Assembly: GCA_022795445.1 (NCBI GenBank)
Contig: JAAWGR010000001.1
Coordinates: forward strand, 84,743 to 148,742
DNA length: 64,000 nt
Direction of reading: 5' to 3'
Origin: Oscillibacter sp.
GTDB lineage: Bacteria; Bacillota; Clostridia; Oscillospirales; Oscillospiraceae
The notes beneath the pieces were generated by a model. The model saw only the letters and a list, made by a program, of their open reading frames with translations. It had not been told where the DNA came from and made no database searches. Below are positions 1 through 64,000 of this stretch, piece by piece. The position numbers were made by a program, and so were the translations under genes. The first letter of the stretch is position 1. Each line of letters starts with the position of its first letter.

Positions 1-930
1 AAGAAACTGAACAAGCAGGTGAAGCTGACCCTGGTGGGCGAAAATACCGAGGTGGACAAGACCATCGTGGACTCCATCGGCGACCCCATCATGCACATGG
101 TCCGCAACTCCATGGACCACGGCATCGAAGAAAATGCGGAGGACCGCATCGCCGCGGGCAAGAACCCGGTGGGCGAAATCCTCCTCTCCGCCCAGGACAC
201 CGGCAGCGAGGTCATTATCCAGATTTCCGACGACGGCGGCGGCGTCGACGACGAGGCCGTCCTGGCCAAGGCGATCCGCAACGGCATCGCTTCCCCTGAC
301 ATCGAATACTCCCACAAGGAGATTTTGAACTTCCTTATGGCCCCCGGCTTCTCCACCAACCAGCAGGTGACGGAGTTCTCCGGGCGCGGTGTGGGTATGG
401 ATGTGGTGAAAAGCGGTGTGGAGAGCCTGGGAGGCACCGTTACCATCACCAGCGAAAAGGGCCAGGGAATGACTACTATCATGCGCATTCCCCTGACCAT
501 GGCGATCATGGACGGTATGGAGGTCTCTGTGGGCGACTCCATCTTTACCATCCCCATCAACAATGTCCGCTCCAGCCTGAAGGTTACAAAAAAGGATATC
601 CTCCACGATTCCGTGAACGGCGAGATGGTTAAGCTGATGGACAGCTACTACCCCGTCATCCGGGCCAAGGATTTCTACAACCTCCCCAGCGGCGCGGACG
701 ACGTGGAAAACGGCATCCTCATGTGGCTGGAATCCGGCGATATCTCGTACTGCCTGTTCGTCGACGAGCTGCTGGGCGAGCACCAGATCGTCGTCAAGCC
801 CCTGCCGTCTTATGTCAACAATTTCGACATCAAGAGCTATGGCATTACCGGGTGCAGTATCCTGGGCGACGGCAGCATTAGCGTTATTTTAGATGCAAAG
901 GGGCTTTACGCCGCGGCGCATATCGTGTAA
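1..930 (+). CDS. cheA: Chemotaxis histidine kinase CheA, C-terminal part (HATPase + CheW-like domain), truncated by window start
   Basis: Frame open from base 1; HATPase motifs (MHMVRNSMDHGIE, DDGGGVD, GRGVGMDVV) followed by CheW-like regulatory domain; followed by cheW/cheR/cheB. Confidence 0.95.
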   Translation, partial: KKLNKQVKLTLVGENTEVDKTIVDSIGDPIMHMVRNSMDHGIEENAEDRIAAGKNPVGEILLSAQDTGSEVIIQISDDGGGVDDEAVLAKAIRNGIASPDIEYSHKEILNFLMAPGFSTNQQVTEFSGRGVGMDVVKSGVESLGGTVTITSEKGQGMTTIMRIPLTMAIMDGMEVSVGDSIFTIPINNVRSSLKVTKKDILHDSVNGEMVKLMDSYYPVIRAKDFYNLPSGADDVENGILMWLESGDISYCLFVDELLGEHQIVVKPLPSYVNNFDIKSYGITGCSILGDGSISVILDAKGLYAAAHIV

Positions 931-1062
931 AATAGAATCATGGGCGCAATGGGCTGCCGCGCTCCAGCGCGGCGGTTCCGGCGTGTCCGGAGAGAACGGC
1001 CGGTCATTTCCCCGGCCTGAGAGCCGCGTTTGGAATTTGACCAACGGAGAGGAGCGAATGCA

Positions 1063-1551
1063 ATGAGTGCTATGAAAGAGGACGTTCTGTTCCAGGTGGA
1101 GAGCGATAACCCGGCTGTGGTGGACGAGGAAGTCGTCGAGAGCCGGAAATATCTGATTTTTGTCGTGGACAATCTGCGCATCGGCCTGGACGCCGAATAT
1201 GTGGTGGAGATCCTCAACAGCTATACGGTAACGTACTTGCCCATGATGCCGGATTACATCCGGGGCATTTTCAATATGCGCGGGCAGATCATCCCTATGA
1301 TGGACGTCCGCCTGCGCTTGGGCAAAATGCCGTCTGACCAGCAGAGCCTTCTGGTTGTGCTGAACTACGATAATATCCAGCTGGGTATCCTGGTGGACGC
1401 TGTGGAACTGATGCTGGATATCCCCAACGAGCTGATTATGCCCATCCCTGCCCAGAGCACCCAGAAACTGGTGTCCGGGATGTGCAGCCTGCCGGATGGC
1501 TCCGGCACAATGCTGGTTCTGGATTGCGACCAGCTGATGGAACATGCATGA
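1063..1551 (+). CDS. cheW: Chemotaxis adaptor CheW
   Basis: CheW-like sequence (GLDAEYVVEIL, YIRGIFNMRGQIIPMMDVR); ATG at 1063 after GGAGAGGAG is preferred over the TTG at 1030. Confidence 0.93.
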   Translation: MSAMKEDVLFQVESDNPAVVDEEVVESRKYLIFVVDNLRIGLDAEYVVEILNSYTVTYLPMMPDYIRGIFNMRGQIIPMMDVRLRLGKMPSDQQSLLVVLNYDNIQLGILVDAVELMLDIPNELIMPIPAQSTQKLVSGMCSLPDGSGTMLVLDCDQLMEHA

Positions 1552-1558
1552 ATAGGAT

Positions 1559-2407
1559 ATGAGCGATATGACAGGACAAGAGAAGAAAAGCGGGGGCGCG
1601 TTTACGCCCATGGTGATCTCTGAGGCGGATTTCAAGCGGATGGCTTCGTTTATCCAATCGACCTACGGAATCGACCTCACCCAAAAGCGCCAGCTGGTGA
1701 CGGGACGCCTGTCCCCCGCGATCCGGAAGCTGGGCTACGCGAATTTTTCCGATTTCGTCAACCATGTGCTGGAGAAAAAGGAAAACGCGGAGATTACCTT
1801 AATTTTGAATAAGCTGACCACGAACTATACGTTCTTTATGCGGGAACAGGAGCACTTGGATTATTTTACCAAGAACATCATCCCGGAGATCGTGCGGCGG
1901 CACCAGAGGGACAAGAGCCTTGCCATTTGGAGCGCAGGCTGCTCCAGCGGCGAGGAACCGTATAACCTGACGATGCTGCTGTATGATTATTTGGGCCCTC
2001 AGGCAAAACAATGGGACACCAAACTGCTGGCGACGGATATTTCCGCCCAGGCCCTGACGAAAGCGCAGCGGGGGATATACACCCTGCCCGACACCATCCC
2101 GCTGGATTGGAAACGCAAGTATTTCAAGGCCCGCCCGGACGGTACCCATGCCGTGACGCCGGAAGTGCGGGAGAATGTGATTTTCAAAACCTTCAACCTG
2201 ATGGACCCCATTAACTTCCGGCGGAAGTTCGATGTGATCTTCTGCCGCAACGTGATGATTTACTTCGACCAGCCCACTAAGGACGCTTTGGTCCGCCGCT
2301 TTTACGACGCTACTGTCCCAAACGGTTATCTGCTGATCAGCTACTCGGAAACCCTCAGCCAGAATTCGCCTTACCGCCGTTTGGCGACCGCGACATACCA
2401 GAAGTAA
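1559..2407 (+). CDS. cheR: Chemotaxis protein methyltransferase CheR
   Basis: CheR motifs (YTFFMREQEHLDYF, IWSAGCSSGEEPYNLTM, FDVIFCRNVMIYFDQPTK). Confidence 0.95.
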   Translation: MSDMTGQEKKSGGAFTPMVISEADFKRMASFIQSTYGIDLTQKRQLVTGRLSPAIRKLGYANFSDFVNHVLEKKENAEITLILNKLTTNYTFFMREQEHLDYFTKNIIPEIVRRHQRDKSLAIWSAGCSSGEEPYNLTMLLYDYLGPQAKQWDTKLLATDISAQALTKAQRGIYTLPDTIPLDWKRKYFKARPDGTHAVTPEVRENVIFKTFNLMDPINFRRKFDVIFCRNVMIYFDQPTKDALVRRFYDATVPNGYLLISYSETLSQNSPYRRLATATYQK

Positions 2408-2423
2408 TCCTAGAACAACGGAG

Positions 2424-3506
2424 GTGGACCACATTACGATGGATCCCAGAAAGAAAATCCGCGTCTTAGTGGTGGATGATTCCTCTTTTGCCCGCAGCAT
2501 GATCATGAACGGCCTCTCGACCCATCCAAGGATCGAGATCATCGGCTATGCCATCAACACTTTGGATGCCCGGAACAAGTTTGCACAGCTCAAGCCTGAT
2601 GTGGTGACGATGGATGTGGAAATGCCAGGGCAGAGCGGCATCGACTTTTTGAAAGAATACATTCCCCAAAATCCCATCCCGGTAATCCTGGTGTCCTCCC
2701 TGAACCTACGGGTGTTTGACGCTCTGGGGGCCGGGGCGGTGGATTTTGTGCGTAAGCCGGAATCCGGCGACAATAAGGACGCTTTTATCACCAACCTTGC
2801 CCAGAAAATCATTATCGCCTCTATGGCGAAGGTCCGGCCTGCCGCCCGGACACCTGCAGCGGGCGCCGGTGCGCTTGGAGCGGCTGCTTCAATGGCTGCC
2901 GCAGCTTTGGGCCCTTCGCCGAACCTGGATAATGTGATCATCGGCCTGGGCGCTTCTACCGGCGGTACAGAGGCAACCTTGGAGGTTATGAAACGCCTGC
3001 CGGCGGATATCCCGGCAATGGTCATCGTGCAGCATATGCCGCCGGGCTTTACAAAAATGTATGCCGACCGCCTTAACCGCCTCTGCAAGATGGAGGTGCG
3101 GGAGGCCAAGAGCGGCGACGAGCTCCACCGCGGGCTTGCGCTGGTGGCCCCTGCTGACTTGCAGTGCCGCGTGGTGCACATCGGCGGCAGAAAGTATACC
3201 GTTTCCTGTATGCCCGGAGAGAAGGTCAGCGGGCACCGCCCCTCTGTGGACGCGATGTTCCAGTCTATGTCCGAGGCCGTGCGCTGCAAAATGGTGGGCA
3301 TTATCATGACCGGTATGGGCCAGGACGGCGCCGCCGGCCTCCTTGCTATGCGCAAAAGAGGCGCCTATACCATCGGCCAGGATAAGGAGTCCAGCGTGGT
3401 CTACGGAATGCCGATGGTTGCCCAGAACATTGGCGCCGTCTGTACCCAGGCCTCCTGCGAGAATATTGCAAATGTTCTCCTGCGCCACCTCAAAACCCTG
3501 GGCTGA
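2424..3506 (+). CDS. cheB: Protein-glutamate methylesterase/response regulator CheB
   Basis: N-terminal receiver domain (VLVVDDSSFARSMI, VVTMDVEMPGQSGIDFL), Ala/Pro-rich linker, methylesterase domain (GASTGGTEA, VQHMPPGFT, MTGMGQDGAAGLL). Confidence 0.95.
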   Translation: MDHITMDPRKKIRVLVVDDSSFARSMIMNGLSTHPRIEIIGYAINTLDARNKFAQLKPDVVTMDVEMPGQSGIDFLKEYIPQNPIPVILVSSLNLRVFDALGAGAVDFVRKPESGDNKDAFITNLAQKIIIASMAKVRPAARTPAAGAGALGAAASMAAAALGPSPNLDNVIIGLGASTGGTEATLEVMKRLPADIPAMVIVQHMPPGFTKMYADRLNRLCKMEVREAKSGDELHRGLALVAPADLQCRVVHIGGRKYTVSCMPGEKVSGHRPSVDAMFQSMSEAVRCKMVGIIMTGMGQDGAAGLLAMRKRGAYTIGQDKESSVVYGMPMVAQNIGAVCTQASCENIANVLLRHLKTLG

Positions 3507-3532
3507 GCCAAGAGGGAATTTTACTGCCTGCT

Positions 3533-3580
3533 GGCGGAATCCGCCCCGCGTGGGGACCGGGTTCCGCCGTTTTGTTGCCT
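3533..3580 (+). terminator. Candidate intrinsic terminator after cheB
   Basis: GGCGGAA...TTCCGCC stem followed by GTTTTGTT. Confidence 0.5.
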
Positions 3581-3609
3581 TTATAGAGAAATTTCTCCAT
3601 TACCATTCT

Positions 3610-3635
3610 TAACTTTTTGCTGTTCTGGCCGATAA
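3610..3635 (+). promoter_or_regulatory. Candidate sigma-28/SigD-type flagellar promoter upstream of flgM
   Basis: TAAC-N14-GCCGATAA, close to the TAAA-N~15-GCCGATAA/T consensus, about 65 nt upstream of flgM. Confidence 0.6.
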
Positions 3636-3698
3636 GATAAGTAATAAGTAAATAGTAGAAGTCCATGTAGAAATTTTTGACAAAGGATGTGAGATATC

Positions 3699-4004
3699 GT
3701 GTTGACTTCTTCCGGTTCCGGCGGGGTTTCTTCAGTTGGCCGGGCTAAGGGCTATTATCCCTATCAAAAGCGCGGCGGCCTTGCGCAGCCGGCGGCTGAA
3801 CCGAATTACGATTCCGCTACGTTCTCCTCTCTTATGGCTGGGAAGTCCACCCGGATGGACGTCGTCAGCCGGCTGTCTCAAGAGGTGCGCACCACAACTA
3901 CCACCGGCGATATCCAGGAACTGCGCCGGGCAGTGTCCGCCGGAGAGTATACCCCTGACCCGATGGCAATCGCGGGCCGAATTTTGTTGATGGTGGAGGA
4001 ATAA
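3699..4004 (+). CDS. flgM: Anti-sigma-28 factor FlgM
   Basis: C-terminal FlgM signature (IQELRRAVSAGEYTPDPMAIAGRIL); immediately upstream of flgN-flgK. Confidence 0.85.
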   Translation: MLTSSGSGGVSSVGRAKGYYPYQKRGGLAQPAAEPNYDSATFSSLMAGKSTRMDVVSRLSQEVRTTTTTGDIQELRRAVSAGEYTPDPMAIAGRILLMVEE

Positions 4005-4006
4005 CC

Positions 4007-4513
4007 ATGGAAGACACTTACCGTTCCTACTTGGAATTGCTGGAAACCCTGCGCACAAAAATCGAGGCACTGTCCGAGCTGTCTAAGAAAAAAATCGAGG
4101 CGGCGGAAAAGGACGACCTGATGGCCTTGAATGAAGTGATCAAGCAGGAACAAGCGTTGTCGCTGGCCTTCCGGGGCTTGGAACTGAGCCGGGAAAAACT
4201 ACAGAAGGAAATGGGCATCCAGGAGATCGCCCTGTCCCAGCTGGAAAGCCGCTATCCCTTGGAAATGCGGGAGAACGCCCGGCAAGCCGTGGCGGCCCTC
4301 CAGGAGGAGTACCAGAGCTACCAGGGCGTAGCTAAGACCGCACGGGGCGTGCTGGAGCATAATCTATACGAGGTGGAGCGCGTGATCGCCAGCATGGGCG
4401 GCGCAGCGGCCGAGACGAGCCAGGATGCCGCGCCAAAAGCCGGGTACGCCCGCCCTGCTGCCGAAACCGTTGCGCCTCCCCCCCCCTCTATGCGGACAGA
4501 CTTCCGTGCGTGA
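4007..4513 (+). CDS. flgN: Flagellar chaperone FlgN-like protein
   Basis: Coiled-coil helical protein between flgM and flgK, FlgN-like. Confidence 0.8.
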   Translation: MEDTYRSYLELLETLRTKIEALSELSKKKIEAAEKDDLMALNEVIKQEQALSLAFRGLELSREKLQKEMGIQEIALSQLESRYPLEMRENARQAVAALQEEYQSYQGVAKTARGVLEHNLYEVERVIASMGGAAAETSQDAAPKAGYARPAAETVAPPPPSMRTDFRA

Positions 4514-4575
4514 GGCGGCCGCCCAGGGCAGGCTGTATTTTTGATTTCTTGAATCACTGAAAAGGAGTTTTGATA

Positions 4576-7047
4576 ATGGGCATTGGTACCTTTGGGTCCT
4601 TCACCCAGGCGCGGCTGGCAATTTATGCCGCCCAGGCCGGCATCCAGGTGACGGGCAACAACATCTCAAATATCAATACCGAGGGCTATACCCGCCAGCG
4701 GCTGGACCAGAGCAGCCTATATATCGGCGGCTCAGACCGCTACAGTTCCAAGTACGACCTGCGGATCGGCCAGGGCGTGCTTTGCACGGGCGTTTCCCAG
4801 CTGCGGGACCCTTACCTGGACCTCCGATTCCGGAATGAGTCCGCCTACGTGGGCTATACGGATGAACGGCTCGATACGCTGAACAAGATTGCCTATATCC
4901 TGGATGAAACCGGTAAGGGCGACAAGACGGAAGGGGCGGACTTCGGCCTGATTTCGGCGGACTTGGCGGACTTGGAAGACGCCCTGCGGTCTTTGACCCT
5001 CGATACCGGACACCAGGAGTTCGACAACCAGGTGCGGGCCGCCGCGGTCGCCCTGTGCGCAAAGCTGAATTCTTATGCGACCCGGCTTCAGGATGAGTAC
5101 AACACGCAAGTGCGGGAGCTTGAGAAGGAAGTGGAGGATATCAACGTTATCCTGACAAAAATCCGGGATTTGAATGAGACGATCCGGAACAGCGAAATCC
5201 ATGGACAGGACGCCTTGGAACTGCGGGATATGCGGAACAACCTGCTCGACCAGCTGTCGGATAAAATCCACATTGATGTGACGTACGTGCCGGAGGACAT
5301 CGGCGGCGGCGTGACGGTGCAGAAGCTGATCGTCAGCCTGGCGGGCGATAACCCGGATTCTACGGTGAAGTCCGACTCCGCCGAGCTGATCAACGGTATC
5401 TACGGCGCACAGATTTCCATCGATCAGGTCCCCCAGCCAAATACCAAATATGACCCCAATGACAAGACAAGTATGCCGTATCTCGATGCAAAAGGCAACC
5501 TGACCAGTAAATTGTCGGAGGCGGAACAGGTTCCAAAACCTAATCCAAATTATGATGCCGCAGTAACGGATACAACACTTCCAGGGTTTGGACAGTATTT
5601 GAAGCCGGATGGCACAGGAACGAATGATACGAATTTAGCCGCACAGGTGCCGAAGGAAAACCCTGATTACTTGAAATATCTGAAAGCGGACGGCACTGCG
5701 ACAAACGACCCGGCGGAAGCAAAGCAGGTCAACAACTCGAACTTCAACCTCACCGTTTCGGAGCTGCGGGATAGCCGGGAAAAGCTGCTGATTTATACCA
5801 ATAAGGATGTAAAAGAGATTTCCGCACAGGCTTATAAAGATGCAATCGCTGCCAACCATGGCCCCATTATAGAGGTTGATAATGGCGACGGTACAACTAC
5901 AGTTACCGTTTACCAGAAGTCTTCCAAAGGGAAGTACACAGAGACCACATACACGCAGAGGCCGTCTGTGGAGACGCCGCTGGATGACAATGACCTCTAT
6001 GGCCGCCTCCAGGCAATGCGCGAGATGCTGACGGAAGCGGGCGAGTTTACCGATACAGAAGTGGTGGCCGAAACGAACAACGACCCCACTGACCCGTACC
6101 GCAACGCCGATGAGTCGGCGCTGGTCAAGCGGGGGATCCCCTACTATCAACATGCGCTGGATTTGCTGGCCAACCAGCTGGCGAAGGTCATGAACGAGGC
6201 GAACAACGGCTTCATGATGGATAAGGATGGGAATTACATCTCGAAGGGCGTAGACGATAAAGGGAATACTATCGGTGTGCCAATTACCATTACTTATACG
6301 CCTACTGGTACGACCGATGATGTTGATTACGCGCTGAATGCGAAGGTCGCATGGGATGATATCCCGCAAGAGGTCCGAGATGCGCTGGAGACGGCAACCG
6401 GGCTTGACAGCACTAAAGTGGATGGAAAAACGATCATTGAAACCTATCTGACTGGCAAAGATGCGGATGGTAACGATATTATTGGCACAGATGGTAATCC
6501 CATTCCCCAAGGCATCAAGGTTGGCGTAAACCTGATCAGTAACCGGGGGGATACGAACGATGATACAGACATCACCGCGTCAAATATCTCCGTCTCCGAC
6601 GCGTGGAGAAAAGGCTCGGCGCTGGTTAACTCCTTCATCGCCGACCCAGGCAAGGGCGTAGAGCCCGCCAGCGGCGATAGCTCCAATATCCTCCATTTCC
6701 AGGGCCTGCTGGACTTGAAGCAGATGTTCTACCCCGACGAAACCCCTGATACCGCCGGAAAAGCCGGCCACGATCTTATGTTTACGGGTACGTTCCACGA
6801 GTATTGGAACAATGTTGGCTTTACCCTGGGCCAGGACCAGAATGTGATGAACAACCAGCTGGAGATGCACTACCAGAACGCGCTGGAGATCGATACGGGC
6901 CGGGATTCCGTCTCTTCCGTCGACTTCAATGACGAAGCCATGAACCTGACGATGTATGCAAAATCGTATAACGCCGCCTGCCGTTTAATGACCACCATCG
7001 ACTCAATGCTGGATAAGCTGGTCAACGGCACCGGCATGACCACTTGA
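4576..7047 (+). CDS. flgK: Flagellar hook-associated protein 1 FlgK, with large variable central inserts
   Basis: N-term GSFTQARLAIYAAQAGIQVTGNNISNINTEGYTRQR; C-term EAMNLTMYAKSYNAACRLMTTIDSMLDKLVNG; ATG 4576 after AAAGGAG. Confidence 0.95.
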   Translation: MGIGTFGSFTQARLAIYAAQAGIQVTGNNISNINTEGYTRQRLDQSSLYIGGSDRYSSKYDLRIGQGVLCTGVSQLRDPYLDLRFRNESAYVGYTDERLDTLNKIAYILDETGKGDKTEGADFGLISADLADLEDALRSLTLDTGHQEFDNQVRAAAVALCAKLNSYATRLQDEYNTQVRELEKEVEDINVILTKIRDLNETIRNSEIHGQDALELRDMRNNLLDQLSDKIHIDVTYVPEDIGGGVTVQKLIVSLAGDNPDSTVKSDSAELINGIYGAQISIDQVPQPNTKYDPNDKTSMPYLDAKGNLTSKLSEAEQVPKPNPNYDAAVTDTTLPGFGQYLKPDGTGTNDTNLAAQVPKENPDYLKYLKADGTATNDPAEAKQVNNSNFNLTVSELRDSREKLLIYTNKDVKEISAQAYKDAIAANHGPIIEVDNGDGTTTVTVYQKSSKGKYTETTYTQRPSVETPLDDNDLYGRLQAMREMLTEAGEFTDTEVVAETNNDPTDPYRNADESALVKRGIPYYQHALDLLANQLAKVMNEANNGFMMDKDGNYISKGVDDKGNTIGVPITITYTPTGTTDDVDYALNAKVAWDDIPQEVRDALETATGLDSTKVDGKTIIETYLTGKDADGNDIIGTDGNPIPQGIKVGVNLISNRGDTNDDTDITASNISVSDAWRKGSALVNSFIADPGKGVEPASGDSSNILHFQGLLDLKQMFYPDETPDTAGKAGHDLMFTGTFHEYWNNVGFTLGQDQNVMNNQLEMHYQNALEIDTGRDSVSSVDFNDEAMNLTMYAKSYNAACRLMTTIDSMLDKLVNGTGMTT
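5425..5736 (+). repeat. Three diverged in-protein repeat units in FlgK (QVPxxNxxY...YLxxxGxxTxxxxxAxQ)
   Basis: Aligned units YLDAKGNLTSKLSEAEQ / YLKPDGTGTNDTNLAAQ / YLKADGTATNDPAEAKQ, each preceded by QVPQPNTKY / QVPKPNPNY / QVPKENPDY. Confidence 0.8.
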
Positions 7048-7061
7048 GTAGGAGGTGCCGC

Positions 7062-8522
7062 ATGATTACACGCACAACAACCGTAGGCGTTTTGAAAAAC
7101 TACCGCTATAACCTGAACAGCTCCCTCACCACTATGGGCACGGCCCTGGGTAAGATTTCTACCCAGCGGAATTTTAACTCCTTTGCGGAAAATCCCGCCC
7201 TGGCCGCCCGGGCCTTCCAGCTGCGGAATGCCTATCTGCGTACCAGCAGCCAGTATAACGCAAACGATTCCCTGATCCATAAGTATGACGTGGCATGGTC
7301 CGCCCTGGACGGTGTGGAGAAGAATATCGATACCATCTCAAACAGCGGCCTGTTCTCCATCATCCGCGGCGAAAACGAGCCGGACGCCAGCGGACGCAAC
7401 GCCTTGGGCCAGGACCTGTGCGCCAAGGCAAGGGATATCGTCCAAACGATGAACGGCCGCTATGGCGAGGACTATGTGTTTGGCGGCGCGGAGACCTTGA
7501 GTGTCCCCTTCACCTGGGTCGCTAAAGAAAACCCCGAATATGTAGAGGACCCTAAGGACCCTGTGCATTTCCAGTATATCGCACAACCGGGTTTGGGTGA
7601 AGTTACCGTGAATGGTGTCGAATATACAAATAAAGTCGAAGACGCAGATTTTGAAGAAACTGACAATCCAGCTTATGCCGATGCTTGGCAGAAATATCAA
7701 GATGCCCTTAATAGTGCCACTACTCAGGAGGAAAAGGATGCTGCTGAAAGCTTGAATCCGAATACTAGCTGTCCTCAAATCCCTGAAAAAATAACCACCT
7801 ATAAAACAAACGACAGCTATAACGCGATGGCCAAATATAAGTACCTGAAAGTGGACGGCAGCGGTACAAACAACGAGGCAGATGCGGAGCAGAAGCTGCT
7901 TTACCGCGGGATTCCCGTGGACAGCATGGCGGAGGAAGATACGAAAAAGCTTGACTATTACATGAACAATGAAAAGAAATATATCGATATCGGCCTTGGC
8001 TTCAATGAAGTGAACGGCGAGGTCGTACCTTCCAGCGTCACCAACAGCGCCCTCCAGGGTATCTACTACCTGGGCGGCTACGGCACGACGTCCGTTACGG
8101 TCCAGACCGACCCGGACGACCCCAGCACGAAATACACTGTGGATAATATCCCGAAAAATATTGTATCCATTATGAACCGCCTGGGTACGATCATGATGAA
8201 CTGTGACCCGGATGACGGCGAATTCGCCAGCCGGGAAGAGGAAATCGAATTCTACGCCCTGGCGCAGCAGTATGAGGAAACAAGCTCCCTGGTGAAGCAG
8301 CGCTATACCGAGCTGGACACCAACTCCAGTTTCCTCAAGGCCAACGAGGAACTGCTGGTCTCCAACGCCGACAACCTGCAAGAGCAATTCATGGGTATCG
8401 AGGATATCGACCCTGCCGCCGCGATTTCCGATTTTATCTTCGCACGCTATGCATACGACAGCGCACTGAAGGTGGGCAACAGCGTCCTTTCGCAGAGCTT
8501 GATGGATTATATGAATTTTTAA
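7062..8522 (+). CDS. flgL: Flagellar hook-associated protein 3 FlgL
   Basis: Flagellin-like N-term (MITRTTTVGVLKNYRYNLNSSLTTMGTALGKISTQRNFNSFAENP) and C-term (AISDFIFARYAYDSALKVGNSVLSQSLMDYMNF); ATG 7062 after GGAGGTG. Confidence 0.92.
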   Translation: MITRTTTVGVLKNYRYNLNSSLTTMGTALGKISTQRNFNSFAENPALAARAFQLRNAYLRTSSQYNANDSLIHKYDVAWSALDGVEKNIDTISNSGLFSIIRGENEPDASGRNALGQDLCAKARDIVQTMNGRYGEDYVFGGAETLSVPFTWVAKENPEYVEDPKDPVHFQYIAQPGLGEVTVNGVEYTNKVEDADFEETDNPAYADAWQKYQDALNSATTQEEKDAAESLNPNTSCPQIPEKITTYKTNDSYNAMAKYKYLKVDGSGTNNEADAEQKLLYRGIPVDSMAEEDTKKLDYYMNNEKKYIDIGLGFNEVNGEVVPSSVTNSALQGIYYLGGYGTTSVTVQTDPDDPSTKYTVDNIPKNIVSIMNRLGTIMMNCDPDDGEFASREEEIEFYALAQQYEETSSLVKQRYTELDTNSSFLKANEELLVSNADNLQEQFMGIEDIDPAAAISDFIFARYAYDSALKVGNSVLSQSLMDYMNF

Positions 8523-8580
8523 TCCAGTGGATTTATAATACAAGAGGGAAACTAATAACGAAAGGAGCTGCGAATGATAT

Positions 8581-9189
8581 ATGGATCGACTGATAGAAAT
8601 CACAACAGTACCCATCGAAATTGAGATGAAAACATCCCGGGCGCAACTGCAATATACCAGAGGCACTGCGGAGCTGGAGGTCTCCCGGGACAAGGGCGGG
8701 CTAAGCATTAAAAGTCGTCCCATCCAATTGAATATAGACACCTTTGAGATGCGCAGTTCCATCATGCCGACACCAACCCAGACCGTTGAACAGAATGCGC
8801 AGGAGGGAAAACAGGCAGCCTATAAGGCGACCGCTACCTTTGCCCAGGAGGGAGAACTGTACCTCAAGGCCAAGCTTGGCGAAGGCGTACAGCTCCCATT
8901 TGCCCAGACAGCCCTGAGCCCCAAGATGTTCAGCCAGCCGGCGCTGGATTTTATCCCGTCAGAAGGCCCGGACATCACCTGGGACCCAGGCGAGATGAAT
9001 ATTCGCTACGAAATGGATAAACTAAACTTTGATTGGCGGATCAACCCGAACCAATTTGAATTCGTCCCCGGTGATATCGAGATTTCCGTGAAGCAGCGCC
9101 CCGAGGTCATCATCAAGTATATCGGCGGGCCGCTGTACGTACCGCCCTCTGCGGACCCGGAATATGAACCGGTGGACGTCCAAGCGTGA
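8581..9189 (+). CDS. DUF6470/YviE-like flagellar-cluster protein
   Basis: Located between flgL and fliW as in the Bacillus yviE arrangement; repeated Ile/beta-type N-terminus (PIEIEMKTSRAQLQYTRGTAELEV). Confidence 0.7.
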   Translation: MDRLIEITTVPIEIEMKTSRAQLQYTRGTAELEVSRDKGGLSIKSRPIQLNIDTFEMRSSIMPTPTQTVEQNAQEGKQAAYKATATFAQEGELYLKAKLGEGVQLPFAQTALSPKMFSQPALDFIPSEGPDITWDPGEMNIRYEMDKLNFDWRINPNQFEFVPGDIEISVKQRPEVIIKYIGGPLYVPPSADPEYEPVDVQA

Positions 9190-9203
9190 CAGGAGGTTCT
9201 GAT

Positions 9204-9653
9204 TTGAAGCTCCAAACGAAATATTTTGGGGAAATTGACTACGAAGCCGGAGAAGTGGTTACGTTCCCGGCGGGAATGTTCGGCTTTGAGGAGGAACATG
9301 GCTTTTTGCTGCTGCCTTTCGATGGAAGCGGCGGAAACTTGCTGTGCCTCCAGAGCACAACGACGCCGGCCCTGGCGTTTGTGGTGATGGACCCCTTTTC
9401 CCTCCTGCCGGATTACGCGCCGGTCCTCCAGAAGGCCGAGCTGCAGCTGTTCGGTGTGGAAGAGGTGGGCGAACTGGGCTTTTATGTCCTGTGCGCTGTG
9501 AAAAACCCTGTCTCCGCCAGCACAGTGAACCTGCGGTGCCCCATTGTGGTCCATCCCAAGACCCGTGAGGCGCGGCAGGTGATCATGGAGGTCTACGATA
9601 TGCGCCACCCGCTGGAGGAGTTTGGCCGCAGGGAGGAGGCCGCGCCTTGCTGA
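9204..9653 (+). CDS. fliW: Flagellar assembly factor FliW
   Basis: LQTKYFGEIDYEAGEVVTFPAGMFGFEEEHGFLLLP typical of FliW; followed by csrA; TTG start 9204 likely. Confidence 0.92.
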   Translation: MKLQTKYFGEIDYEAGEVVTFPAGMFGFEEEHGFLLLPFDGSGGNLLCLQSTTTPALAFVVMDPFSLLPDYAPVLQKAELQLFGVEEVGELGFYVLCAVKNPVSASTVNLRCPIVVHPKTREARQVIMEVYDMRHPLEEFGRREEAAPC

Positions 9654-9910
9654 TTTTACAGCGTAAGCCCGGCGAATCTGTGGTGATCGGGGAGGATATC
9701 TCCATCTCCGTGGTGTCCGTGGAAGGCGGCCGGGTGCGGCTTGCCATCTCGGCGCCCCAGGAGATCCCGATCCTGCGGAGCGAACTACTGGATGCAACAG
9801 AAGCGAACCGGGATTCTTCCGCAGGCGCTGACCCTGCGGAGCTGCTGGGACTGTTGGGCGGATTGCCGCATGCGGCCCCGGATAAAGGGGAAAGGAGGAT
9901 GCAGAAATGA
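9647..9910 (+). CDS. csrA: Carbon storage/translation regulator CsrA
   Basis: MLILQRKPGESVVIGEDISISVVSVEGGRVRLAISAPQEIPILRSEL; overlaps fliW 3' end. Confidence 0.95.
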   Translation: MLILQRKPGESVVIGEDISISVVSVEGGRVRLAISAPQEIPILRSELLDATEANRDSSAGADPAELLGLLGGLPHAAPDKGERRMQK

Positions 9911-10083
9911 TGGATGCAATTGCAAGCGCTTCGATGAGTATGAGCGCTGCACAGTTTTCCGTAGACTATGCGATGGCCATGACGAAGAAGGTCATGGATA
10001 CCCAGGAGCTGGCTGCGGAGGAGATGCTGGAAATGCTTCCGGCAACCCAGTCTTTGGGCGAGTATATTGACACTTACGCCTGA
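9907..10083 (+). CDS. Small YjfB-type putative motility protein (58 aa), absent from supplied ORF track
   Basis: MMDAIASASMSMSAAQFSVDYAMAMTKKVMDTQELAAEEMLEMLPATQSLGEYIDTYA; start overlaps csrA stop; AAGGAGG RBS. Confidence 0.75.
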   Translation: MMDAIASASMSMSAAQFSVDYAMAMTKKVMDTQELAAEEMLEMLPATQSLGEYIDTYA

Positions 10084-10107
10084 TGCCTGTCTGGGCTGCG
10101 ATATGCG

Positions 10108-10146
10108 AAAAAAAGCCGTGGACACGATGTGTCTGCGGCTTTTTTC
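10108..10146 (+). terminator. Intrinsic terminator ending the flagellar operon
   Basis: AAAAAGCCGTGGACAC-GAT-GTGTCTGCGGCTTTTTTC: 11-bp stem with two wobbles plus T-run. Confidence 0.85.
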
Positions 10147-10205
10147 ACGCGCTTTTGCGGCTTAGCGGCGTTACAATAGGGGAAGTTTTGATAGGGGGTG
10201 CTGAG

Positions 10206-10919
10206 ATGGAACGGTCTTGGAAGGTTTCCGTTTGCGCGGCGGCGGTGCTGCTGCTGGCGGCGTGTGGGCAGGCAGAGCCTGTGGTGAAGGAAGGGCTGCT
10301 CCCGGAGGCGGAGGAGTATTGGATGGTCGAGACGGAAGGGGGCCAGGTCGCCCTGCGGAGCGGCGGAGAGGAGAGTCTGTCGCTGGTGTGGGTGAAGGAT
10401 GGGAAGGAAACGCTTTTAAAGACGCTGGAAAAGGAAACGGATTATTATGAGCCGAAGGACGTGACGGCGTGGACATTTACGGATACGATGGGCTATGACG
10501 GCTTTGTCCTGCGGACGTTGGCAATGGGCGGTTTTTTTGGAACGAATGTTTATTATGTCGTGGAGGAAGGCCAGCTGAAGCAGATTGCGGACAGCTTTGG
10601 CTTTGAAGTGGAGGACACCGCGGTGGACCTGAACGGGGACCAGCAGACCGAACTGGCGACAAACAATACGTTTGGCGGGGACGGCCACCGGACGGTAGCG
10701 GTGTTCCAGCGAACAGCGGACGGAATTGAGAAGGGCGTTTTGACCCTGCCGGAAATTCCCAACCACGACAACTGGGGCATCAACTCCTATATGGCGGAGT
10801 ACGACCCTATTGGGAAGGTTTTCCGCATTACATACAGCGTAAGGGACCAAGAACTTACGGATTCCATTGAAACCGCCGGCTTGGAATGGTTTACCTTTTC
10901 CCCCTACGAGGCTGGATGA
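10206..10919 (+). CDS. Putative lipoprotein, unknown function
   Basis: Signal peptide with lipobox LLAACG; ATG 10206. Confidence 0.75.
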   Translation: MERSWKVSVCAAAVLLLAACGQAEPVVKEGLLPEAEEYWMVETEGGQVALRSGGEESLSLVWVKDGKETLLKTLEKETDYYEPKDVTAWTFTDTMGYDGFVLRTLAMGGFFGTNVYYVVEEGQLKQIADSFGFEVEDTAVDLNGDQQTELATNNTFGGDGHRTVAVFQRTADGIEKGVLTLPEIPNHDNWGINSYMAEYDPIGKVFRITYSVRDQELTDSIETAGLEWFTFSPYEAG

Positions 10920-10949
10920 GCGCGCCGCAAGGCGCGTTTTCTTTTTTGC
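10920..10949 (+). terminator. Intrinsic terminator
   Basis: GCGCGCC-GCAA-GGCGCG followed by TTTTCTTTTTT. Confidence 0.7.
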
Positions 10950-11018
10950 GGAGAATTCCCTCTTGATATATCTAGAATCCCGATGTATAAATCTGACAGT
11001 TGAAAAGGAGGCTATCCG

Positions 11019-11316
11019 ATGAAGAAGAAAAACATCAAGCATACGCAGCTGTTGGTGCTGTCGCTCCTGAAGGGAGAGGACATGTACGGTTATCAGATGA
11101 TCTTGGAGCTTGCGCGGCGCTCCAACCAGACGTTTGAAATGAAAGAGGGCACGCTGTACCCCGTTCTGCGCGGGCTGGAAAAAATCCGGTTATGTGGAAG
11201 CCTACCGGCAAGAGGCGCCCACCGGGCGCGTGCGCAAATATTACCACCTCACCCGTAAAGGGGAGGGCGCCCTCCGCACAGAGGCGGAGGCATGGAAGAC
11301 CGAATCGAGGGGCTAG
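11019..11316 (+). pseudogene. PadR-family transcriptional regulator, frameshifted
   Basis: LLVLSLLKGEDMYGYQMILEL...EGTLYPVLRGLEK then a frame change at the CTGGAAAAAATCC A6 run; the +1 frame continues SGYVEAYRQEAPTGRVRKYYHLTRKGEGALRTEAEAWK. Confidence 0.8.
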
Positions 11317-11893
11317 TGGAAGTGGGATGTTTCCTGGAGACCCGGCGGAGATCAGCCAGGAGCTGGACAGGCAGTACCCGCCTGGCTGGCTGTGGGTGGG
11401 CCGTGCGGCGTATATGCTGACGCTGGTCCTCTGCATCCAGGCGCTTCTCTCCATTGGGATGCTGGGCTCTTTCTGGGGCAGCTGGATGGCCCGGCTTGAC
11501 CCGCCGGAGCTTTCCAGGATGTGTACTGTCCTGGCGGATACGCCCTTGGATATCTCCATACCGGTGGGCAACGATATCCTGCGGGTTACGCGGATTGCTG
11601 TTGGACGGATGGATTTTTATGGGGAACTCGTGGCAGAGGTGTCTTTCTGTGCATATGACCGGCTCCCCGGCGGGATCGTTTCTCAAACGCTGAGCAATGG
11701 AACGGTGGTGGAAAACCAGCGGGAAGAATGGTAGGGAGGCGGCAGCGGCGGTGGGAATGACCGCCTAAAGTACATGAGCACCTGGGTTCCAATACAGCCT
11801 GACGACACCTACTTTACGCTTTCTTACGACCATTATGGGGAGCAGTTTTTCCGTGAAATCCCCTTGCCGGAAATCGAGGAGGCCATGCCATGA
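11292..11893 (+). pseudogene. PadR-linked membrane protein, frameshifted near its 5' end and interrupted by an in-frame TAG (11732-11734)
   Basis: MEDRIEGLVEVG (frame 0) then MFPGDPAEISQELDRQYPPGW...(TM segment) in another frame; coding-like sequence resumes in frame after the TAG (GGGSGGGNDRLKYMSTWVPIQPDDTYFTLSYDHYGEQFFREIPLPEIEEAMP*). Confidence 0.65.
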
Positions 11894-12509
11894 AGAAGAC
11901 GAAACTGCGCTCCCGCCGCCGGACGGCCCTGCGGCGTATGTTGATTGTGGCGGCAGCCTATCTGGTGGTCACCTGCGTTTTGGGGACAGGGGTTCTCTTT
12001 CCGACGCAGATTATCCGGGAGAACGAAGAACGGCATGGTACAGGCCGGACATCCATGATTGCCTGGGACTGGGAACCGGAAATCCACCGGACACAGATGC
12101 TGTATTTGACAGAGAATGAACATGTTACATTTCTCATCGGTTCCTATCTAAGGAAGAACCGCTGTATGCAGGTCAGATCAGCGTATCCACTTTTGGAAGG
12201 AACCCCAAAGATTTTTTTTATTACTACGGACGGGTCGACGACCCAGAAATCCGGTGTGTGGAAATCCGTGTGGAATACATTACAATCGGTGATAATGGAG
12301 AGATGATTATGCAGAAGGGACAGCGGATTGTCATCCCGGAAAGCAGCTGGATGGAGAAAGATGGGCGGCAGTATTTTTACATAAGAGCGCTAGAGGCGAC
12401 ATGGCCCATCGATTGCGCAAAATACGTTTATGTGGTTGGCTGCGATGCGGAGGGTAAAGAACTTGTGCAGCTGGATATGGCAGACCATTCGTACCGTTAT
12501 TTTGAATAA
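11890..12509 (+). pseudogene. Membrane/exported protein, frameshifted
   Basis: Frame 1 MKKTKLRSRRRTALRRMLIVAAAYLVV...NEHVTFLIG; shifts near 12140-12160 to LSKEEPLYAGQISVSTFGRNPKDFFYYYGRVDDPEIRCVEIRVEYITIGDNGEM...YRYFE. Confidence 0.65.
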
Positions 12510-12624
12510 AAATTCACCAAATATTGCATATAAAAAATCGGTAAGATTTTGCTGTAAAATGCTGGCAGGATATGCTATACTAAAGATGGTAAGTTTGGCC
12601 GTTGCGACAGAGGAGGTTGGAATT

Positions 12625-13395
12625 ATGATTCGACTGATTGCCAGCGACATCGACGGAACGCTGCTCCCTTATAAAGAGAAAGCGCTTCCGGAAGAGCTTT
12701 TCACCGAGATTGCCCGCTTGTCTCAAAAGGGCATCCTGTTCTGCCCCGCCAGCGGGCGGCAGTACAACAGCCTGCGGAAACTGTTCGCGCCAGTGGCGGA
12801 CCATATTCCTTATGTGTGTGAAAACGGCGCGGTGGTCTTCGGCCCGGGGAACCCAGGCCCGTTGCTGGGCAAGACGGCCATGGACCGTCGCCTCGCCGTG
12901 GAGCTGTGCCGGAATATCCTTGCCCTGCCGGAGGCGGAGGTGCTGATCTCCGGCGCGGATACCAGCTACCTCTGCCCAAAACGGGAGGGCGTTGTGGAGG
13001 AAATCCGGGACGGCTTGGGCAACCGCACCGTCGTCCTTGACAGGCCGGAGGATATGCCGGAAGACATTATCAAAGTATCTGTTTACTGCCCAGGGCGTTT
13101 GGAAGAAACCCGCCTGGCTTTGGTGTTCCGGTGGGAACGGGCTTTCCACGCCGCTGTCGCCGGAGCGGGCTGGTTAGACTTTACCCTTGCGGACAAGGGG
13201 ATTGGCCTGGGACAGCTTTGCACTTCGCTGGGCGTCGGTATGGAAGAGGTGATGGCCTTCGGCGACAATTACAACGACCTGCCGATGCTGGAAAAAGTGG
13301 GACGGCCCTATCTTGTGGCCTCCGCCGCGCCAGAGCTGCGGGAACGGGTGCCGGGGAGCTGCCGGTCGGTCCTGGACGTTCTGCGGGAGCTGTAA
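12625..13395 (+). CDS. HAD-superfamily (Cof-type) hydrolase
   Basis: MIRLIASDIDGTLL motif I and VMAFGDNYNDLPML motif IV; ATG 12625 after GAGGAGG. Confidence 0.92.
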   Translation: MIRLIASDIDGTLLPYKEKALPEELFTEIARLSQKGILFCPASGRQYNSLRKLFAPVADHIPYVCENGAVVFGPGNPGPLLGKTAMDRRLAVELCRNILALPEAEVLISGADTSYLCPKREGVVEEIRDGLGNRTVVLDRPEDMPEDIIKVSVYCPGRLEETRLALVFRWERAFHAAVAGAGWLDFTLADKGIGLGQLCTSLGVGMEEVMAFGDNYNDLPMLEKVGRPYLVASAAPELRERVPGSCRSVLDVLREL

Positions 13396-13422
13396 AGCGT
13401 TTGGGAGAATTGGGAGGAGCGT

Positions 13423-13612
13423 ATGAAAACAGCACAGTTCATTTGGTCATTTCATTTGTATCGGAATATGCAGCATGATTCTGATAGGCGCAAATCTTTT
13501 GAGGATTGACCTGCCGGACTTTCTTATACGGATTGTTGGACTGGTTGATTTAGCCGCATTGTCGGTATTGGGCTATAGAACCGTTAAAATGCGGATAAAT
13601 CAGCGGCAGTAA
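13423..13612 (+). pseudogene. Possible small membrane protein split by a frameshift
   Basis: MKTAQFIWSFHLYRN in one frame and ICSMILIGANLLRIDLPDFLIRIVGLVDLAALSVLGYRTVKMRINQRQ in another; together they resemble one short membrane protein. Confidence 0.35.
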
Positions 13613-13806
13613 ATGCCGGTCTTTGGAATAAATCGATAGATCCTGCGGGAACATAAAATTGAATGGGAAAAAATAAATGCCGGTTTGCCTTATAAAACCG
13701 CCGATCCTGTCCGATAATAAAAAAGAATGCCGTATTATGGCAGCGCAAGCTTGGGAAATCTACGCGAATTTTTTAACTTGCGTCAATTCATTCAGGAGGC
13801 GGTTTC

Positions 13807-15660
13807 ATGCACATTTTGAAAAGCCGCCAAGGCACACGCCGAAACGCAGGCGCACGTCTGCTGGCCCGGATGGCCTTGGCACTGCTGCTGACATTCGCGG
13901 CGTCAGTCGGCTTGTTCTGCGCACCCGTATTGGCGGACGAGGCGCAGGAGACAGAAGTAAAAACTGCCATCGAGACGTTCCTGCGGAACTATACGCAGGA
14001 GGCTATGCTGTATGAGGAGACCGACCAACGGCCGTGCTCGGTTTATGAGCCGGCGTTCGTCCCGGCATGGGAACAGGAGTCGCTGCCCGTCAACGGGAAG
14101 TACGTTCTTTTGACGGAATTGCAAAAGAACATTCAGTTTGTGGAGAAAAAAGCTGCGTTTTATGCCGCAATGCGGCAAATGCAGAATATCTATCGGGAGA
14201 ACTTGCAGTTGTATTATACATACACCTCTTTGAAGATCAGCGGAAATTCCGCCCGGGCTTCCGTCAAGGAGACGGCCAAGTTCTATTATACCGACAGCAA
14301 CCGGCAGTCGGTTTATGAGACGAACTATACCATCGATGCGGTGAAGTTCATGGACCGCTGGCTGGTGGCTGATGTGACCGACGGAAGCCGGTTCGACGGC
14401 CTCTATAAGAAAACGCCCGATTTTGACCTTGAGGCCGTCCTGTCCGAGTTTGCTGACGGCTTGGAAAAGGAAACCGCTGTTGTGACATATCCGTATACGC
14501 CCAGCGAGGATGCGGAGGCTGGACGGATTTTCTACAACGGCGCAAACGCCGCGGCGTATGCATCCACCTACTGCCGCCAGGACGAGGGGATCGTGCAAAA
14601 GAATTATTATAACGCCCAGTTCAAGAGCTACGCCGGGATTGGCGGCGACTGCATGAACTTTACTTCGCAGTGCCTCTGGGCGGGGTTCGGCGGAAACCAG
14701 ACCGCAAACGCAATCAATGAACATGCCCTGCCGATGGATACCGCGGGAAGTTCCACTTGGTATGGCCGCAGCACTGCTGCCGGAATAAAGGACTCCTCAA
14801 TTATAAATTGGATCAGCTGCGCGGGGTTCTGGAATTACGTGAAAGGCACCAATGCTTCCAGTGATACAGGAATGTATGCAACGGTCATTACCGTCTCCGG
14901 CAACAGCCCGATTACCGGCGTCGCACCGCAAGAGCTGGTGGGCGCGGCAGCGCATGTGGAGGGAGCCAAGGGATCGTTTTCCCACGCAATCATCTTTACC
15001 GCCGCTACCGGCAACAGTCGGAATGAAATCTGGTTCTGCTCTCATACGAAGGATGTATCCCACCTGAAGTTGGGCGACTATTACTTTGGACCCATTCGGG
15101 TGTATATCCCCCGCTATATGCGCGTCAGCGCAGAACAAAAGCCCGTGATTACGCCGGACCGGATTACGCCGGACCGGATTACGCCGGACCGGATTGCGCC
15201 GGTGTTGGTGAATACCAGCGCCGCGGTGGGGTTCCATACGGAAGCGCCGCAGGCGCGGCTGTCTACGGTGGTGCAGGCTCCGGACGGGACCAAGACGCAT
15301 GTTGGATTGGCCGAAAATGCGGCGTCCTGTTCGGCAAGTTACCAGTTTACGCAGACGGGGCTATATCAGGTAGACTGTACTGCGACGACAGCCGGCGGCG
15401 CAGCGCAGACGCTGACGTATTACATCCGCTGCGTGACAGAAGGCGTCCGCACAACTGCCTCTGCGCCGGTGCCGGGACCGGAACCGGCGGTTGACCCGGA
15501 GGCGGAAGTACCCTGGTCGGTCTTGCCGGAGGAAGAAGGAGCAGACGCTCCGGAAGCGTCGGCGGAAGCGGCTCCGGAAGCGGCGGAGGCGGAGCCTGTC
15601 CCGTTCCCGGATATGCCAACAGTGGAGATTGAATCTTCCCTGCTCCAGCCGGCGGCTTGA
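13807..15660 (+). CDS. Secreted Amidase_6-like (putative amidase) domain protein with ITPDR repeat linker and acidic C-terminus
   Basis: Signal peptide; NAAAYASTYCRQDEGIVQKNYYNAQFKSYAGIGGDCMNFTSQCLWAGFGG is Amidase_6-like; repeat linker; Ala/Glu/Pro-rich tail. Confidence 0.75.
   Translation: MHILKSRQGTRRNAGARLLARMALALLLTFAASVGLFCAPVLADEAQETEVKTAIETFLRNYTQEAMLYEETDQRPCSVYEPAFVPAWEQESLPVNGKYVLLTELQKNIQFVEKKAAFYAAMRQMQNIYRENLQLYYTYTSLKISGNSARASVKETAKFYYTDSNRQSVYETNYTIDAVKFMDRWLVADVTDGSRFDGLYKKTPDFDLEAVLSEFADGLEKETAVVTYPYTPSEDAEAGRIFYNGANAAAYASTYCRQDEGIVQKNYYNAQFKSYAGIGGDCMNFTSQCLWAGFGGNQTANAINEHALPMDTAGSSTWYGRSTAAGIKDSSIINWISCAGFWNYVKGTNASSDTGMYATVITVSGNSPITGVAPQELVGAAAHVEGAKGSFSHAIIFTAATGNSRNEIWFCSHTKDVSHLKLGDYYFGPIRVYIPRYMRVSAEQKPVITPDRITPDRITPDRIAPVLVNTSAAVGFHTEAPQARLSTVVQAPDGTKTHVGLAENAASCSASYQFTQTGLYQVDCTATTAGGAAQTLTYYIRCVTEGVRTTASAPVPGPEPAVDPEAEVPWSVLPEEEGADAPEASAEAAPEAAEAEPVPFPDMPTVEIESSLLQPAA
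15147..15202 (+). repeat. 15-bp tandem repeat (GATTACGCCGGACCG) x3 plus a diverged partial, coding (I-T-P-D-R)n
   Basis: Three perfect 15-nt units at 15147-15191, then GATTGCGCCGG. Confidence 0.95.
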
Positions 15661-15668
15661 ATTTTGGA

Positions 15669-15712
15669 TGATAAAACGCCCTTCCCAACGATATGGGAGG
15701 GGCGTTTTTGCA
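15669..15712. terminator. Bidirectional intrinsic terminator between convergent genes
   Basis: AAAACGCCCTTCCCAACGATATGGGAGGGGCGTTTTT. Confidence 0.8.
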
Positions 15713-15718
15713 CGGAGT

Positions 15719-16237
15719 TCAGGGGGCCTTTTGAAAGAATTTCTTTTTGCACGCCGGACACATAGCGGGGAAGATCAGCGGACAGAATTTGGGCTTGTGG
15801 TAGGCAATTCGGAGGAATTCCAGCGTGTGAAGGCAGTCGGCGTTTACAAGCGTGTCCCTGTAGTGCGCGGGACGATAGTAGGGGAACCGTGTCCCGCATT
15901 CCGGACAACGCCAGAACCCTCCAGGTGCAAACCGTAAGACAAGAAACAGACCCTCCAGGATGAGTGACAGCAGTATCCCCAGGCTCAATATGGGATTCTG
16001 CCGATCAACCAGAAAGGCGGCGCCTGCAAGCGAACCGAAGAAAAGGAGGGCAAAGCCCCGCTGGAGCAGGAAAATCCCACGGCTGAAAGCGCGGAAGATG
16101 CGGAAGCGAGGCGGCATTTGGGGAAAGATATAAGGAAACGGCTGGGCAAGATGCCCTTGCTGTCTGTGCCAATCTGTGAAATCGTCCGTTGAATATTTCA
16201 AATGCGCCGGCCTCCTTTTTATGGTGCTAAATGCCAT
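15719..16237 (-). CDS. Hypothetical membrane protein with C-terminal zinc-ribbon-like CPEC...CPAC
   Basis: Two hydrophobic segments (FALLFFGSLAGAAFLV, LSLGILLSLILEGLFLVL) and CPECGTRF...CPACKKKF. Confidence 0.6.
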   Translation of the reverse strand: MAFSTIKRRPAHLKYSTDDFTDWHRQQGHLAQPFPYIFPQMPPRFRIFRAFSRGIFLLQRGFALLFFGSLAGAAFLVDRQNPILSLGILLSLILEGLFLVLRFAPGGFWRCPECGTRFPYYRPAHYRDTLVNADCLHTLEFLRIAYHKPKFCPLIFPAMCPACKKKFFQKAP

Positions 16238-16423
16238 TATAGCGATTTAATTCTGCACTTTCAACCCGGTTTCCTGGGAAAATGAACGATTTTGCAGCGG
16301 ATTTTGCTGAAAATGCATGAAAAGACGGTATTTGGTGAAAATCACGGTTGTCAAAGGTTGGATTTTTGGTAAAATAGAAAGGCATATCGGTTTTACCGTA
16401 AAATTTTAAGGAGGATTTACCCC

Positions 16424-17677
16424 ATGATCCAGCAAACGATGGATTTTCTTTCCCGTTATGACCCTGAGGTGGGCGCGTCGATCCTGGAAGAGTTTGGCCG
16501 GGAGCGCCGGAACATTGAATTGATTGCGTCCGAGAATATTGTTAGTGAGGCCGTCATGCTGGCCATGGGCACCTGCCTGACAAATAAGTACGCCGAGGGG
16601 TACCCCGGCAAGCGTTACTATGGCGGCTGCTATGCTGTGGACATTACCGAGGAGATCGCCCGCAAGCGGGCCTGTGAGCTGTTTGGATGCAACTTTGCCA
16701 ACGTCCAGCCCCATTCCGGCGCAAATGCCAACTTGGCGGCGTTCTTCGCCCTGCTGCAGCCGGGCGACACCGTTTTGAGTATGAACCTTGCCCATGGCGG
16801 CCATCTTTCCCACGGCAGCCCTGTGAACATCTCCGGCAAGTATTTTAAGATCGTCCCCTACGGCGTGGAGGACGGTTCCGAGGTGATCGACTATGACAAG
16901 GTGATGACGCTTGCCAAGGAATGTAAGCCAAAGCTGATCCTGGCAGGCGCAAGCGCGTATCCCCGTACGCTGGACTTCCCCAAGTTCCGGGAGATTGCCG
17001 ATGCCGTGGGCGCGTACCTGATGGTGGATATGGCCCACATTGCGGGCCTTGTGGCGGGCGGCGCGCATCCCTCCCCGGTGCCCTATGCCGATGTGACTAC
17101 CACCACCACCCACAAGACCCTTCGCGGTCCCCGAGGCGGCTTGATCCTCTGTAACGATGAGGATATCTATAAAAAAATCAACTCGGCTGTGTTCCCCGGC
17201 ACCCAGGGCGGTCCCCTGGAACACATCATCGCCGCGAAAGCCGTGTGCTTCGGCGAGGCGCTGAAGCCGGAGTTTCAGGCGTATGCGGAACAGGTCGTGA
17301 AAAACGCCAAAGCGCTGGCAGACGGGCTGGTTCAGGAGGGCTTCCGTCTGGTGTCCGGCGGTACGGACAACCATTTGATGCTGGTGGATGTGCGGAACTT
17401 CCATATTACTGGCAAGGCCTTCGAGCACAACTTGGATGAGGTGCAGATCACCGTTAATAAGAACGCCATTCCCAACGACCCGGAAAAGCCCTTTGTGACC
17501 AGCGGTATCCGCGTGGGTACGCCCGCCGTTACGTCCAGGGGGTTTAAGGAGCCGGAGATGGTGAAAATTGCCCATTGGATGGGCGAGATTGCGCGGGATT
17601 TTGAAGGTTCCGCCGCCAAGGTCCGGGAGGAAGTCAACGCGCTATGCGCCCAGTTCCCGATTTACGAGGCGCGGTAA
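16424..17677 (+). CDS. glyA: Serine hydroxymethyltransferase GlyA
   Basis: [47 protein letters not shown]. Confidence 0.97.
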
Positions 17678-18558
17678 TGCGGCGGTGGATTGCCGCAGCA
17701 GTTCTGCTCTTGGCTCTGCTGTGTGCCGGGTGCGGGGCGGAACAGGCCCAGGAACCGGTACAAGAGCTGCCGGAGGAACCGTCTTTCCGGGAGGGAGAAT
17801 CCGTTCTTCTAAGCCTGGAAGCGCCGCTGTCTGATGGCCGGACGCTGACGCTGGAAGCGGTTGGAAAAGAGTTGGATGAATATATGGCAGGCGTCCGGGA
17901 AGTCCGGGTGTACCATGGGGAAATGCTGCTGCAAACCGTTTCGGCCCGGGAGGGCATTGAAAAAGAGTGGGGCGAAGGCGGGGCGGAGGAGTTTTATGAC
18001 TACACCGAATGCTGGTCCCCAGAGGAAACCATGACAGTGCTGGATTTGAACTTCGATGGCAGTACAGACTTTGGCCTGTTCAGCGGGCCTGCAAACAACA
18101 CCATCCCCTATTACTACTGGACATGGGACGCGGAGACGGAACAATACCGCTTTGCCTGCATCTTGCAGGGCGCAGAGGTTCATTCGGAAACGAAAGAAGT
18201 TTCCGCTTTCCACAAGGGCGGCTTTGGCGGCGCGAACTACCAGACCGATTATTACCAGCTGGACGAAGAAGGAATCTTGTACCTGGTACGGCAGGAGCGG
18301 ACGATCTACGGCTTTGCGCCGAATGAGGACAGCGACGGCGGCGGAACCGTAGAAACCTGGGTTCCGCGGGAGGGCGTTGTAATCCGTCCCAGGCCGGACG
18401 ATTTATGGGAGGAACCGGACTTGACGCTCATCCGCCGGACAGTTCCACTCTATGAGGTGGATGCGCAGAACCGGATATCCTATTTCCTGGAAACGTGGGA
18501 GCCGGTGGACGGCGAGCTGCAATTGGTTAGCCGGGAACCCTATTCCCACGAGAATTGA
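17677..18558 (+). CDS. Putative lipoprotein (XAC2610-like FG-GAP-type C-term), translationally coupled to glyA
   Basis: TAATG overlap with glyA stop; lipobox LLCAGC; VLDLNFDGSTDFGLF. Confidence 0.7.
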   Translation: MRRWIAAAVLLLALLCAGCGAEQAQEPVQELPEEPSFREGESVLLSLEAPLSDGRTLTLEAVGKELDEYMAGVREVRVYHGEMLLQTVSAREGIEKEWGEGGAEEFYDYTECWSPEETMTVLDLNFDGSTDFGLFSGPANNTIPYYYWTWDAETEQYRFACILQGAEVHSETKEVSAFHKGGFGGANYQTDYYQLDEEGILYLVRQERTIYGFAPNEDSDGGGTVETWVPREGVVIRPRPDDLWEEPDLTLIRRTVPLYEVDAQNRISYFLETWEPVDGELQLVSREPYSHEN

Positions 18559-18561
18559 TGC

Positions 18562-18588
18562 ACCTCCATTGCCCCATATGCATAGGAT
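18562..18588 (+). promoter_or_regulatory. Candidate SigK-type (late mother-cell sporulation) promoter
   Basis: AC-N17-CATAGGAT, matching the AC / CATAnnnTA pattern, about 35-40 nt upstream of the Cys-rich ORF start. Confidence 0.35.
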
Positions 18589-18622
18589 GAAATACATCTT
18601 ATATGTATTGGAGGCAACTGCT

Positions 18623-18928
18623 ATGGAAAATGTCTGCAACGAGTGCGAGTGCGAGCGTGAGTGCGGCTGTGAATGCGAATGTAACGAGCCGGTATGCATG
18701 AATGCCTGCATCCTGCGGGTGTGCTGCTGCGAGCTTCTGGTGTGCGACCTGTGCACGTCTCAGGAGGTGCTGGTCCATACACCGGAGGCGTGCTGCTTCT
18801 GCGTGGGCGAACACATCTGCATTGAGTACAGCGGGGCCATGACCCGGAGCGTCCCGCCCCAAATCCATGCCAAATGCATCAAACGGCTGAACAACGGCGG
18901 AAATAACGGCTGCTGTTGCTGCTGCTGA
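18623..18928 (+). CDS. Cysteine-rich small protein (about 24 Cys in 101 aa, C-terminal CCCCC)
   Basis: MENVCNECECERECGCECECNEP...VCCCELLVCDLC...NNGGNNGCCCCC*; RBS GGAGG at about 18610; terminator downstream. Confidence 0.75.
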   Translation: MENVCNECECERECGCECECNEPVCMNACILRVCCCELLVCDLCTSQEVLVHTPEACCFCVGEHICIEYSGAMTRSVPPQIHAKCIKRLNNGGNNGCCCCC

Positions 18929-18937
18929 GCTAGAAAA

Positions 18938-18987
18938 CAGGATCGGGGCTTATTTGGCATCACGCCAGATAAGCCCCGGTTTTTATT
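18938..18987 (+). terminator. Intrinsic terminator
   Basis: GGGGCTTATTTGGCATCACGCCAGATAAGCCCCGGTTTTTATT. Confidence 0.8.
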
Positions 18988-18991
18988 ATAG

Positions 18992-19801
18992 TCATGGCAC
19001 GGAAAGCGTCAGCCCCACGCCCACCTCGTTTACTGGCAGCGTCCGGAGCATTTTTGCTTTCGCCCGCAGGGAAACACAGTGGCAGGGGTAGAGCTGCCGG
19101 ATCTGGCAGCCCTCCAAATATTGGATGGTCTTATCCAGCCGCGAATCGTCCTCAAAGAGGTGAAATCCACCCAATACGCCGAGGATGCGCGGTTCTTTGC
19201 AAATATCCTTGGCGTATTCGATGATATTGCAGATGCCGCTGTGGGAACAGCCGGTGATGATAAAGATACCATCTGAATGTTGGCAGACAAGGGCGGAGTC
19301 CTCTGTAAGGTAATCGTCTGCCGAATCTTCCGGAAGGCCCTTCTTGCCAATGGGGGAGAGGGCCTCAAAATCGTTGTTCCGCGGGATTTCGCCCAGGAAC
19401 AGCAGGTGTTTGGATAGCCAATAGGGTGTTTTGCACAGGCGGCAGGTGATTTTTTGGAGGATTTCCTCACAGGAATAAGGGGCGCCAATGAACTCTGTCC
19501 CGTCGTATTTTGGCAGAAAACAATCTGGGTGCGCGATCAGCTCCGCCTGGGAGATACCGGTTTCCTCCGCCAGAAATTTCAGCCCGTTTGTATGGTCGTT
19601 GTGCCCGTGGGAGAGGACAATGTGGGTCAAGCCGCGCAGGTCGATTCCCATCTGTTCCGCGTTCCGCAGGAATAGGCCGGAATAACCCGTATCAAACAAG
19701 ACGCGCCTGCCGTCGGCTTCTATGTAGTAACATGCGGCGGGTTCCCCGCAGTAATATTGATCAATATAGGTGTTATTGTCGACAAGCACGGTCAGCTTCA
19801 T
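18992..19801 (-). CDS. MBL-fold metallo-hydrolase
   Basis: HIVLSHGHNDHTNGL metal-binding motif; IITGCSHSGICNII. Confidence 0.9.
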   Translation of the reverse strand: MKLTVLVDNNTYIDQYYCGEPAACYYIEADGRRVLFDTGYSGLFLRNAEQMGIDLRGLTHIVLSHGHNDHTNGLKFLAEETGISQAELIAHPDCFLPKYDGTEFIGAPYSCEEILQKITCRLCKTPYWLSKHLLFLGEIPRNNDFEALSPIGKKGLPEDSADDYLTEDSALVCQHSDGIFIITGCSHSGICNIIEYAKDICKEPRILGVLGGFHLFEDDSRLDKTIQYLEGCQIRQLYPCHCVSLRAKAKMLRTLPVNEVGVGLTLSVP

Positions 19802-19813
19802 CGTAACTTCCCC

Positions 19814-22315
19814 TCATTCCCCGTCCGCAAGCTTCCGCAGGTGATTGCTTGCGGTTTTCAGCTGCAATTTCAAAGGCCCCTTGCTTTCAAAGTCCACTTT
19901 GATCCATACGTCTTTCCCCTTTGGTTCCACCAAAATCACAGTACCTAGGCCGAACGCTTTGTGTTCCACCCGATCACCGGCGGCCAGCTCCAGCGCTGGC
20001 GCGGCTGGGGCGGACGTATGTGCCGCCGGACGCCTGGGCAGATCGCGGAAGGCAGTGCGGGGGGCGGGCGTACCCTCGCTGCGGCGGGACGGTGAATGGG
20101 CCGCGCCGGTGTCTGTGCTGTAACGGCTGCCATAGCTGCCGCCATAGCCTCTGGAACTGTAATAGGAACCGCCGTATCCGCTGCCGAAGGAACCGCCTGC
20201 TTCCAGATGCCTGCCTTCCCAATGCAGGGTGTCCTCCGGGATTTCTTCCAGGAAACGGGAAACTTTGTTGGTTGATGTGCGGCCATACAGCATCCGCTGG
20301 CGGGCGTTGGTCAGGATGAGGCGGTTCCGGGCGCGGGTCATGGCTACATAGCAAAGGCGGCGTTCCTCCTCCAGTTCGCCCTCATCGAACTGGGCGGAGT
20401 TTCCGGGAAATATGCCCTCCTCCATACCAACCACGTACACCAGGGGAAATTCCAGCCCCTTGGCAGAGTGGATGGTCATCATAGTCACGCAGTCGTCGCT
20501 GTCCGCCATGGCGTCCAGATCGGTATACAGCGCAATTTCGTTCAGAAAGCCGGACAGCGTGGCGTCCTCCGGGTCCTGCTCCAAAAAGCCCAGAATGTTG
20601 GATTTCAATTCCTGCACGTTCTCTATGCGGCCCCGGCTCTCCATATCGTTTTTGGCCTCCAGCGCCTGGATGTAGCCACTCTGGCTGCATACAACGTCGT
20701 AGAATTCCGGCAGCGCCAGTTCTCCGCCCTGGCGGCGGAGTCCGTCGATAAGGTCGGCAAATTTCAGCAGCTTGGCCGAGGCGTTTTTCAGCTCCGGGAA
20801 CAGGTCGGCGTTCCGGATGACCTCATACAAAGACGCGCCCTGTTCTGCCGCGAGGTTTGCAATTTTGTCCATCGTGGAGCTGCCGATACCGCGGGCGGGC
20901 GTGTTCATGATCCGCCGGAGGCGGAGATCGTCCAAGGGGTTGTTGACGACGCACAGGTACGCCAGAATATCTTTGATTTCCGCCCGGTCGAAGAATTTCA
21001 TGCCGCCGACAATCTTATAAGGTACGCCGCTGCGCTTCATGGCATATTCCAAGGCGTTGGATTGGGTGTTCATGCGGTACAGGATGGCGGCGTCCCGGAA
21101 GTGCAGGCCTTGATTCACCGCCGTCAGGATGTCTCCAACAACGAAGGCGGCCTCATCGCTCTCGTTCAGCGTTGTGCGGACGGCAACCTGTTCGCCGGTA
21201 CCGTTCGCTGTCCAAAGGGTTTTGCCTTTTCGGCCCAGATTGTTCTTGATGACCGCGTTGGCAGCGTCCAGGATGTTTTGTGTGGAGCGGTAGTTTTGTT
21301 CCAGACGGATAACCCGGGCGTTTTCATACTGCTGTTCAAAGCTGAGGATGTTCTCGATGTTGGCTCCCCGGAAGCGGTAGATGGACTGGTCGTCGTCGCC
21401 GACCACACAAAGGTTTTTGCGTCCCCCGGCGAGGAGGCTGGTCAGGAGGTACTGGAGGTGGTTCGTGTCCTGGTACTCGTCTACCAGAACGTAGCGGAAT
21501 TTTTTCTGATAGTGCTGCAGGACATCTGATTCTTGGCGCAGAAGGGTTACGGTGTGGTAAATAATATCATCAAAGTCCAGGGCGTTGGCGGAGACAAGCT
21601 TCTTTTCGTAGCGTTCATAAATCTTGGCAATGCGGGACATCCGCCAGTCGTTCTCATTGCCGTGTTTTTTGGCGAAGGCCTCCGGGCTCTCATACCGGTC
21701 CTTTGCACTGCTGATTACGGACAGAACGTTCTTAGGCGGAAAAGCCTTGTCGTCCAGGTTCAGCTCCTTCACAATGTCTTTCACGACGCGGCGGGAGTCG
21801 TCGGTATCGTAGATCGTAAAATCTTTATTGAAGCCGAGGCGGTCGATATCCCGCCGCAGAATGCGGACGCAGGCGGAGTGGAAGGTGGAGGCCCAGATAT
21901 CGTTTGCCTGTGGGCCTAAACGCGCCGCAAGGCGGTCTTTCAGTTCGCCGGCGGCCTTGTTGGTGAAGGTGATGGCGATGATCTCCCAGGGCTTGGGTAC
22001 GTCCACCGCGCAGAGCCGGCGGGCACGGGCCTGCTCAAGATCATCCGGCTGGGCCGGAAAATTTTCCAGAAACGTCAAATCCTCTTCCGACGCGTCCTCC
22101 GGTACTGTGGGAGAGTCGCTGCCCCGGCCGTAGGTCAGGAGGTTGTACACCCGCTGGATCAGAACGGTGGTCTTGCCGCTCCCGGCTCCCGCCAGCAGCA
22201 GGAGGGGACCTTCGGTTGTCATGGCCGCTTTGCGCTGCATGGGGTTCAGCCGCTGGAGGTCTTGTGCGATCACCGCCTGCCGGGCAGCGATGTAACGCTG
22301 GTTAAAGTCGCTCAT
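19814..22315 (-). CDS. pcrA: UvrD/PcrA-type ATP-dependent DNA helicase
   Basis: LLLLAGAGSGKTTVL, DEYQDTNHLQ, VVGDDDQSIYRFRGA, MTIHSAKGLEFPLV; start ATG 22315 (MSDFNQRY) preferred over the ORF-track start. Confidence 0.93.
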   Translation of the reverse strand: MSDFNQRYIAARQAVIAQDLQRLNPMQRKAAMTTEGPLLLLAGAGSGKTTVLIQRVYNLLTYGRGSDSPTVPEDASEEDLTFLENFPAQPDDLEQARARRLCAVDVPKPWEIIAITFTNKAAGELKDRLAARLGPQANDIWASTFHSACVRILRRDIDRLGFNKDFTIYDTDDSRRVVKDIVKELNLDDKAFPPKNVLSVISSAKDRYESPEAFAKKHGNENDWRMSRIAKIYERYEKKLVSANALDFDDIIYHTVTLLRQESDVLQHYQKKFRYVLVDEYQDTNHLQYLLTSLLAGGRKNLCVVGDDDQSIYRFRGANIENILSFEQQYENARVIRLEQNYRSTQNILDAANAVIKNNLGRKGKTLWTANGTGEQVAVRTTLNESDEAAFVVGDILTAVNQGLHFRDAAILYRMNTQSNALEYAMKRSGVPYKIVGGMKFFDRAEIKDILAYLCVVNNPLDDLRLRRIMNTPARGIGSSTMDKIANLAAEQGASLYEVIRNADLFPELKNASAKLLKFADLIDGLRRQGGELALPEFYDVVCSQSGYIQALEAKNDMESRGRIENVQELKSNILGFLEQDPEDATLSGFLNEIALYTDLDAMADSDDCVTMMTIHSAKGLEFPLVYVVGMEEGIFPGNSAQFDEGELEEERRLCYVAMTRARNRLILTNARQRMLYGRTSTNKVSRFLEEIPEDTLHWEGRHLEAGGSFGSGYGGSYYSSRGYGGSYGSRYSTDTGAAHSPSRRSEGTPAPRTAFRDLPRRPAAHTSAPAAPALELAAGDRVEHKAFGLGTVILVEPKGKDVWIKVDFESKGPLKLQLKTASNHLRKLADGE

Positions 22316-22529
22316 ATCAGGTACCATGCCTTTCTGTATCTTGGATATCAAATCGAACTCAAGTATAACGGAAAGCAGGGCGGGTTTCAAGATGTTTGAC
22401 GAAAATGGGAGGGCATTTTCGATTACACAGCGCATCAAAATCATGGAAAACACAAAGGCTTCTGTACAAAAACCATGGAAGGTGTTATAATCAACGTACA
22501 GAATATGGAAGGAAATCAGGAGGGATTAC

Positions 22530-23645
22530 ATGAAAAAACTTGTGTCTATGCTGCTGGCAGCGGTCTTGAGCGCAGCGCTGGCCCTGCCCGTCTGCGCTGC
22601 GGAAGCGAAAAAGGTCAACACCTACACGCCTGGGCAGTTCACCGATGTACCCCCGGGAAGCTGGTGCGCAGACCATGTAAAAACCGCATATGAATATGGC
22701 ATTATGGGCGGCAAGAGCAATACTTATTTCGACACAGAGGGGAACGTCACCATAGCCCAAGCGGTGGTGATGGCTTGCCGTATCCATAGCTTTTTCTGCG
22801 ACGAAAGCCCAGCGCTGCCAACAGGTTCCGGAACACCGTGGTACCAGCCGTATGCGGATTATGCGGTTGCGCACCAGTTCCTCGATTTTGGGGGCATGGG
22901 CGAAGCGGAGTTCAACCTGCCGATTGACCGCGCCGATTTTGCCGGTTCCCTCTGGGCGGCGATGCCGGACGAAGCTCTCACGGCCATAAACCGTGTGGAG
23001 GACAATGCGATCCCGGATGTTCCGGCGAGCATGGGGGATGCGGAGGCGATCTATACACTGTACCGTGCAGGCATTCTGACCGGGAGCGATGCTAAGGGCA
23101 CCTTTGGCCCTTACAGCAGCATTACCCGCGGCGCGGCTGCCGCGCTGGCAGGCCGTGCGGTGGACCCGTCGCTGCGGAAGCAGATTACATTAGAGGCAGC
23201 GCCCTTCACACCGGTACCAATGAAGCAGCTGGCGAATTTGAAAAGTCTTCAGCGGAAGGCCAGCGACGCCGAGTTAACCCAAGCATACAACGCGGCGGTG
23301 GAGTTGGTGACGCCGTTGGCGAACCTGCCGCGGGAAGATCAGCTCTATGGCATTGCGGTGGCGCTGCGGGCGATGTTTGAGAACGGCATGAGCTATTCCA
23401 GCGATTCGCCGCATTATAATGATCCATATGGCTATTTCATCCTAGGCGTGGCGTCCTGTGCGGGCTGCACACGCGCTACAGGGCTATGCCTCAATATTTT
23501 GGGGATACCCTATGAGCATGTGAATGAAAACCAGTATACCCATCAATGGTGCCGGGTGAACATCAGCGGGACCTATTGGATTTGCGATGCGTACGGTCTC
23601 TACTGTGGTCCAGAGCCTGCACCGTATAAGCATCCATACCTGTAA
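22530..23645 (+). CDS. Secreted SLH-repeat protein with transglutaminase-like C-terminal domain
   Basis: Signal peptide, SLH-like repeats (FTDVPPGSWCADHVKTAYEYGIMGGKS), and C...H...D arrangement (SCAGCTRATGLC, YTHQWCRVN, WICDAYG). Confidence 0.75.
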   Translation: MKKLVSMLLAAVLSAALALPVCAAEAKKVNTYTPGQFTDVPPGSWCADHVKTAYEYGIMGGKSNTYFDTEGNVTIAQAVVMACRIHSFFCDESPALPTGSGTPWYQPYADYAVAHQFLDFGGMGEAEFNLPIDRADFAGSLWAAMPDEALTAINRVEDNAIPDVPASMGDAEAIYTLYRAGILTGSDAKGTFGPYSSITRGAAAALAGRAVDPSLRKQITLEAAPFTPVPMKQLANLKSLQRKASDAELTQAYNAAVELVTPLANLPREDQLYGIAVALRAMFENGMSYSSDSPHYNDPYGYFILGVASCAGCTRATGLCLNILGIPYEHVNENQYTHQWCRVNISGTYWICDAYGLYCGPEPAPYKHPYL

Positions 23646-23661
23646 CATGGCGTGTTGAAAG

Positions 23662-23706
23662 GGACAGCCCCGCCTAGTCAGCTAGGCGGGGCCATACTTT
23701 TTTGTA
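23662..23706 (+). terminator. Intrinsic terminator after SLH protein
   Basis: AGCCCCGCCTAG-TCAG-CTAGGCGGGGCC then TTTTTT. Confidence 0.85.
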
Positions 23707-23731
23707 TTCGCAAATGTATGATGTCCAATAC

Positions 23732-23991
23732 CGCGCCGCCGACAGCAAAAGAAGCGCCGAACCAACAGCGGCCCCCGCACCAGCGATAGCGGAAGGAGAG
23801 GCACGCCAAATCAGCATGGACTTCTCGTGTCCTACCGATAGGCGCCATAGGATTCCACCGGGCTGAGAACGCCCCCGCGGGGCGTCTTTTTCTCTTTTGG
23901 ACCGTGAACGGCCCGTTTTCTCTTTTTCTTCGCCAAGAAAAAGAGAAAATGGGGGGTTCAAACCTCCCAGCTGTGGGAATGGCTGAAAACA
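23732..23991 (+). repeat. Interspersed multi-hairpin repeat element, copy 1
   Basis: Shares GATTCCACCGG...GGGCGTCTTTTTCTCTTTTGGACCGT..ACGGCCCGTTTTCTCTTTTTC.TCGCCAAGAAAAAGAGAAAATGGGGGG...GGGAATGGC.GAAAACA with copy 2, and CAGCGGCCCCCGCA..GGAAGGAGAGGCA.GCCAAATCAGCATGGACTTCTCGT with copy 3. Confidence 0.95.
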
Positions 23992-24067
23992 AAACTTTGA
24001 CGGGAGTGGATAGGTGTGATAGAATAAAAAAGCCCGCTGCGGGCAGGAAAAGAAGGGAGGGACGCCT

Positions 24068-25330
24068 ATGCAGCGTCCGTTGGCGGACGAGATCCGTCCG
24101 AAGACATTGGACGAAGTGGTGGGACAACGGCACTTATTGGCCCCCGGGGCCGTCCTGCGCCGCTTGATTGAGGCGGGCACCGAGGCAAATATGGTGTTCT
24201 ATGGCCCCTCCGGCACCGGGAAAACCACAATCGCCAACTTGATTGCCGAAAAAACACACAAAGCCCTCTACCGCCTCAACGCAACCACCGCTTCCCTGCA
24301 AGATATCAAAAACGTGATCGCTGATGTGGATACCCTTATGGCACCCGGCGGTATCCTGCTGTACCTGGACGAAATCCAATACTTCAACAAAAAACAGCAG
24401 CAAAGCTTGCTGGAATTCATGGAAAACGGGAAACTGACCTTGATTGCCTCCACTACCGAAAACCCGTATTTCTATGTATACAGCGCCTTGCTGTCCCGCA
24501 GCACCGTGTTTGAATTCAAAGCCGTGCCGCCGAAAGAGGCAGAGCCGGCGGTTCTGCGGGCGCTGGAAATCGAAAAAGCTCGCGCCCCCTTGGAATGGGA
24601 ACCGGGCCTGCCGCTGCAAATCGCAACCGCCTGCGGCGGCGATGTGCGCAAAGCGGTCAACGCCGTGGAGCTCCTATGCGGAGCGGCGGTTTTGCAGGAC
24701 GGCGTGCGCCGCCTCTCCTGCGCAGACGCGGAACAGGTTTCCCAGCGCAGCGCGATGCGCTACGATAAAGGAGGCGACGCCATGTACGACATCGCCTCTG
24801 CCCTTATGAAATCCCTTCGGGGCAGCGACCCCGACGCCGCCCTCCATTACCTGGCGCGGTTCTTGGAGGCCGGCGACCTGGTGACGCCTTGCCGCCGCTT
24901 GCTCTGCTCCGCCAGCGAGGATGTGGGTATGGCGTACCCGCAAGCCGTAGCCATCGTGAAAGCCTGCGTCGATACGGCTATGCAGCTGGGACTTCCGGAG
25001 GCACAGCTGCCGCTGGCCCAGGCGGCCGTGCTGCTGGCGACTGCCCCGAAATCTAACAGTATCACCGAAGGCATCGGTAAAGCACGCGCCGATGTGCGGG
25101 CAGGCCGCACAGGCGATGTGCCGCGGCAGCTCCAAAACGTCCACGCAGATACCACTGGGTTCGACAGCCGGCAGCATTACCTGTACCCCCATAATTTCCC
25201 AGGCCATTGGGTTGCCCAACAGTATCTGCCCGACGCATTGAAGGATGTACGCTACTACGAGTGGGGCGAGAACAAAACCGAACAGGCAGCAAAGGCTTAC
25301 TGGGAGAAAATCAAGGGGCCTGGGAAGTGA
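24068..25330 (+). CDS. rarA: Replication-associated recombination protein A (RarA/MgsA AAA ATPase)
   Basis: RPLADEIRPKTLDEVVGQRHLL, MVFYGPSGTGKTTIANLIA, LDEIQYFNKKQQQSLLEFME. Confidence 0.95.
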   Translation: MQRPLADEIRPKTLDEVVGQRHLLAPGAVLRRLIEAGTEANMVFYGPSGTGKTTIANLIAEKTHKALYRLNATTASLQDIKNVIADVDTLMAPGGILLYLDEIQYFNKKQQQSLLEFMENGKLTLIASTTENPYFYVYSALLSRSTVFEFKAVPPKEAEPAVLRALEIEKARAPLEWEPGLPLQIATACGGDVRKAVNAVELLCGAAVLQDGVRRLSCADAEQVSQRSAMRYDKGGDAMYDIASALMKSLRGSDPDAALHYLARFLEAGDLVTPCRRLLCSASEDVGMAYPQAVAIVKACVDTAMQLGLPEAQLPLAQAAVLLATAPKSNSITEGIGKARADVRAGRTGDVPRQLQNVHADTTGFDSRQHYLYPHNFPGHWVAQQYLPDALKDVRYYEWGENKTEQAAKAYWEKIKGPGK

Positions 25331-26246
25331 AAACCGTCTGCACCGGCTCCCTTTCGTAGTTCGGCGGCGAGAACACCCAGCGGTCCAGAACGCCGTCGGT
25401 GATTTGGTACCGCAGCGGCTCCGGCTCCGACAGGGGCGGCAGCTTTTCAATTACCTGCAATTTCACCTTCATCCGCTCCGGACGGATGCTCTTGATGTAA
25501 ACCGATACGCCGTTTCCAGGCTCCAGGCATTCCTTGGCGTCCGCAAGGCCGGACAGGTTCGGCGCAAGCTCAATAAAACTGCCGTATTCCTTGACGCTCC
25601 GAACCGTGCCGCGAACTGTCTCGCCTGGACGGAAACGGCTGGCATTTTCCATCCAGGTCCCCAACAGCTCCCGGTGGGTCAGGGTGATGCGGCGCTGCTC
25701 TTTGTCGAACGCTTTGACCGCCGCTAAAACCTTCTGCCCTACCAGGAACCGTTCTTTCGGATGGGAAATGCGGGAGATGGAGATATGTTCAATTGGCAGC
25801 ATGGCGACAATGCCGCAGCCAATGTCCAGGAAAGCGCCAAAAGATTCCAGCCGCGTCACCCGGCAGGCCAGCACAGCCCCAGGCGTCAGGTTCTGCAAAA
25901 AGTGCTCCATGGCTTTCTCCTGAGCCGCCCGGCGGGACAGCCAGGCAACCGGCGCGCCCTTCCCGTCGGCTTCCAACGCCGTGACGGTGAAACAGGTCTG
26001 CTTCCCGACCCGGGACAATACGGCAATGTCCCGGCTGGAACCGCTGATCCAGGGGGCAACGGCTTCTTGACGGGGAATCCGGCCTTCTATGCCCTCCAAA
26101 GACAAGTACAGGGTGTGGTCTGCGCCGCAGCGCTGGGCAGGCGCTTCTAAGATGGCGCCGCTTTCCAGGGCCTCCCGTAAATCGGTGAGAGAACAGGCGG
26201 ATGGGGGACGGGAGCCCTCCGGCGGGTAAAGATAATTTTCCGGCAT
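25311..26246 (-). CDS. S1 RNA-binding domain protein (ribosomal S1-like)
   Basis: Repeated S1 motifs (GAVLACRVTRLESFGAFLDIGCGIVAMLPIEHIS; GETVRGTVRSVKEYGSFIELAPNLSGLA); likely start MPENYL at 26246. Confidence 0.88.
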   Translation of the reverse strand: MPENYLYPPEGSRPPSACSLTDLREALESGAILEAPAQRCGADHTLYLSLEGIEGRIPRQEAVAPWISGSSRDIAVLSRVGKQTCFTVTALEADGKGAPVAWLSRRAAQEKAMEHFLQNLTPGAVLACRVTRLESFGAFLDIGCGIVAMLPIEHISISRISHPKERFLVGQKVLAAVKAFDKEQRRITLTHRELLGTWMENASRFRPGETVRGTVRSVKEYGSFIELAPNLSGLADAKECLEPGNGVSVYIKSIRPERMKVKLQVIEKLPPLSEPEPLRYQITDGVLDRWVFSPPNYEREPVQTVFTSQAP

Positions 26247-26339
26247 GATTGATCGCATCCTATCTGCCGCTGACTGCGGCAATAACATTGATAAAACCAA
26301 TATATGCAGCAAACGGAACCGGATTGACAGGAGGCGCGT

Positions 26340-26531
26340 ATGGAACTGCATTTACACGACCGGGTGGAACTGAAAAAACCCCACCCCTGCGGGAGCTGCC
26401 AGTGGGAAATCCTGCGGGTGGGGATGGACATTAAACTGCGCTGCCTGGGGTGCGGACATGAATTGATGCTCCCACGCAGTAAGGCAGAGAAAAGCATCCG
26501 GAAGATACTGGAAAAGGAGGGGCCGGCATGA
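26340..26531 (+). CDS. DUF951-family protein
   Basis: DRVELKKPHPCGSCQWEILRVGMDIKLRCLGCGHELMLPR is a clear DUF951 pattern. Confidence 0.9.
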   Translation: MELHLHDRVELKKPHPCGSCQWEILRVGMDIKLRCLGCGHELMLPRSKAEKSIRKILEKEGPA

Positions 26532-26623
26532 ACAGTAACCTGAAGCGGGCAGTGGCGATGGCCTTAGCGTTAATCCTGGTGTTAGCGCTGGTTGCGTCGC
26601 TAATTCTGCCGTACATTGGATAA
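26528..26623 (+). CDS. Single-TM microprotein (31 aa), coupled to DUF951 gene
   Basis: ATGA overlap with the DUF951 stop; MNSNLKRAVAMALALILVLALVASLILPYIG; terminator immediately downstream. Confidence 0.55.
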   Translation: MNSNLKRAVAMALALILVLALVASLILPYIG

Positions 26624-26636
26624 ATCAGAAAACTAA

Positions 26637-26667
26637 CAAAAGGACGGCGAAACGCCGTCCCTTTGCT
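26637..26667. terminator. Bidirectional intrinsic terminator
   Basis: AAAAGGACGGCGAAACGCCGTCCCTTT. Confidence 0.8.
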
Positions 26668-27083
26668 TATTCCAATACCGGAAGTTTTTGGTCGAGCTGG
26701 AAAAAAGTGAAGGTTCCAGACCCCAGGAGTACGCCGCCAGGACCCGTGACGCGAGCCTCAAAAACAGAAATCGTTTTCCCGTGCCGGACTTCTTGGGCCT
26801 CAGCAGCGAGGGTATCACCGGGGCGGGCACTTTTAAAAAAATTGTAGGAGGCGTTAACGGTGACTGCCATATAGCCGTGGGCGGCCATTGCAGAGCCGCA
26901 GGCATTGTCGGCCATGGCAAAGTATACGCCGCCATGAGGTACGTTCAGCGGGTTCAAATCCTCTGGCTGAACCGTTTTGACAACTTTGGCGTACCCGGCG
27001 CGCAGTTCCTCCAAAATAATGCCGTGGCTTTGGGCGTATGGATTGCATTGGTTGCGGTATGCTTTCAGTTTTTCATAATCCAT
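26667..27083 (-). CDS. PaaI-family (hotdog) thioesterase
   Basis: LNPLNVPHGGVYFAMADNACGSAMAAHGYMAVTVNASYNFFKSARPGDTL; ATG 27083 after GGAGG. Confidence 0.9.
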   Translation of the reverse strand: MDYEKLKAYRNQCNPYAQSHGIILEELRAGYAKVVKTVQPEDLNPLNVPHGGVYFAMADNACGSAMAAHGYMAVTVNASYNFFKSARPGDTLAAEAQEVRHGKTISVFEARVTGPGGVLLGSGTFTFFQLDQKLPVLE

Positions 27084-27147
27084 GGTCCAATCCTCCTTTT
27101 CCCTATTGTACTGGTTTCCACGGAGGCCGTCAATATGAAAAGCAAGC

Positions 27148-27321
27148 TTACTGTTGATCTTTCCCGTTTGTGTCAAGAGAACGCAGATAGTCTCGCAAAA
27201 TGAGATTGATACAGGAGGAAAGAGCACGGTCATCTTCAATTGCTAGAACACGAAGCTTTTCAACGATTTCTACGTCTAAGGTGAGTGAGACGTTAATTTT
27301 CAAAGGTTTTTCAGAAGCCAT
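27148..27321 (-). CDS. Ribbon-helix-helix (Arc/CopG-like) small protein
   Basis: KPLKINVSLTLDVEIVEKLRVLAIEDDRALSSCINLILRDYLRSL. Confidence 0.7.
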   Translation of the reverse strand: MASEKPLKINVSLTLDVEIVEKLRVLAIEDDRALSSCINLILRDYLRSLDTNGKDQQ

Positions 27322-27330
27322 TACTATCAC

Positions 27331-27444
27331 CTCTATTTTGTTTTAATATAGGATAACATTATTTTGTATACCATATTGACAAAAGCTATATAATAATATA
27401 AACTAATATTTAATAATATTTATAGTTATATGAGGTGAGTCATT
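27331..27444. promoter_or_regulatory. AT-rich divergent intergenic region with short palindromes
   Basis: Contains TTGACA and TATAATAATATAAACTAATATTTAATAATATTTATAGTT in an otherwise GC-rich window. Confidence 0.45.
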
Positions 27445-27717
27445 ATGGCTCGATACGATAAAAAATACCAAACGGATTATTTTCAAATGATGTACATTGT
27501 GACAACAAGCGGGATTGTGTCGGCATTGAAATCTTTGGAAGAAGGCAATTTGGAGAAGATGGCAGAGACTCTTGAAACGATATTAAAACTTGAAAATATC
27601 TTGGTAGAGGAATGGGAAGAAGAGGTGAAAAAGGAGGAGAAAAAGGAGGGGAAAAAGCCAGAAAAAGGGGAAGAAAACAACCTGTGCCGCGGCAGCGACA
27701 GCGGAGATAGACGCTGA
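27445..27717 (+). CDS. Hypothetical protein, Lys/Glu-rich C-term; 3' end runs into repeat copy 2
   Basis: ORF with GAGGTGAG RBS: MARYDKKYQTDYFQMMYIVTTSGIVSALKSLEEGNLEKM... Confidence 0.55.
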   Translation: MARYDKKYQTDYFQMMYIVTTSGIVSALKSLEEGNLEKMAETLETILKLENILVEEWEEEVKKEEKKEGKKPEKGEENNLCRGSDSGDRR

Positions 27718-27905
27718 AGCAAATCAGTGTGGTCTTCTTCGCTTTCAATGGCAGGTACTGTAAGATTCCACCGGACTTGAGACGCCCCGCAGGGCGTCTT
27801 TTTCTCTTTTGGACCGTCCACGGCCCGTTTTCTCTTTTTCATCGCCAAGAAAAAGAGAAAATGGGGGGTGGAACCCCCCTCCCAGCCATGGGAATGGCGG
27901 AAAAC
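27681..27905 (+). repeat. Interspersed multi-hairpin repeat element, copy 2
   Basis: Near-identical core to copy 1 (GATTCCACCGG through GGGAATGGCGGAAAACA); diverged 5' part still alignable (AAATCAGTGTGGTCTTCT vs AAATCAGCATGGACTTCT). Confidence 0.95.
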
Positions 27906-27938
27906 ACGCACCCGCAGGAGCCGGTGCGTGTTTTTTTG
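27904..27938 (+). terminator. Intrinsic terminator downstream of repeat copy 2
   Basis: ACACGCACCCGCAGGAGCCGGTGCGTGTTTTTTTG. Confidence 0.8.
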
Positions 27939-28047
27939 TGAAAAAAATGAAAAAAATGTGGAACCCCTCTTTCCAAACACATAAAAATACGGTAAAATAA
28001 GCGTGATATTCTGGATGAAAATGGACAAGGACAAGGGAGGTCATGCT

Positions 28048-28764
28048 ATGGGAAAGCCGGTCTACCGCCGGGTACTGCTGAAAATCAGCGGCGAAGCGCT
28101 GGCGGGGGAAAAACATACCGGGCTGGATTTTGAGGTGATTGGCCAGGTGTGCGATGTGGTGAAGGAATGCCTCGACCTGGGGGTACAGGTGGGAGTGGTC
28201 GTCGGCGGCGGAAACTTCTGGCGGGGCGTGAAGGACGGCGGAGGCCGTATGGAACGGAGCCGCGCCGACCAGATGGGAATGCTGGCAACTGCGCTCAACT
28301 GCCTCGCCGTTGCGGATGTGTGCGAACAAAAGGGAATCCCCGTGCGGGTGCAGACGGCCATCGAGATGCGTTCAATGGCGGAGCCTTACATCCGCTCAAA
28401 GGCAATCCGGCATCTGGAAAAGGGGCGCGTGGTCATCTTCGGCTGCGGTACCGGCAACCCCTATTTCTCCACAGATACCGCCGCCGTGCTGCGGGCTGCG
28501 GAAATCGGCGCGGAAGTCATCCTGCTGGCAAAAAATGTGGACGGCGTGTACAGCGCGGACCCCGTGAAGGACCCTAACGCAGTCAAATACGACAGCATCA
28601 GTTATAATGACGTGCTGGCGCGGCACTTGATGGTCATGGATTCGACCGCTACCTCCCTTTCTATGGATAACCATATCCCTGTGCTGCTCTTCGCCCTCAA
28701 GGACCCGCAGAATATCGTCCGGGCCGTGTGCGGGGAAAAGGTCGGCACCATCGTCAGCGAATAA
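28048..28764 (+). CDS. pyrH: UMP kinase PyrH
   Basis: [44 protein letters not shown]. Confidence 0.96.
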
Positions 28765-28808
28765 CCCCCTATCCATTCTTGCAATCATTTTGGAAGGAGC
28801 TTTGCATT

Positions 28809-29366
28809 ATGTTAAAAGATGAGTACAAGGTCTATGAGGAAAAGATGAAAAAAAGTATCGACTCCGTCGTCGCGGACTTCGATTCCGTGCGCGCCGGCCG
28901 CGCCAATGCCGGCGTGCTGGCCCGTATCATGGTCGATTACTACGGCAGCCCTACCCCCATCCAGCAGATCGCCGGCGTCTCATCCCCAGACGCCCGTACC
29001 CTCCTGATTGCCCCCTTCGATTCTTCCGCGCTGAAGAACATCGAAAAAGCAATCCAAAACTCGGACCTGGGCATCCATCCCCAGAACGACGGCAGGAACA
29101 TCCGCCTCTCCTTCCCGCAGCTGACGGAGGAACGCCGTAAAGAACTGGTGAAGCAAATCCGTAAGTACGCGGAGAACGGCAAGGTCGCCGTGCGGAACAT
29201 CCGCCGGGATGCGATGGACAACTTCAAAAAGCAGGAAAAGAAGTCGGAAATCACGGAAGATGAACTGAAGCAGGCTGAGAAGGATTTGCAGAAGCTTACC
29301 GACGAGAGCTGCAAGAAATTGGATGAGCTGCTGGCGAAAAAAGAAAAGGATTTGATGGCGGTCTGA
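28809..29366 (+). CDS. frr: Ribosome recycling factor
   Basis: DSVRAGRANAGVLARIMVDYYGSPTPIQQIAGVSSPDARTLLIAPFD. Confidence 0.97.
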   Translation: MLKDEYKVYEEKMKKSIDSVVADFDSVRAGRANAGVLARIMVDYYGSPTPIQQIAGVSSPDARTLLIAPFDSSALKNIEKAIQNSDLGIHPQNDGRNIRLSFPQLTEERRKELVKQIRKYAENGKVAVRNIRRDAMDNFKKQEKKSEITEDELKQAEKDLQKLTDESCKKLDELLAKKEKDLMAV

Positions 29367-30139
29367 TGGCAGAATGGAACAATGGGGCGGGGCGGACGGC
29401 AGAGCCGCCCCGTCCGTCGCGTCCCGACGGGACCGTGCCGGGGCATATTGCAATCATCATGGACGGCAACGGCCGCTGGGCTACCCGTCGGGGGCTTCCG
29501 CGTACGGCCGGGCATAAGGCGGGGGCGGAAACCTTCCGCCGAATCGCAACCTATTGTAAGAATATCGGGGTCAAATATCTGACCGTCTACGCCTTTTCTA
29601 CGGAAAATTGGAAGCGGTCAGAGATGGAAGTCGCTGCCATCATGGCGCTGCTGAAACGGTATCTGCTGGAAGCCGTAGAAACGATGGAGCGGGATCACAT
29701 CCGCCTGCACTTCTTCGGCGACATGACGCCGATTTCGCCCGAGCTGCGGGCCTTGGCCAGAGAAACCGATGAGATTACGGAACACCTTTCCAAAGACGAC
29801 TTCCAGGCCAACGTCTGCCTGAATTACGGCGGGCGGAACGAGATTCTCCGAGCGGTGTGGCAGTTTGCGGAGGACTGCGCCAAGGGGATACGGGATCCAT
29901 GGGACATGGACGAGGAAGAGTTTTCGTTCTATCTGGACTCCCGCGGAATTCCAGACCCAGAGCTGATTATCCGGCCCGGCGGAGAACAGCGGTTGAGCAA
30001 TTTTCTGCTGTGGCAGTCCGCCTATTCGGAGCTGTATTTCACAGACACCCTCTGGCCAGACTTTGACGAAGCGGAGCTTGACCGGGCGATTGCAAGCTAC
30101 CAGAAACGGGACCGCCGGTTTGGCGGAGTGAAGAAATAA
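29366..30139 (+). CDS. uppS: Isoprenyl (undecaprenyl) diphosphate synthase UppS
   Basis: HIAIIMDGNGRWATRRGLPRTAGHKAGAET; LYVTDTLWPDF-like C-term. Confidence 0.96.
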   Translation: MAEWNNGAGRTAEPPRPSRPDGTVPGHIAIIMDGNGRWATRRGLPRTAGHKAGAETFRRIATYCKNIGVKYLTVYAFSTENWKRSEMEVAAIMALLKRYLLEAVETMERDHIRLHFFGDMTPISPELRALARETDEITEHLSKDDFQANVCLNYGGRNEILRAVWQFAEDCAKGIRDPWDMDEEEFSFYLDSRGIPDPELIIRPGGEQRLSNFLLWQSAYSELYFTDTLWPDFDEAELDRAIASYQKRDRRFGGVKK

Positions 30140-30155
30140 GCGAGGATTTTGCAAT

Positions 30156-30581
30156 ATGGGTTTCTTTTCTTTTTTATCGAGCCTTTTCGGCGGCAGTAAG
30201 GGCGCCGGCGAAACTGGCGGCAGTCCGTCGGAACAGCTGGGCAGCTACTTGGGGAAAAATCTTCCCCAAAGTTATGTTCAATCGAAAAAATACGCCGTTT
30301 CCATCCAAGAAACAGGCGGCGTTTACGACGCGAAAATAACGCTGGATATGCTGGCGGACGGTTCGGACTACAACGGCTACGGGGACGATAACTACCGGGA
30401 ATTGGCGGAGCTGGAAGGGGGCTATATCCTGACAGAGTGCATTGCGAATCCGCCTGTGACAACGAACTTTACGTTAGAATTGGTCTTCAGTGGCGGGCGC
30501 GTGATTACAGTGGAAAAGCGGGCTGGACAGACGGTCGGGTTCCTGACGGCCCAGGGCCTGCGGCAGCAAATCGCGTTCTGA
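30156..30581 (+). CDS. Hypothetical protein in uppS-cdsA operon
   Basis: Intact 141-aa ORF co-directional within the operon. Confidence 0.6.
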   Translation: MGFFSFLSSLFGGSKGAGETGGSPSEQLGSYLGKNLPQSYVQSKKYAVSIQETGGVYDAKITLDMLADGSDYNGYGDDNYRELAELEGGYILTECIANPPVTTNFTLELVFSGGRVITVEKRAGQTVGFLTAQGLRQQIAF

Positions 30582-30638
30582 CGGACGCTCCGCCGCGAAG
30601 CCGGAGACGGGCCTCCGAGAGAAAGGACAGGGATTCCT

Positions 30639-31439
30639 ATGAAATCGAGAATTCTGGTGGCGGCCATCGGCGTGCCGGTGTTGCTGTATGTGGTATTGGC
30701 GGGGCCTCCGCTGTTGATGATGGCGGCGCTGTGCCTTCTGGCGGGCATCGGGGCCATGGAATTGCAGCAGTGCGTCAGCGGCGTGAAACGGAGCGAACTG
30801 GTGGGTATGAGCGCCATTGGGGCGGTTTTTACGGTGGGATGGTACTACGACCGCCCAGACCAGGCTGCCGTGCTGTTTCTGCTGGAAGTCCTGGTGTTTT
30901 TCGGCTTTGCCATCCGAAAAGGCGGTGAATTCAAATTCCAGCAGATTGCAGCGGGACTGGGAGGCGGTATTTTTATTGGTTATTCGTTCGCCGCGTTTCT
31001 CCGCATGGACGCCGCTGGGCTTCACCGCGCTTACCTGCTCCTGCCGTTCCTCCTGAGCTTTGCTTGTGACACATTCGCCTTTTTTGCGGGTTTGAGTTTT
31101 GGAAGACACAAACTTGCGCCAAAGGTCAGCCCCAAAAAGACCATAGAGGGTTCCGTTGGGGGCCTTGTGGGAAATGTTGCCTGTGGATTGCTGTTTGTGT
31201 GGGTGATGGGACGCTTTTTCGGCGGCTGCGTGATTGGATATGGACCGATGGCGCTTATGGCTTTGGCCTGCGGGGTAGTGGCGCAGGTCGGCGACTTGAG
31301 CTTTTCCCTGATCAAACGCGAATTCGGTGTGAAGGATTATGGGCGCATTTTCCTGGAGCACGGCGGCGTGCTGGACCGCTTTGACAGCGTGCTGTTTGTT
31401 GCTCCTGCAGTTGAGATTATTTTCCGGTTTTTGGCATAG
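30639..31439 (+). CDS. cdsA: Phosphatidate cytidylyltransferase CdsA
   Basis: Multi-TM; C-terminal signature GDLSFSLIKREFGVKDYGRIFLEHGGVLDRFDSVLF. Confidence 0.95.
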   Translation: MKSRILVAAIGVPVLLYVVLAGPPLLMMAALCLLAGIGAMELQQCVSGVKRSELVGMSAIGAVFTVGWYYDRPDQAAVLFLLEVLVFFGFAIRKGGEFKFQQIAAGLGGGIFIGYSFAAFLRMDAAGLHRAYLLLPFLLSFACDTFAFFAGLSFGRHKLAPKVSPKKTIEGSVGGLVGNVACGLLFVWVMGRFFGGCVIGYGPMALMALACGVVAQVGDLSFSLIKREFGVKDYGRIFLEHGGVLDRFDSVLFVAPAVEIIFRFLA

Positions 31440-31448
31440 GATAGAGAT

Positions 31449-32594
31449 ATGAGTAAAACAATTTCAATTTTGGGCTCCACAGGTTCCATCGGCCGCCAGA
31501 CGCTGGAGGTCGCGGAACAGCTGGGGCTGCATGTGGCAGCTCTGACTGCCCATACGAATGCGGAGCGGATGGAGGAACAGGTGCGCAAATTCCGGCCCAG
31601 CCTGGCGGTCATGACCGACGAGGCTGCGGCCCGTGACCTTGCCATCCGCTTGGCCGACACGGAAACAAGGGTCCGGGGCGGCACAGAGGCCCTTTCTGAG
31701 GCGGCAGTGTGGCTGCCGGTAGATACGGTTGTAACGGCAGTCGTAGGTATGGTGGGTCTGGGGCCGACGCTGGCCGCTATCCGGGCGAAGAAGCGGATTG
31801 CGCTTGCCAATAAAGAGACGCTGGTCTGTGCCGGGGAACTGGTGATGGACGCGGCGGATACATACGGCGCGGAGATTGTGCCGGTGGATTCCGAGCATTC
31901 GGCCATTTTCCAATGCCTCCAAGGCAGCGCCGAGCGGCAGGAGATCCGGCGCTTGATTTTAACCTGCTCCGGCGGGCCGTTTTATGGCATGAGCCGGGAA
32001 GAAGTGGGCAAAATGACAAAGGCGGACGCTCTGCGGCATCCAAACTGGACAATGGGCCCGAAGATCACAGTGGACTGCTCGACGCTGATGAACAAGGGCC
32101 TGGAAGTGATCGAGGCCATGCGGCTGTACCGTCTGCCGCTGGAACAGGTCCATGTGGTGATCCACCGGCAGAGCATCGTTCACTCCCTGGTGGAATTCCG
32201 GGACGGGGCAGTCCTGGCCCAATTGGGGACGCCGGATATGCGCCTGCCCATCCGTTACGCCATGACGTACCCGGAACGGAAGGAGAGTCCGGCGGAACCG
32301 CTGGACCTGCTGGCCTGCCCGCCGCTGACGTTTGCAGAACCGGACCGGGAGGCGTTCCCGTGCCTGGCCCTGGCGGAAGCGGCGGCAGTAAAGGGCGGAA
32401 CATCCTGCGCCATCCTGAATGCCGCGAACGAGGAGGCTGTGCGCCTGTTCCTGGAAGAGCGGGTCGGTTTTTCCGACATCTTCCGCCTGACCGAACGGGC
32501 ATTGGCAGCGGTGCCGGCAAAGAAGAACCCGTCGCTGGAAGAAATTCTCGCGGCGGACGCCGCGGCGCGGCGGTCGGTCAAGGCCGGTTTGTAG
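31449..32594 (+). CDS. dxr: 1-deoxy-D-xylulose-5-phosphate reductoisomerase
   Basis: ISILGSTGSIGRQTLEVAEQ, LANKETLVCAGELVM, VPVDSEHSAIFQCL. Confidence 0.97.
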   Translation: MSKTISILGSTGSIGRQTLEVAEQLGLHVAALTAHTNAERMEEQVRKFRPSLAVMTDEAAARDLAIRLADTETRVRGGTEALSEAAVWLPVDTVVTAVVGMVGLGPTLAAIRAKKRIALANKETLVCAGELVMDAADTYGAEIVPVDSEHSAIFQCLQGSAERQEIRRLILTCSGGPFYGMSREEVGKMTKADALRHPNWTMGPKITVDCSTLMNKGLEVIEAMRLYRLPLEQVHVVIHRQSIVHSLVEFRDGAVLAQLGTPDMRLPIRYAMTYPERKESPAEPLDLLACPPLTFAEPDREAFPCLALAEAAAVKGGTSCAILNAANEEAVRLFLEERVGFSDIFRLTERALAAVPAKKNPSLEEILAADAAARRSVKAGL

Positions 32595-32653
32595 GGCAGG
32601 TAATACCCATGAATGGGTTATAATTGATTATCAATGATAAAGAGGGCGTTTCC

Positions 32654-33715
32654 ATGAAGATCGTCTATATCCTTGCGGCAATTTTAATTTTCGGCGTGCT
32701 GATCGCCGTCCATGAGCTGGGCCATTTCCTGGCGGCAAAGCTCTGCGGCGTGCGGGTCAACGAGTTTTCCATCGGTATGGGTCCCCTGCTTTGGAAGAAG
32801 GAGGGGGAGGAAACCCGTTACACCCTGCGGCTGCTGCCTATCGGCGGCTTCTGCGCGATGGAAGGGGAGGATGAGGACACTGGCGACCAGCGGTCGTTTG
32901 TCCGGCAGGGGTTTTGGAAAAAATTTGTCATCCTGGCCGCGGGCGCGTTTATGAATTTCCTGACAGGCGTCCTAGTCCTGCTGATCCTGTTCGGCGGCGC
33001 GTCGGCGTTCTATGTGGATCAGATTGCAGGCTTCGCGGAGGGATTCCCCTTGGAGGGGGAAAACGGCTTGATGGTGGGAGACGTAATCTACAAGATAGAC
33101 GGTTACCGGACCTATCTCCACGGGGACGCCTCTTTGTTCTTGCGGTATAACGACGGCAAGGGGGTTGATCTGGTGGTCATCCGTGACGGCGAGAAAATCT
33201 CCCTGAAAGATTTCCCCATGTACCGCAGCACGTATGAGGGCCAGCCGGAACGGTTTGGCCTGAGTGTCGGTGTGAAAGAGGTCCCGGCAACGTTTTTTAC
33301 GAAAATCCAATACGCATGGTATCAAGCGGTTGATTTTGTACAGTTAGTATGGTTCAGTTTGGTGCAGCTTGTTACCGGCAACGCTGGGATGAACGATTTG
33401 AGCGGGCCGGTTGGCATCGTGTCGACGATTACGGAAGTCGGCGAGGCCTCCGCCACGGTGCGGATCGCGGTGGAAAACATCGCCTATTTTGCCGCGTTGA
33501 TCGCGGTAAACCTGGCGGTTATGAACCTGCTGCCCATTCCGGCCCTGGACGGCGGGCGTATTTTCTTCCTGGCTGTGGACGCGGCGGCGATGGCCTTGTT
33601 CCGCCGGAAGGTGCCGGAGAAGTATCAGGCGGCGGTGAATATGGCGGGCTTTGTGGTGCTGATGGGCTTTATGCTGCTGGTGACGGTCCATGATGTGTTC
33701 AGGCTCTTTCAATAG
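32654..33715 (+). CDS. rseP: RIP-type site-2 zinc metalloprotease (RseP/RasP)
   Basis: VHELGHFLAAKLCGVRVNEFSIGMGP (HExxH) and NLLPIPALDGGRI. Confidence 0.94.
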   Translation: MKIVYILAAILIFGVLIAVHELGHFLAAKLCGVRVNEFSIGMGPLLWKKEGEETRYTLRLLPIGGFCAMEGEDEDTGDQRSFVRQGFWKKFVILAAGAFMNFLTGVLVLLILFGGASAFYVDQIAGFAEGFPLEGENGLMVGDVIYKIDGYRTYLHGDASLFLRYNDGKGVDLVVIRDGEKISLKDFPMYRSTYEGQPERFGLSVGVKEVPATFFTKIQYAWYQAVDFVQLVWFSLVQLVTGNAGMNDLSGPVGIVSTITEVGEASATVRIAVENIAYFAALIAVNLAVMNLLPIPALDGGRIFFLAVDAAAMALFRRKVPEKYQAAVNMAGFVVLMGFMLLVTVHDVFRLFQ

Positions 33716-33724
33716 GAGGCAGGA

Positions 33725-34762
33725 ATGACAAAACGGTTGTATGTAGGTACAGTGCCTGTGGGCGGCGGCTCGCCGGTGTCCATCCAGTCGATGTGCAATA
33801 CGAAAACAGACGACATTCCCGCCACCGTTGCCCAGATCAAGCGGCTGGAGGCTGCCGGATGTGAGATCATCCGCGTGGCCATCCCCGACCAGGCGGCGGC
33901 GGAAGCGGTGGACAAAATCAAGGAACAGATTGCCATTCCCCTGGTTGCTGACATCCATTTCAATTACAAATACGCCCTTGCCTGTGCGGAACGGGGCATC
34001 GACGCCATCCGCATCAATCCCGGCAACATCGGCGGGGAGGAGAAGGTCCAGGCAGTCGCCGACGTCTGCCGGGCGCGTAAAATCCCCATACGCGTGGGCG
34101 TCAATGGCGGTTCGCTGGAAAAGGAACTGCGGGCAAAATACGGCGGCGTGACGGCGGAAGCATTGGTGGAGAGCGCTTTGGGGCAGGTGCGGCTGCTGAA
34201 CAAATTTGATTTTGACGATATCTGCATTTCCGTCAAGTGCTCCGATGTGCCGCTGACCATTGCGGCTTACCGCCTGCTGAGCGAGCGGGTGGATTACCCG
34301 CTGCATTTGGGCGTGACGGAGGCGGGTACACCGTCTATGGGGATGGTGAAATCCGCCATGGGCATTGGCGGTCTGCTGTGCATGGGGATTGGCGATACCA
34401 TCCGCGTGACGCTGACTGCCGACCCGGTGGAAGAAATCTATGCTGCCCACAAGATCCTGAAAGCGGCGGGGCTGCGGAAGGAAGGCGTGAATCTCATAGC
34501 CTGCCCTACCTGCGGCCGGACGCGGATCGACCTGATTCCAATGGCCGAGGAAGTGGAACGGCGGCTGTCCGGCTGCAAGAAACCGATTACGGTTGCCGTT
34601 ATGGGCTGCGCTGTGAACGGTCCCGGAGAAGCTGCCGCTGCCGACATCGGCATTGCGGGCGGCAAGGGCGAAGGATTGTTGTTCCGGAAGGGGAAAATCC
34701 TGTACAAAGTTCCCCAGGAGCGGTTAGTCGACGCGCTGATGGAGGAAATCGAAAAGCTGTAA
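33725..34762 (+). CDS. ispG: 4-hydroxy-3-methylbut-2-enyl diphosphate synthase IspG
   Basis: SPVSIQSMCNTKTDD, CPTCGRT, MGCAVNGPGEAAAADIGIAGGKG. Confidence 0.96.
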   Translation: MTKRLYVGTVPVGGGSPVSIQSMCNTKTDDIPATVAQIKRLEAAGCEIIRVAIPDQAAAEAVDKIKEQIAIPLVADIHFNYKYALACAERGIDAIRINPGNIGGEEKVQAVADVCRARKIPIRVGVNGGSLEKELRAKYGGVTAEALVESALGQVRLLNKFDFDDICISVKCSDVPLTIAAYRLLSERVDYPLHLGVTEAGTPSMGMVKSAMGIGGLLCMGIGDTIRVTLTADPVEEIYAAHKILKAAGLRKEGVNLIACPTCGRTRIDLIPMAEEVERRLSGCKKPITVAVMGCAVNGPGEAAAADIGIAGGKGEGLLFRKGKILYKVPQERLVDALMEEIEKL

Positions 34763-34822
34763 CGTATCTACATAGAGGGGACGGGTGCGTCTCCGGAAAT
34801 ACGGAACAAAAGGGAGAACATC

Positions 34823-37800
34823 ATGTCGAAAAATATCCCATTTTTTGAAATGTTCGCTGAATTGAAGGTATCCGCTGAGCTGCGTCTGCGACTGGCGGGG
34901 ACGGAGGTTACACATGCCTGGATTGACCTGACGGACAAGTCAATCCGCATGGATCTGAATACGAAGAACGAACTCGCGGAGGAAGAGATTCAGCACGTAA
35001 AAGACGCGCTTTGTGTGACCTATGGTTTTGTGTCGGCAGAGCTTGCAATCCAATACGATGCGCCCCCGCCTCCGCCCGCGCCTGCGCCGTCTAAGAGCAA
35101 TGGGAAGCCGGTGAAAAAGACGGGTAAGATCCTGATGGGAAACGCCATCAAAGGCAAGGTGATTCCTATGGAAGGCTTGAATGTGAAGATGGGCACCGTT
35201 ACAGTGGCCGGCAAGGTGTTTTCTGTCGACTTCCGGGAAAAGCGCCAGCCAGGGATGTGGTGGGCGAGCTTTGAAATGACAGACGGCACAAACTCCGTTA
35301 CCGTGGAGAAAAGTGCCGCAGCTAAGGAGGCCCAATCCTTACAGGCGTCGATCTCACCGGGGATGTGGCTGTGTGTGCAGGGCCGGATGGAACCAACCTA
35401 TGATGGAAAGGATATCCAGCTGGCCCCCCAGCATATCAATGTGATCGAGCATGAAGAGCGGCAGGACCATGCGCCGGTCAAGCGGGTGGAGCTGCATCTG
35501 CATACGAAAATGAGCAATATGGACGCTCTTACCGACGTGAAAGAAGTCATCAAGGAGGCCATCCGCTGGGGCCACCCGGCCATTGCCATCACCGACCATG
35601 GGGTTGCCCAGGCTTTCCCCGATGCTTGGCACGCTGCTGGGGACAAAATCAAAATCCTCTATGGTATTGAGGGGTACTTCATCAACAATTTGGACGACCG
35701 GATCGCTGTCCATGGCGGTTTGGACTGCGGGCTGGAAGATGAAATCGTTTGCTTCGACATCGAGACCACCGGGCTGAAGGTCGACCGGGAGGAGATCACG
35801 GAGATCGGCGCGGTGGTGCTGAAAAACGGAGAGGTCTGCGAGCGTTTCCAGACGTTCGTCAACCCAGACAAACCTCTGACGCCGGAAATCGTAGGGCTTA
35901 CAGGCATTACGGACAGTATGCTCAAGGACGCGCCAAAACCGGCGGAAGCGTTGGCAGAGTTTTTGCAATTCGTCAACGGCCGGCCCCTGGCGGCGCATAA
36001 CGCGGAGTTTGACATTGGCTTCATCCGGGCAGGGTGCCGGAAAGCGGGTCTGGAGTTCCAGCCGACTTACATAGATTCCCTGATCCTGGCGCAGAACCTG
36101 CTGCCGGAATTGGGCAAGTACAAACTGGATATCGTCGCGGAGCATCTGGACCTGCCGGCGTTCAACCACCACCGCGCCAGCGATGACGCGGCGACGGTGG
36201 CCTATATGCTGATCCCGTTTTGGAGAATGCTCCATGAGAAAGGCGTTGACACCCTCCAGGGCGTCAACCAGGAGATGGAGAAGCTGCGGCCCTTGGGGAG
36301 CAAGACGAACCGGTTCCCCAAACATATCATCCTTCTGGCGCGGAACAAAACCGGGCTGAAAAACCTGTACCAAATGATTTCCGCCTCAAACCTGCAATAT
36401 TTTAAGCGGGTTCCGATTATTCCCAAAAGTCTTTTAAAGGAGCACCGAGAGGGTGTGATTGTCGGCTCTGCCTGCGAGGCGGGGGAGCTGTTCCAGGCGA
36501 TCAAAGATCATAAGGATTGGGCGGAACTGAAACGCATCGCGGATTTTTACGACTATCTGGAAATCCAGCCGCTTTGCAACAACCGCTTTATGCTGCGGAA
36601 TGGAGACGTGCAGTCCGAGGAGGACCTGCGGGAGTACAACCGCATAGTCGTTCGCCTGGGGGAAGAGCTGGGCAAACCCGTCTGCGCCACTGGCGACGTC
36701 CACTTCCGGGAACCGGAGGACGAGGTGTACCGGCATATTCTGCTGGCGTCCAAAAAATTCCCTGACGCCAACGAACCTCTGCCGATCTATTTCAAGACGA
36801 CGGAGGAGATGCTGGCAGAATTTTCCTACTTGGGGGAGGAAAAGGCGTACGAGGTCGTGGTGGAGAACACCCGGCTGATCGCCGATCAGGTGGAGACCTT
36901 TGAGCTGCTCCCAAAGGAGCTGTTCCCGCCCAAGCTGGAAAACTCGGAGGAGGACTTGAACCGCTTGGTTTGGGAAAAGGTCCACCGGCTTTACGGCGAC
37001 AACCCGCCGCAGCTGATCGTTGACCGCCTGAATGTGGAGCTGGGCGGCATCCTGGGGAAGTATGACGTGGTGTACATGTCGGCCCAAAAGCTGGTGCAGC
37101 GGTCGCTGGAAAACGGCTATCTGGTAGGTTCCCGAGGTTCCGTAGGGTCGTCGCTGGCGGCATACATGTCCGGCATTACGGAGGTCAACTCCCTGCCGCC
37201 CCATTACCGCTGCCCAAAATGTAAAAACAGCGAGTTCATCCAGGACGGCTCCTACGGCTGCGGCGCGGATATGCCGGATAAGGTCTGCCCCGTCTGTGGG
37301 ACAGCGTATGAAAAAGATGGGTTTGACATCCCCTTCGAGACCTTCCTGGGATTCGGCGGCGGCAAGGTGCCGGATATCGATTTGAACTTCTCCGGCGAGT
37401 ACCAGGCCCAGGCCCACCGCCATGCCATTGAGATGTTCGGCGAAACGCAGGTGTTCCGTGCGGGTACCATCGGTACGCTGGCGGACAAGACCGCTTATGG
37501 GTTCGTCCGGAAATACCTGGAAGAAAACGGCATCACTGCCGGCCGGGCGGAGGAGAATCGTTTGACCCAGGGGTGTGTCGGAGTGCGCCGGACGACGGGA
37601 CAGCATCCCGGCGGATTGGTGGTCGTCCCGGCGGATAAGAGTATGGAGGATTTCTGCCCCGTCCAGCACCCGGCGGACGCCGACGACTCCGACACGATTA
37701 CAACCCATTTTGAATACCACTCTATGGAGGACAACCTCCTCAAGCTGGACATGCTTGGACACGATGATCCCACCATGGTCCGCATGATGCAGGACCTGAC

Positions 37801-38803
37801 CGGTGTGGACCCGCAGAAAATCCCGCTGGACGACCCGGACACCATGTCCATTTTTACCTCCAGCAAGGTGCTGGGCTATGAGAACGATGACGTGTTAGGC
37901 CCCACAGGCGCAGTGGCGATCCCGGAGTTCAACACCCGCTTCACCCGGCAGATGCTGATTGATACGCAGCCGAAAGATTTTAATACGCTGGTCCGCCTCT
38001 CCGGTTTCTCCCACGGCACGGATGTGTGGCTGGGCAACGCTCGGGAACTGATCGTCAGCAAAACGGCCAGCGTTTTGGAAACCGTAGGATGCCGCGACGA
38101 TATCATGCTCTACCTGATCTCCAAAGGCTTGGACCCGAAAATGAGTTTTAAGATTATGGAGTCCGTGCGGAAGGGGAAGGTGAAAAAAGGCGGTTTCGAG
38201 CCCGGTTGGGAGGAGGCCATGCGGGAGCATGACGTGCCGGCGTGGTACATCGATTCCCTGGCAAAGATCGGCTACCTGTTCCCGAAGGCCCACGCGGTCG
38301 CCTATGTCATGATGGCTTTCCGGATCGCCTGGTATAAGGTCCATGAGCCGCTGGCGTTTTATGCGACTTTCTTCTCCGTCCGGGCAAAGGCTTTCGATGC
38401 GGAAATCTGCTGCGCGGGCAAAGATGCCGTGAAGAAGAAAATCCATGAGATCGAGAACAATAAAGGCGCCACCGCGGTGGAACAGTCCCTGATGACGACG
38501 CTGGAGGTTTGCTACGAGTTCTACCTCCGGGGCTTCCACTTTGAATCCATCGACATCTACCAATCCGAGGCCACCAAGTTCGTGATTACCGAAAACGGCC
38601 TGCGGCCGCCGTTCACCACCGTCCATGGCTTGGGCGAGGCGGCGGCGCTGGATACTGTGGAAAAACGGAAGGGTAAAGAGTTCATCTCGATTGAAGAATT
38701 CGCCATGTGCTGCAACAAGCTGTCCAAAACGCATGTCGAGCAGCTGAAGAAGCTGGGGGCGTTTGCGGGATTGGCCGAGACCAGCCAGATCACGTTGTTC
38801 TAA
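34823..38803 (+). CDS. polC: DNA polymerase III alpha subunit, PolC type
   Basis: PHP domain (VELHLHTKMSNMDALT), 3'-5' exonuclease (FDIETTGL), polymerase motifs (VPDIDLNFSGEYQ). Confidence 0.97.
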   Translation: MSKNIPFFEMFAELKVSAELRLRLAGTEVTHAWIDLTDKSIRMDLNTKNELAEEEIQHVKDALCVTYGFVSAELAIQYDAPPPPPAPAPSKSNGKPVKKTGKILMGNAIKGKVIPMEGLNVKMGTVTVAGKVFSVDFREKRQPGMWWASFEMTDGTNSVTVEKSAAAKEAQSLQASISPGMWLCVQGRMEPTYDGKDIQLAPQHINVIEHEERQDHAPVKRVELHLHTKMSNMDALTDVKEVIKEAIRWGHPAIAITDHGVAQAFPDAWHAAGDKIKILYGIEGYFINNLDDRIAVHGGLDCGLEDEIVCFDIETTGLKVDREEITEIGAVVLKNGEVCERFQTFVNPDKPLTPEIVGLTGITDSMLKDAPKPAEALAEFLQFVNGRPLAAHNAEFDIGFIRAGCRKAGLEFQPTYIDSLILAQNLLPELGKYKLDIVAEHLDLPAFNHHRASDDAATVAYMLIPFWRMLHEKGVDTLQGVNQEMEKLRPLGSKTNRFPKHIILLARNKTGLKNLYQMISASNLQYFKRVPIIPKSLLKEHREGVIVGSACEAGELFQAIKDHKDWAELKRIADFYDYLEIQPLCNNRFMLRNGDVQSEEDLREYNRIVVRLGEELGKPVCATGDVHFREPEDEVYRHILLASKKFPDANEPLPIYFKTTEEMLAEFSYLGEEKAYEVVVENTRLIADQVETFELLPKELFPPKLENSEEDLNRLVWEKVHRLYGDNPPQLIVDRLNVELGGILGKYDVVYMSAQKLVQRSLENGYLVGSRGSVGSSLAAYMSGITEVNSLPPHYRCPKCKNSEFIQDGSYGCGADMPDKVCPVCGTAYEKDGFDIPFETFLGFGGGKVPDIDLNFSGEYQAQAHRHAIEMFGETQVFRAGTIGTLADKTAYGFVRKYLEENGITAGRAEENRLTQGCVGVRRTTGQHPGGLVVVPADKSMEDFCPVQHPADADDSDTITTHFEYHSMEDNLLKLDMLGHDDPTMVRMMQDLTGVDPQKIPLDDPDTMSIFTSSKVLGYENDDVLGPTGAVAIPEFNTRFTRQMLIDTQPKDFNTLVRLSGFSHGTDVWLGNARELIVSKTASVLETVGCRDDIMLYLISKGLDPKMSFKIMESVRKGKVKKGGFEPGWEEAMREHDVPAWYIDSLAKIGYLFPKAHAVAYVMMAFRIAWYKVHEPLAFYATFFSVRAKAFDAEICCAGKDAVKKKIHEIENNKGATAVEQSLMTTLEVCYEFYLRGFHFESIDIYQSEATKFVITENGLRPPFTTVHGLGEAAALDTVEKRKGKEFISIEEFAMCCNKLSKTHVEQLKKLGAFAGLAETSQITLF

Positions 38804-38905
38804 AATGACGGCTCTATGGATTGCTTCTTGTGAAGTTTTCCAGTAGATTTTGCCGGCGAACTGTTGTACAATCATTTTACTGTTTTTGAAAGGAGCTTAT
38901 GGATT

Positions 38906-39418
38906 ATGCTGAGCGAAAAAGTTGCCGCACTGCTGAACGAGCAGGTCAACAAGGAGTTTTATTCTGCTTACCTTTACCTGGACTTCTCCAACTACTTTGA
39001 GGCCCGGGGACTCGACGGCTTTGCCAACTGGTACAAAATTCAGGCCCAGGAGGAACGGGACCACGCAATGCTGTTCTACCAGTACCTCCAGAACAACAAT
39101 GCAAAAGTGACCTTGGAAGCCATTGCCAAACCGGACAAGGTGCTGGACAGCGATATGACCGTGTTGAAGTGTGGGTTAGAACATGAGCTGTATGTTACCG
39201 GGCTGATCAACGACCTGTATGCCGCCGCCTATGAGGTGAAGGATTTCCGCACGATGCAGTTCCTGGACTGGTTCGTCAAGGAACAGGGCGAGGAAGAGAC
39301 CAATGCAAACGACTTGATCTCCAAAATGGAGCTGTTTGGCTCCGACCCTAAGAGCCTGTACATGCTCAACAGCGAGCTGGCTGGACGGACATACAACGCG
39401 CCGTCCCTGACCCTGTAA
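38906..39418 (+). CDS. ftnA: Ferritin
   Basis: LLNEQVNKEFYSAYLYLDFSNYFEARGLDGFANWYKIQAQEERDHAM. Confidence 0.93.
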   Translation: MLSEKVAALLNEQVNKEFYSAYLYLDFSNYFEARGLDGFANWYKIQAQEERDHAMLFYQYLQNNNAKVTLEAIAKPDKVLDSDMTVLKCGLEHELYVTGLINDLYAAAYEVKDFRTMQFLDWFVKEQGEEETNANDLISKMELFGSDPKSLYMLNSELAGRTYNAPSLTL

Positions 39419-39424
39419 GCGGCT

Positions 39425-40183
39425 ATGCAGTACAGCCTGACCGCCGCGGAAATTTTAAAACGTCTGGGGTTTCAGGAACCGGTGGGACGGGAATACCTGA
39501 ATGCGTTAAAGCAGGAATGCGGCATTCCGCTGCCCAGGGTTTATGAGGAATTTATGGAAGTTGCGGATAATTGTCTGCTCCTGTCCACCAGTGACATCTG
39601 GCCCGGACAGATGATTCCCTTTGAACAAAGGCCGTGTCTTCTGTACAGCCGCTTGTCGGAGGCGGAAAAGGCGCAGACTGGCGATTATTTGGAAATCGGC
39701 AGCGATTATGGGGCTGGGATTGTGACCTTCGGTATTCGCGTGGAGGATTTGGAGCAGGAGGACCCGCCGGTTTACTTACAGCATGAGGCGGAGCCGGTGA
39801 CCCAGTGGCGGATTGCGTACGAAAAACTGTCTGGGTTCCTCCAGGAGGCGGTTTTGAACGCCCTGGCGCTGGTGGATTACGGCACCGCAGAGGAACAAGC
39901 GGGGGGATATGGCTGGGAATACACGGATTACCTTATGGAATATTGGGAGTCCCATGCGGAGGAGGATGGCGAAGAGGAGGAGGAAGATGGTTCCTTTGTC
40001 ACGGAAGATACCCTGCTCCAGAAAGGGATAGATCCTTCCAAGGTGAAGTGGTACGAGTGCATAAACGGCGGTAAGACCTTCTGCTGTTATGACGAAGCGG
40101 CGGACGTGTTTTACACAGGCCGCTGGGACTGGGAGGAGGAAAATACCCTGTACACCATTGCCCGTACACACGCAGACGATTAA
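39425..40183 (+). CDS. SMI1/KNR4 (SUKH)-like protein
   Basis: ALKQECGIPLPRVYEEFMEVADNCLLLSTSDIWPGQMIPF resembles SUKH-fold architecture. Confidence 0.5.
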   Translation: MQYSLTAAEILKRLGFQEPVGREYLNALKQECGIPLPRVYEEFMEVADNCLLLSTSDIWPGQMIPFEQRPCLLYSRLSEAEKAQTGDYLEIGSDYGAGIVTFGIRVEDLEQEDPPVYLQHEAEPVTQWRIAYEKLSGFLQEAVLNALALVDYGTAEEQAGGYGWEYTDYLMEYWESHAEEDGEEEEEDGSFVTEDTLLQKGIDPSKVKWYECINGGKTFCCYDEAADVFYTGRWDWEEENTLYTIARTHADD

Positions 40184-40201
40184 CCCCTTGCAGCATTGGC
40201 T

Positions 40202-40240
40202 GAAACGGCGTGTAGACGAAAAGTCTATGCGCCGTTTTTG
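40202..40240 (+). terminator. Intrinsic terminator
   Basis: AAACGGCGTGTAGACGAAAAGTCTATGCGCCGTTTTTG. Confidence 0.8.
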
Positions 40241-40287
40241 GGGATGGATGCGCAGAGTGTTGGTTTAAAGAAAAAGGGGGGCGGTAT

Positions 40288-41340
40288 GTGAAGATTTTTA
40301 TCATGATTGGCGCGGCGGTTTTGGGATTTATCAACCTGTTCATCCCCATCCTCCCAGTACACGAGGATGATGCAGACTGGATCGTCGACGGCAGTTATTT
40401 TGGCTATTTTTACGACGACGGATGCGAAGAAAAAGTCATGAACCAGTTTTTGGGCCTGGTGGAGGCGGAGGATTTCGACAGCATTTTCAGCATTTTTTCG
40501 GAAGAAGTGAAACGGAGCTGCTCCGCTGAGCTGGAAGAAGGAATCCCAGAGCTGGTAGAGTTTCTCAATAACCGTGTTACCTCCTGGGAGTATTCTGGCA
40601 GCTACAGCAACCGCGGCGGCGGCGCGGGCCCGGCCGACCGGACAATGCGGTTCCTGCTGCATACCGCAGAGGGGGTTTACCGCTTTACCATCCATGATTA
40701 CATAGTATTCAGCTATGACAAAAAAACACCCTCCTCAAGGGCAGGCTTCCACAGCATCACGATTTTCCCCGAGGAGATGTTTGGGGAATATTTGGAGTTC
40801 TGTATGGGGAAGGATGGCGTTCACATTGTCTATCGGGCCGCGGGCGAAAATGAGGCGGCGGCCAAAGGCCGGGAGCTGATGGAGCAGTGGATGGAACTGT
40901 CCGCGGCGAAGGACGTTGACGGGTTTTATGAGCAGTTTGCGCCATCGGTAAAGAACGGCACAGGCATGGAGAGGCTTCCGGAGGAAATCCAGGAGCTGGA
41001 AGACATCCTGGGCAATCAGGTTACCTCTTGGGAGCCGCATTCCTGGACGCAGTACGACGAAACGGAGACATACGATCAACGAAGCTGTGAGGAATACTTT
41101 TTCGACCTGCATACAGAGGCGGCGGATTACTTTTGCGGCGTTTACTGGACGACCTACGATAAAAACCATGATGAAAACGTAGGACTGCAAAGTGTGTCGC
41201 TGTTCCTTTGGATGGAGGAGGACGAAGTGCGGGAAGCTCCCTTTGCGACCTACAGAGGCTTTTATGATGCCTGTACCGCTGGCCGGGAGAACCCAGGGGT
41301 TTCTATTATTTTGGAATACCCAACAGAATACGAGGAATAA
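40288..41340 (+). CDS. Exported protein with two tandem DUF5104-like domains
   Basis: Internal duplication: MNQFLGLVEAEDFDSIFSIFSEEVKRS...LVEFLNNRVTSWEYSGSY vs MEQWMELSAAKDVDGFYEQFAPSVKNG...LEDILGNQVTSWEPHSWT. Confidence 0.65.
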   Translation: MKIFIMIGAAVLGFINLFIPILPVHEDDADWIVDGSYFGYFYDDGCEEKVMNQFLGLVEAEDFDSIFSIFSEEVKRSCSAELEEGIPELVEFLNNRVTSWEYSGSYSNRGGGAGPADRTMRFLLHTAEGVYRFTIHDYIVFSYDKKTPSSRAGFHSITIFPEEMFGEYLEFCMGKDGVHIVYRAAGENEAAAKGRELMEQWMELSAAKDVDGFYEQFAPSVKNGTGMERLPEEIQELEDILGNQVTSWEPHSWTQYDETETYDQRSCEEYFFDLHTEAADYFCGVYWTTYDKNHDENVGLQSVSLFLWMEEDEVREAPFATYRGFYDACTAGRENPGVSIILEYPTEYEE

Positions 41341-41347
41341 GCAGAAA

Positions 41348-41385
41348 CAAAGGCGGCATGGTTTTGAACCATACCGCCTTTTATG
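41348..41385. terminator. Bidirectional intrinsic terminator
   Basis: AAAGGCGGCATGGTTTTGAACCATACCGCCTTTT. Confidence 0.8.
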
Positions 41386-41392
41386 CACCTTG

Positions 41393-41788
41393 TTAACCTT
41401 CCAATTTAGCGCTGCACTTTGCCAGGAACTTTTCGTTCTGGATGACGGCGCGGGTATGCATCCCTTTCCCGATTGGGCCCTTCTCATCCCAAGCGGAGAC
41501 CTTGAATTGCACCATCCGGCTGTTTTCCGAAACACCGGTGATTTCCGCCTCTGCCCAGACCTTCATGCCGATAGGGGTAGGGGCGTCGTGGCTGATATCC
41601 AGATGGGTGCCCACGCTGCCCTGTCCGTCTTCCAGGAAGGTCTGGAGGCAGGTGCAGGCGGCGTTTTCCATCATGGCGGCCATGAAGGGCGTGCCGAATA
41701 CGGGGAGTGCGCCGGAGCCGAGTGCTTCCGCGGTGATTTCATAGGCAACGGTTTGTTCTACCTGGCATTTGGTCCCAATCACAATCAT
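41393..41788 (-). CDS. Hotdog thioesterase (FlK/YbgC-like)
   Basis: VFGTPFMAAMMENAACTCLQTFLEDGQGSVGTHLDISHDAPTPIGMKV; ATG 41788. Confidence 0.85.
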   Translation of the reverse strand: MIVIGTKCQVEQTVAYEITAEALGSGALPVFGTPFMAAMMENAACTCLQTFLEDGQGSVGTHLDISHDAPTPIGMKVWAEAEITGVSENSRMVQFKVSAWDEKGPIGKGMHTRAVIQNEKFLAKCSAKLEG

Positions 41789-41808
41789 GAGGGATTCTCC
41801 TTTCGCAA

Positions 41809-42897
41809 TTAGATGCCCAATTCTGTCCAAAGGTCGTTGTAGAGGGTACGGGTTTCTGCGGGGAGCACGAGATAAGCCTCACAGTTGTCCAGGACCTCCT
41901 GGGGCGCGGCCATAACCTCATAACGGCCCTGGTCAAGGGGTTCGCCGTAGGTTTCTTCGTAATAGGCGGGGTAATCTTCCAGGACCTGGGTGTTGGGGGA
42001 GGCGTAGCCGATATAATCCATATTGGCCATGCTGGCCTCGTTGGAGGCCATAAAGTTGATCCAGGCTTCCGCCTCCTCTTTGTGCTGCGCATCCTTGAGG
42101 ACGCACATGGCGTCGACGAACCAGTTCGACCCCTCCTTGGGGACAACGAAAACCAGGTCGGGGTTATTGTCCAGCATGGTAAGGTAGTCGCCGGCGTAAT
42201 AAGCGCAGATAGCCGCGTTTCCGCCCTCCATTTTTAGGAAGGTTTCATCCATGAAGAACCCTTGGTAAACACCGTTGTTTTTGGCGTCCGACAGGAGCTG
42301 GAACGCCTCGCGGATTTCGGCCTCATTGGTGGTGTTGACGGAGTAGCCAAGGTAAATCAGGGCGATGCCCAAAGCGTCGCGGGAGTTGCGGATCATGAGG
42401 ACGTTGTTGGAGTACGCCGGGTCAAACATGGCGCTCCAGCTGGTGATGGGGGCGTCCACCATGGTGCTGTTGTAGATGATGCCCACCGTGCCCCAGGTGT
42501 AGGGAACGGTATATTTGTTTTCCGGGTCATAGGGCAGGTTTTGAAACCGGCTGTCCACTTCGGAGAAGTTGGGGATGTTGTCAAAGTTCAGCTCCGCAAG
42601 CCGGTCTTCCTCTATGAGCTGGGATATCATATAATCAGAAGGTACCACAACGTCAAAATCCGCGCCGCCCATACTCAAAAGCGAATAGAGCGCTTCATTG
42701 CTTTCCGCGGTGCTGTAATTAACCTTGATGCCGGTTTCTTCCTCAAATTGGTAAATCAAGTCCTCGTCAATATACTCCCCCCAGCTGCAAACATTCACTT
42801 CCCGTTTTGCGCCGTTCGAGCCGCCGGTACTGCCGCCGCAGCCAGCCAGTGCCAAACACATCGCCATGATGAGGGCGAGAGCCGCTGTCTTTTTCAA
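41809..42897 (-). CDS. potD: Spermidine/putrescine ABC transporter substrate-binding protein PotD
   Basis: Lipobox LALAGCGG; NVCSWGEYIDEDLIYQFEEETGIKVNY; adjacent to potCBA. Confidence 0.94.
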   Translation of the reverse strand: MKKTAALALIMAMCLALAGCGGSTGGSNGAKREVNVCSWGEYIDEDLIYQFEEETGIKVNYSTAESNEALYSLLSMGGADFDVVVPSDYMISQLIEEDRLAELNFDNIPNFSEVDSRFQNLPYDPENKYTVPYTWGTVGIIYNSTMVDAPITSWSAMFDPAYSNNVLMIRNSRDALGIALIYLGYSVNTTNEAEIREAFQLLSDAKNNGVYQGFFMDETFLKMEGGNAAICAYYAGDYLTMLDNNPDLVFVVPKEGSNWFVDAMCVLKDAQHKEEAEAWINFMASNEASMANMDYIGYASPNTQVLEDYPAYYEETYGEPLDQGRYEVMAAPQEVLDNCEAYLVLPAETRTLYNDLWTELGI

Positions 42898-42958
42898 TTG
42901 ATCATTCCTCCAGTTTTGATGTTGAATTTATTCTCCAGGCCCGCGGGCCGTGAGAACC

Positions 42959-43828
42959 TCAGGATTTTCGCCGCTGGGCTTCCAGGCGCTGCTCCAGGCG
43001 GGCCTCCCGGATGTTCACCGCCGCCAGAAGGAGCAGGACGGTCACAAACAGCAGGGTGGAGACGGCGTTGATCTGGGGATTCACCTTCTTTTTCGTCATG
43101 CCGTAGATGGTTACGGCCAGGGTGGAGGCGGAAGAACCTGCGGTAAAATAGCTGATGACGAAATCATCAATGCTCATGGTAAAAGCCGTCAGTGCGCCGG
43201 AGACGATGCCGGGCTTGATTTCCGGCAGGACAACCTTCCAAAATGCCTGCATCCAGGTGCAGCCCAGGTCCTGGGCCGCGTCGATGAGGTTTTTGTCCAT
43301 CTGCCGCAGCTTGGGGCCAACGGATAGGATGACATAAGGAATGTTGAAGGTAATATGGGCGATCAGCATGGTGCCGAAGCCCATGGACAGGTGAACAGGG
43401 AGCTGGAACAGCCCCAGGCTGTTGAACCAGCTTGCAAAGTTCCCCCAGAATGCGAAAAAGGCGACAAACAAAAGGCACAGGCTTACGCCAGTGACAATAT
43501 CTGCATTCATCATAGGGATGTTGTTGACGGTCATCAGAGGGGAGCGCACCCGCCGGCGCATGGAGTAGAACCCGATGGCCGCGGAAGTCCCTGCGATGGT
43601 GGCGATCAGCGTCGCCAGGAGGGACACCAGGAGGGTGATGTAGACGCTCTGCATGATCAGGCGGTTGTGGAAGAGCTGGCTATACCAGGTGAGGGAAAAG
43701 CCTTTCCAAACCATATTGCTGTTCCCCGCGTTGAAGGAAAAGATAATCAGCAGGAAAACCGGCGCATATAGGAACAAAAATACCAGCGCCATGACCACAC
43801 GGTTAAAAACAGAGCCGCCGCGCTTCAT
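42959..43828 (-). CDS. potC: Spermidine/putrescine ABC transporter permease PotC
   Basis: Binding-protein-dependent permease with EAA-type loop (IDAAQDLGCTWMQAFWKVVLPEIKPGI). Confidence 0.93.
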   Translation of the reverse strand: MKRGGSVFNRVVMALVFLFLYAPVFLLIIFSFNAGNSNMVWKGFSLTWYSQLFHNRLIMQSVYITLLVSLLATLIATIAGTSAAIGFYSMRRRVRSPLMTVNNIPMMNADIVTGVSLCLLFVAFFAFWGNFASWFNSLGLFQLPVHLSMGFGTMLIAHITFNIPYVILSVGPKLRQMDKNLIDAAQDLGCTWMQAFWKVVLPEIKPGIVSGALTAFTMSIDDFVISYFTAGSSASTLAVTIYGMTKKKVNPQINAVSTLLFVTVLLLLAAVNIREARLEQRLEAQRRKS

Positions 43829-44679
43829 AGCATCACCGCCTGTTCTTCCCCCTCGCCGAAGCGGTTCATCACCCACATGCACAGCACCACAATCACCATC
43901 ATCACCAGCGCAATGGCCGAACCGAGCTGGGGATTGTACGCGCCGCCAAGGAACTGCTGCTCGATCAGGTCGCCCAGCAGGATGCGGGTCCCGCCGCCCA
44001 GCATAGTGCTGATGGCAAAGGTCGACACCGACGGCACAAAGACCATCGTAATGCCGGAGAGGACGCCCGGCAGGCTCAAGGGCAGGATCACCCGCCGGAA
44101 CACGTTGAGATTATCCGCCCCCAGGTCCTGGGCGGCCTCCAGCAGGGACGCGTCCATCTTGATAATCACAGAGTAAATCGGCAGGATCATAAACGGCAGG
44201 TAGTTATACACCATGCCCAGAACGACGGCCCCCTGTGTGTTCATCATGGGGAAAAAGGAGAGGTTCGTTCCAAAGATACGGTTCCAAAGGTTGATTATGC
44301 CGGTGCTTTGGAAAAATTGGTTCAAAAGCCCGTTGTTCTCCAGAATTGCCATCCAGGAGTAGGTGCGGAGGAGGAAGTTCATCCACATCGGCAGCATGAT
44401 TAAGACCATCGCAAGCCGCTGGAAACGGGGGCCCTCCTTGCTCATCATATAAGATACCGGGTAGCCTACGGCAAGGCAGATCACCGTCGCAATGATTGCC
44501 AGCTTGAAGGAGCGGCCAAATACGACGGCATAAGTGCCCATCCGGGCAAAATTCGCCAGCGTAAAGCCGCCGGCGCCGCTGGAGAAAGCATAGACCACCA
44601 CCATGATAATTGGCGCGACGACAAACAGGGCCATCCAGACCACATACGGGACGGCGAACAGGGAGAGCTTACGTTTCAT
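43825..44679 (-). CDS. potB: Spermidine/putrescine ABC transporter permease PotB
   Basis: EAA loop [29 protein letters not shown]; overlaps potC start. Confidence 0.93.
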
Positions 44680-45835
44680 CTTCGTCCTCCTCCGCCTCGG
44701 CGTCGTCCAGTTCGTCATATGCGTCGGAGAAGGAGGAATAGTCGCCAAACATGCCCGAATATTGGCTTTTTTTCATCACATGGATGCCGTCCGGGTCGAT
44801 CTTGATGCCGATGCGCGCTCCTACCGGGGAATGGTCCGTCGTCTGGATCAGCCATTTGAACCCGCGGAAGTCCACAATGATATCATATTGCATCCCTTTG
44901 AAGGTCACGCCGGTGACGGTGCCGGTCAGCTGGCCCTGCTCCACGGGCACGATGTCGATGTCCTCGGGCCGGATGACCACATCCACCGGCTCGTTTTCAC
45001 CGAACCCGCCGTCCAGGCAGGGGAACTGGCGGCCATACATTTGGACCAGCTTATCCCGCACCATGATGCCGTCAATGATGTTGGATTCGCCGATAAAATC
45101 CGCCACAAAGGCATTTTTCGGCTCATTATAAATATCCTCTGGGGTACCGATCTGTTGGATGGAGCCCTGGTCCATGACGACGATGGTGTCGGACATGGTG
45201 AGGGCTTCCTCCTGATCGTGGGTCACATATATAAACGTAATGCCCACCTGCTGCTGGATGCGCTTCAATTCGATCTGCATATCCTTCCGCAGCTTCAAAT
45301 CCAGCGCGCCCAGGGGTTCATCCAGCAGCAAGACCTTCGGCCGGTTCACCAGCGCCCGGGCGATGGCCACCCGCTGCTGCTGCCCGCCGGAAAGAGCCTC
45401 GGGCTTGCGGTGCTCAAACCCTTTGAGGCTGATAACCTCCAGCATTTCCATCACCCGCTCCCGGATTTCTTCCTCCGGGAGTTTTCCTTTCCGCTTTGGG
45501 TTCTTTGGGTCGGGAATCTTCTGCATCCGGAGGCCAAAGGCGATGTTTTCAAACACGTTCAAATGCGGGAAGAGGGCGTATTTCTGGAAAACGGTGTTGA
45601 TCTGCCGCTGATGGGGCGGAACGTCGTTAATCCTCACACCGTCGAACAGCACGTCTCCCGACGCAGGCGCCGAGAAACCGCCGATGATCCGCAGCGTGGT
45701 GGTTTTGCCGCACCCGCTGGGTCCAAGCAGTGTGAGGAATTCTTTGTCATTGATATAAAGATTTAAGTGATCGAGAACCAGCTCGTCGTCGTACGCCATG
45801 CAGAGGTCCCGCAGGCGAATCAACTCTTTGGACAT
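44669..45835 (-). CDS. potA: Spermidine/putrescine ABC transporter ATPase PotA
   Basis: Walker [10 protein letters not shown], signature [15 protein letters not shown], Walker [14 protein letters not shown]-terminal TOBE. Confidence 0.95.
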
Positions 45836-45976
45836 GTATCCTCCCCCATTTCACCATAATTTGGATTTTACCTTTTTTCGATGCCTCTTTTCTCTGTTGA
45901 GGGGGAACCTTTCTCGTCGAAATTCAGCAATGACTGCATGATACCGAAACTTGCCCCAAAAGTCAAGGGAATTGCT

Positions 45977-46957
45977 TCATTTTGTGCCGGAATTTTCGTT
46001 CCGGGGAAAATAGATGTTTTGGAAAGGAACGTCTTCCACGGTGAAGACCTTCCCCCGCAGGTAGTTCAGGATTCCGGCGTCTGTTGGGAACCGGAACGCC
46101 AGCCGGTAGGCGTAGAGGGCCTGGCGGGTTTCATGGCAGCGGCGGTTAATGGCTCCGCTGCCGTATTTCCCATCTCCCAGGAGGGGGCAGCCGATCTCCG
46201 CCATGGAGACGCGGATCTGGTGGGTGCGGCCCGTCAGCAGGCGGCACTCCACCAGGGAGAATTCGCCGCGGGATTCCAGGGTTTTGTAGAGTGTGGCGGC
46301 GGTTTTGCCGCCGGGGACGGGACGGCGGTGGAAGGTGACCCGTTTTTTGGCCTCGTCTTTTCGCAAAAAGCCCTCGATTTTCCCCTGGGGCGGGTTTGGA
46401 TGGCCCACAGTGATGCAGAGGTAAGATTTTTCCAGCTCATGGGCGCGGATTTTTTCGTTGAGGATGCGGAGAGCCTCCGCGTTTTTGGCCGCGATTACAA
46501 TGCCGCCGGTGTTGCGGTCGATCCGGTTGCAGAGGGCGGGGGTGAAGGCGTTTTCCTCCCGGGGCCGCCACTCCCGTTTCTGGTACAGGTATGCTTGGAT
46601 ATGGTTGATAAGGGTGTTGACCTTCTCCGTCTCGTCGGCGTGGACCACCAGGCCGGGGCGCTTATCGGCCAGGAGCAGGTTCTCGTCCTCATAGACAATG
46701 TTCAGCTTGGGCTGGAAGATGGAGAGGAAGAGATTTTCCTCCCGGGGCTTGTCAAAGAACTCATCGTTGATGTATAATTGCAGTATATCCCCGCATTTCA
46801 GTCGGGTATCCCGTTTTGCGCCCTTGCCGTTGACTTTCACGCGCTTGAGGCGGATGTATTTTTGCAGCAGGGCGGCAGGCAATAGGGGCAGGCTTTTCGA
46901 CACAAAACGGTCGAGGCGCTGTCCGGCGTCGTTTTTGCCAATGGTAAGCTCCCGCAT
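45977..46957 (-). CDS. RluA-family 23S rRNA pseudouridine synthase
   Basis: LCNRIDRNTGGIVIAAKN active-site motif; RLLTGRTHQIRVSMA; S4-like N-term. Confidence 0.94.
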   Translation of the reverse strand: MRELTIGKNDAGQRLDRFVSKSLPLLPAALLQKYIRLKRVKVNGKGAKRDTRLKCGDILQLYINDEFFDKPREENLFLSIFQPKLNIVYEDENLLLADKRPGLVVHADETEKVNTLINHIQAYLYQKREWRPREENAFTPALCNRIDRNTGGIVIAAKNAEALRILNEKIRAHELEKSYLCITVGHPNPPQGKIEGFLRKDEAKKRVTFHRRPVPGGKTAATLYKTLESRGEFSLVECRLLTGRTHQIRVSMAEIGCPLLGDGKYGSGAINRRCHETRQALYAYRLAFRFPTDAGILNYLRGKVFTVEDVPFQNIYFPRNENSGTK

Positions 46958-47026
46958 AATGGACCTCCTCTTTGGGGGATATTTGGGACTCTATCATACT
47001 TGGTTTCTGCGAAATTGTAAAGGGGG

Positions 47027-47548
47027 ATGCTTATGAAACCGTTTAAGAAACCACTTTTGGAAAAACCGCTTCCTAGTAAGCGGTTTCCGCGTTGTACATA
47101 TGCCAAAGGGGAGGATACCCTCCTCAGCGATCTGGTCCTGCTGGGCTTTGCCAAGCCGTTCTCGCTTTTCGTGAGCGCGGAAACGTCGCTGGATACCCGC
47201 GCCGTGGAAACCGCCGCCGCATTTTTTGACAGAGCGGATTATTGGAACGCGCATTGCCGGGAGCTTCTGCTTTCCTTTCAGCCGGGCAGTGAGGAGGGCG
47301 TGCTGCTGGAAGAATATTTTAAATTTTTCCGCGAAGAATTTCCGAAGGACCTGGGCGAAGCAACCAAAAAGGAGCTGGTCAAACGTCTCCGCTTTAAGGG
47401 AATGGCCTCTTACGAAAGGGGCCTGAAACAGCGGCTGGCAGTGGATTTTACGCTGGGGTATCATCAGGTCCTCTGCATGAAATTTGACGCGAAGCACCGT
47501 TTCGCTGATATCTCTTGGGACAGCCGAGGCGGGCAATCTGCCTTTTAG
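47027..47548 (+). CDS. Hypothetical protein
   Basis: Intact 173-aa ORF with upstream RBS, low overlap with other frames. Confidence 0.6.
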   Translation: MLMKPFKKPLLEKPLPSKRFPRCTYAKGEDTLLSDLVLLGFAKPFSLFVSAETSLDTRAVETAAAFFDRADYWNAHCRELLLSFQPGSEEGVLLEEYFKFFREEFPKDLGEATKKELVKRLRFKGMASYERGLKQRLAVDFTLGYHQVLCMKFDAKHRFADISWDSRGGQSAF

Positions 47549-47559
47549 GAGGAAACGGC

Positions 47560-48006
47560 ATGAACAATCTGGTCCCATCCTGCGCGGCGGCCCTTTTGGA
47601 GGCCGTGCAGGACAACAAGCTATGGATCAAACGGTTTACAAAAAAAGAGTATGCAGCGGCCTTCCAGGAGTACGCCAGCCGTTTTGGCCCGCGTTTTCAG
47701 GAAGTCCTGAACCGTCCGGAGGAACTTCCTGCCCTGGCGGAAGATTTCCTCGACGGCATTGCCGCGGGGTGGAAGCGCCAGCGCCCCTGGAACCGTACCG
47801 TGGCCATGATGGATGAAAAGCAGATGATGGTAACATACCTGTCGCCAATGCTGCTGAAGATGGAGGGCGGCGAACGCCTGGCGGACCTCGTTCGGGACGG
47901 CTGGGCTGCCCGCTGGCCGAAGGAGGCTTACCAGAACGGCGTCTACGAAGAACTCCTCGACGGCTTCCGCAGCACCTTCTTGGGCCTGGAGCTTTTCCGC
48001 CGGTAA
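47560..48006 (+). CDS. Hypothetical protein, operonic with 47027 ORF
   Basis: ATG 47560 after TAGGAGG, 11 nt downstream of preceding stop. Confidence 0.6.
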   Translation: MNNLVPSCAAALLEAVQDNKLWIKRFTKKEYAAAFQEYASRFGPRFQEVLNRPEELPALAEDFLDGIAAGWKRQRPWNRTVAMMDEKQMMVTYLSPMLLKMEGGERLADLVRDGWAARWPKEAYQNGVYEELLDGFRSTFLGLELFRR

Positions 48007-48027
48007 GACCCGCGGGCCCTTCTGGCG

Positions 48028-48633
48028 TCAGCGCTGCAAATAGGCCGTGATGTCAAAGTCCAGCAGCCTGGTATCCCGCCGCAGATACAGCGGATGGTGG
48101 GGGTGCCCGGACTTCAGCAGCGGCCCAGCAGTATACCAGCGCGCCCCTGCGGCCTGCCCGTCGGCGGCGAAATCCCGCATACAGTCCATCAGGTAATTCC
48201 GCTTTTCAATGATGTTTCCCCATGCCGCCCAAACGGCCGGTTCCTTCGACAGCGAGAGCAGGTAGCGGAACGCAAGCCGGTTCTCCCCGTGCAGCGCCGC
48301 GCTGCAAACCGGCTCCATGTCGTCGGGCCGGGTGGCCCGCTGGGCATAGACGTTGAACATCAAAAAGCTGTCGTAGCCATTCGCCAGCGCAATCCGCTGG
48401 GCGGACTGCAGCGTTGGGTCCAGGGCGTCCGGCGCAGCGGTGGAGGGGTTGATCCCAACGCAGATCAACGGCTTCTTCCCCCGTGTGCCCAAAATGTACC
48501 GGTATTCGCCGTATGTATTTGGAACGTACAGCCAGCGTTCCACATCGTAGTCCGGCGAGGGGCGCAGCGCCTCCTTTAAAGCTGTCTGGAAGGGCAGCAC
48601 CTCCCCAGTGGCCCCTTGGGGGATATGCAGCAT
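48028..48633 (-). CDS. DUF1643-family protein
   Basis: RYILGTRGKKPLICVGINPSTAAPDALDPTLQSAQRIALANGYDSFLMFNVYAQRATRP typical of DUF1643; ATG 48633. Confidence 0.85.
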   Translation of the reverse strand: MLHIPQGATGEVLPFQTALKEALRPSPDYDVERWLYVPNTYGEYRYILGTRGKKPLICVGINPSTAAPDALDPTLQSAQRIALANGYDSFLMFNVYAQRATRPDDMEPVCSAALHGENRLAFRYLLSLSKEPAVWAAWGNIIEKRNYLMDCMRDFAADGQAAGARWYTAGPLLKSGHPHHPLYLRRDTRLLDFDITAYLQR

Positions 48634-48823
48634 AAAAACGCCTCCTGTCTTTCTTTTTCGACTGAAACCAGTATAGCACAGCTTCGCCGGTTTGGGAACG
48701 GATTTTCCCCCAAAAACCGCTGATTTCCCACTGTGCAGCAGGGATATCCGCCCGCCGCTTGGGGAGGCGGATATCTGGGGCGAATTTTCTTCCGAGAGTT
48801 GTGGAAAAAGTTTCAGATACCTC

Positions 48824-48853
48824 TTGACAGCGGCGCGGCAGTTGCTGTATGAT
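48824..48853 (+). promoter_or_regulatory. Sigma-A-type promoter upstream of acpP
   Basis: TTGACA-N18-TATGAT. Confidence 0.7.
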
Positions 48854-48901
48854 ACGGGTAGAAATTCTGGGATCAATTGATTTCCTGAGGGGGAAACAGC
48901 A

Positions 48902-49150
48902 ATGTCGAATGAAGAGATCTTCCAGGTTTTGCAAGAACTGGTGGCGGAGCAGTTCGCCAAGGACCCAAAGACTGTTACGATGAGTACGTCGTTTGACGCC
49001 GACTTGGGCGCCGATTCCGTCGACCTGATGGAACTGGTCATGGCCATGGAGGAGGAATTCGAGATCGGCGAGACACAGGAAGAGGAGCTGGCTGAGCTCA
49101 AAACTGTGGGCGATGCCGTGAACTACATCGCAGACAAGCTGAACAATTGA
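48902..49150 (+). CDS. acpP: Acyl carrier protein
   Basis: FDADLGADSVDLMELVMAMEEEF phosphopantetheine site (DSVD). Confidence 0.95.
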   Translation: MSNEEIFQVLQELVAEQFAKDPKTVTMSTSFDADLGADSVDLMELVMAMEEEFEIGETQEEELAELKTVGDAVNYIADKLNN

Positions 49151-49196
49151 GGGACGGCCCCGCCCAGCGCGGGGCTTCCTTTTGGAAAGGGACGCT

Positions 49197-49886
49197 ATGC
49201 ACGAACTGGAAAAAGAACTGAACTATACATTCCGCCGCCCAGACCTGCTGGAAGAAGCCCTGTGCCACAGCTCTTACGCCAATGAACACCGGGCCGGCCA
49301 GCTCCACAGCAACGAGCGCCTGGAATTCTTGGGCGATTCCGTGTTGGGATTTGTAACGGCGGAGTTTTTGTTTGCCCAGCACCCCGGCCTGCCGGAGGGG
49401 GACCTGACCCGTATCCGGGCCGCGCTGGTGTGCGAGCAGAGCTTGTATGAGGTTGCCCAGAAGCTGAACCTGGGCCGCTTCCTGAAGCTTGGCCGGGGTG
49501 AAGAATCCGGCGGCGGACGGGAGCGCACCTCGATCCTGGCAGACGCCACGGAGGCGGTCATTGCGGCAGTATACCTGGACGGCGGCATCCAGGCGGCCTC
49601 CGGCTTGATCCACCGCGTGCTTCTGGACGCGGAACAGGAAGAAGCCGTGGAAGAACGCCGGCGGAACTATAAGACGGCTTTGCAGGAGCTGGTCCAGCGG
49701 CAGGCCGATCAGGTGCTGGCTTACCGTATGGTGGGCGAAAAAGGCCCCGACCACGCCAAGACCTTCCTGGCAGAGGTGCAGCTGAACGGGCAGGCCTTGG
49801 GCAGGGGTTCCGGCCGCAGCAAGAAGGAGGCCGAACAGGCCGCAGCGAAGTCGGCGCTGGAGGCGCTGGATGGTTCGGGCACGTGA
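49197..49886 (+). CDS. rnc: Ribonuclease III
   Basis: NERLEFLGDSVLGFV signature; C-terminal dsRBD (GRGSGRSKKEAEQAAAKSAL). Confidence 0.96.
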   Translation: MHELEKELNYTFRRPDLLEEALCHSSYANEHRAGQLHSNERLEFLGDSVLGFVTAEFLFAQHPGLPEGDLTRIRAALVCEQSLYEVAQKLNLGRFLKLGRGEESGGGRERTSILADATEAVIAAVYLDGGIQAASGLIHRVLLDAEQEEAVEERRRNYKTALQELVQRQADQVLAYRMVGEKGPDHAKTFLAEVQLNGQALGRGSGRSKKEAEQAAAKSALEALDGSGT

Positions 49887-49888
49887 GA

Positions 49889-49923
49889 ACGCAAAAAAGG
49901 ACGGCTTAGCCGTCCTTTTTTAT
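49889..49923. terminator. Bidirectional intrinsic terminator
   Basis: AAAAAAGGACGGCTTAGCCGTCCTTTTTTAT. Confidence 0.85.
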
Positions 49924-49935
49924 TGCACACAGCGC

Positions 49936-51054
49936 TTAGATTTTGATCAGCTCATAGTCCCGAGAACCCAGACCCAGTTTTTCCGCGTGTTCCAGGCAGA
50001 TCTGCCAATGGGTATCGGGGTGGGCAGCCTGGAACAAGTCGCCGCAGCTGCAATCATAGCCCTCTTCCGTCAGGACGGAGCCCGGCAGCGGCGCCTGCGC
50101 GACCACCGCGTCCGCACAGGCCTGGTCCAGCGCCACAGGGTCGAAGGAAGCGAACATGCCGACGTCTGCTGCGATGGGCGCGTCGTTCTCGGCGTGGCAG
50201 TCGCAGTTCGGGGAGATGTCCAGCACAAGGGAGACGTGGAAGCAAGGCCGCCCGTCCACGACGGCTTTTGTGTACTCGGCGATTTTCTTGTTCAGCACCG
50301 CCGGAGCCTCGTCGTACAGGCACTGAATGGCGTCCTTCGGGCAGACGGCCAGGCAGCGTCCGCAGCCTACGCACTTGCTCTCGTCAATGGAGGCCTTGCC
50401 GCCCTGGATCTTGGGCGCGTCGTGGGCGCAGATTTTCGCGCAGGCCCCACAGCCCACGCAGAGCTTCTCCTTCACGAAGGGCTTGCCGGCGTTGTGCTGT
50501 TCCATCTTGCCGCCGCGGGAGCCGCAGCCCATGCCGATGTTTTTCAGTGCGCCGCCCATGCCGGCCTGTTCATGGCCCTTGAAGTGGGTGAGGGAGAGGA
50601 AGACGTCGGCGTCCATGATGGCGCGGCCGATCCGGGCCTCTTGGACGTATTCGCCGCCTTCTACCGGGACGAGGGCCTCATCGTCGCCCTTCAGGCCGTC
50701 GCCAATGAGGATGTGGCAGCCGGTGGAATAAGGCGTGAAGCCGTTGACATAAGCGGATTCCATGTGGTCGAGGGCGTTCTTGCGTCCGCCGACGTAAAGG
50801 GTGTTGCAGTCGGTCAGGAAGGGGATGCCGCCCTTGGATTTCACCAGGTCGGCCACGGCCCTGGCCCAGTTGGGCCGGAGGTAGGCCAGATTGCCCGGTT
50901 CGCCGAAGTGCATTTTGATGGCGACAAATTTGCCCTCCATCTCGATGTCGCCGAACCCGGCGGTCATCATCAGGCGGGCGAGCTTCTGCGGCAGGTTCTC
51001 CCGCCAGCTGGGGCAGCGGAAGTCCGCAAAGTAGACCTTTGATTTTTCAGCCAT
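49936..51054 (-). CDS. DUF362 domain protein with 2x[4Fe-4S] ferredoxin motifs
   Basis: CVGCGACAKICAHDAP and CVGCGRCLAVCPKDAIQ plus DUF362-like N-term. Confidence 0.9.
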   Translation of the reverse strand: MAEKSKVYFADFRCPSWRENLPQKLARLMMTAGFGDIEMEGKFVAIKMHFGEPGNLAYLRPNWARAVADLVKSKGGIPFLTDCNTLYVGGRKNALDHMESAYVNGFTPYSTGCHILIGDGLKGDDEALVPVEGGEYVQEARIGRAIMDADVFLSLTHFKGHEQAGMGGALKNIGMGCGSRGGKMEQHNAGKPFVKEKLCVGCGACAKICAHDAPKIQGGKASIDESKCVGCGRCLAVCPKDAIQCLYDEAPAVLNKKIAEYTKAVVDGRPCFHVSLVLDISPNCDCHAENDAPIAADVGMFASFDPVALDQACADAVVAQAPLPGSVLTEEGYDCSCGDLFQAAHPDTHWQICLEHAEKLGLGSRDYELIKI

Positions 51055-51166
51055 AAGGTTGCTCCTTTTTCCTCGTTTTTGCATTGGTGGGAACAGGATG
51101 GTGCCATTCGTTCCAATATAACACCTGGAGCAGGCTCCATGTCAAGGAAAAATTGATGAGGATTTG

Positions 51167-51586
51167 CTATTCGTCCAAATCGATGGAGATATGGTCGGTA
51201 CCATGCGCGTCGAATTCCGACAAATACGTCTCAATCCGCTCCATCAGCGCGCCGTAGTTTTCACGGGTAAGGGGTTCGCCGTCCATATCCCGCAGGGCCA
51301 GCTCCTCCGCTAATATTTCGTAAAAAATTACATCCTCATAGCTTTCGATTGCCTCATGGATGCCGCCGTCTGCGAAGGCGCGAGACGGAATCAGGTCCCC
51401 GTCGTACAGCTCCACCAGCTTGCGCATGTTGTGCCGCAGGCAGTGGGAGAAAATCAGACTCTCCACCTGGTCATACTCCTTGATGCGGTCGTCCTCTCGT
51501 GTGGAGTTGATAACCCAGTTGCCTATGTACACAAGGTCTAGTAAGTAACGGTATTGCTGTTCAGACAATTCGATTTTCATGGGCAT
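51167..51586 (-). CDS. Hypothetical protein
   Basis: MPMKIELSEQQYRYLLDLVYIGNWVINSTREDDRIKEYDQVESLI; RBS GGAGGTG upstream. Confidence 0.65.
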   Translation of the reverse strand: MPMKIELSEQQYRYLLDLVYIGNWVINSTREDDRIKEYDQVESLIFSHCLRHNMRKLVELYDGDLIPSRAFADGGIHEAIESYEDVIFYEILAEELALRDMDGEPLTRENYGALMERIETYLSEFDAHGTDHISIDLDE

Positions 51587-51755
51587 ACACCTCCTCTGGC
51601 TTTTCCCGGGCCTTCGCCTATTGTGACACCGGTTTGCGCACTTGTCAAGGGGGCCGCGGCGTAAAAACCGGCCCGGTGCGCTGTTCACTGTCATTATAGC
51701 AGAACGGCGTGAAAAATTCTACATAAAAAAGTGGGAAAAAAGGCTAAAATCTGTC

Positions 51756-51784
51756 TTGCGGCGGAAGAAGTCTCATAGTATAAT
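51756..51784 (+). promoter_or_regulatory. Sigma-A-type promoter upstream of murI
   Basis: TTGCGG-N17-TATAAT. Confidence 0.7.
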
Positions 51785-51831
51785 ACATAGTTCAGAGGGG
51801 TGCTTTGACAAAGCGGGAAGGAGTGAAGGAA

Positions 51832-52647
51832 ATGGACATACGGCCCATCGGCGTGTTCGATTCCGGGCTTGGCGGCTTGACGGCGGTGCGGGTGCTGCGG
51901 CGGATTCTGCCGGAGGAAAACCTCGTCTATTTCGGCGACACGGCCCGGGTGCCTTACGGCGGGCGGTCCCGGGAGACGTTGCTCAAATATGCCCGGCAGG
52001 ACCTGCGCTTCCTCCGCTCTTTAGACCTCAAGGCGGTTCTGATTGCCTGCGGGACCGTATCCACCACCGCCCTGGACGCGCTTCAGGCGGAAAACGATTT
52101 GCCGATTATAGGCGTGGTGGAGCCAACCTGCCGCCGGGCGCTGGCGGTGACGAAGGAAAAGCGCGTGGGCATGATCGCAACGCTGGCCTCCGTTCGTTCC
52201 GGAGCCTATGAGGCCGCCCTGCGGCGGATGGACCCAAGGGTGGAAGTGCTGTGCCAGCCGTGCCCGCTGTTCGTGCCGCTGGTGGAGAACGGACGGTTCC
52301 GGCGGGGAGACGCAGTGATCGAGACCATTGCCCGCGAATACCTGGAACCCCTTTTGGCACAGGAGATTGATACCTTAATTTTAGGCTGTACGCACTATCC
52401 GCTGCTGGAAGAAGTGATCGCGGAGGTCTGCGGCCCTGGCGTGGCGCTGGTGTCCGCGGGGGAGGAGTCTGCGTTTGAACTCAAGCGGATGCTGAAGGCC
52501 CAGGGCCTGCGGGGACCGGAGGGCCGCCAGGGGGAAGCCAGTTTTTTCGTCAGCGACGAGGCGGAAGACTTCCAGCGCATCGCCTCCGTTTTTTTACAGG
52601 AAGATTTGCAGCATGTTGCGGGGAGGGTAGACATTGAGCAGTTTTGA
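51832..52647 (+). CDS. murI: Glutamate racemase
   Basis: IGVFDSGLGGLTAVRVLR, VYFGDTARVPYG, LILGCTHYPLL. Confidence 0.96.
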   Translation: MDIRPIGVFDSGLGGLTAVRVLRRILPEENLVYFGDTARVPYGGRSRETLLKYARQDLRFLRSLDLKAVLIACGTVSTTALDALQAENDLPIIGVVEPTCRRALAVTKEKRVGMIATLASVRSGAYEAALRRMDPRVEVLCQPCPLFVPLVENGRFRRGDAVIETIAREYLEPLLAQEIDTLILGCTHYPLLEEVIAEVCGPGVALVSAGEESAFELKRMLKAQGLRGPEGRQGEASFFVSDEAEDFQRIASVFLQEDLQHVAGRVDIEQF

Positions 52648-53122
52648 CTGGACCAGTTCCGGCGATGAGATTCCGGAACTTGAGGAACGGAAAATGCCCG
52701 TTCTCCTGTATATCCAGGGCGAGCAGCATTATGACGGCGTGGACCCGGACAGCGTGGAGCTGATGACGGAGGGCACCATGGAAGTGGAAGGGGATACCTA
52801 CCGGCTGACGTACCAAGAGACCGAACTCACCGGTATGGAGGGTACGACTACCACCTTCGAGGTGCGGGGCCCCCAGGTGATCTTGACCCGGGCCGGAGGT
52901 GTGAATTCGCAGATGGTATTCGAGGAGGGACAGCAGCATACCTCCTTGTATGAAACACCTTACGGCGAACTGCCCATCGATGTGCAGACCAGCCACCTGC
53001 ACCATACCCTGTCGGAACAGGGCGGGAGGATGGAGATCCGGTATTCCATCGCGGTGGAGCATACCGTCGCTGGACGGAACAGGTTCAAAATCCGCATCCG
53101 GCGGAAGCATGAAAACCGGTAA
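52634..53122 (+). CDS. DUF1934 (YwiB-like) beta-barrel protein
   Basis: GTMEVEGDTYRLTYQETELTGMEGTTTTFEV; overlaps murI and precedes argS. Confidence 0.85.
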   Translation: MSSFDWTSSGDEIPELEERKMPVLLYIQGEQHYDGVDPDSVELMTEGTMEVEGDTYRLTYQETELTGMEGTTTTFEVRGPQVILTRAGGVNSQMVFEEGQQHTSLYETPYGELPIDVQTSHLHHTLSEQGGRMEIRYSIAVEHTVAGRNRFKIRIRRKHENR

Positions 53123-53249
53123 AACCGGAACAATGATGACCATGGGATGACAGGCTGCAGGGAAACGTTTCCAATGCCTGCATGGCCCGTTATCCAGGAA
53201 AGCTGCTGCCAATTGTTACACGACCAAACACGAGAAAAGAGGACACACG

Positions 53250-54992
53250 ATGATCAACATGACCCAAAACGCCAAGGACCAGGCCGCAGCCCTGGCGATG
53301 GCAGCCTATCAGGCGGCTGTGCAGGACGGCAGCCTCCCGGAAGCGGAGATTTCCGCCGCGCCGGTAGAAATCCCCCGGGACGCGGCGAACGGCGATTTTA
53401 CCACAACCTTTGCCCTGGCGGCCTCCAAGGCCCTGCGGAAGCCGCCCCGCGTGATCGCCCAGGCCCTGTTGGACCATATGGATTTGAAGGATACCTATTT
53501 TGCCGCGGCGGAGATCGCCGGACCGGGCTTTTTGAATTTCCGGCTGGACCGCCGCTGGTACCAGGAGGTCTTGGAGGCCATCAGCCAGGAGAAGGAGCGC
53601 TATGGGACCTCTGATGTGCTGAAGGGCCGGAAAATCATGGTGGAATTCGTCTCCGCGAACCCCACCGGCCCGATGCATATGGGCAATGCCCGGGGCGGCG
53701 TCTTGGGCGATACCCTGGCGTCCGTGCTGGCGGCCTGCGGCGCGGAGGTCAGCCGGGAGTTTTACGTCAACGACGCCGGACACCAGATCGATAAATTCGC
53801 CCGCTCCATCTACGCCCGCTGTATGCAGATGACCAAGGGGAAAGAGGATTATCCCTTCCCGGAGGACGGCTATCAGGGGGACGATATCAAGGAGCTTGCC
53901 CAGGGCTTTTTGGACAAGACCGGCGCCGCCTGGCCGGGAGATGCCAAGGAGGAAGAGTGGCTGAAGGCTATGGCGGAATACGGCCTGTCGGTCAACCTGC
54001 CGAAGATGAAAAGCGACCTTCAGCGGTATAAGATCGAGTATGATACCTGGTTCTACGAATCTTCCCTCCACGGCAGCGGCGCGGTGGCGGAGGCGGCGGA
54101 GCTGCTGACCGAGCGGGGCTGGACGTACGAAAAAGAGGGCGCGCTGTGGCTGAGGACCGCCGATATCCTGCGGGAGAATCTGCGGAAGGCCGGGAAGAAA
54201 GAGGCGGACATCGAGAAGCTGGATTTAAAAGACGACGTCCTGCGCCGCGCCAATGGGTTTTATACCTACTTTGCCGCGGACATTGCCTATCACCGGAACA
54301 AATTCGCCGTCCGGGGCTTTGACCGGGTAATCAACATCTGGGGCGCGGACCATCACGGCCATGTGGCCCGCCTGAAAGGCGCGCTGGACGCCCTGGGCCT
54401 GGATGGCTCCGGCAGGCTGGATATTGTGCTTATGCAGTTGGTCAAGCTGCTGCGGGATGGCGAAGTCGTCCGCATGAGCAAGCGGACGGGTAAGGCGATC
54501 AGCCTCTCCGACCTGCTGGACGAGGTTCCGGTGGACGCGGCCCGCTGGTTCTTTAACGCCAAGCCCGATACGCAGATGGATTTCGATTTAGGCCTTGCGG
54601 TCCGGGAGGACGCGGAAAACCCCATCTACTATGTGGAGTATGCCCATGCCCGTATCTGTTCCCTGATCGAGAAGCTGGCCCAGGAGGGCGTATCGGCGGA
54701 CGGCGAGGCGGATTTCAGCCTCCTGACCGCCGAGGCGGAGCAGACGCTGATCAAGCAGCTGGCAGCCCTGCCGGACACCGTGCGCTCGGCGGCGCGGGAC
54801 TACGACCCCAGTTATATCAACCGCTACCTTCAGGAGCTGGCGGGCTGCTTCCACCGGTTTTACACCGCCTGCCATATCCGCCAGGAAGCCCCCGCGCTGG
54901 CGGCGGCCCGCTTGAAGCTGGCGGACGAGACCCGTATTGTATTAAAAAACGGTTTGAAGCTGATCGGTGTGGAAGCGCCGGAGCGGATGTAA
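53250..54992 (+). CDS. argS: Arginyl-tRNA synthetase
   Basis: VEFVSANPTGPMHMGNARGGVLGD, GADHHGHVARLKGAL, MSKRTGKAISL. Confidence 0.96.
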   Translation: MINMTQNAKDQAAALAMAAYQAAVQDGSLPEAEISAAPVEIPRDAANGDFTTTFALAASKALRKPPRVIAQALLDHMDLKDTYFAAAEIAGPGFLNFRLDRRWYQEVLEAISQEKERYGTSDVLKGRKIMVEFVSANPTGPMHMGNARGGVLGDTLASVLAACGAEVSREFYVNDAGHQIDKFARSIYARCMQMTKGKEDYPFPEDGYQGDDIKELAQGFLDKTGAAWPGDAKEEEWLKAMAEYGLSVNLPKMKSDLQRYKIEYDTWFYESSLHGSGAVAEAAELLTERGWTYEKEGALWLRTADILRENLRKAGKKEADIEKLDLKDDVLRRANGFYTYFAADIAYHRNKFAVRGFDRVINIWGADHHGHVARLKGALDALGLDGSGRLDIVLMQLVKLLRDGEVVRMSKRTGKAISLSDLLDEVPVDAARWFFNAKPDTQMDFDLGLAVREDAENPIYYVEYAHARICSLIEKLAQEGVSADGEADFSLLTAEAEQTLIKQLAALPDTVRSAARDYDPSYINRYLQELAGCFHRFYTACHIRQEAPALAAARLKLADETRIVLKNGLKLIGVEAPERM

Positions 54993-54996
54993 TGCA

Positions 54997-55025
54997 AACG
55001 GGGGCCGGAAGGCTCCCGTTTCTCA
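54997..55025 (+). terminator. Hairpin/terminator-like structure after argS
   Basis: AAACGGGGGCCGGAAGGCTCCCGTTTCT. Confidence 0.5.
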
Positions 55026-55044
55026 GAAGGAGAGGAGCATTCCC

Positions 55045-55563
55045 ATGATTCGCAAAGCAGTCCCTGCAGATATCCCCCAGGCTACCGCCATCTATGAGGC
55101 AATTTTTGACCATGAGGCTGCAACCACCGTTTATACGAACTGGCTGCGGGGCGTTTATCCGACGCAGGAAACCGCTCAAAAGGCGTTGGAGGCTGGCACG
55201 CTTTACGTGGGAGAGGATGCCGGCACTGTCTGGGGAACGGTGATCCTGAATGGCATTCAGCCGGCGGAATATGCGGACATCCCCTGGATGTTGGCGGCGG
55301 AACCGGAAAATGTCGCTGTGATCCACACCCTCTGCATTCGCCCCGCCTGCACGGGACGGGGGTATGCGCGGCAGTTGGTTGCCTTTTGCGAGAAGACTGC
55401 CCGCAGGCAGGGTAAGATGATCCTCCGGCTGGACACTTGGGAGGGCAACCTTCCAGCAAACCGGCTGTATCCCTCCCTAGGCTACCGCTTAGCCGGTTCA
55501 GCGCCGTTCTTTTTCCAGGATTGTATTCAGGAGCTCCTGAATTGTTATGAAAAGGCGCTGTGA
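55045..55563 (+). CDS. GNAT-family N-acetyltransferase
   Basis: MIRKAVPADIPQATAIYEAI; IHTLCIRPACTGRGYARQLVAFCE. Confidence 0.9.
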   Translation: MIRKAVPADIPQATAIYEAIFDHEAATTVYTNWLRGVYPTQETAQKALEAGTLYVGEDAGTVWGTVILNGIQPAEYADIPWMLAAEPENVAVIHTLCIRPACTGRGYARQLVAFCEKTARRQGKMILRLDTWEGNLPANRLYPSLGYRLAGSAPFFFQDCIQELLNCYEKAL

Positions 55564-55661
55564 CCAACCCTGCCGCGCTGCTTGACAACCAGGCGGGATT
55601 GTCATAAAATGGAAACAAATGAAGGGCTGCGGCGCGCCGCGGCCAAGAGGAGGTTTTTTCG

Positions 55662-57218
55662 ATGAAACGTTCCGCAGGTATCCTCCTGCCGGTGTTCTCC
55701 CTTCCCTCTCCCTACGGCATCGGCTCCATAGGCGCAGAGGCGCGGGCCTTTGTGGATTTCCTCCATGCGGCGGGACAGTCCTGGTGGCAGCTGCTGCCCG
55801 TCGGCCCGGCGTCGAAGGGCAATTCTCCTTATACCAGTGAATCGACCTTTGCCGGGAATCCCTATTTTATTGATCTGGATTTGCTGGCGGAGGAAGGGCT
55901 CCTGGAGGAAACGGAACTGGGTGCCGCTAAAGTCCCAGCGTCTGATCAGGTGGACTACCCTGCTGTTACAAAAAGCCGGGAAGCCTTACTGCGCAAGGCA
56001 TTCAGCCGTCTCAGCGGTTCCGCGGCGGAGGCGGTACGCGATTTTACAAAACGGAATCCCTGGCTGAAAGATTACGCTTTGTTTTGCGCAGCGAAGAAAC
56101 ATTTTGACGGCGATGCATGGTACGATTGGCCAGACGAAGCCCTGCGCAGCCATAAAAAGGCCGCCGTGGAGCATTGGCAGGCTGTGCTGGCGGAGGATAT
56201 CGCGTTCTACAGCTGTGTGCAGTATTGGTTCTTCCAGCAGTGGGAGGCGTTGAAAACGTATGCCAACCGCCTGGGCGTGAGGCTGATCGGCGATTTGCCG
56301 ATTTATGTTTCCCTGGATTCCTCCGATGTTTGGGGAAGCCGGAAGGATTTCCTTTTGGATAAGACCGGACATCCCTCCAAAGTGGCGGGCGTGCCGCCGG
56401 ATTATTTCTCCGAAGACGGCCAGCTCTGGGGCAATCCGCTCTATAACTGGGAGGCCCAGAAAGCAAACGGCTACCGCTGGTGGGTCCGCCGCATCCGCGG
56501 CGCGTCGAAGCTGTTTGATGCCGTGCGGATCGACCACTTCCGGGGACTGGAAAGCTATTGGGCCGTCCCGGCGGAGGCGGAAACCGCCAAAACCGGGACG
56601 TGGGAAAAGGGACCCGGCATGGACCTCCTGGGTATGCTGAAAGCCAAATTCCCGCGCACGGCGCTGATTGCGGAAGACCTGGGGTTTTTGACAGAGGAGG
56701 TCCACGCCCTGCGGGAAGAATCCGGCCTGCCAGGGATGAAGGTGTTGGAGTTTGCTTTCTCCGGCCCGGACAACGGCTACCTGCCCCATAACTACACAAC
56801 CCCCCGCTGCATCTGTTACACCGGTACCCACGATAATGATACGGCCGCAGGCTGGTATGCCGCAGCGACTGAAAAGGAAAAAGCCTTTGCAGAAAAATAC
56901 TTGGGGGTCTCTGGGACAGAGGCCGTGCGGCTGGCCCTTCTGCGCTGCGGACAGGGCAGCGTGGCGGAACTGTTTATCGCGCAGATGCAGGACTACCTGG
57001 GGTTGGGCACGGAAGCCCGCTTGAATGTTCCCGGCGTAGCCGCAGGCAACTGGCAGTGGCGCTTGCTGCCGGGACAGGTTACGCTGGAATTGGCAAAGGA
57101 GATCCGGGAAATGACGGCCCTGGTGAACCGCTGTGAGCCGGCGGAGGAGCCGGAGCCGGAAGCGGAACCTTCCGGAGAGGCAACAGAAGAAGTGAACAAA
57201 GAGGAATTATCCTCCTAA
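55662..57218 (+). CDS. malQ: 4-alpha-glucanotransferase
   Basis: RSAGILLPVFSLPSPYGIGSIG, DLPIYVSLDSSDVW, DAVRIDHFRGLESYW, YTGTHDNDT. Confidence 0.96.
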   Translation: MKRSAGILLPVFSLPSPYGIGSIGAEARAFVDFLHAAGQSWWQLLPVGPASKGNSPYTSESTFAGNPYFIDLDLLAEEGLLEETELGAAKVPASDQVDYPAVTKSREALLRKAFSRLSGSAAEAVRDFTKRNPWLKDYALFCAAKKHFDGDAWYDWPDEALRSHKKAAVEHWQAVLAEDIAFYSCVQYWFFQQWEALKTYANRLGVRLIGDLPIYVSLDSSDVWGSRKDFLLDKTGHPSKVAGVPPDYFSEDGQLWGNPLYNWEAQKANGYRWWVRRIRGASKLFDAVRIDHFRGLESYWAVPAEAETAKTGTWEKGPGMDLLGMLKAKFPRTALIAEDLGFLTEEVHALREESGLPGMKVLEFAFSGPDNGYLPHNYTTPRCICYTGTHDNDTAAGWYAAATEKEKAFAEKYLGVSGTEAVRLALLRCGQGSVAELFIAQMQDYLGLGTEARLNVPGVAAGNWQWRLLPGQVTLELAKEIREMTALVNRCEPAEEPEPEAEPSGEATEEVNKEELSS

Positions 57219-57249
57219 ATATTACAGATTGTAAATTGAAATTACGGCG

Positions 57250-57289
57250 AAAACCCCGGCAGGAATTGTTCCTGCCGGGGTTCTTACCG
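57250..57289. terminator. Intrinsic terminator between convergent genes
   Basis: AACCCCGGCAGGAATTGTTCCTGCCGGGGTTCTT. Confidence 0.75.
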
Positions 57290-57297
57290 TTTGTGTG

Positions 57298-58755
57298 TTA
57301 ACCTTTGAATTCCACGAACAGCTCACGGACGGCGTTGGGGTCTGCGGGCTTGGGAGCCTCAGCGGGCTTCGCCTTTGGGGCCTCCTCGTCATGAGGGCCA
57401 TCGCGCCATGCCAGGAACTTGGGAGCAACCTGGGGGAACAGCGCCAGGGACAACACGTCTTCATCGCTCTTGGCGATGTCCTTGAATTCCTCGCGGTACT
57501 TATCCAGCTCAGGGGACAGCTGGTCCGCCGGACGGCAGGTGATGACGTCTTCCGGCTTGATGCCGGCCAGGGCCCGAACTTCCTCATTGACCTCAGCGGG
57601 AAGGCGTCCGTACTCGCCCCGCAGAAGGCCCTTGGACTCCTTGGGGAACGTTTTGTACTTGCCCACAACCACGTTCATGACGGCCTGAGTACCGACGATC
57701 TGGCTGGTAGGCGTCACCAGCGGGGGATAGCCGAAGTCCTTCCGGACGCGGGGGATCTCCGCCAGCACGTCGTAATATTTTTCCTCTTTGTTGGCCTGCT
57801 TCAGCTGGGAAATCAGGTTCGACAGCATACCGCCGGGCACCTGGTACAGCAAGGTATTGGTGTCCACGTTCAGGACCTTCGGGTCCAGGGAGCCCTGCTC
57901 CTTCAGCTTCTGGGCGACCTTGCGGAAGTGCGCCGCCGCCTCGCTCATCTTGTTCAGGTCCAGGCCGGTGTCGCGGGCTGTGCCCTGAAGCGTCGCGACC
58001 AGGGATTCCGTCGCGGGCTGGGCCGTACCGTTGGCCAGGGGGCTCAGGGCCGTGTCCACGATGTCCACGCCGGCATAGGCGGCCATAAGGTACACCATGT
58101 CGCCGGTACCGGTGGTGTTGTGGGTGTGGAGGTGGATGGGAATCTTGACGGTTTCTTTCAGCCGCTTGATGAGGGCGTAGGCATCCATGGGCAGCAGCAG
58201 GTTTGCCATGTCCTTGACGCAGATCACGTCCGCGCCCATCTGCTCCAGCTCTTTGGCGAGCTTGACGAAATACTCTTCATTATGGATGGGAGAGATCGTA
58301 TAGCTCAAGGTGCCTTCCACCATGCCGCCATACTTCTTGGTGGACTTGATGGCCTGTTCCAGGTTCCGCACGTCGTTCAGGGCGTCGAAAATCCGGATGA
58401 TGTCGATACCGTTCTCGATAGACTTCCGGCAGAACGCATCCACCACATCGTCCGCATAATGCTTATAGCCCAGGATGTTCTGGCCGCGGAACAGCATTTG
58501 CAGCTTCGTGTGGGGGAGGGCCTTGCGAAGCTTCCGCAGACGCTCCCAGGGGTCCTCGTTCAAAAAGCGCATACAGGAGTCGAAGGTTGCGCCGCCCCAG
58601 CACTCCAGGGACCAGTAGCCGATGGAATCCAGAACCTCGCACGCGGGCAGCATATCTTCTACGCGCATCCGGGTTGCGGCCTGGGACTGGTGGGCGTCGC
58701 GGAGGATGGTATCGGTAATATACAGGGGTTTTTTCGATAAAAATTCCATTGCCAT
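57298..58755 (-). CDS. oadA: Oxaloacetate decarboxylase alpha-type carboxyltransferase (OadA/PycB-like), lacking a fused biotin domain
   Basis: LYITDTILRDAHQSQAATRMR, FRGQNILGYKHYADDVV, IHLHTHNTTGTGDM. Confidence 0.9.
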   Translation of the reverse strand: MAMEFLSKKPLYITDTILRDAHQSQAATRMRVEDMLPACEVLDSIGYWSLECWGGATFDSCMRFLNEDPWERLRKLRKALPHTKLQMLFRGQNILGYKHYADDVVDAFCRKSIENGIDIIRIFDALNDVRNLEQAIKSTKKYGGMVEGTLSYTISPIHNEEYFVKLAKELEQMGADVICVKDMANLLLPMDAYALIKRLKETVKIPIHLHTHNTTGTGDMVYLMAAYAGVDIVDTALSPLANGTAQPATESLVATLQGTARDTGLDLNKMSEAAAHFRKVAQKLKEQGSLDPKVLNVDTNTLLYQVPGGMLSNLISQLKQANKEEKYYDVLAEIPRVRKDFGYPPLVTPTSQIVGTQAVMNVVVGKYKTFPKESKGLLRGEYGRLPAEVNEEVRALAGIKPEDVITCRPADQLSPELDKYREEFKDIAKSDEDVLSLALFPQVAPKFLAWRDGPHDEEAPKAKPAEAPKPADPNAVRELFVEFKG

Positions 58756-58768
58756 AGTGTACCTCCTA

Positions 58769-60031
58769 TCAACCGAACAGGGAGATCATGACGCCTGCCG
58801 CGATAGCGGAGCCGATGACGCCCGCCACGTTGGGGCCCATGGCGTGCATGAGCAGGAAGTTGCTGGGGTTGGCCTTCTGGCCCTCCACCTGGGAGACCCG
58901 GGCGGCCATCGGCACGGCGGACACGCCGGCGGAACCGATGAGGGGATTGATTTTCTCTTTCAGGAACAGGTTCATGATCTTGGCGAGGATGACGCCGCCG
59001 GCGGTGCCGAAGCCGAAGGCTACGATGCCCATGACCATGATGGCGATGGTTTGCAGGGACAGGAAGGTCCGTCCAGTGGCGGTGCAGCCGACGGACACGC
59101 CCAGGAAGATGGTGACGATGTTGATCAGTTCATTCTGCACGGTCTTGCTGAGGCGGTCCACAACGCCGGATTCCTTGAACAGGTTGCCCAGCATCAGGCA
59201 GGCGATCAGCGGCGCGGCGGAGGGCACCAGCAGGGCCACAAACGCGGCGACCATGATCGGGAAGATGATTTTTTCCCGCTTGGAAACCTGCCGCAGGGGC
59301 TTCATAACGATCTTACGCTCCGCCTCCGTGGTCAGCAGGCGCATGATGGGAGGCTGGATGACGGGGACCAGGGCCATGTAGGAGTATGCGGCCACGGCGA
59401 TGGGGCCCAGCAGTTCAGGGGCCAGCATGGTGGCGCCGTAGATAGCCGTAGGGCCGTCCGCGCCGCCGATGATGCCGATGGAACCGGACTGGGCGGGGGT
59501 GAAGATGCCGGACAGGTTGCAGCCGACGAAGGTCATGAAGATGCCCAGTTGGGCGGCCGCGCCCAGGAGCAGGCTCTTGGGGTTTGCGATCAGGGGGCCA
59601 AAGTCGGTCATCGCGCCCACGCCCATGAAGATCAGGCAGGGATAAACGCCCAGTTTGACGCCCAGGTACAGGATGTCGACCAAGCCTGCCGAAACCGATT
59701 GCCCCACAGTGACGGTGGCCAGAACGGCGTCGGAGACGTTTGCGCTGGCCAGTTCGTTGATAAATTCTTGTGTAACTTCCGCGCCGCCGATCAATTCCCA
59801 ATGGATATGACCGCCTGCGAAAAAGATTTCGTGGAACATGTTCGCGCCGGGCAGGTTCGTAATGAGCATACCGAACGCGATGGGGACCAGCAGCAGGGGC
59901 TCAAATTTTTTCACAATGCCCAGGTACAGAAGACCGCAGGCAATGACCAGCATAATCAGGCATTTCCAGTTGTCGCCCTGGGCGAACAGGGCGAAGCCTG
60001 AGCTGTTCACAAAATCCAATATAGCTTGCAT
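58769..60031 (-). CDS. oadB: Na+-pumping decarboxylase beta subunit (OadB-type)
   Basis: [43 protein letters not shown]. Confidence 0.93.
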
Positions 60032-60050
60032 ACAACGTCCTCCAGCCCGG

Positions 60051-60392
60051 TTACTGGATCACGCACAGCAGCGTGCCGGATTCCACAGCCGCGCCCTTGG
60101 CGGCGTTGATGGAAGCGACCTTACCGTCGCAGGGGCACATGATCTCGTTTTCCATCTTCATGGCTTCCAGGATCATCAGCACGTCGCCCTTTTTCACGGA
60201 CGCGCCCTGGGAGACCTTGACGTCCAGGATGGTGCCGGGCATAGGGCTGGTGACCTGTTCTCCGCCGGCGGGTACGGCGGCAGGGGCCGGGGCGGCAGCG
60301 GGGGCTGCGGCAGGGGCCGGGGCGGCGCCGGTCAGCGCTTCCAGTTCAATCTCGTAGGGGGTGCCGTTAACGGTCACTCTGTACTTTTTCAT
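60051..60392 (-). CDS. Biotin carboxyl carrier subunit with Ala/Pro-rich linker
   Basis: [25 protein letters not shown] biotinylation motif; linker ([20 protein letters not shown]). Confidence 0.93.
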
Positions 60393-60417
60393 AGCAGTTT
60401 TCTCCTTCTCTTCTTTC

Positions 60418-60696
60418 TCACAGTTTTTTCAGGGACAAAATGCGGATACCTGTAATGTCGGTTCCGAGCTCCTCCGCCAAGGCGGCGGAAACGGCGGCGA
60501 CCAGTTCCTGACGGTTCGGTTCTGAGGCCGTGGGGACCGCGCTCTTGACGGCGGGCGCCGGGGCCGGAGACGGGGCTGCGGACGGTGTTCCGCTGAAGAT
60601 CTTGCCCATGATCGTCGTCAGGACGATCAGGCAGACCAGGCCGAAGAACACGGTGCCCATACCCATCAGGCAGACAAATAAGCTGGAATATTCCAT
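60418..60696 (-). CDS. OadG-family Na+-pump decarboxylase gamma subunit
   Basis: Single N-terminal TM (GTVFFGLVCLIVLTTIMGKIF) upstream of the biotin subunit. Confidence 0.85.
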   Translation of the reverse strand: MEYSSLFVCLMGMGTVFFGLVCLIVLTTIMGKIFSGTPSAAPSPAPAPAVKSAVPTASEPNRQELVAAVSAALAEELGTDITGIRILSLKKL

Positions 60697-60918
60697 ATGC
60701 TCCCTCCCAAATATAAGATACCCACCTATTGTATCAAGTCCCGCAGAAAAAAACAAGACTTTGTGAAATTTTTATCTCCCTTTTTACACGATTTCTTTTC
60801 GCCAACGGTCTCGACGGACAGGGGGGGTTATGGTATGATGGCTGAAATACAGCAAATTGCCGGGAAATCGCTGTTTTGCGGTAGGATTTTCAGCGTTTTG
60901 GAGAAAGGGTGGATATTT

Positions 60919-61599
60919 ATGCAATATGCAGAGGTGCTCCCGGGCCGTTTCCTTGACCGTCCGAACCGGTTTATTGCGCATGTGGAGACAGCGGAGGGGG
61001 TCCAGACGGTCCACGTAAAGAATACAGGCCGCTGCCGGGAGCTGCTGGTCCCGGGTGCGGCAGTCTATTTGGAGCGGTGCGGCAACCCGGCGCGGAAGAC
61101 GGCGTATGACCTGATTGCCGTACAGAAGGGAGAGCGGTTGATCAACATGGATTCTCAAGCGCCGAACAAGGTGTTTGCGGAGTGGGCGGCGGGACTTCTG
61201 CCGGAGGGCGCGCAGCTCCACAGCGAGTATGTATATGGGGATTCCCGCTTGGATTTTTGCATCGAGACGGCAAAAAACCTCCACTTTGTGGAGGTCAAGG
61301 GTGTAACATTGGAGGAAAACGGCGCGGCGCGGTTCCCCGACGCCCCGACGGAACGGGGGGTGAAGCATATCCGGGAACTGCAAAAAGCGGCGGAGCAGGG
61401 TATAGGGGCCACACTGTTTTTTGTGGTGCAGATGATGGGGATTCAAAGCGTCGCACCCAACGACGCGACCCATCCCGCCTTTGGGGATGCGCTCCGGGAG
61501 GCGGCGTCGCACGGCGTAAACGTCTTGGCCTACGACTGTGCGGTAACGGCGGATAGCCTGGCCATCCGCCGTCCCGTACCGGTGCTTTTGGACGCTTAA
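60919..61599 (+). CDS. sfsA: SfsA-family (sugar fermentation stimulation) protein
   Basis: GRFLDRPNRFIAHVETAEGVQTVHVKNTGRCRELLVPGA; SRLDFCIE; VEVKGVTLE. Confidence 0.94.
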   Translation: MQYAEVLPGRFLDRPNRFIAHVETAEGVQTVHVKNTGRCRELLVPGAAVYLERCGNPARKTAYDLIAVQKGERLINMDSQAPNKVFAEWAAGLLPEGAQLHSEYVYGDSRLDFCIETAKNLHFVEVKGVTLEENGAARFPDAPTERGVKHIRELQKAAEQGIGATLFFVVQMMGIQSVAPNDATHPAFGDALREAASHGVNVLAYDCAVTADSLAIRRPVPVLLDA

Positions 61600-62168
61600 T
61601 GAAACTGGGGGAAGGACTGCCGCACATAAGCGCTGCGGAGCAGGGCGGCTGCCAGCAGCGTGGAAGACGCGGCGCCGAAAATCGCCTGTACCAGATTGCT
61701 GGGGATTCCGGCGGCGCTGCCTGCGAGGCAGAGGGTAAAGGCGCTTCCCTGGCTGGAAAGGAAGGTCAGCAGCGCGTCAAACAGCCAGTAACCGACAACC
61801 ATCGGAACTTCCGCCGCTACGGCGCAGAAGGGCAGGCTCCATCCTTTTTTGCCCAGCGCACGAAACAGCCCTGCGGCCACTACAGCCATAACTGCCTTGA
61901 TGATCAGCGTTGCGGGGACATACACGGCGTAACCGGACAGCAGGTCCGCCATAGCTGGGCCGAGGCCGCCGGCGACTGCGCCGTAAACCGGTCCCAGCAG
62001 GAAGGCGCCCAGGATGACAGCTGCATCCCCCAGGTTCATGTATCCGCCAGTGGGGGAGGGGATCTGGATGACCATCGTCGCCACACAGCCCAGGGCTGCG
62101 AAAAGAGCCGTCATAACCAGCAGACGCGCCGGGTTTTGTGCCGGTACTCGTTCCATTGTTTTTTCCAT
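61596..62168 (-). CDS. ECF-transporter S component (vitamin uptake)
   Basis: Multi-TM; IPSPTGGYMNLGDAAVILGAFLLGPVYGAVAGGLGPAMADLLSGY. Confidence 0.88.
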   Translation of the reverse strand: MEKTMERVPAQNPARLLVMTALFAALGCVATMVIQIPSPTGGYMNLGDAAVILGAFLLGPVYGAVAGGLGPAMADLLSGYAVYVPATLIIKAVMAVVAAGLFRALGKKGWSLPFCAVAAEVPMVVGYWLFDALLTFLSSQGSAFTLCLAGSAAGIPSNLVQAIFGAASSTLLAAALLRSAYVRQSFPQFH

Positions 62169-62273
62169 CGTTCAGCACTCCTTTTCCAATTGGATGTTGC
62201 TATCATAACGCAGATGTGGTAGGATGAAAATATCCAAAACTGTTCTTTTTTATAAGGTCAGAGAAGGTGCGCT

Positions 62274-63668
62274 ATGCTGACATATAACCTGGAGGCCCGG
62301 GAGGGCTTGCCGCTGTATGAATACCTCTACCGCCGCATCCGTACAGACATTCTGGATGGGACCCTTGCGGCAGATGAGCGTTTGCCGTCCAAACGGACGC
62401 TGGCGGAACATTTGCAGGTGTCGGTTGTGACCGTGGAGGGAGCTTACCGGCAGTTAGAGGCGGAGGGTTACGTGTGTACCCGTCCCCGGCAGGGGTTTTT
62501 CGTTTTGCCGGTCGAGCGGACCGCGCCGCCGGACGCTGTGCCGGAAAGGAATGTGCTGCCGTCCATCCCGCCTCCCGTATGGCGGCTGGATCTGCGGAAC
62601 AACCACGTGGGCGGCGTAAGGTTTCCGGCGTCGGTCTGGGCGCGGCTGACCCGGCAGGCGCTGAGCGACGGCGGCTTGTTCGACCCGCTGCCGCACCAGG
62701 GCCTTTTGGCCTTGCGGCAGGCGATTGCGGGCAGCCTGCGGGACTTCCGCGGCATGGCGGTCTCGCCAGAGCAGATTATCGTCGGCGCAGGGGCAGAATA
62801 TCTTTACTTGATATTGGTACAGCTGCTGGACGGGAACCGTAAGGCTGTGTTTGCCTTGGAGGACCCAGGTTATCCGAAAATCCGGCAGGTATACGGCAAA
62901 TGGGGGGCGGACTGCCGTCCGGTTCCGCTGGACAGCCAGGGGGTTTGTCCGGACGCATTGGAAGCGGTCAAGGCCAATGTTCTCCACATCTCTCCGGCTC
63001 ACCATTATCCTACCGGTATCGTCACCCCAATTGCACGGAGGCAGGCGCTGCTGCGTTGGGCGGAAGGGGCGAACGGGGTGATCATTGAGGACGATTATGA
63101 CAGTGAACTTCGGTTTGCAGGACGGCCGATCCCGACGCTTCAGAGCATCGACGCCGCTGGGCGGGTGGTCTATATGAATACGTTTTCGCAGACGATTTCC
63201 CCCTCCATGCGCGTAGGATTCATGGTACTGCCGCCCTGGCTGTTGGAACGATACCGCCAGGAGCTGGATTTTTATGCCTGTACGGTTCCGGCGTTGGAAC
63301 AGCAGGTTCTGGCGCGGTTTCTTTCAGGAGGATGGTATGACCAGCATGTAAACCGTCTGCGTAAGGAGTACCGGACACGCCGTGCCGCGGTGCTGGAGGC
63401 TTTTGCATCCAGCGCTTTTGCCGGCAAGGTGACGATCCAGGAGCAGGGGGCGGGACTGCATTTTTTGCTTCGGCTGGACACGGCGCAGAGCGACGAAGCC
63501 CTCCGCAAGAAAGCGGAGGGCCTGGGCGTGCGTTTAGGCTTTTTGTCGGAGTATGCAGAGATTCCGCATCCGGACTATGAACACACGTTGGTTGTAAATT
63601 ATGCTGGACTGGATGCGGAGCGTCTGCCGGAGGCGATGGAATTATTGGAGGAAATTTTTAGCGTTTAG
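62274..63668 (+). CDS. MocR/PdxR-type GntR-HTH + aminotransferase-like transcriptional regulator
   Basis: N-term wHTH (LPSKRTLAEHLQVSVVTVEGAYRQLEAEGYV) fused to class-I aminotransferase fold (EDDYDSELRFAGRPIPTLQSID). Confidence 0.93.
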   Translation: MLTYNLEAREGLPLYEYLYRRIRTDILDGTLAADERLPSKRTLAEHLQVSVVTVEGAYRQLEAEGYVCTRPRQGFFVLPVERTAPPDAVPERNVLPSIPPPVWRLDLRNNHVGGVRFPASVWARLTRQALSDGGLFDPLPHQGLLALRQAIAGSLRDFRGMAVSPEQIIVGAGAEYLYLILVQLLDGNRKAVFALEDPGYPKIRQVYGKWGADCRPVPLDSQGVCPDALEAVKANVLHISPAHHYPTGIVTPIARRQALLRWAEGANGVIIEDDYDSELRFAGRPIPTLQSIDAAGRVVYMNTFSQTISPSMRVGFMVLPPWLLERYRQELDFYACTVPALEQQVLARFLSGGWYDQHVNRLRKEYRTRRAAVLEAFASSAFAGKVTIQEQGAGLHFLLRLDTAQSDEALRKKAEGLGVRLGFLSEYAEIPHPDYEHTLVVNYAGLDAERLPEAMELLEEIFSV

Positions 63669-63689
63669 CGAAAGCTGTCCATGCCCCAA

Positions 63690-63862
63690 CGATTCCGCAC
63701 CAGCGGCACCAGCGGCAGCGGAAGGAGCACCCAGCTCCCAGCGGCCCCCGCAGCAGCGGCAGCAGAAGAAGTACCCAGCTCCCAGCGGCCCCCGCACCAG
63801 CGACAGCAGAAGCAGCACCCAGCCCCCAGCGGCCCCCGCAGCAGCGGCAGCGGAAGGAGAGG
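63690..63862 (+). repeat. 44-bp tandem repeat array forming the 5' part of interspersed element copy 3
   Basis: CCCAGCTCCCAGCGGCCCCCGCAGCAGCGGCAGCAGAAGAAGTA-type units starting at 63730, 63774 and 63818 (period 44). Confidence 0.85.
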
Positions 63863-64000
63863 CATGCCAAATCAGCATGGACTTCTCGTATGCAGAAGTA
63901 GGCACAGAAGGATTCCACCGGGCCCAAAAATCCCCCGCGGGGCGTCTTTTTCTCTTTTGGACCGTGAACGGCCCGTTTTCTCTTTTTCTTCGCGAAGAAA
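63690..64000 (+). repeat. Interspersed multi-hairpin repeat element, copy 3 (truncated by window end)
   Basis: GGAAGGAGAGGCATGCCAAATCAGCATGGACTTCTCGT and GGATTCCACCGGG...GGGGCGTCTTTTTCTCTTTTGGACCGTGAACGGCCCGTTTTCTCTTTTTCTTCGC match copy 1. Confidence 0.95.

Follow-up and report, generated by a model that had tools for sequence, protein, structure and literature searches.

A tandem hairpin repeat common to the junction proteins FlgK and FlgL of Oscillibacter-like bacteria, probably copied once between adjacent genes

Insertions in the proteins of the hook-filament junction are known from several flagella. In the Salmonella junction the D2 domains of FlgK and FlgL are exposed (PMC12221982), and for Burkholderia, where D2 is a beta-sandwich in FlgL as in FlgK and the extra exposed domain of FlgL resembles that of FlgK, both a relation between the two proteins and a quasi-homotypic D2-D2 contact have been proposed (PMC6155364). 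Other variable or extra hook-associated domains, such as those of the Campylobacter FlgLs of 750-950 aa or the D3 domain of Burkholderia FlgK, are likewise lineage-specific insertions in FlgK or FlgL, but they are not described as sequence repeats common to the two (PMC5691160). We found no report in the open-licence literature of repeats, or of a tandem repeat family, common to FlgK and FlgL. The locus described here resembles the Burkholderia case in that related extra elements occur in both proteins. It differs in that the D2 domain is a folded beta-sandwich found by structure, whereas the element common to the two proteins here is a sequence repeat arranged in tandem, located in D1b in FlgK and in an outer loop in FlgL, and its occurrence in FlgL is limited to one lineage. 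Our preferred account, to which we assign a probability of roughly 65%, is that the repeat arose first in FlgK, was copied once into flgL, diverged independently in the two genes, and serves as surface decoration.

The window, i.e., the whole stretch of 64,000 nucleotides analysed, has its nearest named relatives among Oscillibacter sp. MAGs, in a group that also includes the cultured Oscillibacter sp. 1-3. Its flagellar genes run in the order flgM-flgN-flgK-flgL-DUF6470-fliW, and the features needed below are:

3699-4004, flgM
4007-4513, flgN, upstream of flgK
4576-7044, + strand, flgK (HAP1), 823 aa with ATG at 4576, with three units in tandem in the D1b beta region
5428-5529, + strand, FlgK unit 1, residues 285-318, VPQPNTKYDPNDKTSMPYLDAKGNLTSKLSEAEQ; 46.2 bits with the unit HMM, predicted beta-turn-beta-short helix, GC3 0.59
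5530-5646, + strand, FlgK unit 2, residues 319-357, VPKPNPNYDAAVTDTTLPGFGQYLKPDGTGTNDTNLAAQ; 44.8 bits, GC3 0.31
5647-5727, + strand, FlgK unit 3, with a short spacer, residues 358-384, VPKENPDYLKYLKADGTATNDPAEAKQ; 40.7 bits, GC3 0.63
7062-8519, + strand, flgL (HAP3), 486 aa with ATG at 7062, directly after flgK
7518-7649, + strand, degenerate first unit of FlgL, residues 153-196, VAKENPEYVEDPKDPVHFQYIAQPGLGEVTVNGVEYTNKVEDAD; a weak match of 8.9 bits, GC3 0.41
7650-7796, + strand, insert segment between the FlgL units, residues 197-245, without a recognisable unit; GC3 0.31, sliding GC 0.41-0.43
7800-7895, + strand, last FlgL unit, residues ~247-278, YKTNDSYNAMAKYKYLKVDGSGTNNEADAEQK, immediately before LLYRGIPVDS; 27.6 bits, GC3 0.66
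8581-9189, DUF6470 gene, between flgL and fliW
9186-9653, fliW, after the DUF6470 gene

FlgK is identified by both sequence and fold: it matches the TIGR02492 equivalog model with E 1.8e-57 and 195.6 bits (curated cutoff 170.75) and the Pfam domain PF22638 FlgK_D1 with 66.4 bits against a cutoff of 28.6, and the top Foldseek matches of its model are the FlgK structures of Campylobacter and Salmonella (5xbj, E 2.1e-12; 9go6). For FlgL the match to TIGR02550 spans nearly the whole length (E 1.4e-15) but at 57.5 bits stays below the curated cutoff of 127.2, so that its identity rests on its position after flgK and on the fold, the best matches of its model being chains of FlgL length in the Salmonella junction complex 9go6 (E 1.4e-8).

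The repeat has the consensus VPKENPDYDPNDAAAYQYLKADGTPTNDEAEAAQVP in the unit profile, and FlgK holds three tandem units of 27-39 aa each over 5428-5727. The original prediction had described a 17-residue module shared by FlgK and FlgL. All of the peptides it quoted are present, YLDAKGNLTSKLSEAEQ at 5479-5529, YLKPDGTGTNDTNLAAQ at 5596-5646 and YLKADGTATNDPAEAKQ at 5677-5727 in FlgK and YLKVDGSGTNNEADAEQ at 7842-7892 in FlgL, and the sharing stands. The length does not, since the unit spans 27-39 aa in the FlgK of the window and starts with a VPxxNPxY head. Likewise, the octapeptides VPKENPDY (5647-5670) and VAKENPEY (7518-7541), which had been matched to each other, both exist, but VAKENPEY lies about 100 residues ahead of the YLKVDG unit of FlgL and heads a second unit, which is degenerate. 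The assignment of this unit is backed by where it lies and by relatives whose first units are intact.

The repeat is real and recurrent, and it is absent from the family libraries searched: searches of Pfam, NCBIfam, PHROG and PDB sequences returned no family that covers the unit and no credible known repeat. Queried with insert and consensus, Pfam gave no choline-binding or cell-wall-binding repeat among matches up to E 10. A phage origin was also considered and dropped, as tblastn against 50,697 phage records gave no match. The nearest resemblance among structures is 7pl2, a putative endo-beta-N-acetylglucosaminidase, which also has tandem stretches with a YLxxDG turn and gives a weak profile match; the match is limited to about 13 residues and lacks both the NPxY head and the TND..A tail, and no Pfam repeat model matched the unit. 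While the repeat family would thus be new, the mechanism of its origin would be ordinary duplication.

How strong is the similarity between the two proteins? The nucleotide match of 26/33 positions noted originally is exact, and extends to 38/51 over the full 51 nt. Compared on their own, the FlgK and FlgL of the window are borderline, because one of 200 shuffled FlgL sequences (mean score 39.6, sd 4.8) also reached the 65 scored by their best ungapped segment. The wider set is far more decisive. Between the FlgK of the window and the FlgL of Oscillibacter sp. 1-3, an alignment of 127 aa holds three units in register (E 5.8e-21). When an HMM is made from FlgK units alone, taken outside the clade (other genera and early branches), it matches 22 of the 23 FlgLs of the clade with 17.7-39.3 bits (22.3 for the FlgL of the window), whereas the best of 483 reversed or shuffled control sequences scores 6.8 bits. 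The one FlgL missed belongs to the nearest relative of the window and has degenerate units, which reach 8.3 and 19.4 bits with the general profile. For the set as a whole, these comparisons exclude chance and composition as the source of the similarity.

Convergence on similar turn-rich hairpins in two exposed loops is another way to obtain such a resemblance. The motif is short and rich in turns (YL..DG..T), and similar stretches do occur in unrelated proteins: YLKxDG in 7pl2, Top1B_N when searched with the consensus, and a large dockerin-like protein of another family with E 2e-5. What two convergent loops would hardly produce is the same order of elements, NPxY...YLxxDGxxTxDxxxA, over 34 columns, scoring up to 39 bits with a profile blind to FlgL, or three units in register across the two genes; moreover, when whole genomes of the genus were scanned, flgK and the neighbouring flgL were the only genes in which the unit turned up. 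We consider convergence of the turn motif unlikely, at about one chance in ten, and read the units as homologous.

The distribution of the units bears on the order of events. In the genus, 25 of 86 genomes carry units at E up to 0.001, and every open reading frame read at the fetched loci is a FlgK or a FlgL. Across the family, 20 of 401 genomes from 14 genera do so, and beyond the genus all of the units are in FlgK; the full FlgLs of 18 genomes that are either unit-bearing and outside the genus or early-branching contain none. Another family of the order contributes two genomes with a unit in FlgK. In a phylogeny computed from the conserved FlgK and FlgL cores (43 rows), the presence of units in FlgL requires one change, on a branch with support 100/100 that leads to 21 Oscillibacter-like genomes, most of whose FlgKs have about three tandem units. 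Units in FlgK require four changes, but because the outgroup genomes were picked for carrying FlgK units, these gains and losses are biased and the history in FlgK is less certain than the gain in FlgL. The tree of the units themselves is nearly unresolved, the units being short (34 columns); the AU test does not reject a single origin for those in FlgL (p-AU 0.43), and the direction of copying, which we infer to be from flgK to flgL, rests on the species distribution.

Whether the motifs of the two proteins arose independently had been posed as a check across strains, and the orthologues gave a single gain in FlgL together with strong profile similarity between FlgK and FlgL. With the p-AU value, the same results support the segmental duplication, or common ancestry, that had been suggested. 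In the history we propose, a hairpin repeat of 27-40 aa would have existed first as a single copy in a loop of the D1b region of FlgK in several Oscillospirales genera, one copying from flgK to the adjacent flgL would have taken place on the branch to the Oscillibacter-like clade, landing in an exposed loop that joins the PFTW strand to the YRGVPVD strand, and each array would afterwards have changed in number and sequence separately, some pieces being imported from other strains.

The similarity could in principle also be maintained by gene conversion or ectopic recombination that still goes on between the two genes and keeps the modules alike within each strain, as the original prediction envisaged. 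In its favour, the genes are adjacent, the units are tandem, and the window shows the 26/33 match. Such a process should make the units of the two genes more alike within a genome than between genomes, and they are not (permutation p 0.86 for the best and 0.96 for the mean similarity). At identical residues, codons agree between FlgK and FlgL units at a rate of 0.494 (0.510 expected), whereas agreement exceeds expectation among FlgK units (0.587 vs 0.517) and among FlgL units (0.594 vs 0.547). None of 2939 windows tested for codon sharing is significant (strongest p 1.5e-3; best between the FlgK and FlgL of the window p 0.18), although the FlgK of L071 and the FlgL of L059 show a locally high codon match of 8/9. 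Unit positions instead behave as orthologous: the last FlgK unit is nearest to another last FlgK unit in 22 of 25 cases, and the last FlgL unit to another last FlgL unit in 22 of 23. Continuing conversion thus finds no support here and we hold it to be improbable; by sequence, the repeat appears to be old in FlgK, copied once into FlgL and not recently exchanged. Sub-types common to FlgK and FlgL middle units of different strains (FGQYLKxDGTGTN and TQPNAxGNExYL) point the other way, and the closest relatives of FlgK unit 2 include middle units of FlgL from other genomes, so there may have been more than one exchange, i.e., a few further ones. A second variable segment of FlgK, residues 392-470, has no relatives in FlgL.

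The arrays of the window are also mosaics in base composition. Compared with a GC3 of 0.75 in the cores of flgK and flgL, values are low in FlgK unit 2 (p 2.8e-8) and in FlgL residues 153-196 (p 5e-6) and 197-245 (p 5e-10), while neither FlgK unit 3 nor the last unit of FlgL departs from the core. The low-GC3 patches at 5530-5646 and 7518-7796 suggest that some pieces of the arrays were brought in later from relatives of lower GC; relaxed codon selection would give a similar pattern.

What the units do was approached through AlphaFold monomer models, which were built from shallow alignments and have a mean pLDDT of 76.7 for FlgK and 80.6 for FlgL. In both proteins the units are predicted to form a strand, a DG turn and a short strand, i.e., a small beta-hairpin, with block pLDDT mostly 82-92, and a helical turn is predicted after the hairpin in FlgK unit 1 and in the last FlgL unit. 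From the model and the domain limits of PMC5691160, the FlgK units are assigned to the D1b region, flanked by the long D1 helices, and not to D2; those of FlgL are placed by the model in the outer loop between the PFTW and YRGVPVD strands. In a published Campylobacter model, D1b mostly meets the hook protein FlgE (PMC5691160), and this position, hook-facing in a relative, speaks somewhat against a common contact surface at the junction.

Such a surface would be expected if the units formed a quasi-homotypic contact between the FlgK and FlgL rings and strengthened the junction. The two rings adjoin, the contact proposed for Burkholderia offers a precedent (PMC6155364), and the gain in FlgL falls on a branch where FlgK arrays mostly have several units too. 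Against it, apart from the D1b position, which the secondary structure of the model bears out, the numbers of units in FlgK and FlgL are uncorrelated (rho 0.10, p 0.67), and one genome, L066, has three FlgL units without a recognisable FlgK unit. The lack of correlation also leaves the suggested co-diversification of the two exposed domains unsupported. Given the D1b and FlgL-loop positions and the exposure of the D2 domains, we favour decoration and regard a contact role as rather doubtful. Most likely the units are tolerated as a decoration of the outer surface of the hook-filament junction, differ from strain to strain and lie outside the core fold, their surface exposure and decorative role being inferred. 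We are similarly sceptical of the more ambitious proposal of a new junction-specific hairpin repeat family, copied from FlgK to FlgL, whose arrays interact across the rings and modulate the junction, in its mechanics or its surface, in gut Oscillospiraceae.

In the genomes scanned the repeat family is almost restricted to FlgK and FlgL. If the units were at first confined to FlgK and then gained once in the flgL next to it, the locus would illustrate cleanly how a module can move in nature from one structural gene to its neighbour, and the series of strains could be used to ask what purpose decorations on the outside of the junction serve.

Some minor observations concern other inserts. The large, secreted-looking dockerin-like protein, from another family of the same order (L161), contains the unit-like stretch KYLDAEGNVTDDPTQA, a weak match outside the flagellar proteins that is possibly due to chance. 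FlgLs of other genera and early branches (L141, L143-L149, L151 and L155) have long, different inserts at a different site, after the YRGV strand; some of these are repetitive (EKAWxDYYNH...KP; YYLxxxxxTISxxDYxxA), and no sequence relation to the unit was found in them. Finally, a different stretch, DxxGNPVxxxDENGNPAVDxxGNPxx, is common to residues 565-607 of the FlgK of L056 and residues 266-308 of the FlgL of L148 (E 6.8e-8), and may be either a second shared module or low-complexity sequence.

Follow-up and report, generated by a model that had tools for sequence, protein, structure and literature searches.

A predicted intrastrand triple helix with three covarying tracts in a mobile-like intergenic repeat of Oscillibacter and its relatives

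The 64,000-nucleotide stretch of Oscillibacter DNA analysed here (the window) carries three copies of an intergenic repeat in which two pyrimidine tracts (Y1 and Y2) and one purine tract (R) of a single strand covary in the manner predicted for pyrimidine-motif base triples (T.A-T and C.G-C). Our main reading, with a probability of roughly 0.6, is that the window holds three halves of a non-autonomous, mobile-like intergenic family that has a selected triple-helix fold and is mobilised in trans. The structural part of this reading, that selection has acted for a triple helix, is judged very probable from comparison of sequences, and the interpretation of the repeat as a mobile element is considered probable.

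Copies of the repeat in the window

Copies 1, 2 and 3 lie at 23732-23991, 27681-27905 and 63690-64000, every one on the + strand; their positions had been given by an earlier, sequence-only reading of the window, and BLAST inside the window agrees, with pairwise E values of 1e-29 to 1e-64. Copy 3 is truncated because the contig itself (C136 of the window's own draft genome, G000) ends inside it, at window position 64000 (contig position 148742). The ordered hairpins described in the earlier reading were recovered by RNA folding (z = -5.07 for copy 1 and -4.58 for copy 2), and terminator scoring bore out its description of hairpin 1 as terminator-like, in copy 1 both for the hairpin and for the hairpin with Y1. 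It had also proposed a fourth hairpin in which pairing is kept despite sequence change; the preserved pairing stands, with GAAC and CCAC, which lie between Y1 and Y2, as better-supported partners for GTTC and GTGG. Copy 1 runs in the order hairpin 1, TCTTTTTCTCTTTT (Y1), GGACCGTGAACGGCCCG, TTTTCTCTTTTTCTT (Y2), CGCC, AAGAAAAAGAGAAAA (R), TGGGGGGTTC; the parts of the three copies, with the basis for each, are as follows.

23732..23868, + strand: copy 1 5' arm (CAGCGGCCCCCGC..., AAATC..GTGTGG..CTTCTCGT...), homologous to the arms of other A and B halves (BLAST against copies 2 and 3 and genome copies)
23869..23885, + strand: copy 1 hairpin 1 (ACGCCCC-CGC-GGGGCGT), terminator-like (terminator scoring, RNA fold)
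23885..23898, + strand: copy 1 Y1 tract TCTTTTTCTCTTTT, predicted Hoogsteen third strand (14 parallel triplets, covariation; unpaired in the secondary-structure fold)
23899..23915, + strand: copy 1 linker and lower stem 5' strand (GGACCGT-GAAC-gg-CCCG), with a small hairpin GGACCG/CGGCCC as an alternative
23916..23930, + strand: copy 1 Y2, Watson-Crick pyrimidine strand TTTTCTCTTTTTCTT (palindrome pattern, triplet scan)
23935..23949, + strand: copy 1 purine strand R, AAGAAAAAGAGAAAA, predicted to lie at the centre of the triple helix (triplet scan)
23950..23959, + strand: copy 1 lower stem 3' strand TGGG-gg-GTTC (stem covariation)
23968..23985, + strand: copy 1 hairpin 5 (CAGCTGT-GGGA-ATGGCTG), element end (homology with the relative G021 picks up again at 23986)
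27681..27780, + strand: copy 2 5' arm, overlapping the end of a 90-aa ORF at 27445-27717 (BLAST)
27781..27798, + strand: copy 2 hairpin 1 (GACGCCC..GGGCGTC) (RNA fold)
27797..27810, + strand: copy 2 Y1 tract, predicted Hoogsteen third strand (triplet scan)
27811..27827, + strand: copy 2 linker and lower stem 5' strand, CCAC replacing GAAC (allele comparison)
27828..27861, + strand: copy 2 Y2-loop-R hairpin (palindrome pattern, triplet scan)
27862..27871, + strand: copy 2 lower stem 3' strand TGGGGGGTGG, GTGG compensating CCAC (allele comparison)
63690..64000, + strand: copy 3, with an expanded 5' arm (CAGCGGCCCCCGC repeats), broken off inside R by the contig end (Y1 63945-63958, Y2 63976-63990)

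A scan for full triplex candidates returned exactly two in the window, copies 1 and 2, and none in shuffled windows. The 90-aa ORF before copy 2 ends within the element, is not called by the codon model, has no Pfam match and is missing at the corresponding site in G021.

Covariation of Y1, Y2 and R

Y1, the T-rich tract after hairpin 1, is Y2 reversed and is therefore the parallel complement of R. Intrastrand triplex repeats are defined by complementary Y and R tracts and a third tract mirroring the Watson-Crick partner, all on one strand, and all three were found here; judged by its sequence, this layout is the recipe for a predicted pyrimidine-motif (class IV) intrastrand triple helix, an arrangement defined by Holder et al. 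(2015, PMC4666352).

Covariation was scored in 222 copies representing 49 distinct alleles, picked by the middle segment and the Y2:R hairpin with Y1 ignored. The ten triplet columns of the 49 alleles contain 93 C.G, 370 T.A and 4 C.A cells and no T.G; TTA or CCG occupies columns 3, 4 and 7 in 49/49 alleles, column 6 in 48/49 and column 5 in 47/49. When the letters of Y1 were redealt within columns in 5000 trials, the triplet score averaged 342.6 and never exceeded 366, compared with 463 observed, figures that are not strict probabilities because the copies are related by descent. Parallel register 0 is unique, at 87% versus 41-61% at other parallel shifts and 77% at the best antiparallel shift, and a minimum-change tree of 17 R alleles has 17 site changes, 12 of them matched exactly by Y1. 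The triplet that best reads a T-A inversion in the pyrimidine motif is G.T-A, and in one allele (five copies) an inversion in R is answered by G in Y1, which yields G.T-A, whereas mirror symmetry alone would predict A. A triplex test on another alignment (A2) was set aside as circular because its rows had been picked for at least 8 triplets; only its lower-stem counts were used. One half (L059:62-261) retains a single tract, the linker having been lost through recombination of Y1 with Y2.

The covariation of three strands points to a selected shape, predicted to be a Y2:R hairpin whose major groove holds Y1, aligned parallel to R, with a lower stem beneath that covaries as well. Lower-stem alleles in the genus are GAAC/GTTC, GCAC/GTGC, CCAC/GTGG and GCGC/GCGC, and the column pairs 22-77, 23-76 and 24-75 each show 9-12 double changes. 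The suggestion of the sequence-only reading that selection acts on nucleic-acid structure is strongly supported by this three-strand and lower-stem covariation, and the significant covariation for which it had asked is strong. It is very improbable that the mirror symmetry of the tracts stems from low complexity, or from antiparallel pairing of Y1 with R in an attenuator-like switch, to the exclusion of a triple helix. Partial mirror symmetry in several tracts would let single alleles form 9-11 antiparallel pairs, and the 77% of the best fixed antiparallel shift favours such pairing, but the antiparallel register must jump among alleles whereas a single parallel register suits all, and neither the permutation nor the shuffle controls, with no candidates in shuffled windows, reproduce the pattern. 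The antiparallel switch was rejected on the inconstancy of its register across alleles.

Copy number and taxonomic range

The copies, which the sequence-only reading had asked to be sought in the whole genome and in related Clostridia, occur genome-wide and genus-wide. Within G000 (3.24 Mb, 151 contigs), copy 2 as query matched at least 40 strong places, a pattern for the 34-nt palindrome matched about 46 (reversed control 0), and the A and B types together comprise about 68 distinct copies; these counts are lower bounds, and a copy split over two contigs may count twice. Many contig ends of G000, including that of C136, fall inside the repeat; thus the element itself probably breaks the draft assembly, and short-read assemblies miscount it.

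The covariance model found the element in 45 of 61 genomes of the genus, often with more than 50 matches each, and within the family in 15 of 201 genomes, representing 13 of 106 genera; a second covariance model produced candidates in 26 of 396 genomes across the order, from several families. Relatives positive in the pattern scan were Oscillibacter, 'Ca. Oscillibacter' species and one Dysosmobacter MAG. A search of Rfam, which the earlier reading had proposed, matched the window to no described family at gathering level, and an E-value search gave weak below-threshold hits alone. Neither a plasmid search nor a phage search matched the element, and for want of any match in either, a plasmid or phage origin was rejected.

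Other genera keep 8-14 perfect triplets with unrelated tracts, such as CTCTTCTTCTCCTC / CTCCTCTTCTTCTC / GAGAAGAAGAGGAG, and the lower stem of genome G137 is CCAGGACC/GGTCCTGG or CCAAAACC/GGGTTTGG. A compact form is present in about 22 copies in G458, which belongs to another family of the order, with five lower-stem alleles and three tract alleles, each of the latter with 14/14 triplets. About 31 hairpins of the order-wide loci have 8-14 parallel triplets, and shuffled upstream sequence reaches at least 8 in <1% of trials. The spacing between Y1 and Y2 is 17 nt in the genus, 14 in G137 and about 5 nt in the compact form. Some compact copies (L392, L393, L391, L398) lie in tandem on a single strand, spaced about 150 bp, and every one of them has its own internally matched tract allele; two compact copies of G458 (L401, L402) are broken at the hairpin apex and run on into a common sequence, GAAAAAAGTGAGACCCGAAAAATGCAAGCCGAAGGC..., as though a further element inserted at the loop or joined it.

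The inverted pair as a mobile-like unit

Halves of near pairs in G000, those within about 0.7 kb of each other, always stand in (-,+) order and face outward; G137 has about 18 such pairs and few singles, and pair members often differ in tract allele. Since copies lying near one another invariably form inverted pairs that face outward, the unit looks like a non-autonomous mobile element. In the main reading the complete unit comprises two different halves, inverted, outward-facing and usually 190-610 bp apart. Each half follows, in its own sequence, one architecture: hairpin 1, then Y1, a short linker, the lower stem, Y2, the loop, R, the other strand of the lower stem and further hairpins. The outer hairpin modules differ among copies, which makes the exact ends of the element uncertain. 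A second hairpin module (GCTCCGCGCCGCGAGGCGCG...CATTGCTGGGAAGCAATG) lies 3' of R in some copies (L003, L022, L067 and others) and is absent from others, like an add-on, and a strong intrinsic terminator-like hairpin is located mid-unit in G137 (L333:801-831).

Longer pair interiors (L112, L150, L191, L216) contain small ORFs encoding DUF6809, XRE-type HTH, ribbon-helix-helix (RHH) and unnamed proteins, possibly cargo. Neither a transposase nor an autonomous version was found in these interiors, which gave XRE-type HTH, RHH and DUF6809 only, and an autonomous copy with a transposase inside the pair was rejected since the interiors hold small ORFs only. Among 98 proteins encoded next to elements, the 25 commonest of 145 Pfam families are housekeeping or unknown, with no transposase, and the absence of an adjacent transposase remarked upon in the sequence-only reading held, the neighbours being ordinary genes. 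Y1_Tnp/RAYT (PF01797) had no match in G000 (92.9% complete) and matched the control genomes; RAYT/REPIN was rejected as mobiliser on the lack of Y1_Tnp in G000.

In the closest relative, G021, the site upstream of pyrH is without the copy 2 element, and in front of rarA, the MgsA-type gene that follows copy 1, homology begins at 23986, exactly past copy 1. Both sites fit insertion or loss; the genes further upstream differ too, and these are not clean empty sites. The comparison with G021 placed one 3' border; sites that are cleanly empty and show a target duplication were not found.

As a mobile element, the repeat would form its triple helix on a single strand, be it the lagging strand, a transcription bubble or a transposition intermediate; a trans-acting enzyme may then recognise the folded end, and the pair would spread through intergenic DNA in the manner of a REPIN or MITE. 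Of the three options offered by the sequence-only reading, a non-autonomous REP/MITE-like element is the best supported, by high copy number, intergenic position, inverted pairs, patchy distribution among close relatives and the lack of an adjacent transposase, and an sRNA or 3'-processing role is not supported; the triple helix, the unit of inverted pairs and the order-wide spread had escaped that reading.

Comparison with known systems

BoxC, PIT and TMECO of E. coli and its relatives were reportedly characterized as intrastrand-triplex repeats by Hoyne (2000) and by Hoyne and Maher (2002). They are the nearest known kind of element; in E. coli they are intergenic, multi-copy repeats of two types, with inverted A+B pairs (Holder et al. 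2015, PMC4666352), and in vivo footprinting of the E. coli motif found no stable triplex (PMC4666352), a point against our main reading. The present element shares with them its multi-copy intergenic occurrence, a single strand bearing Y, R and a mirror tract, types A and B in inverted pairs, the lack of a known mobiliser and the lack of association with a gene class. Whereas TMECO has a G/C-rich, nearly invariant 9-nt purine-motif sequence with loops of 3-6 nt, the tracts described here are T/A-rich, 9-14 nt long, very diverse and covarying on three strands; Y1 and Y2 are 5-17 nt apart, a lower stem and flanking hairpins are present, and the pair forms a unit of 0.5-0.7 kb. The BoxC/TMECO consensus, CCCTCNCCC N3-6 GGGNGAGGG N3 GGGNGAGGG, was not found, there being no such G/C-rich tract among the copies listed. 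A 17-nt loop exceeds the limits of published searches (1-6 for ITxF, 0-10 for Hoyne), which the compact form would pass and which are not a physical definition.

REPINs and BIMEs (RAYT) likewise have an inverted pair as the replicating unit, as do all near pairs here in (-,+) order, and they too have palindromic ends, intergenic location, many copies and singles; but G000 is without a Y1_Tnp gene, and the halves are about 250 bp with a triplex architecture, in contrast to REPs of 20-40 bp with GTAG/CGTC tags. MITEs and structured repeats such as bcr1, known from the Bacillus cereus group, are similarly non-autonomous, intergenic, folded and patchy among strains. The present family has inverted halves; no pattern of terminal inverted repeats with target duplication came to light, no matching transposase or autonomous partner was found in interiors or neighbours, and the sequences of its paired halves differ, fold being kept rather than sequence. 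MALAT1 and ENE share the strand order of Hoogsteen tract, stem, Watson-Crick tract and purine tract, whereas the present element is bacterial and multi-copy, may act as DNA or RNA, has a longer triplet run and carries R internally rather than as a 3' tail. In the literature searched, in which subscription papers were partly outside reach, neither this repeat nor any bacterial triple helix that covaries was found described.

Strand, molecule and a possible role at transcript ends

Wobble counts on the + strand of the outer hairpins (A.C 127, G.T 67) lean to the - strand, and the closing pair of the lower stem, G.T (G.U) or A-U, leans to the + strand; choosing a strand by wobble counts was rejected on this conflict. 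Overall, the + strand is indicated by the G.T-A triplet and by the G.T closing pair, and the - strand or DNA by the wobble excess of the other hairpins and by the gene association that the compact form shows. Both halves of a pair would be accommodated by single-stranded DNA because each strand then has one class IV and one class II fold; given the mirror symmetry, a purine-motif triplex could form on the other strand as well.

MALAT1/ENE structures have the topology U-rich 1, stem, U-rich 2, A-rich, and the strand order of the element matches it. A structured RNA of this type, in which the + strand folds as hairpin 1, Y1, linker, Y2 and R and a U.A-U / C+.G-C helix shields the transcript end from exonucleases, is unlikely. 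The minimum-energy fold of copy 1 leaves precisely Y1 unpaired, the closing pair is G.U or A-U, and triplexes of the pyrimidine motif, unlike those of the purine motif, do form in RNA (PMC4666352), an RNA triplex being therefore expected on the + strand. However, pair halves lie on opposite strands and one transcript cannot fold both, wobble in the other hairpins favours the opposite strand, the compact form has no consistent upstream gene on the + strand, and no promoter was found within the L059 unit.

The main alternative is that this fold serves at transcript ends, because outside the family the compact form lies directly after stop codons, usually 4-60 bp off: the 3'-side gene is directed towards the element in 23/23 copies of G458, where tandem copies share neighbours, and in 23/28 of the order-wide compact set, a few loci of which are those of G458 again. 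The motif could then serve the gene with the adjoining stop codon as a 3'-end or insulator element; as the purine-rich RNA is made, a DNA or RNA-DNA triplex on the mirror tracts would block or end transcription one way. On this view a pair would represent two such ends set between convergent genes, with the high-copy form of Oscillibacter arising by later expansion. Such a device, taken together with its triplex block, is possible and rather doubtful. A convergent gene pair with a motif after each stop (L390), the terminator-like score of hairpin 1 with Y1, and wobble counts leaning to the sense strand of the 3'-side gene all agree with it, but a preference in insertion target could yield the same orientation bias, and the analogous PIT/TMECO of E. 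coli have no promoter or terminator activity (PMC4666352). Nor do Oscillibacter elements follow a gene-end rule: they are intergenic with little preference for neighbour or orientation, single halves in tandem gene contexts being on the strand of the genes in 23 cases versus 7. The sequence-only reading had placed each copy after the 3' end of a + strand ORF, which is correct for the three in the window and does not hold genome-wide; a 3'-UTR rule for all copies was rejected.

Implications

The reading as a trans-mobilised family with a selected fold may extend to an order-wide class in which a preserved triple helix is a working part at gene ends and has been captured as the inverted ends of mobile units, a proposal we put forward tentatively, at slightly less than even odds. 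If true, this would be the first such triple helix in bacterial repeats to be backed by comparative sequence, and an enzyme or a transcription mechanism would presumably read it. Three strands changing together over copies and species are rare evolutionary evidence for a preserved triple helix. The PIT/BoxC work left open what part, if any, intrastrand triplexes play in bacteria, as those motifs show hardly any variation and gave a negative result in footprinting in vivo; the dozens of matched natural alleles of the present element make the question testable by swapping one, two or three tracts, and provide a ready covariation benchmark for triple helices. The element also points to a mobiliser or a transcription-end mechanism in abundant gut bacteria.
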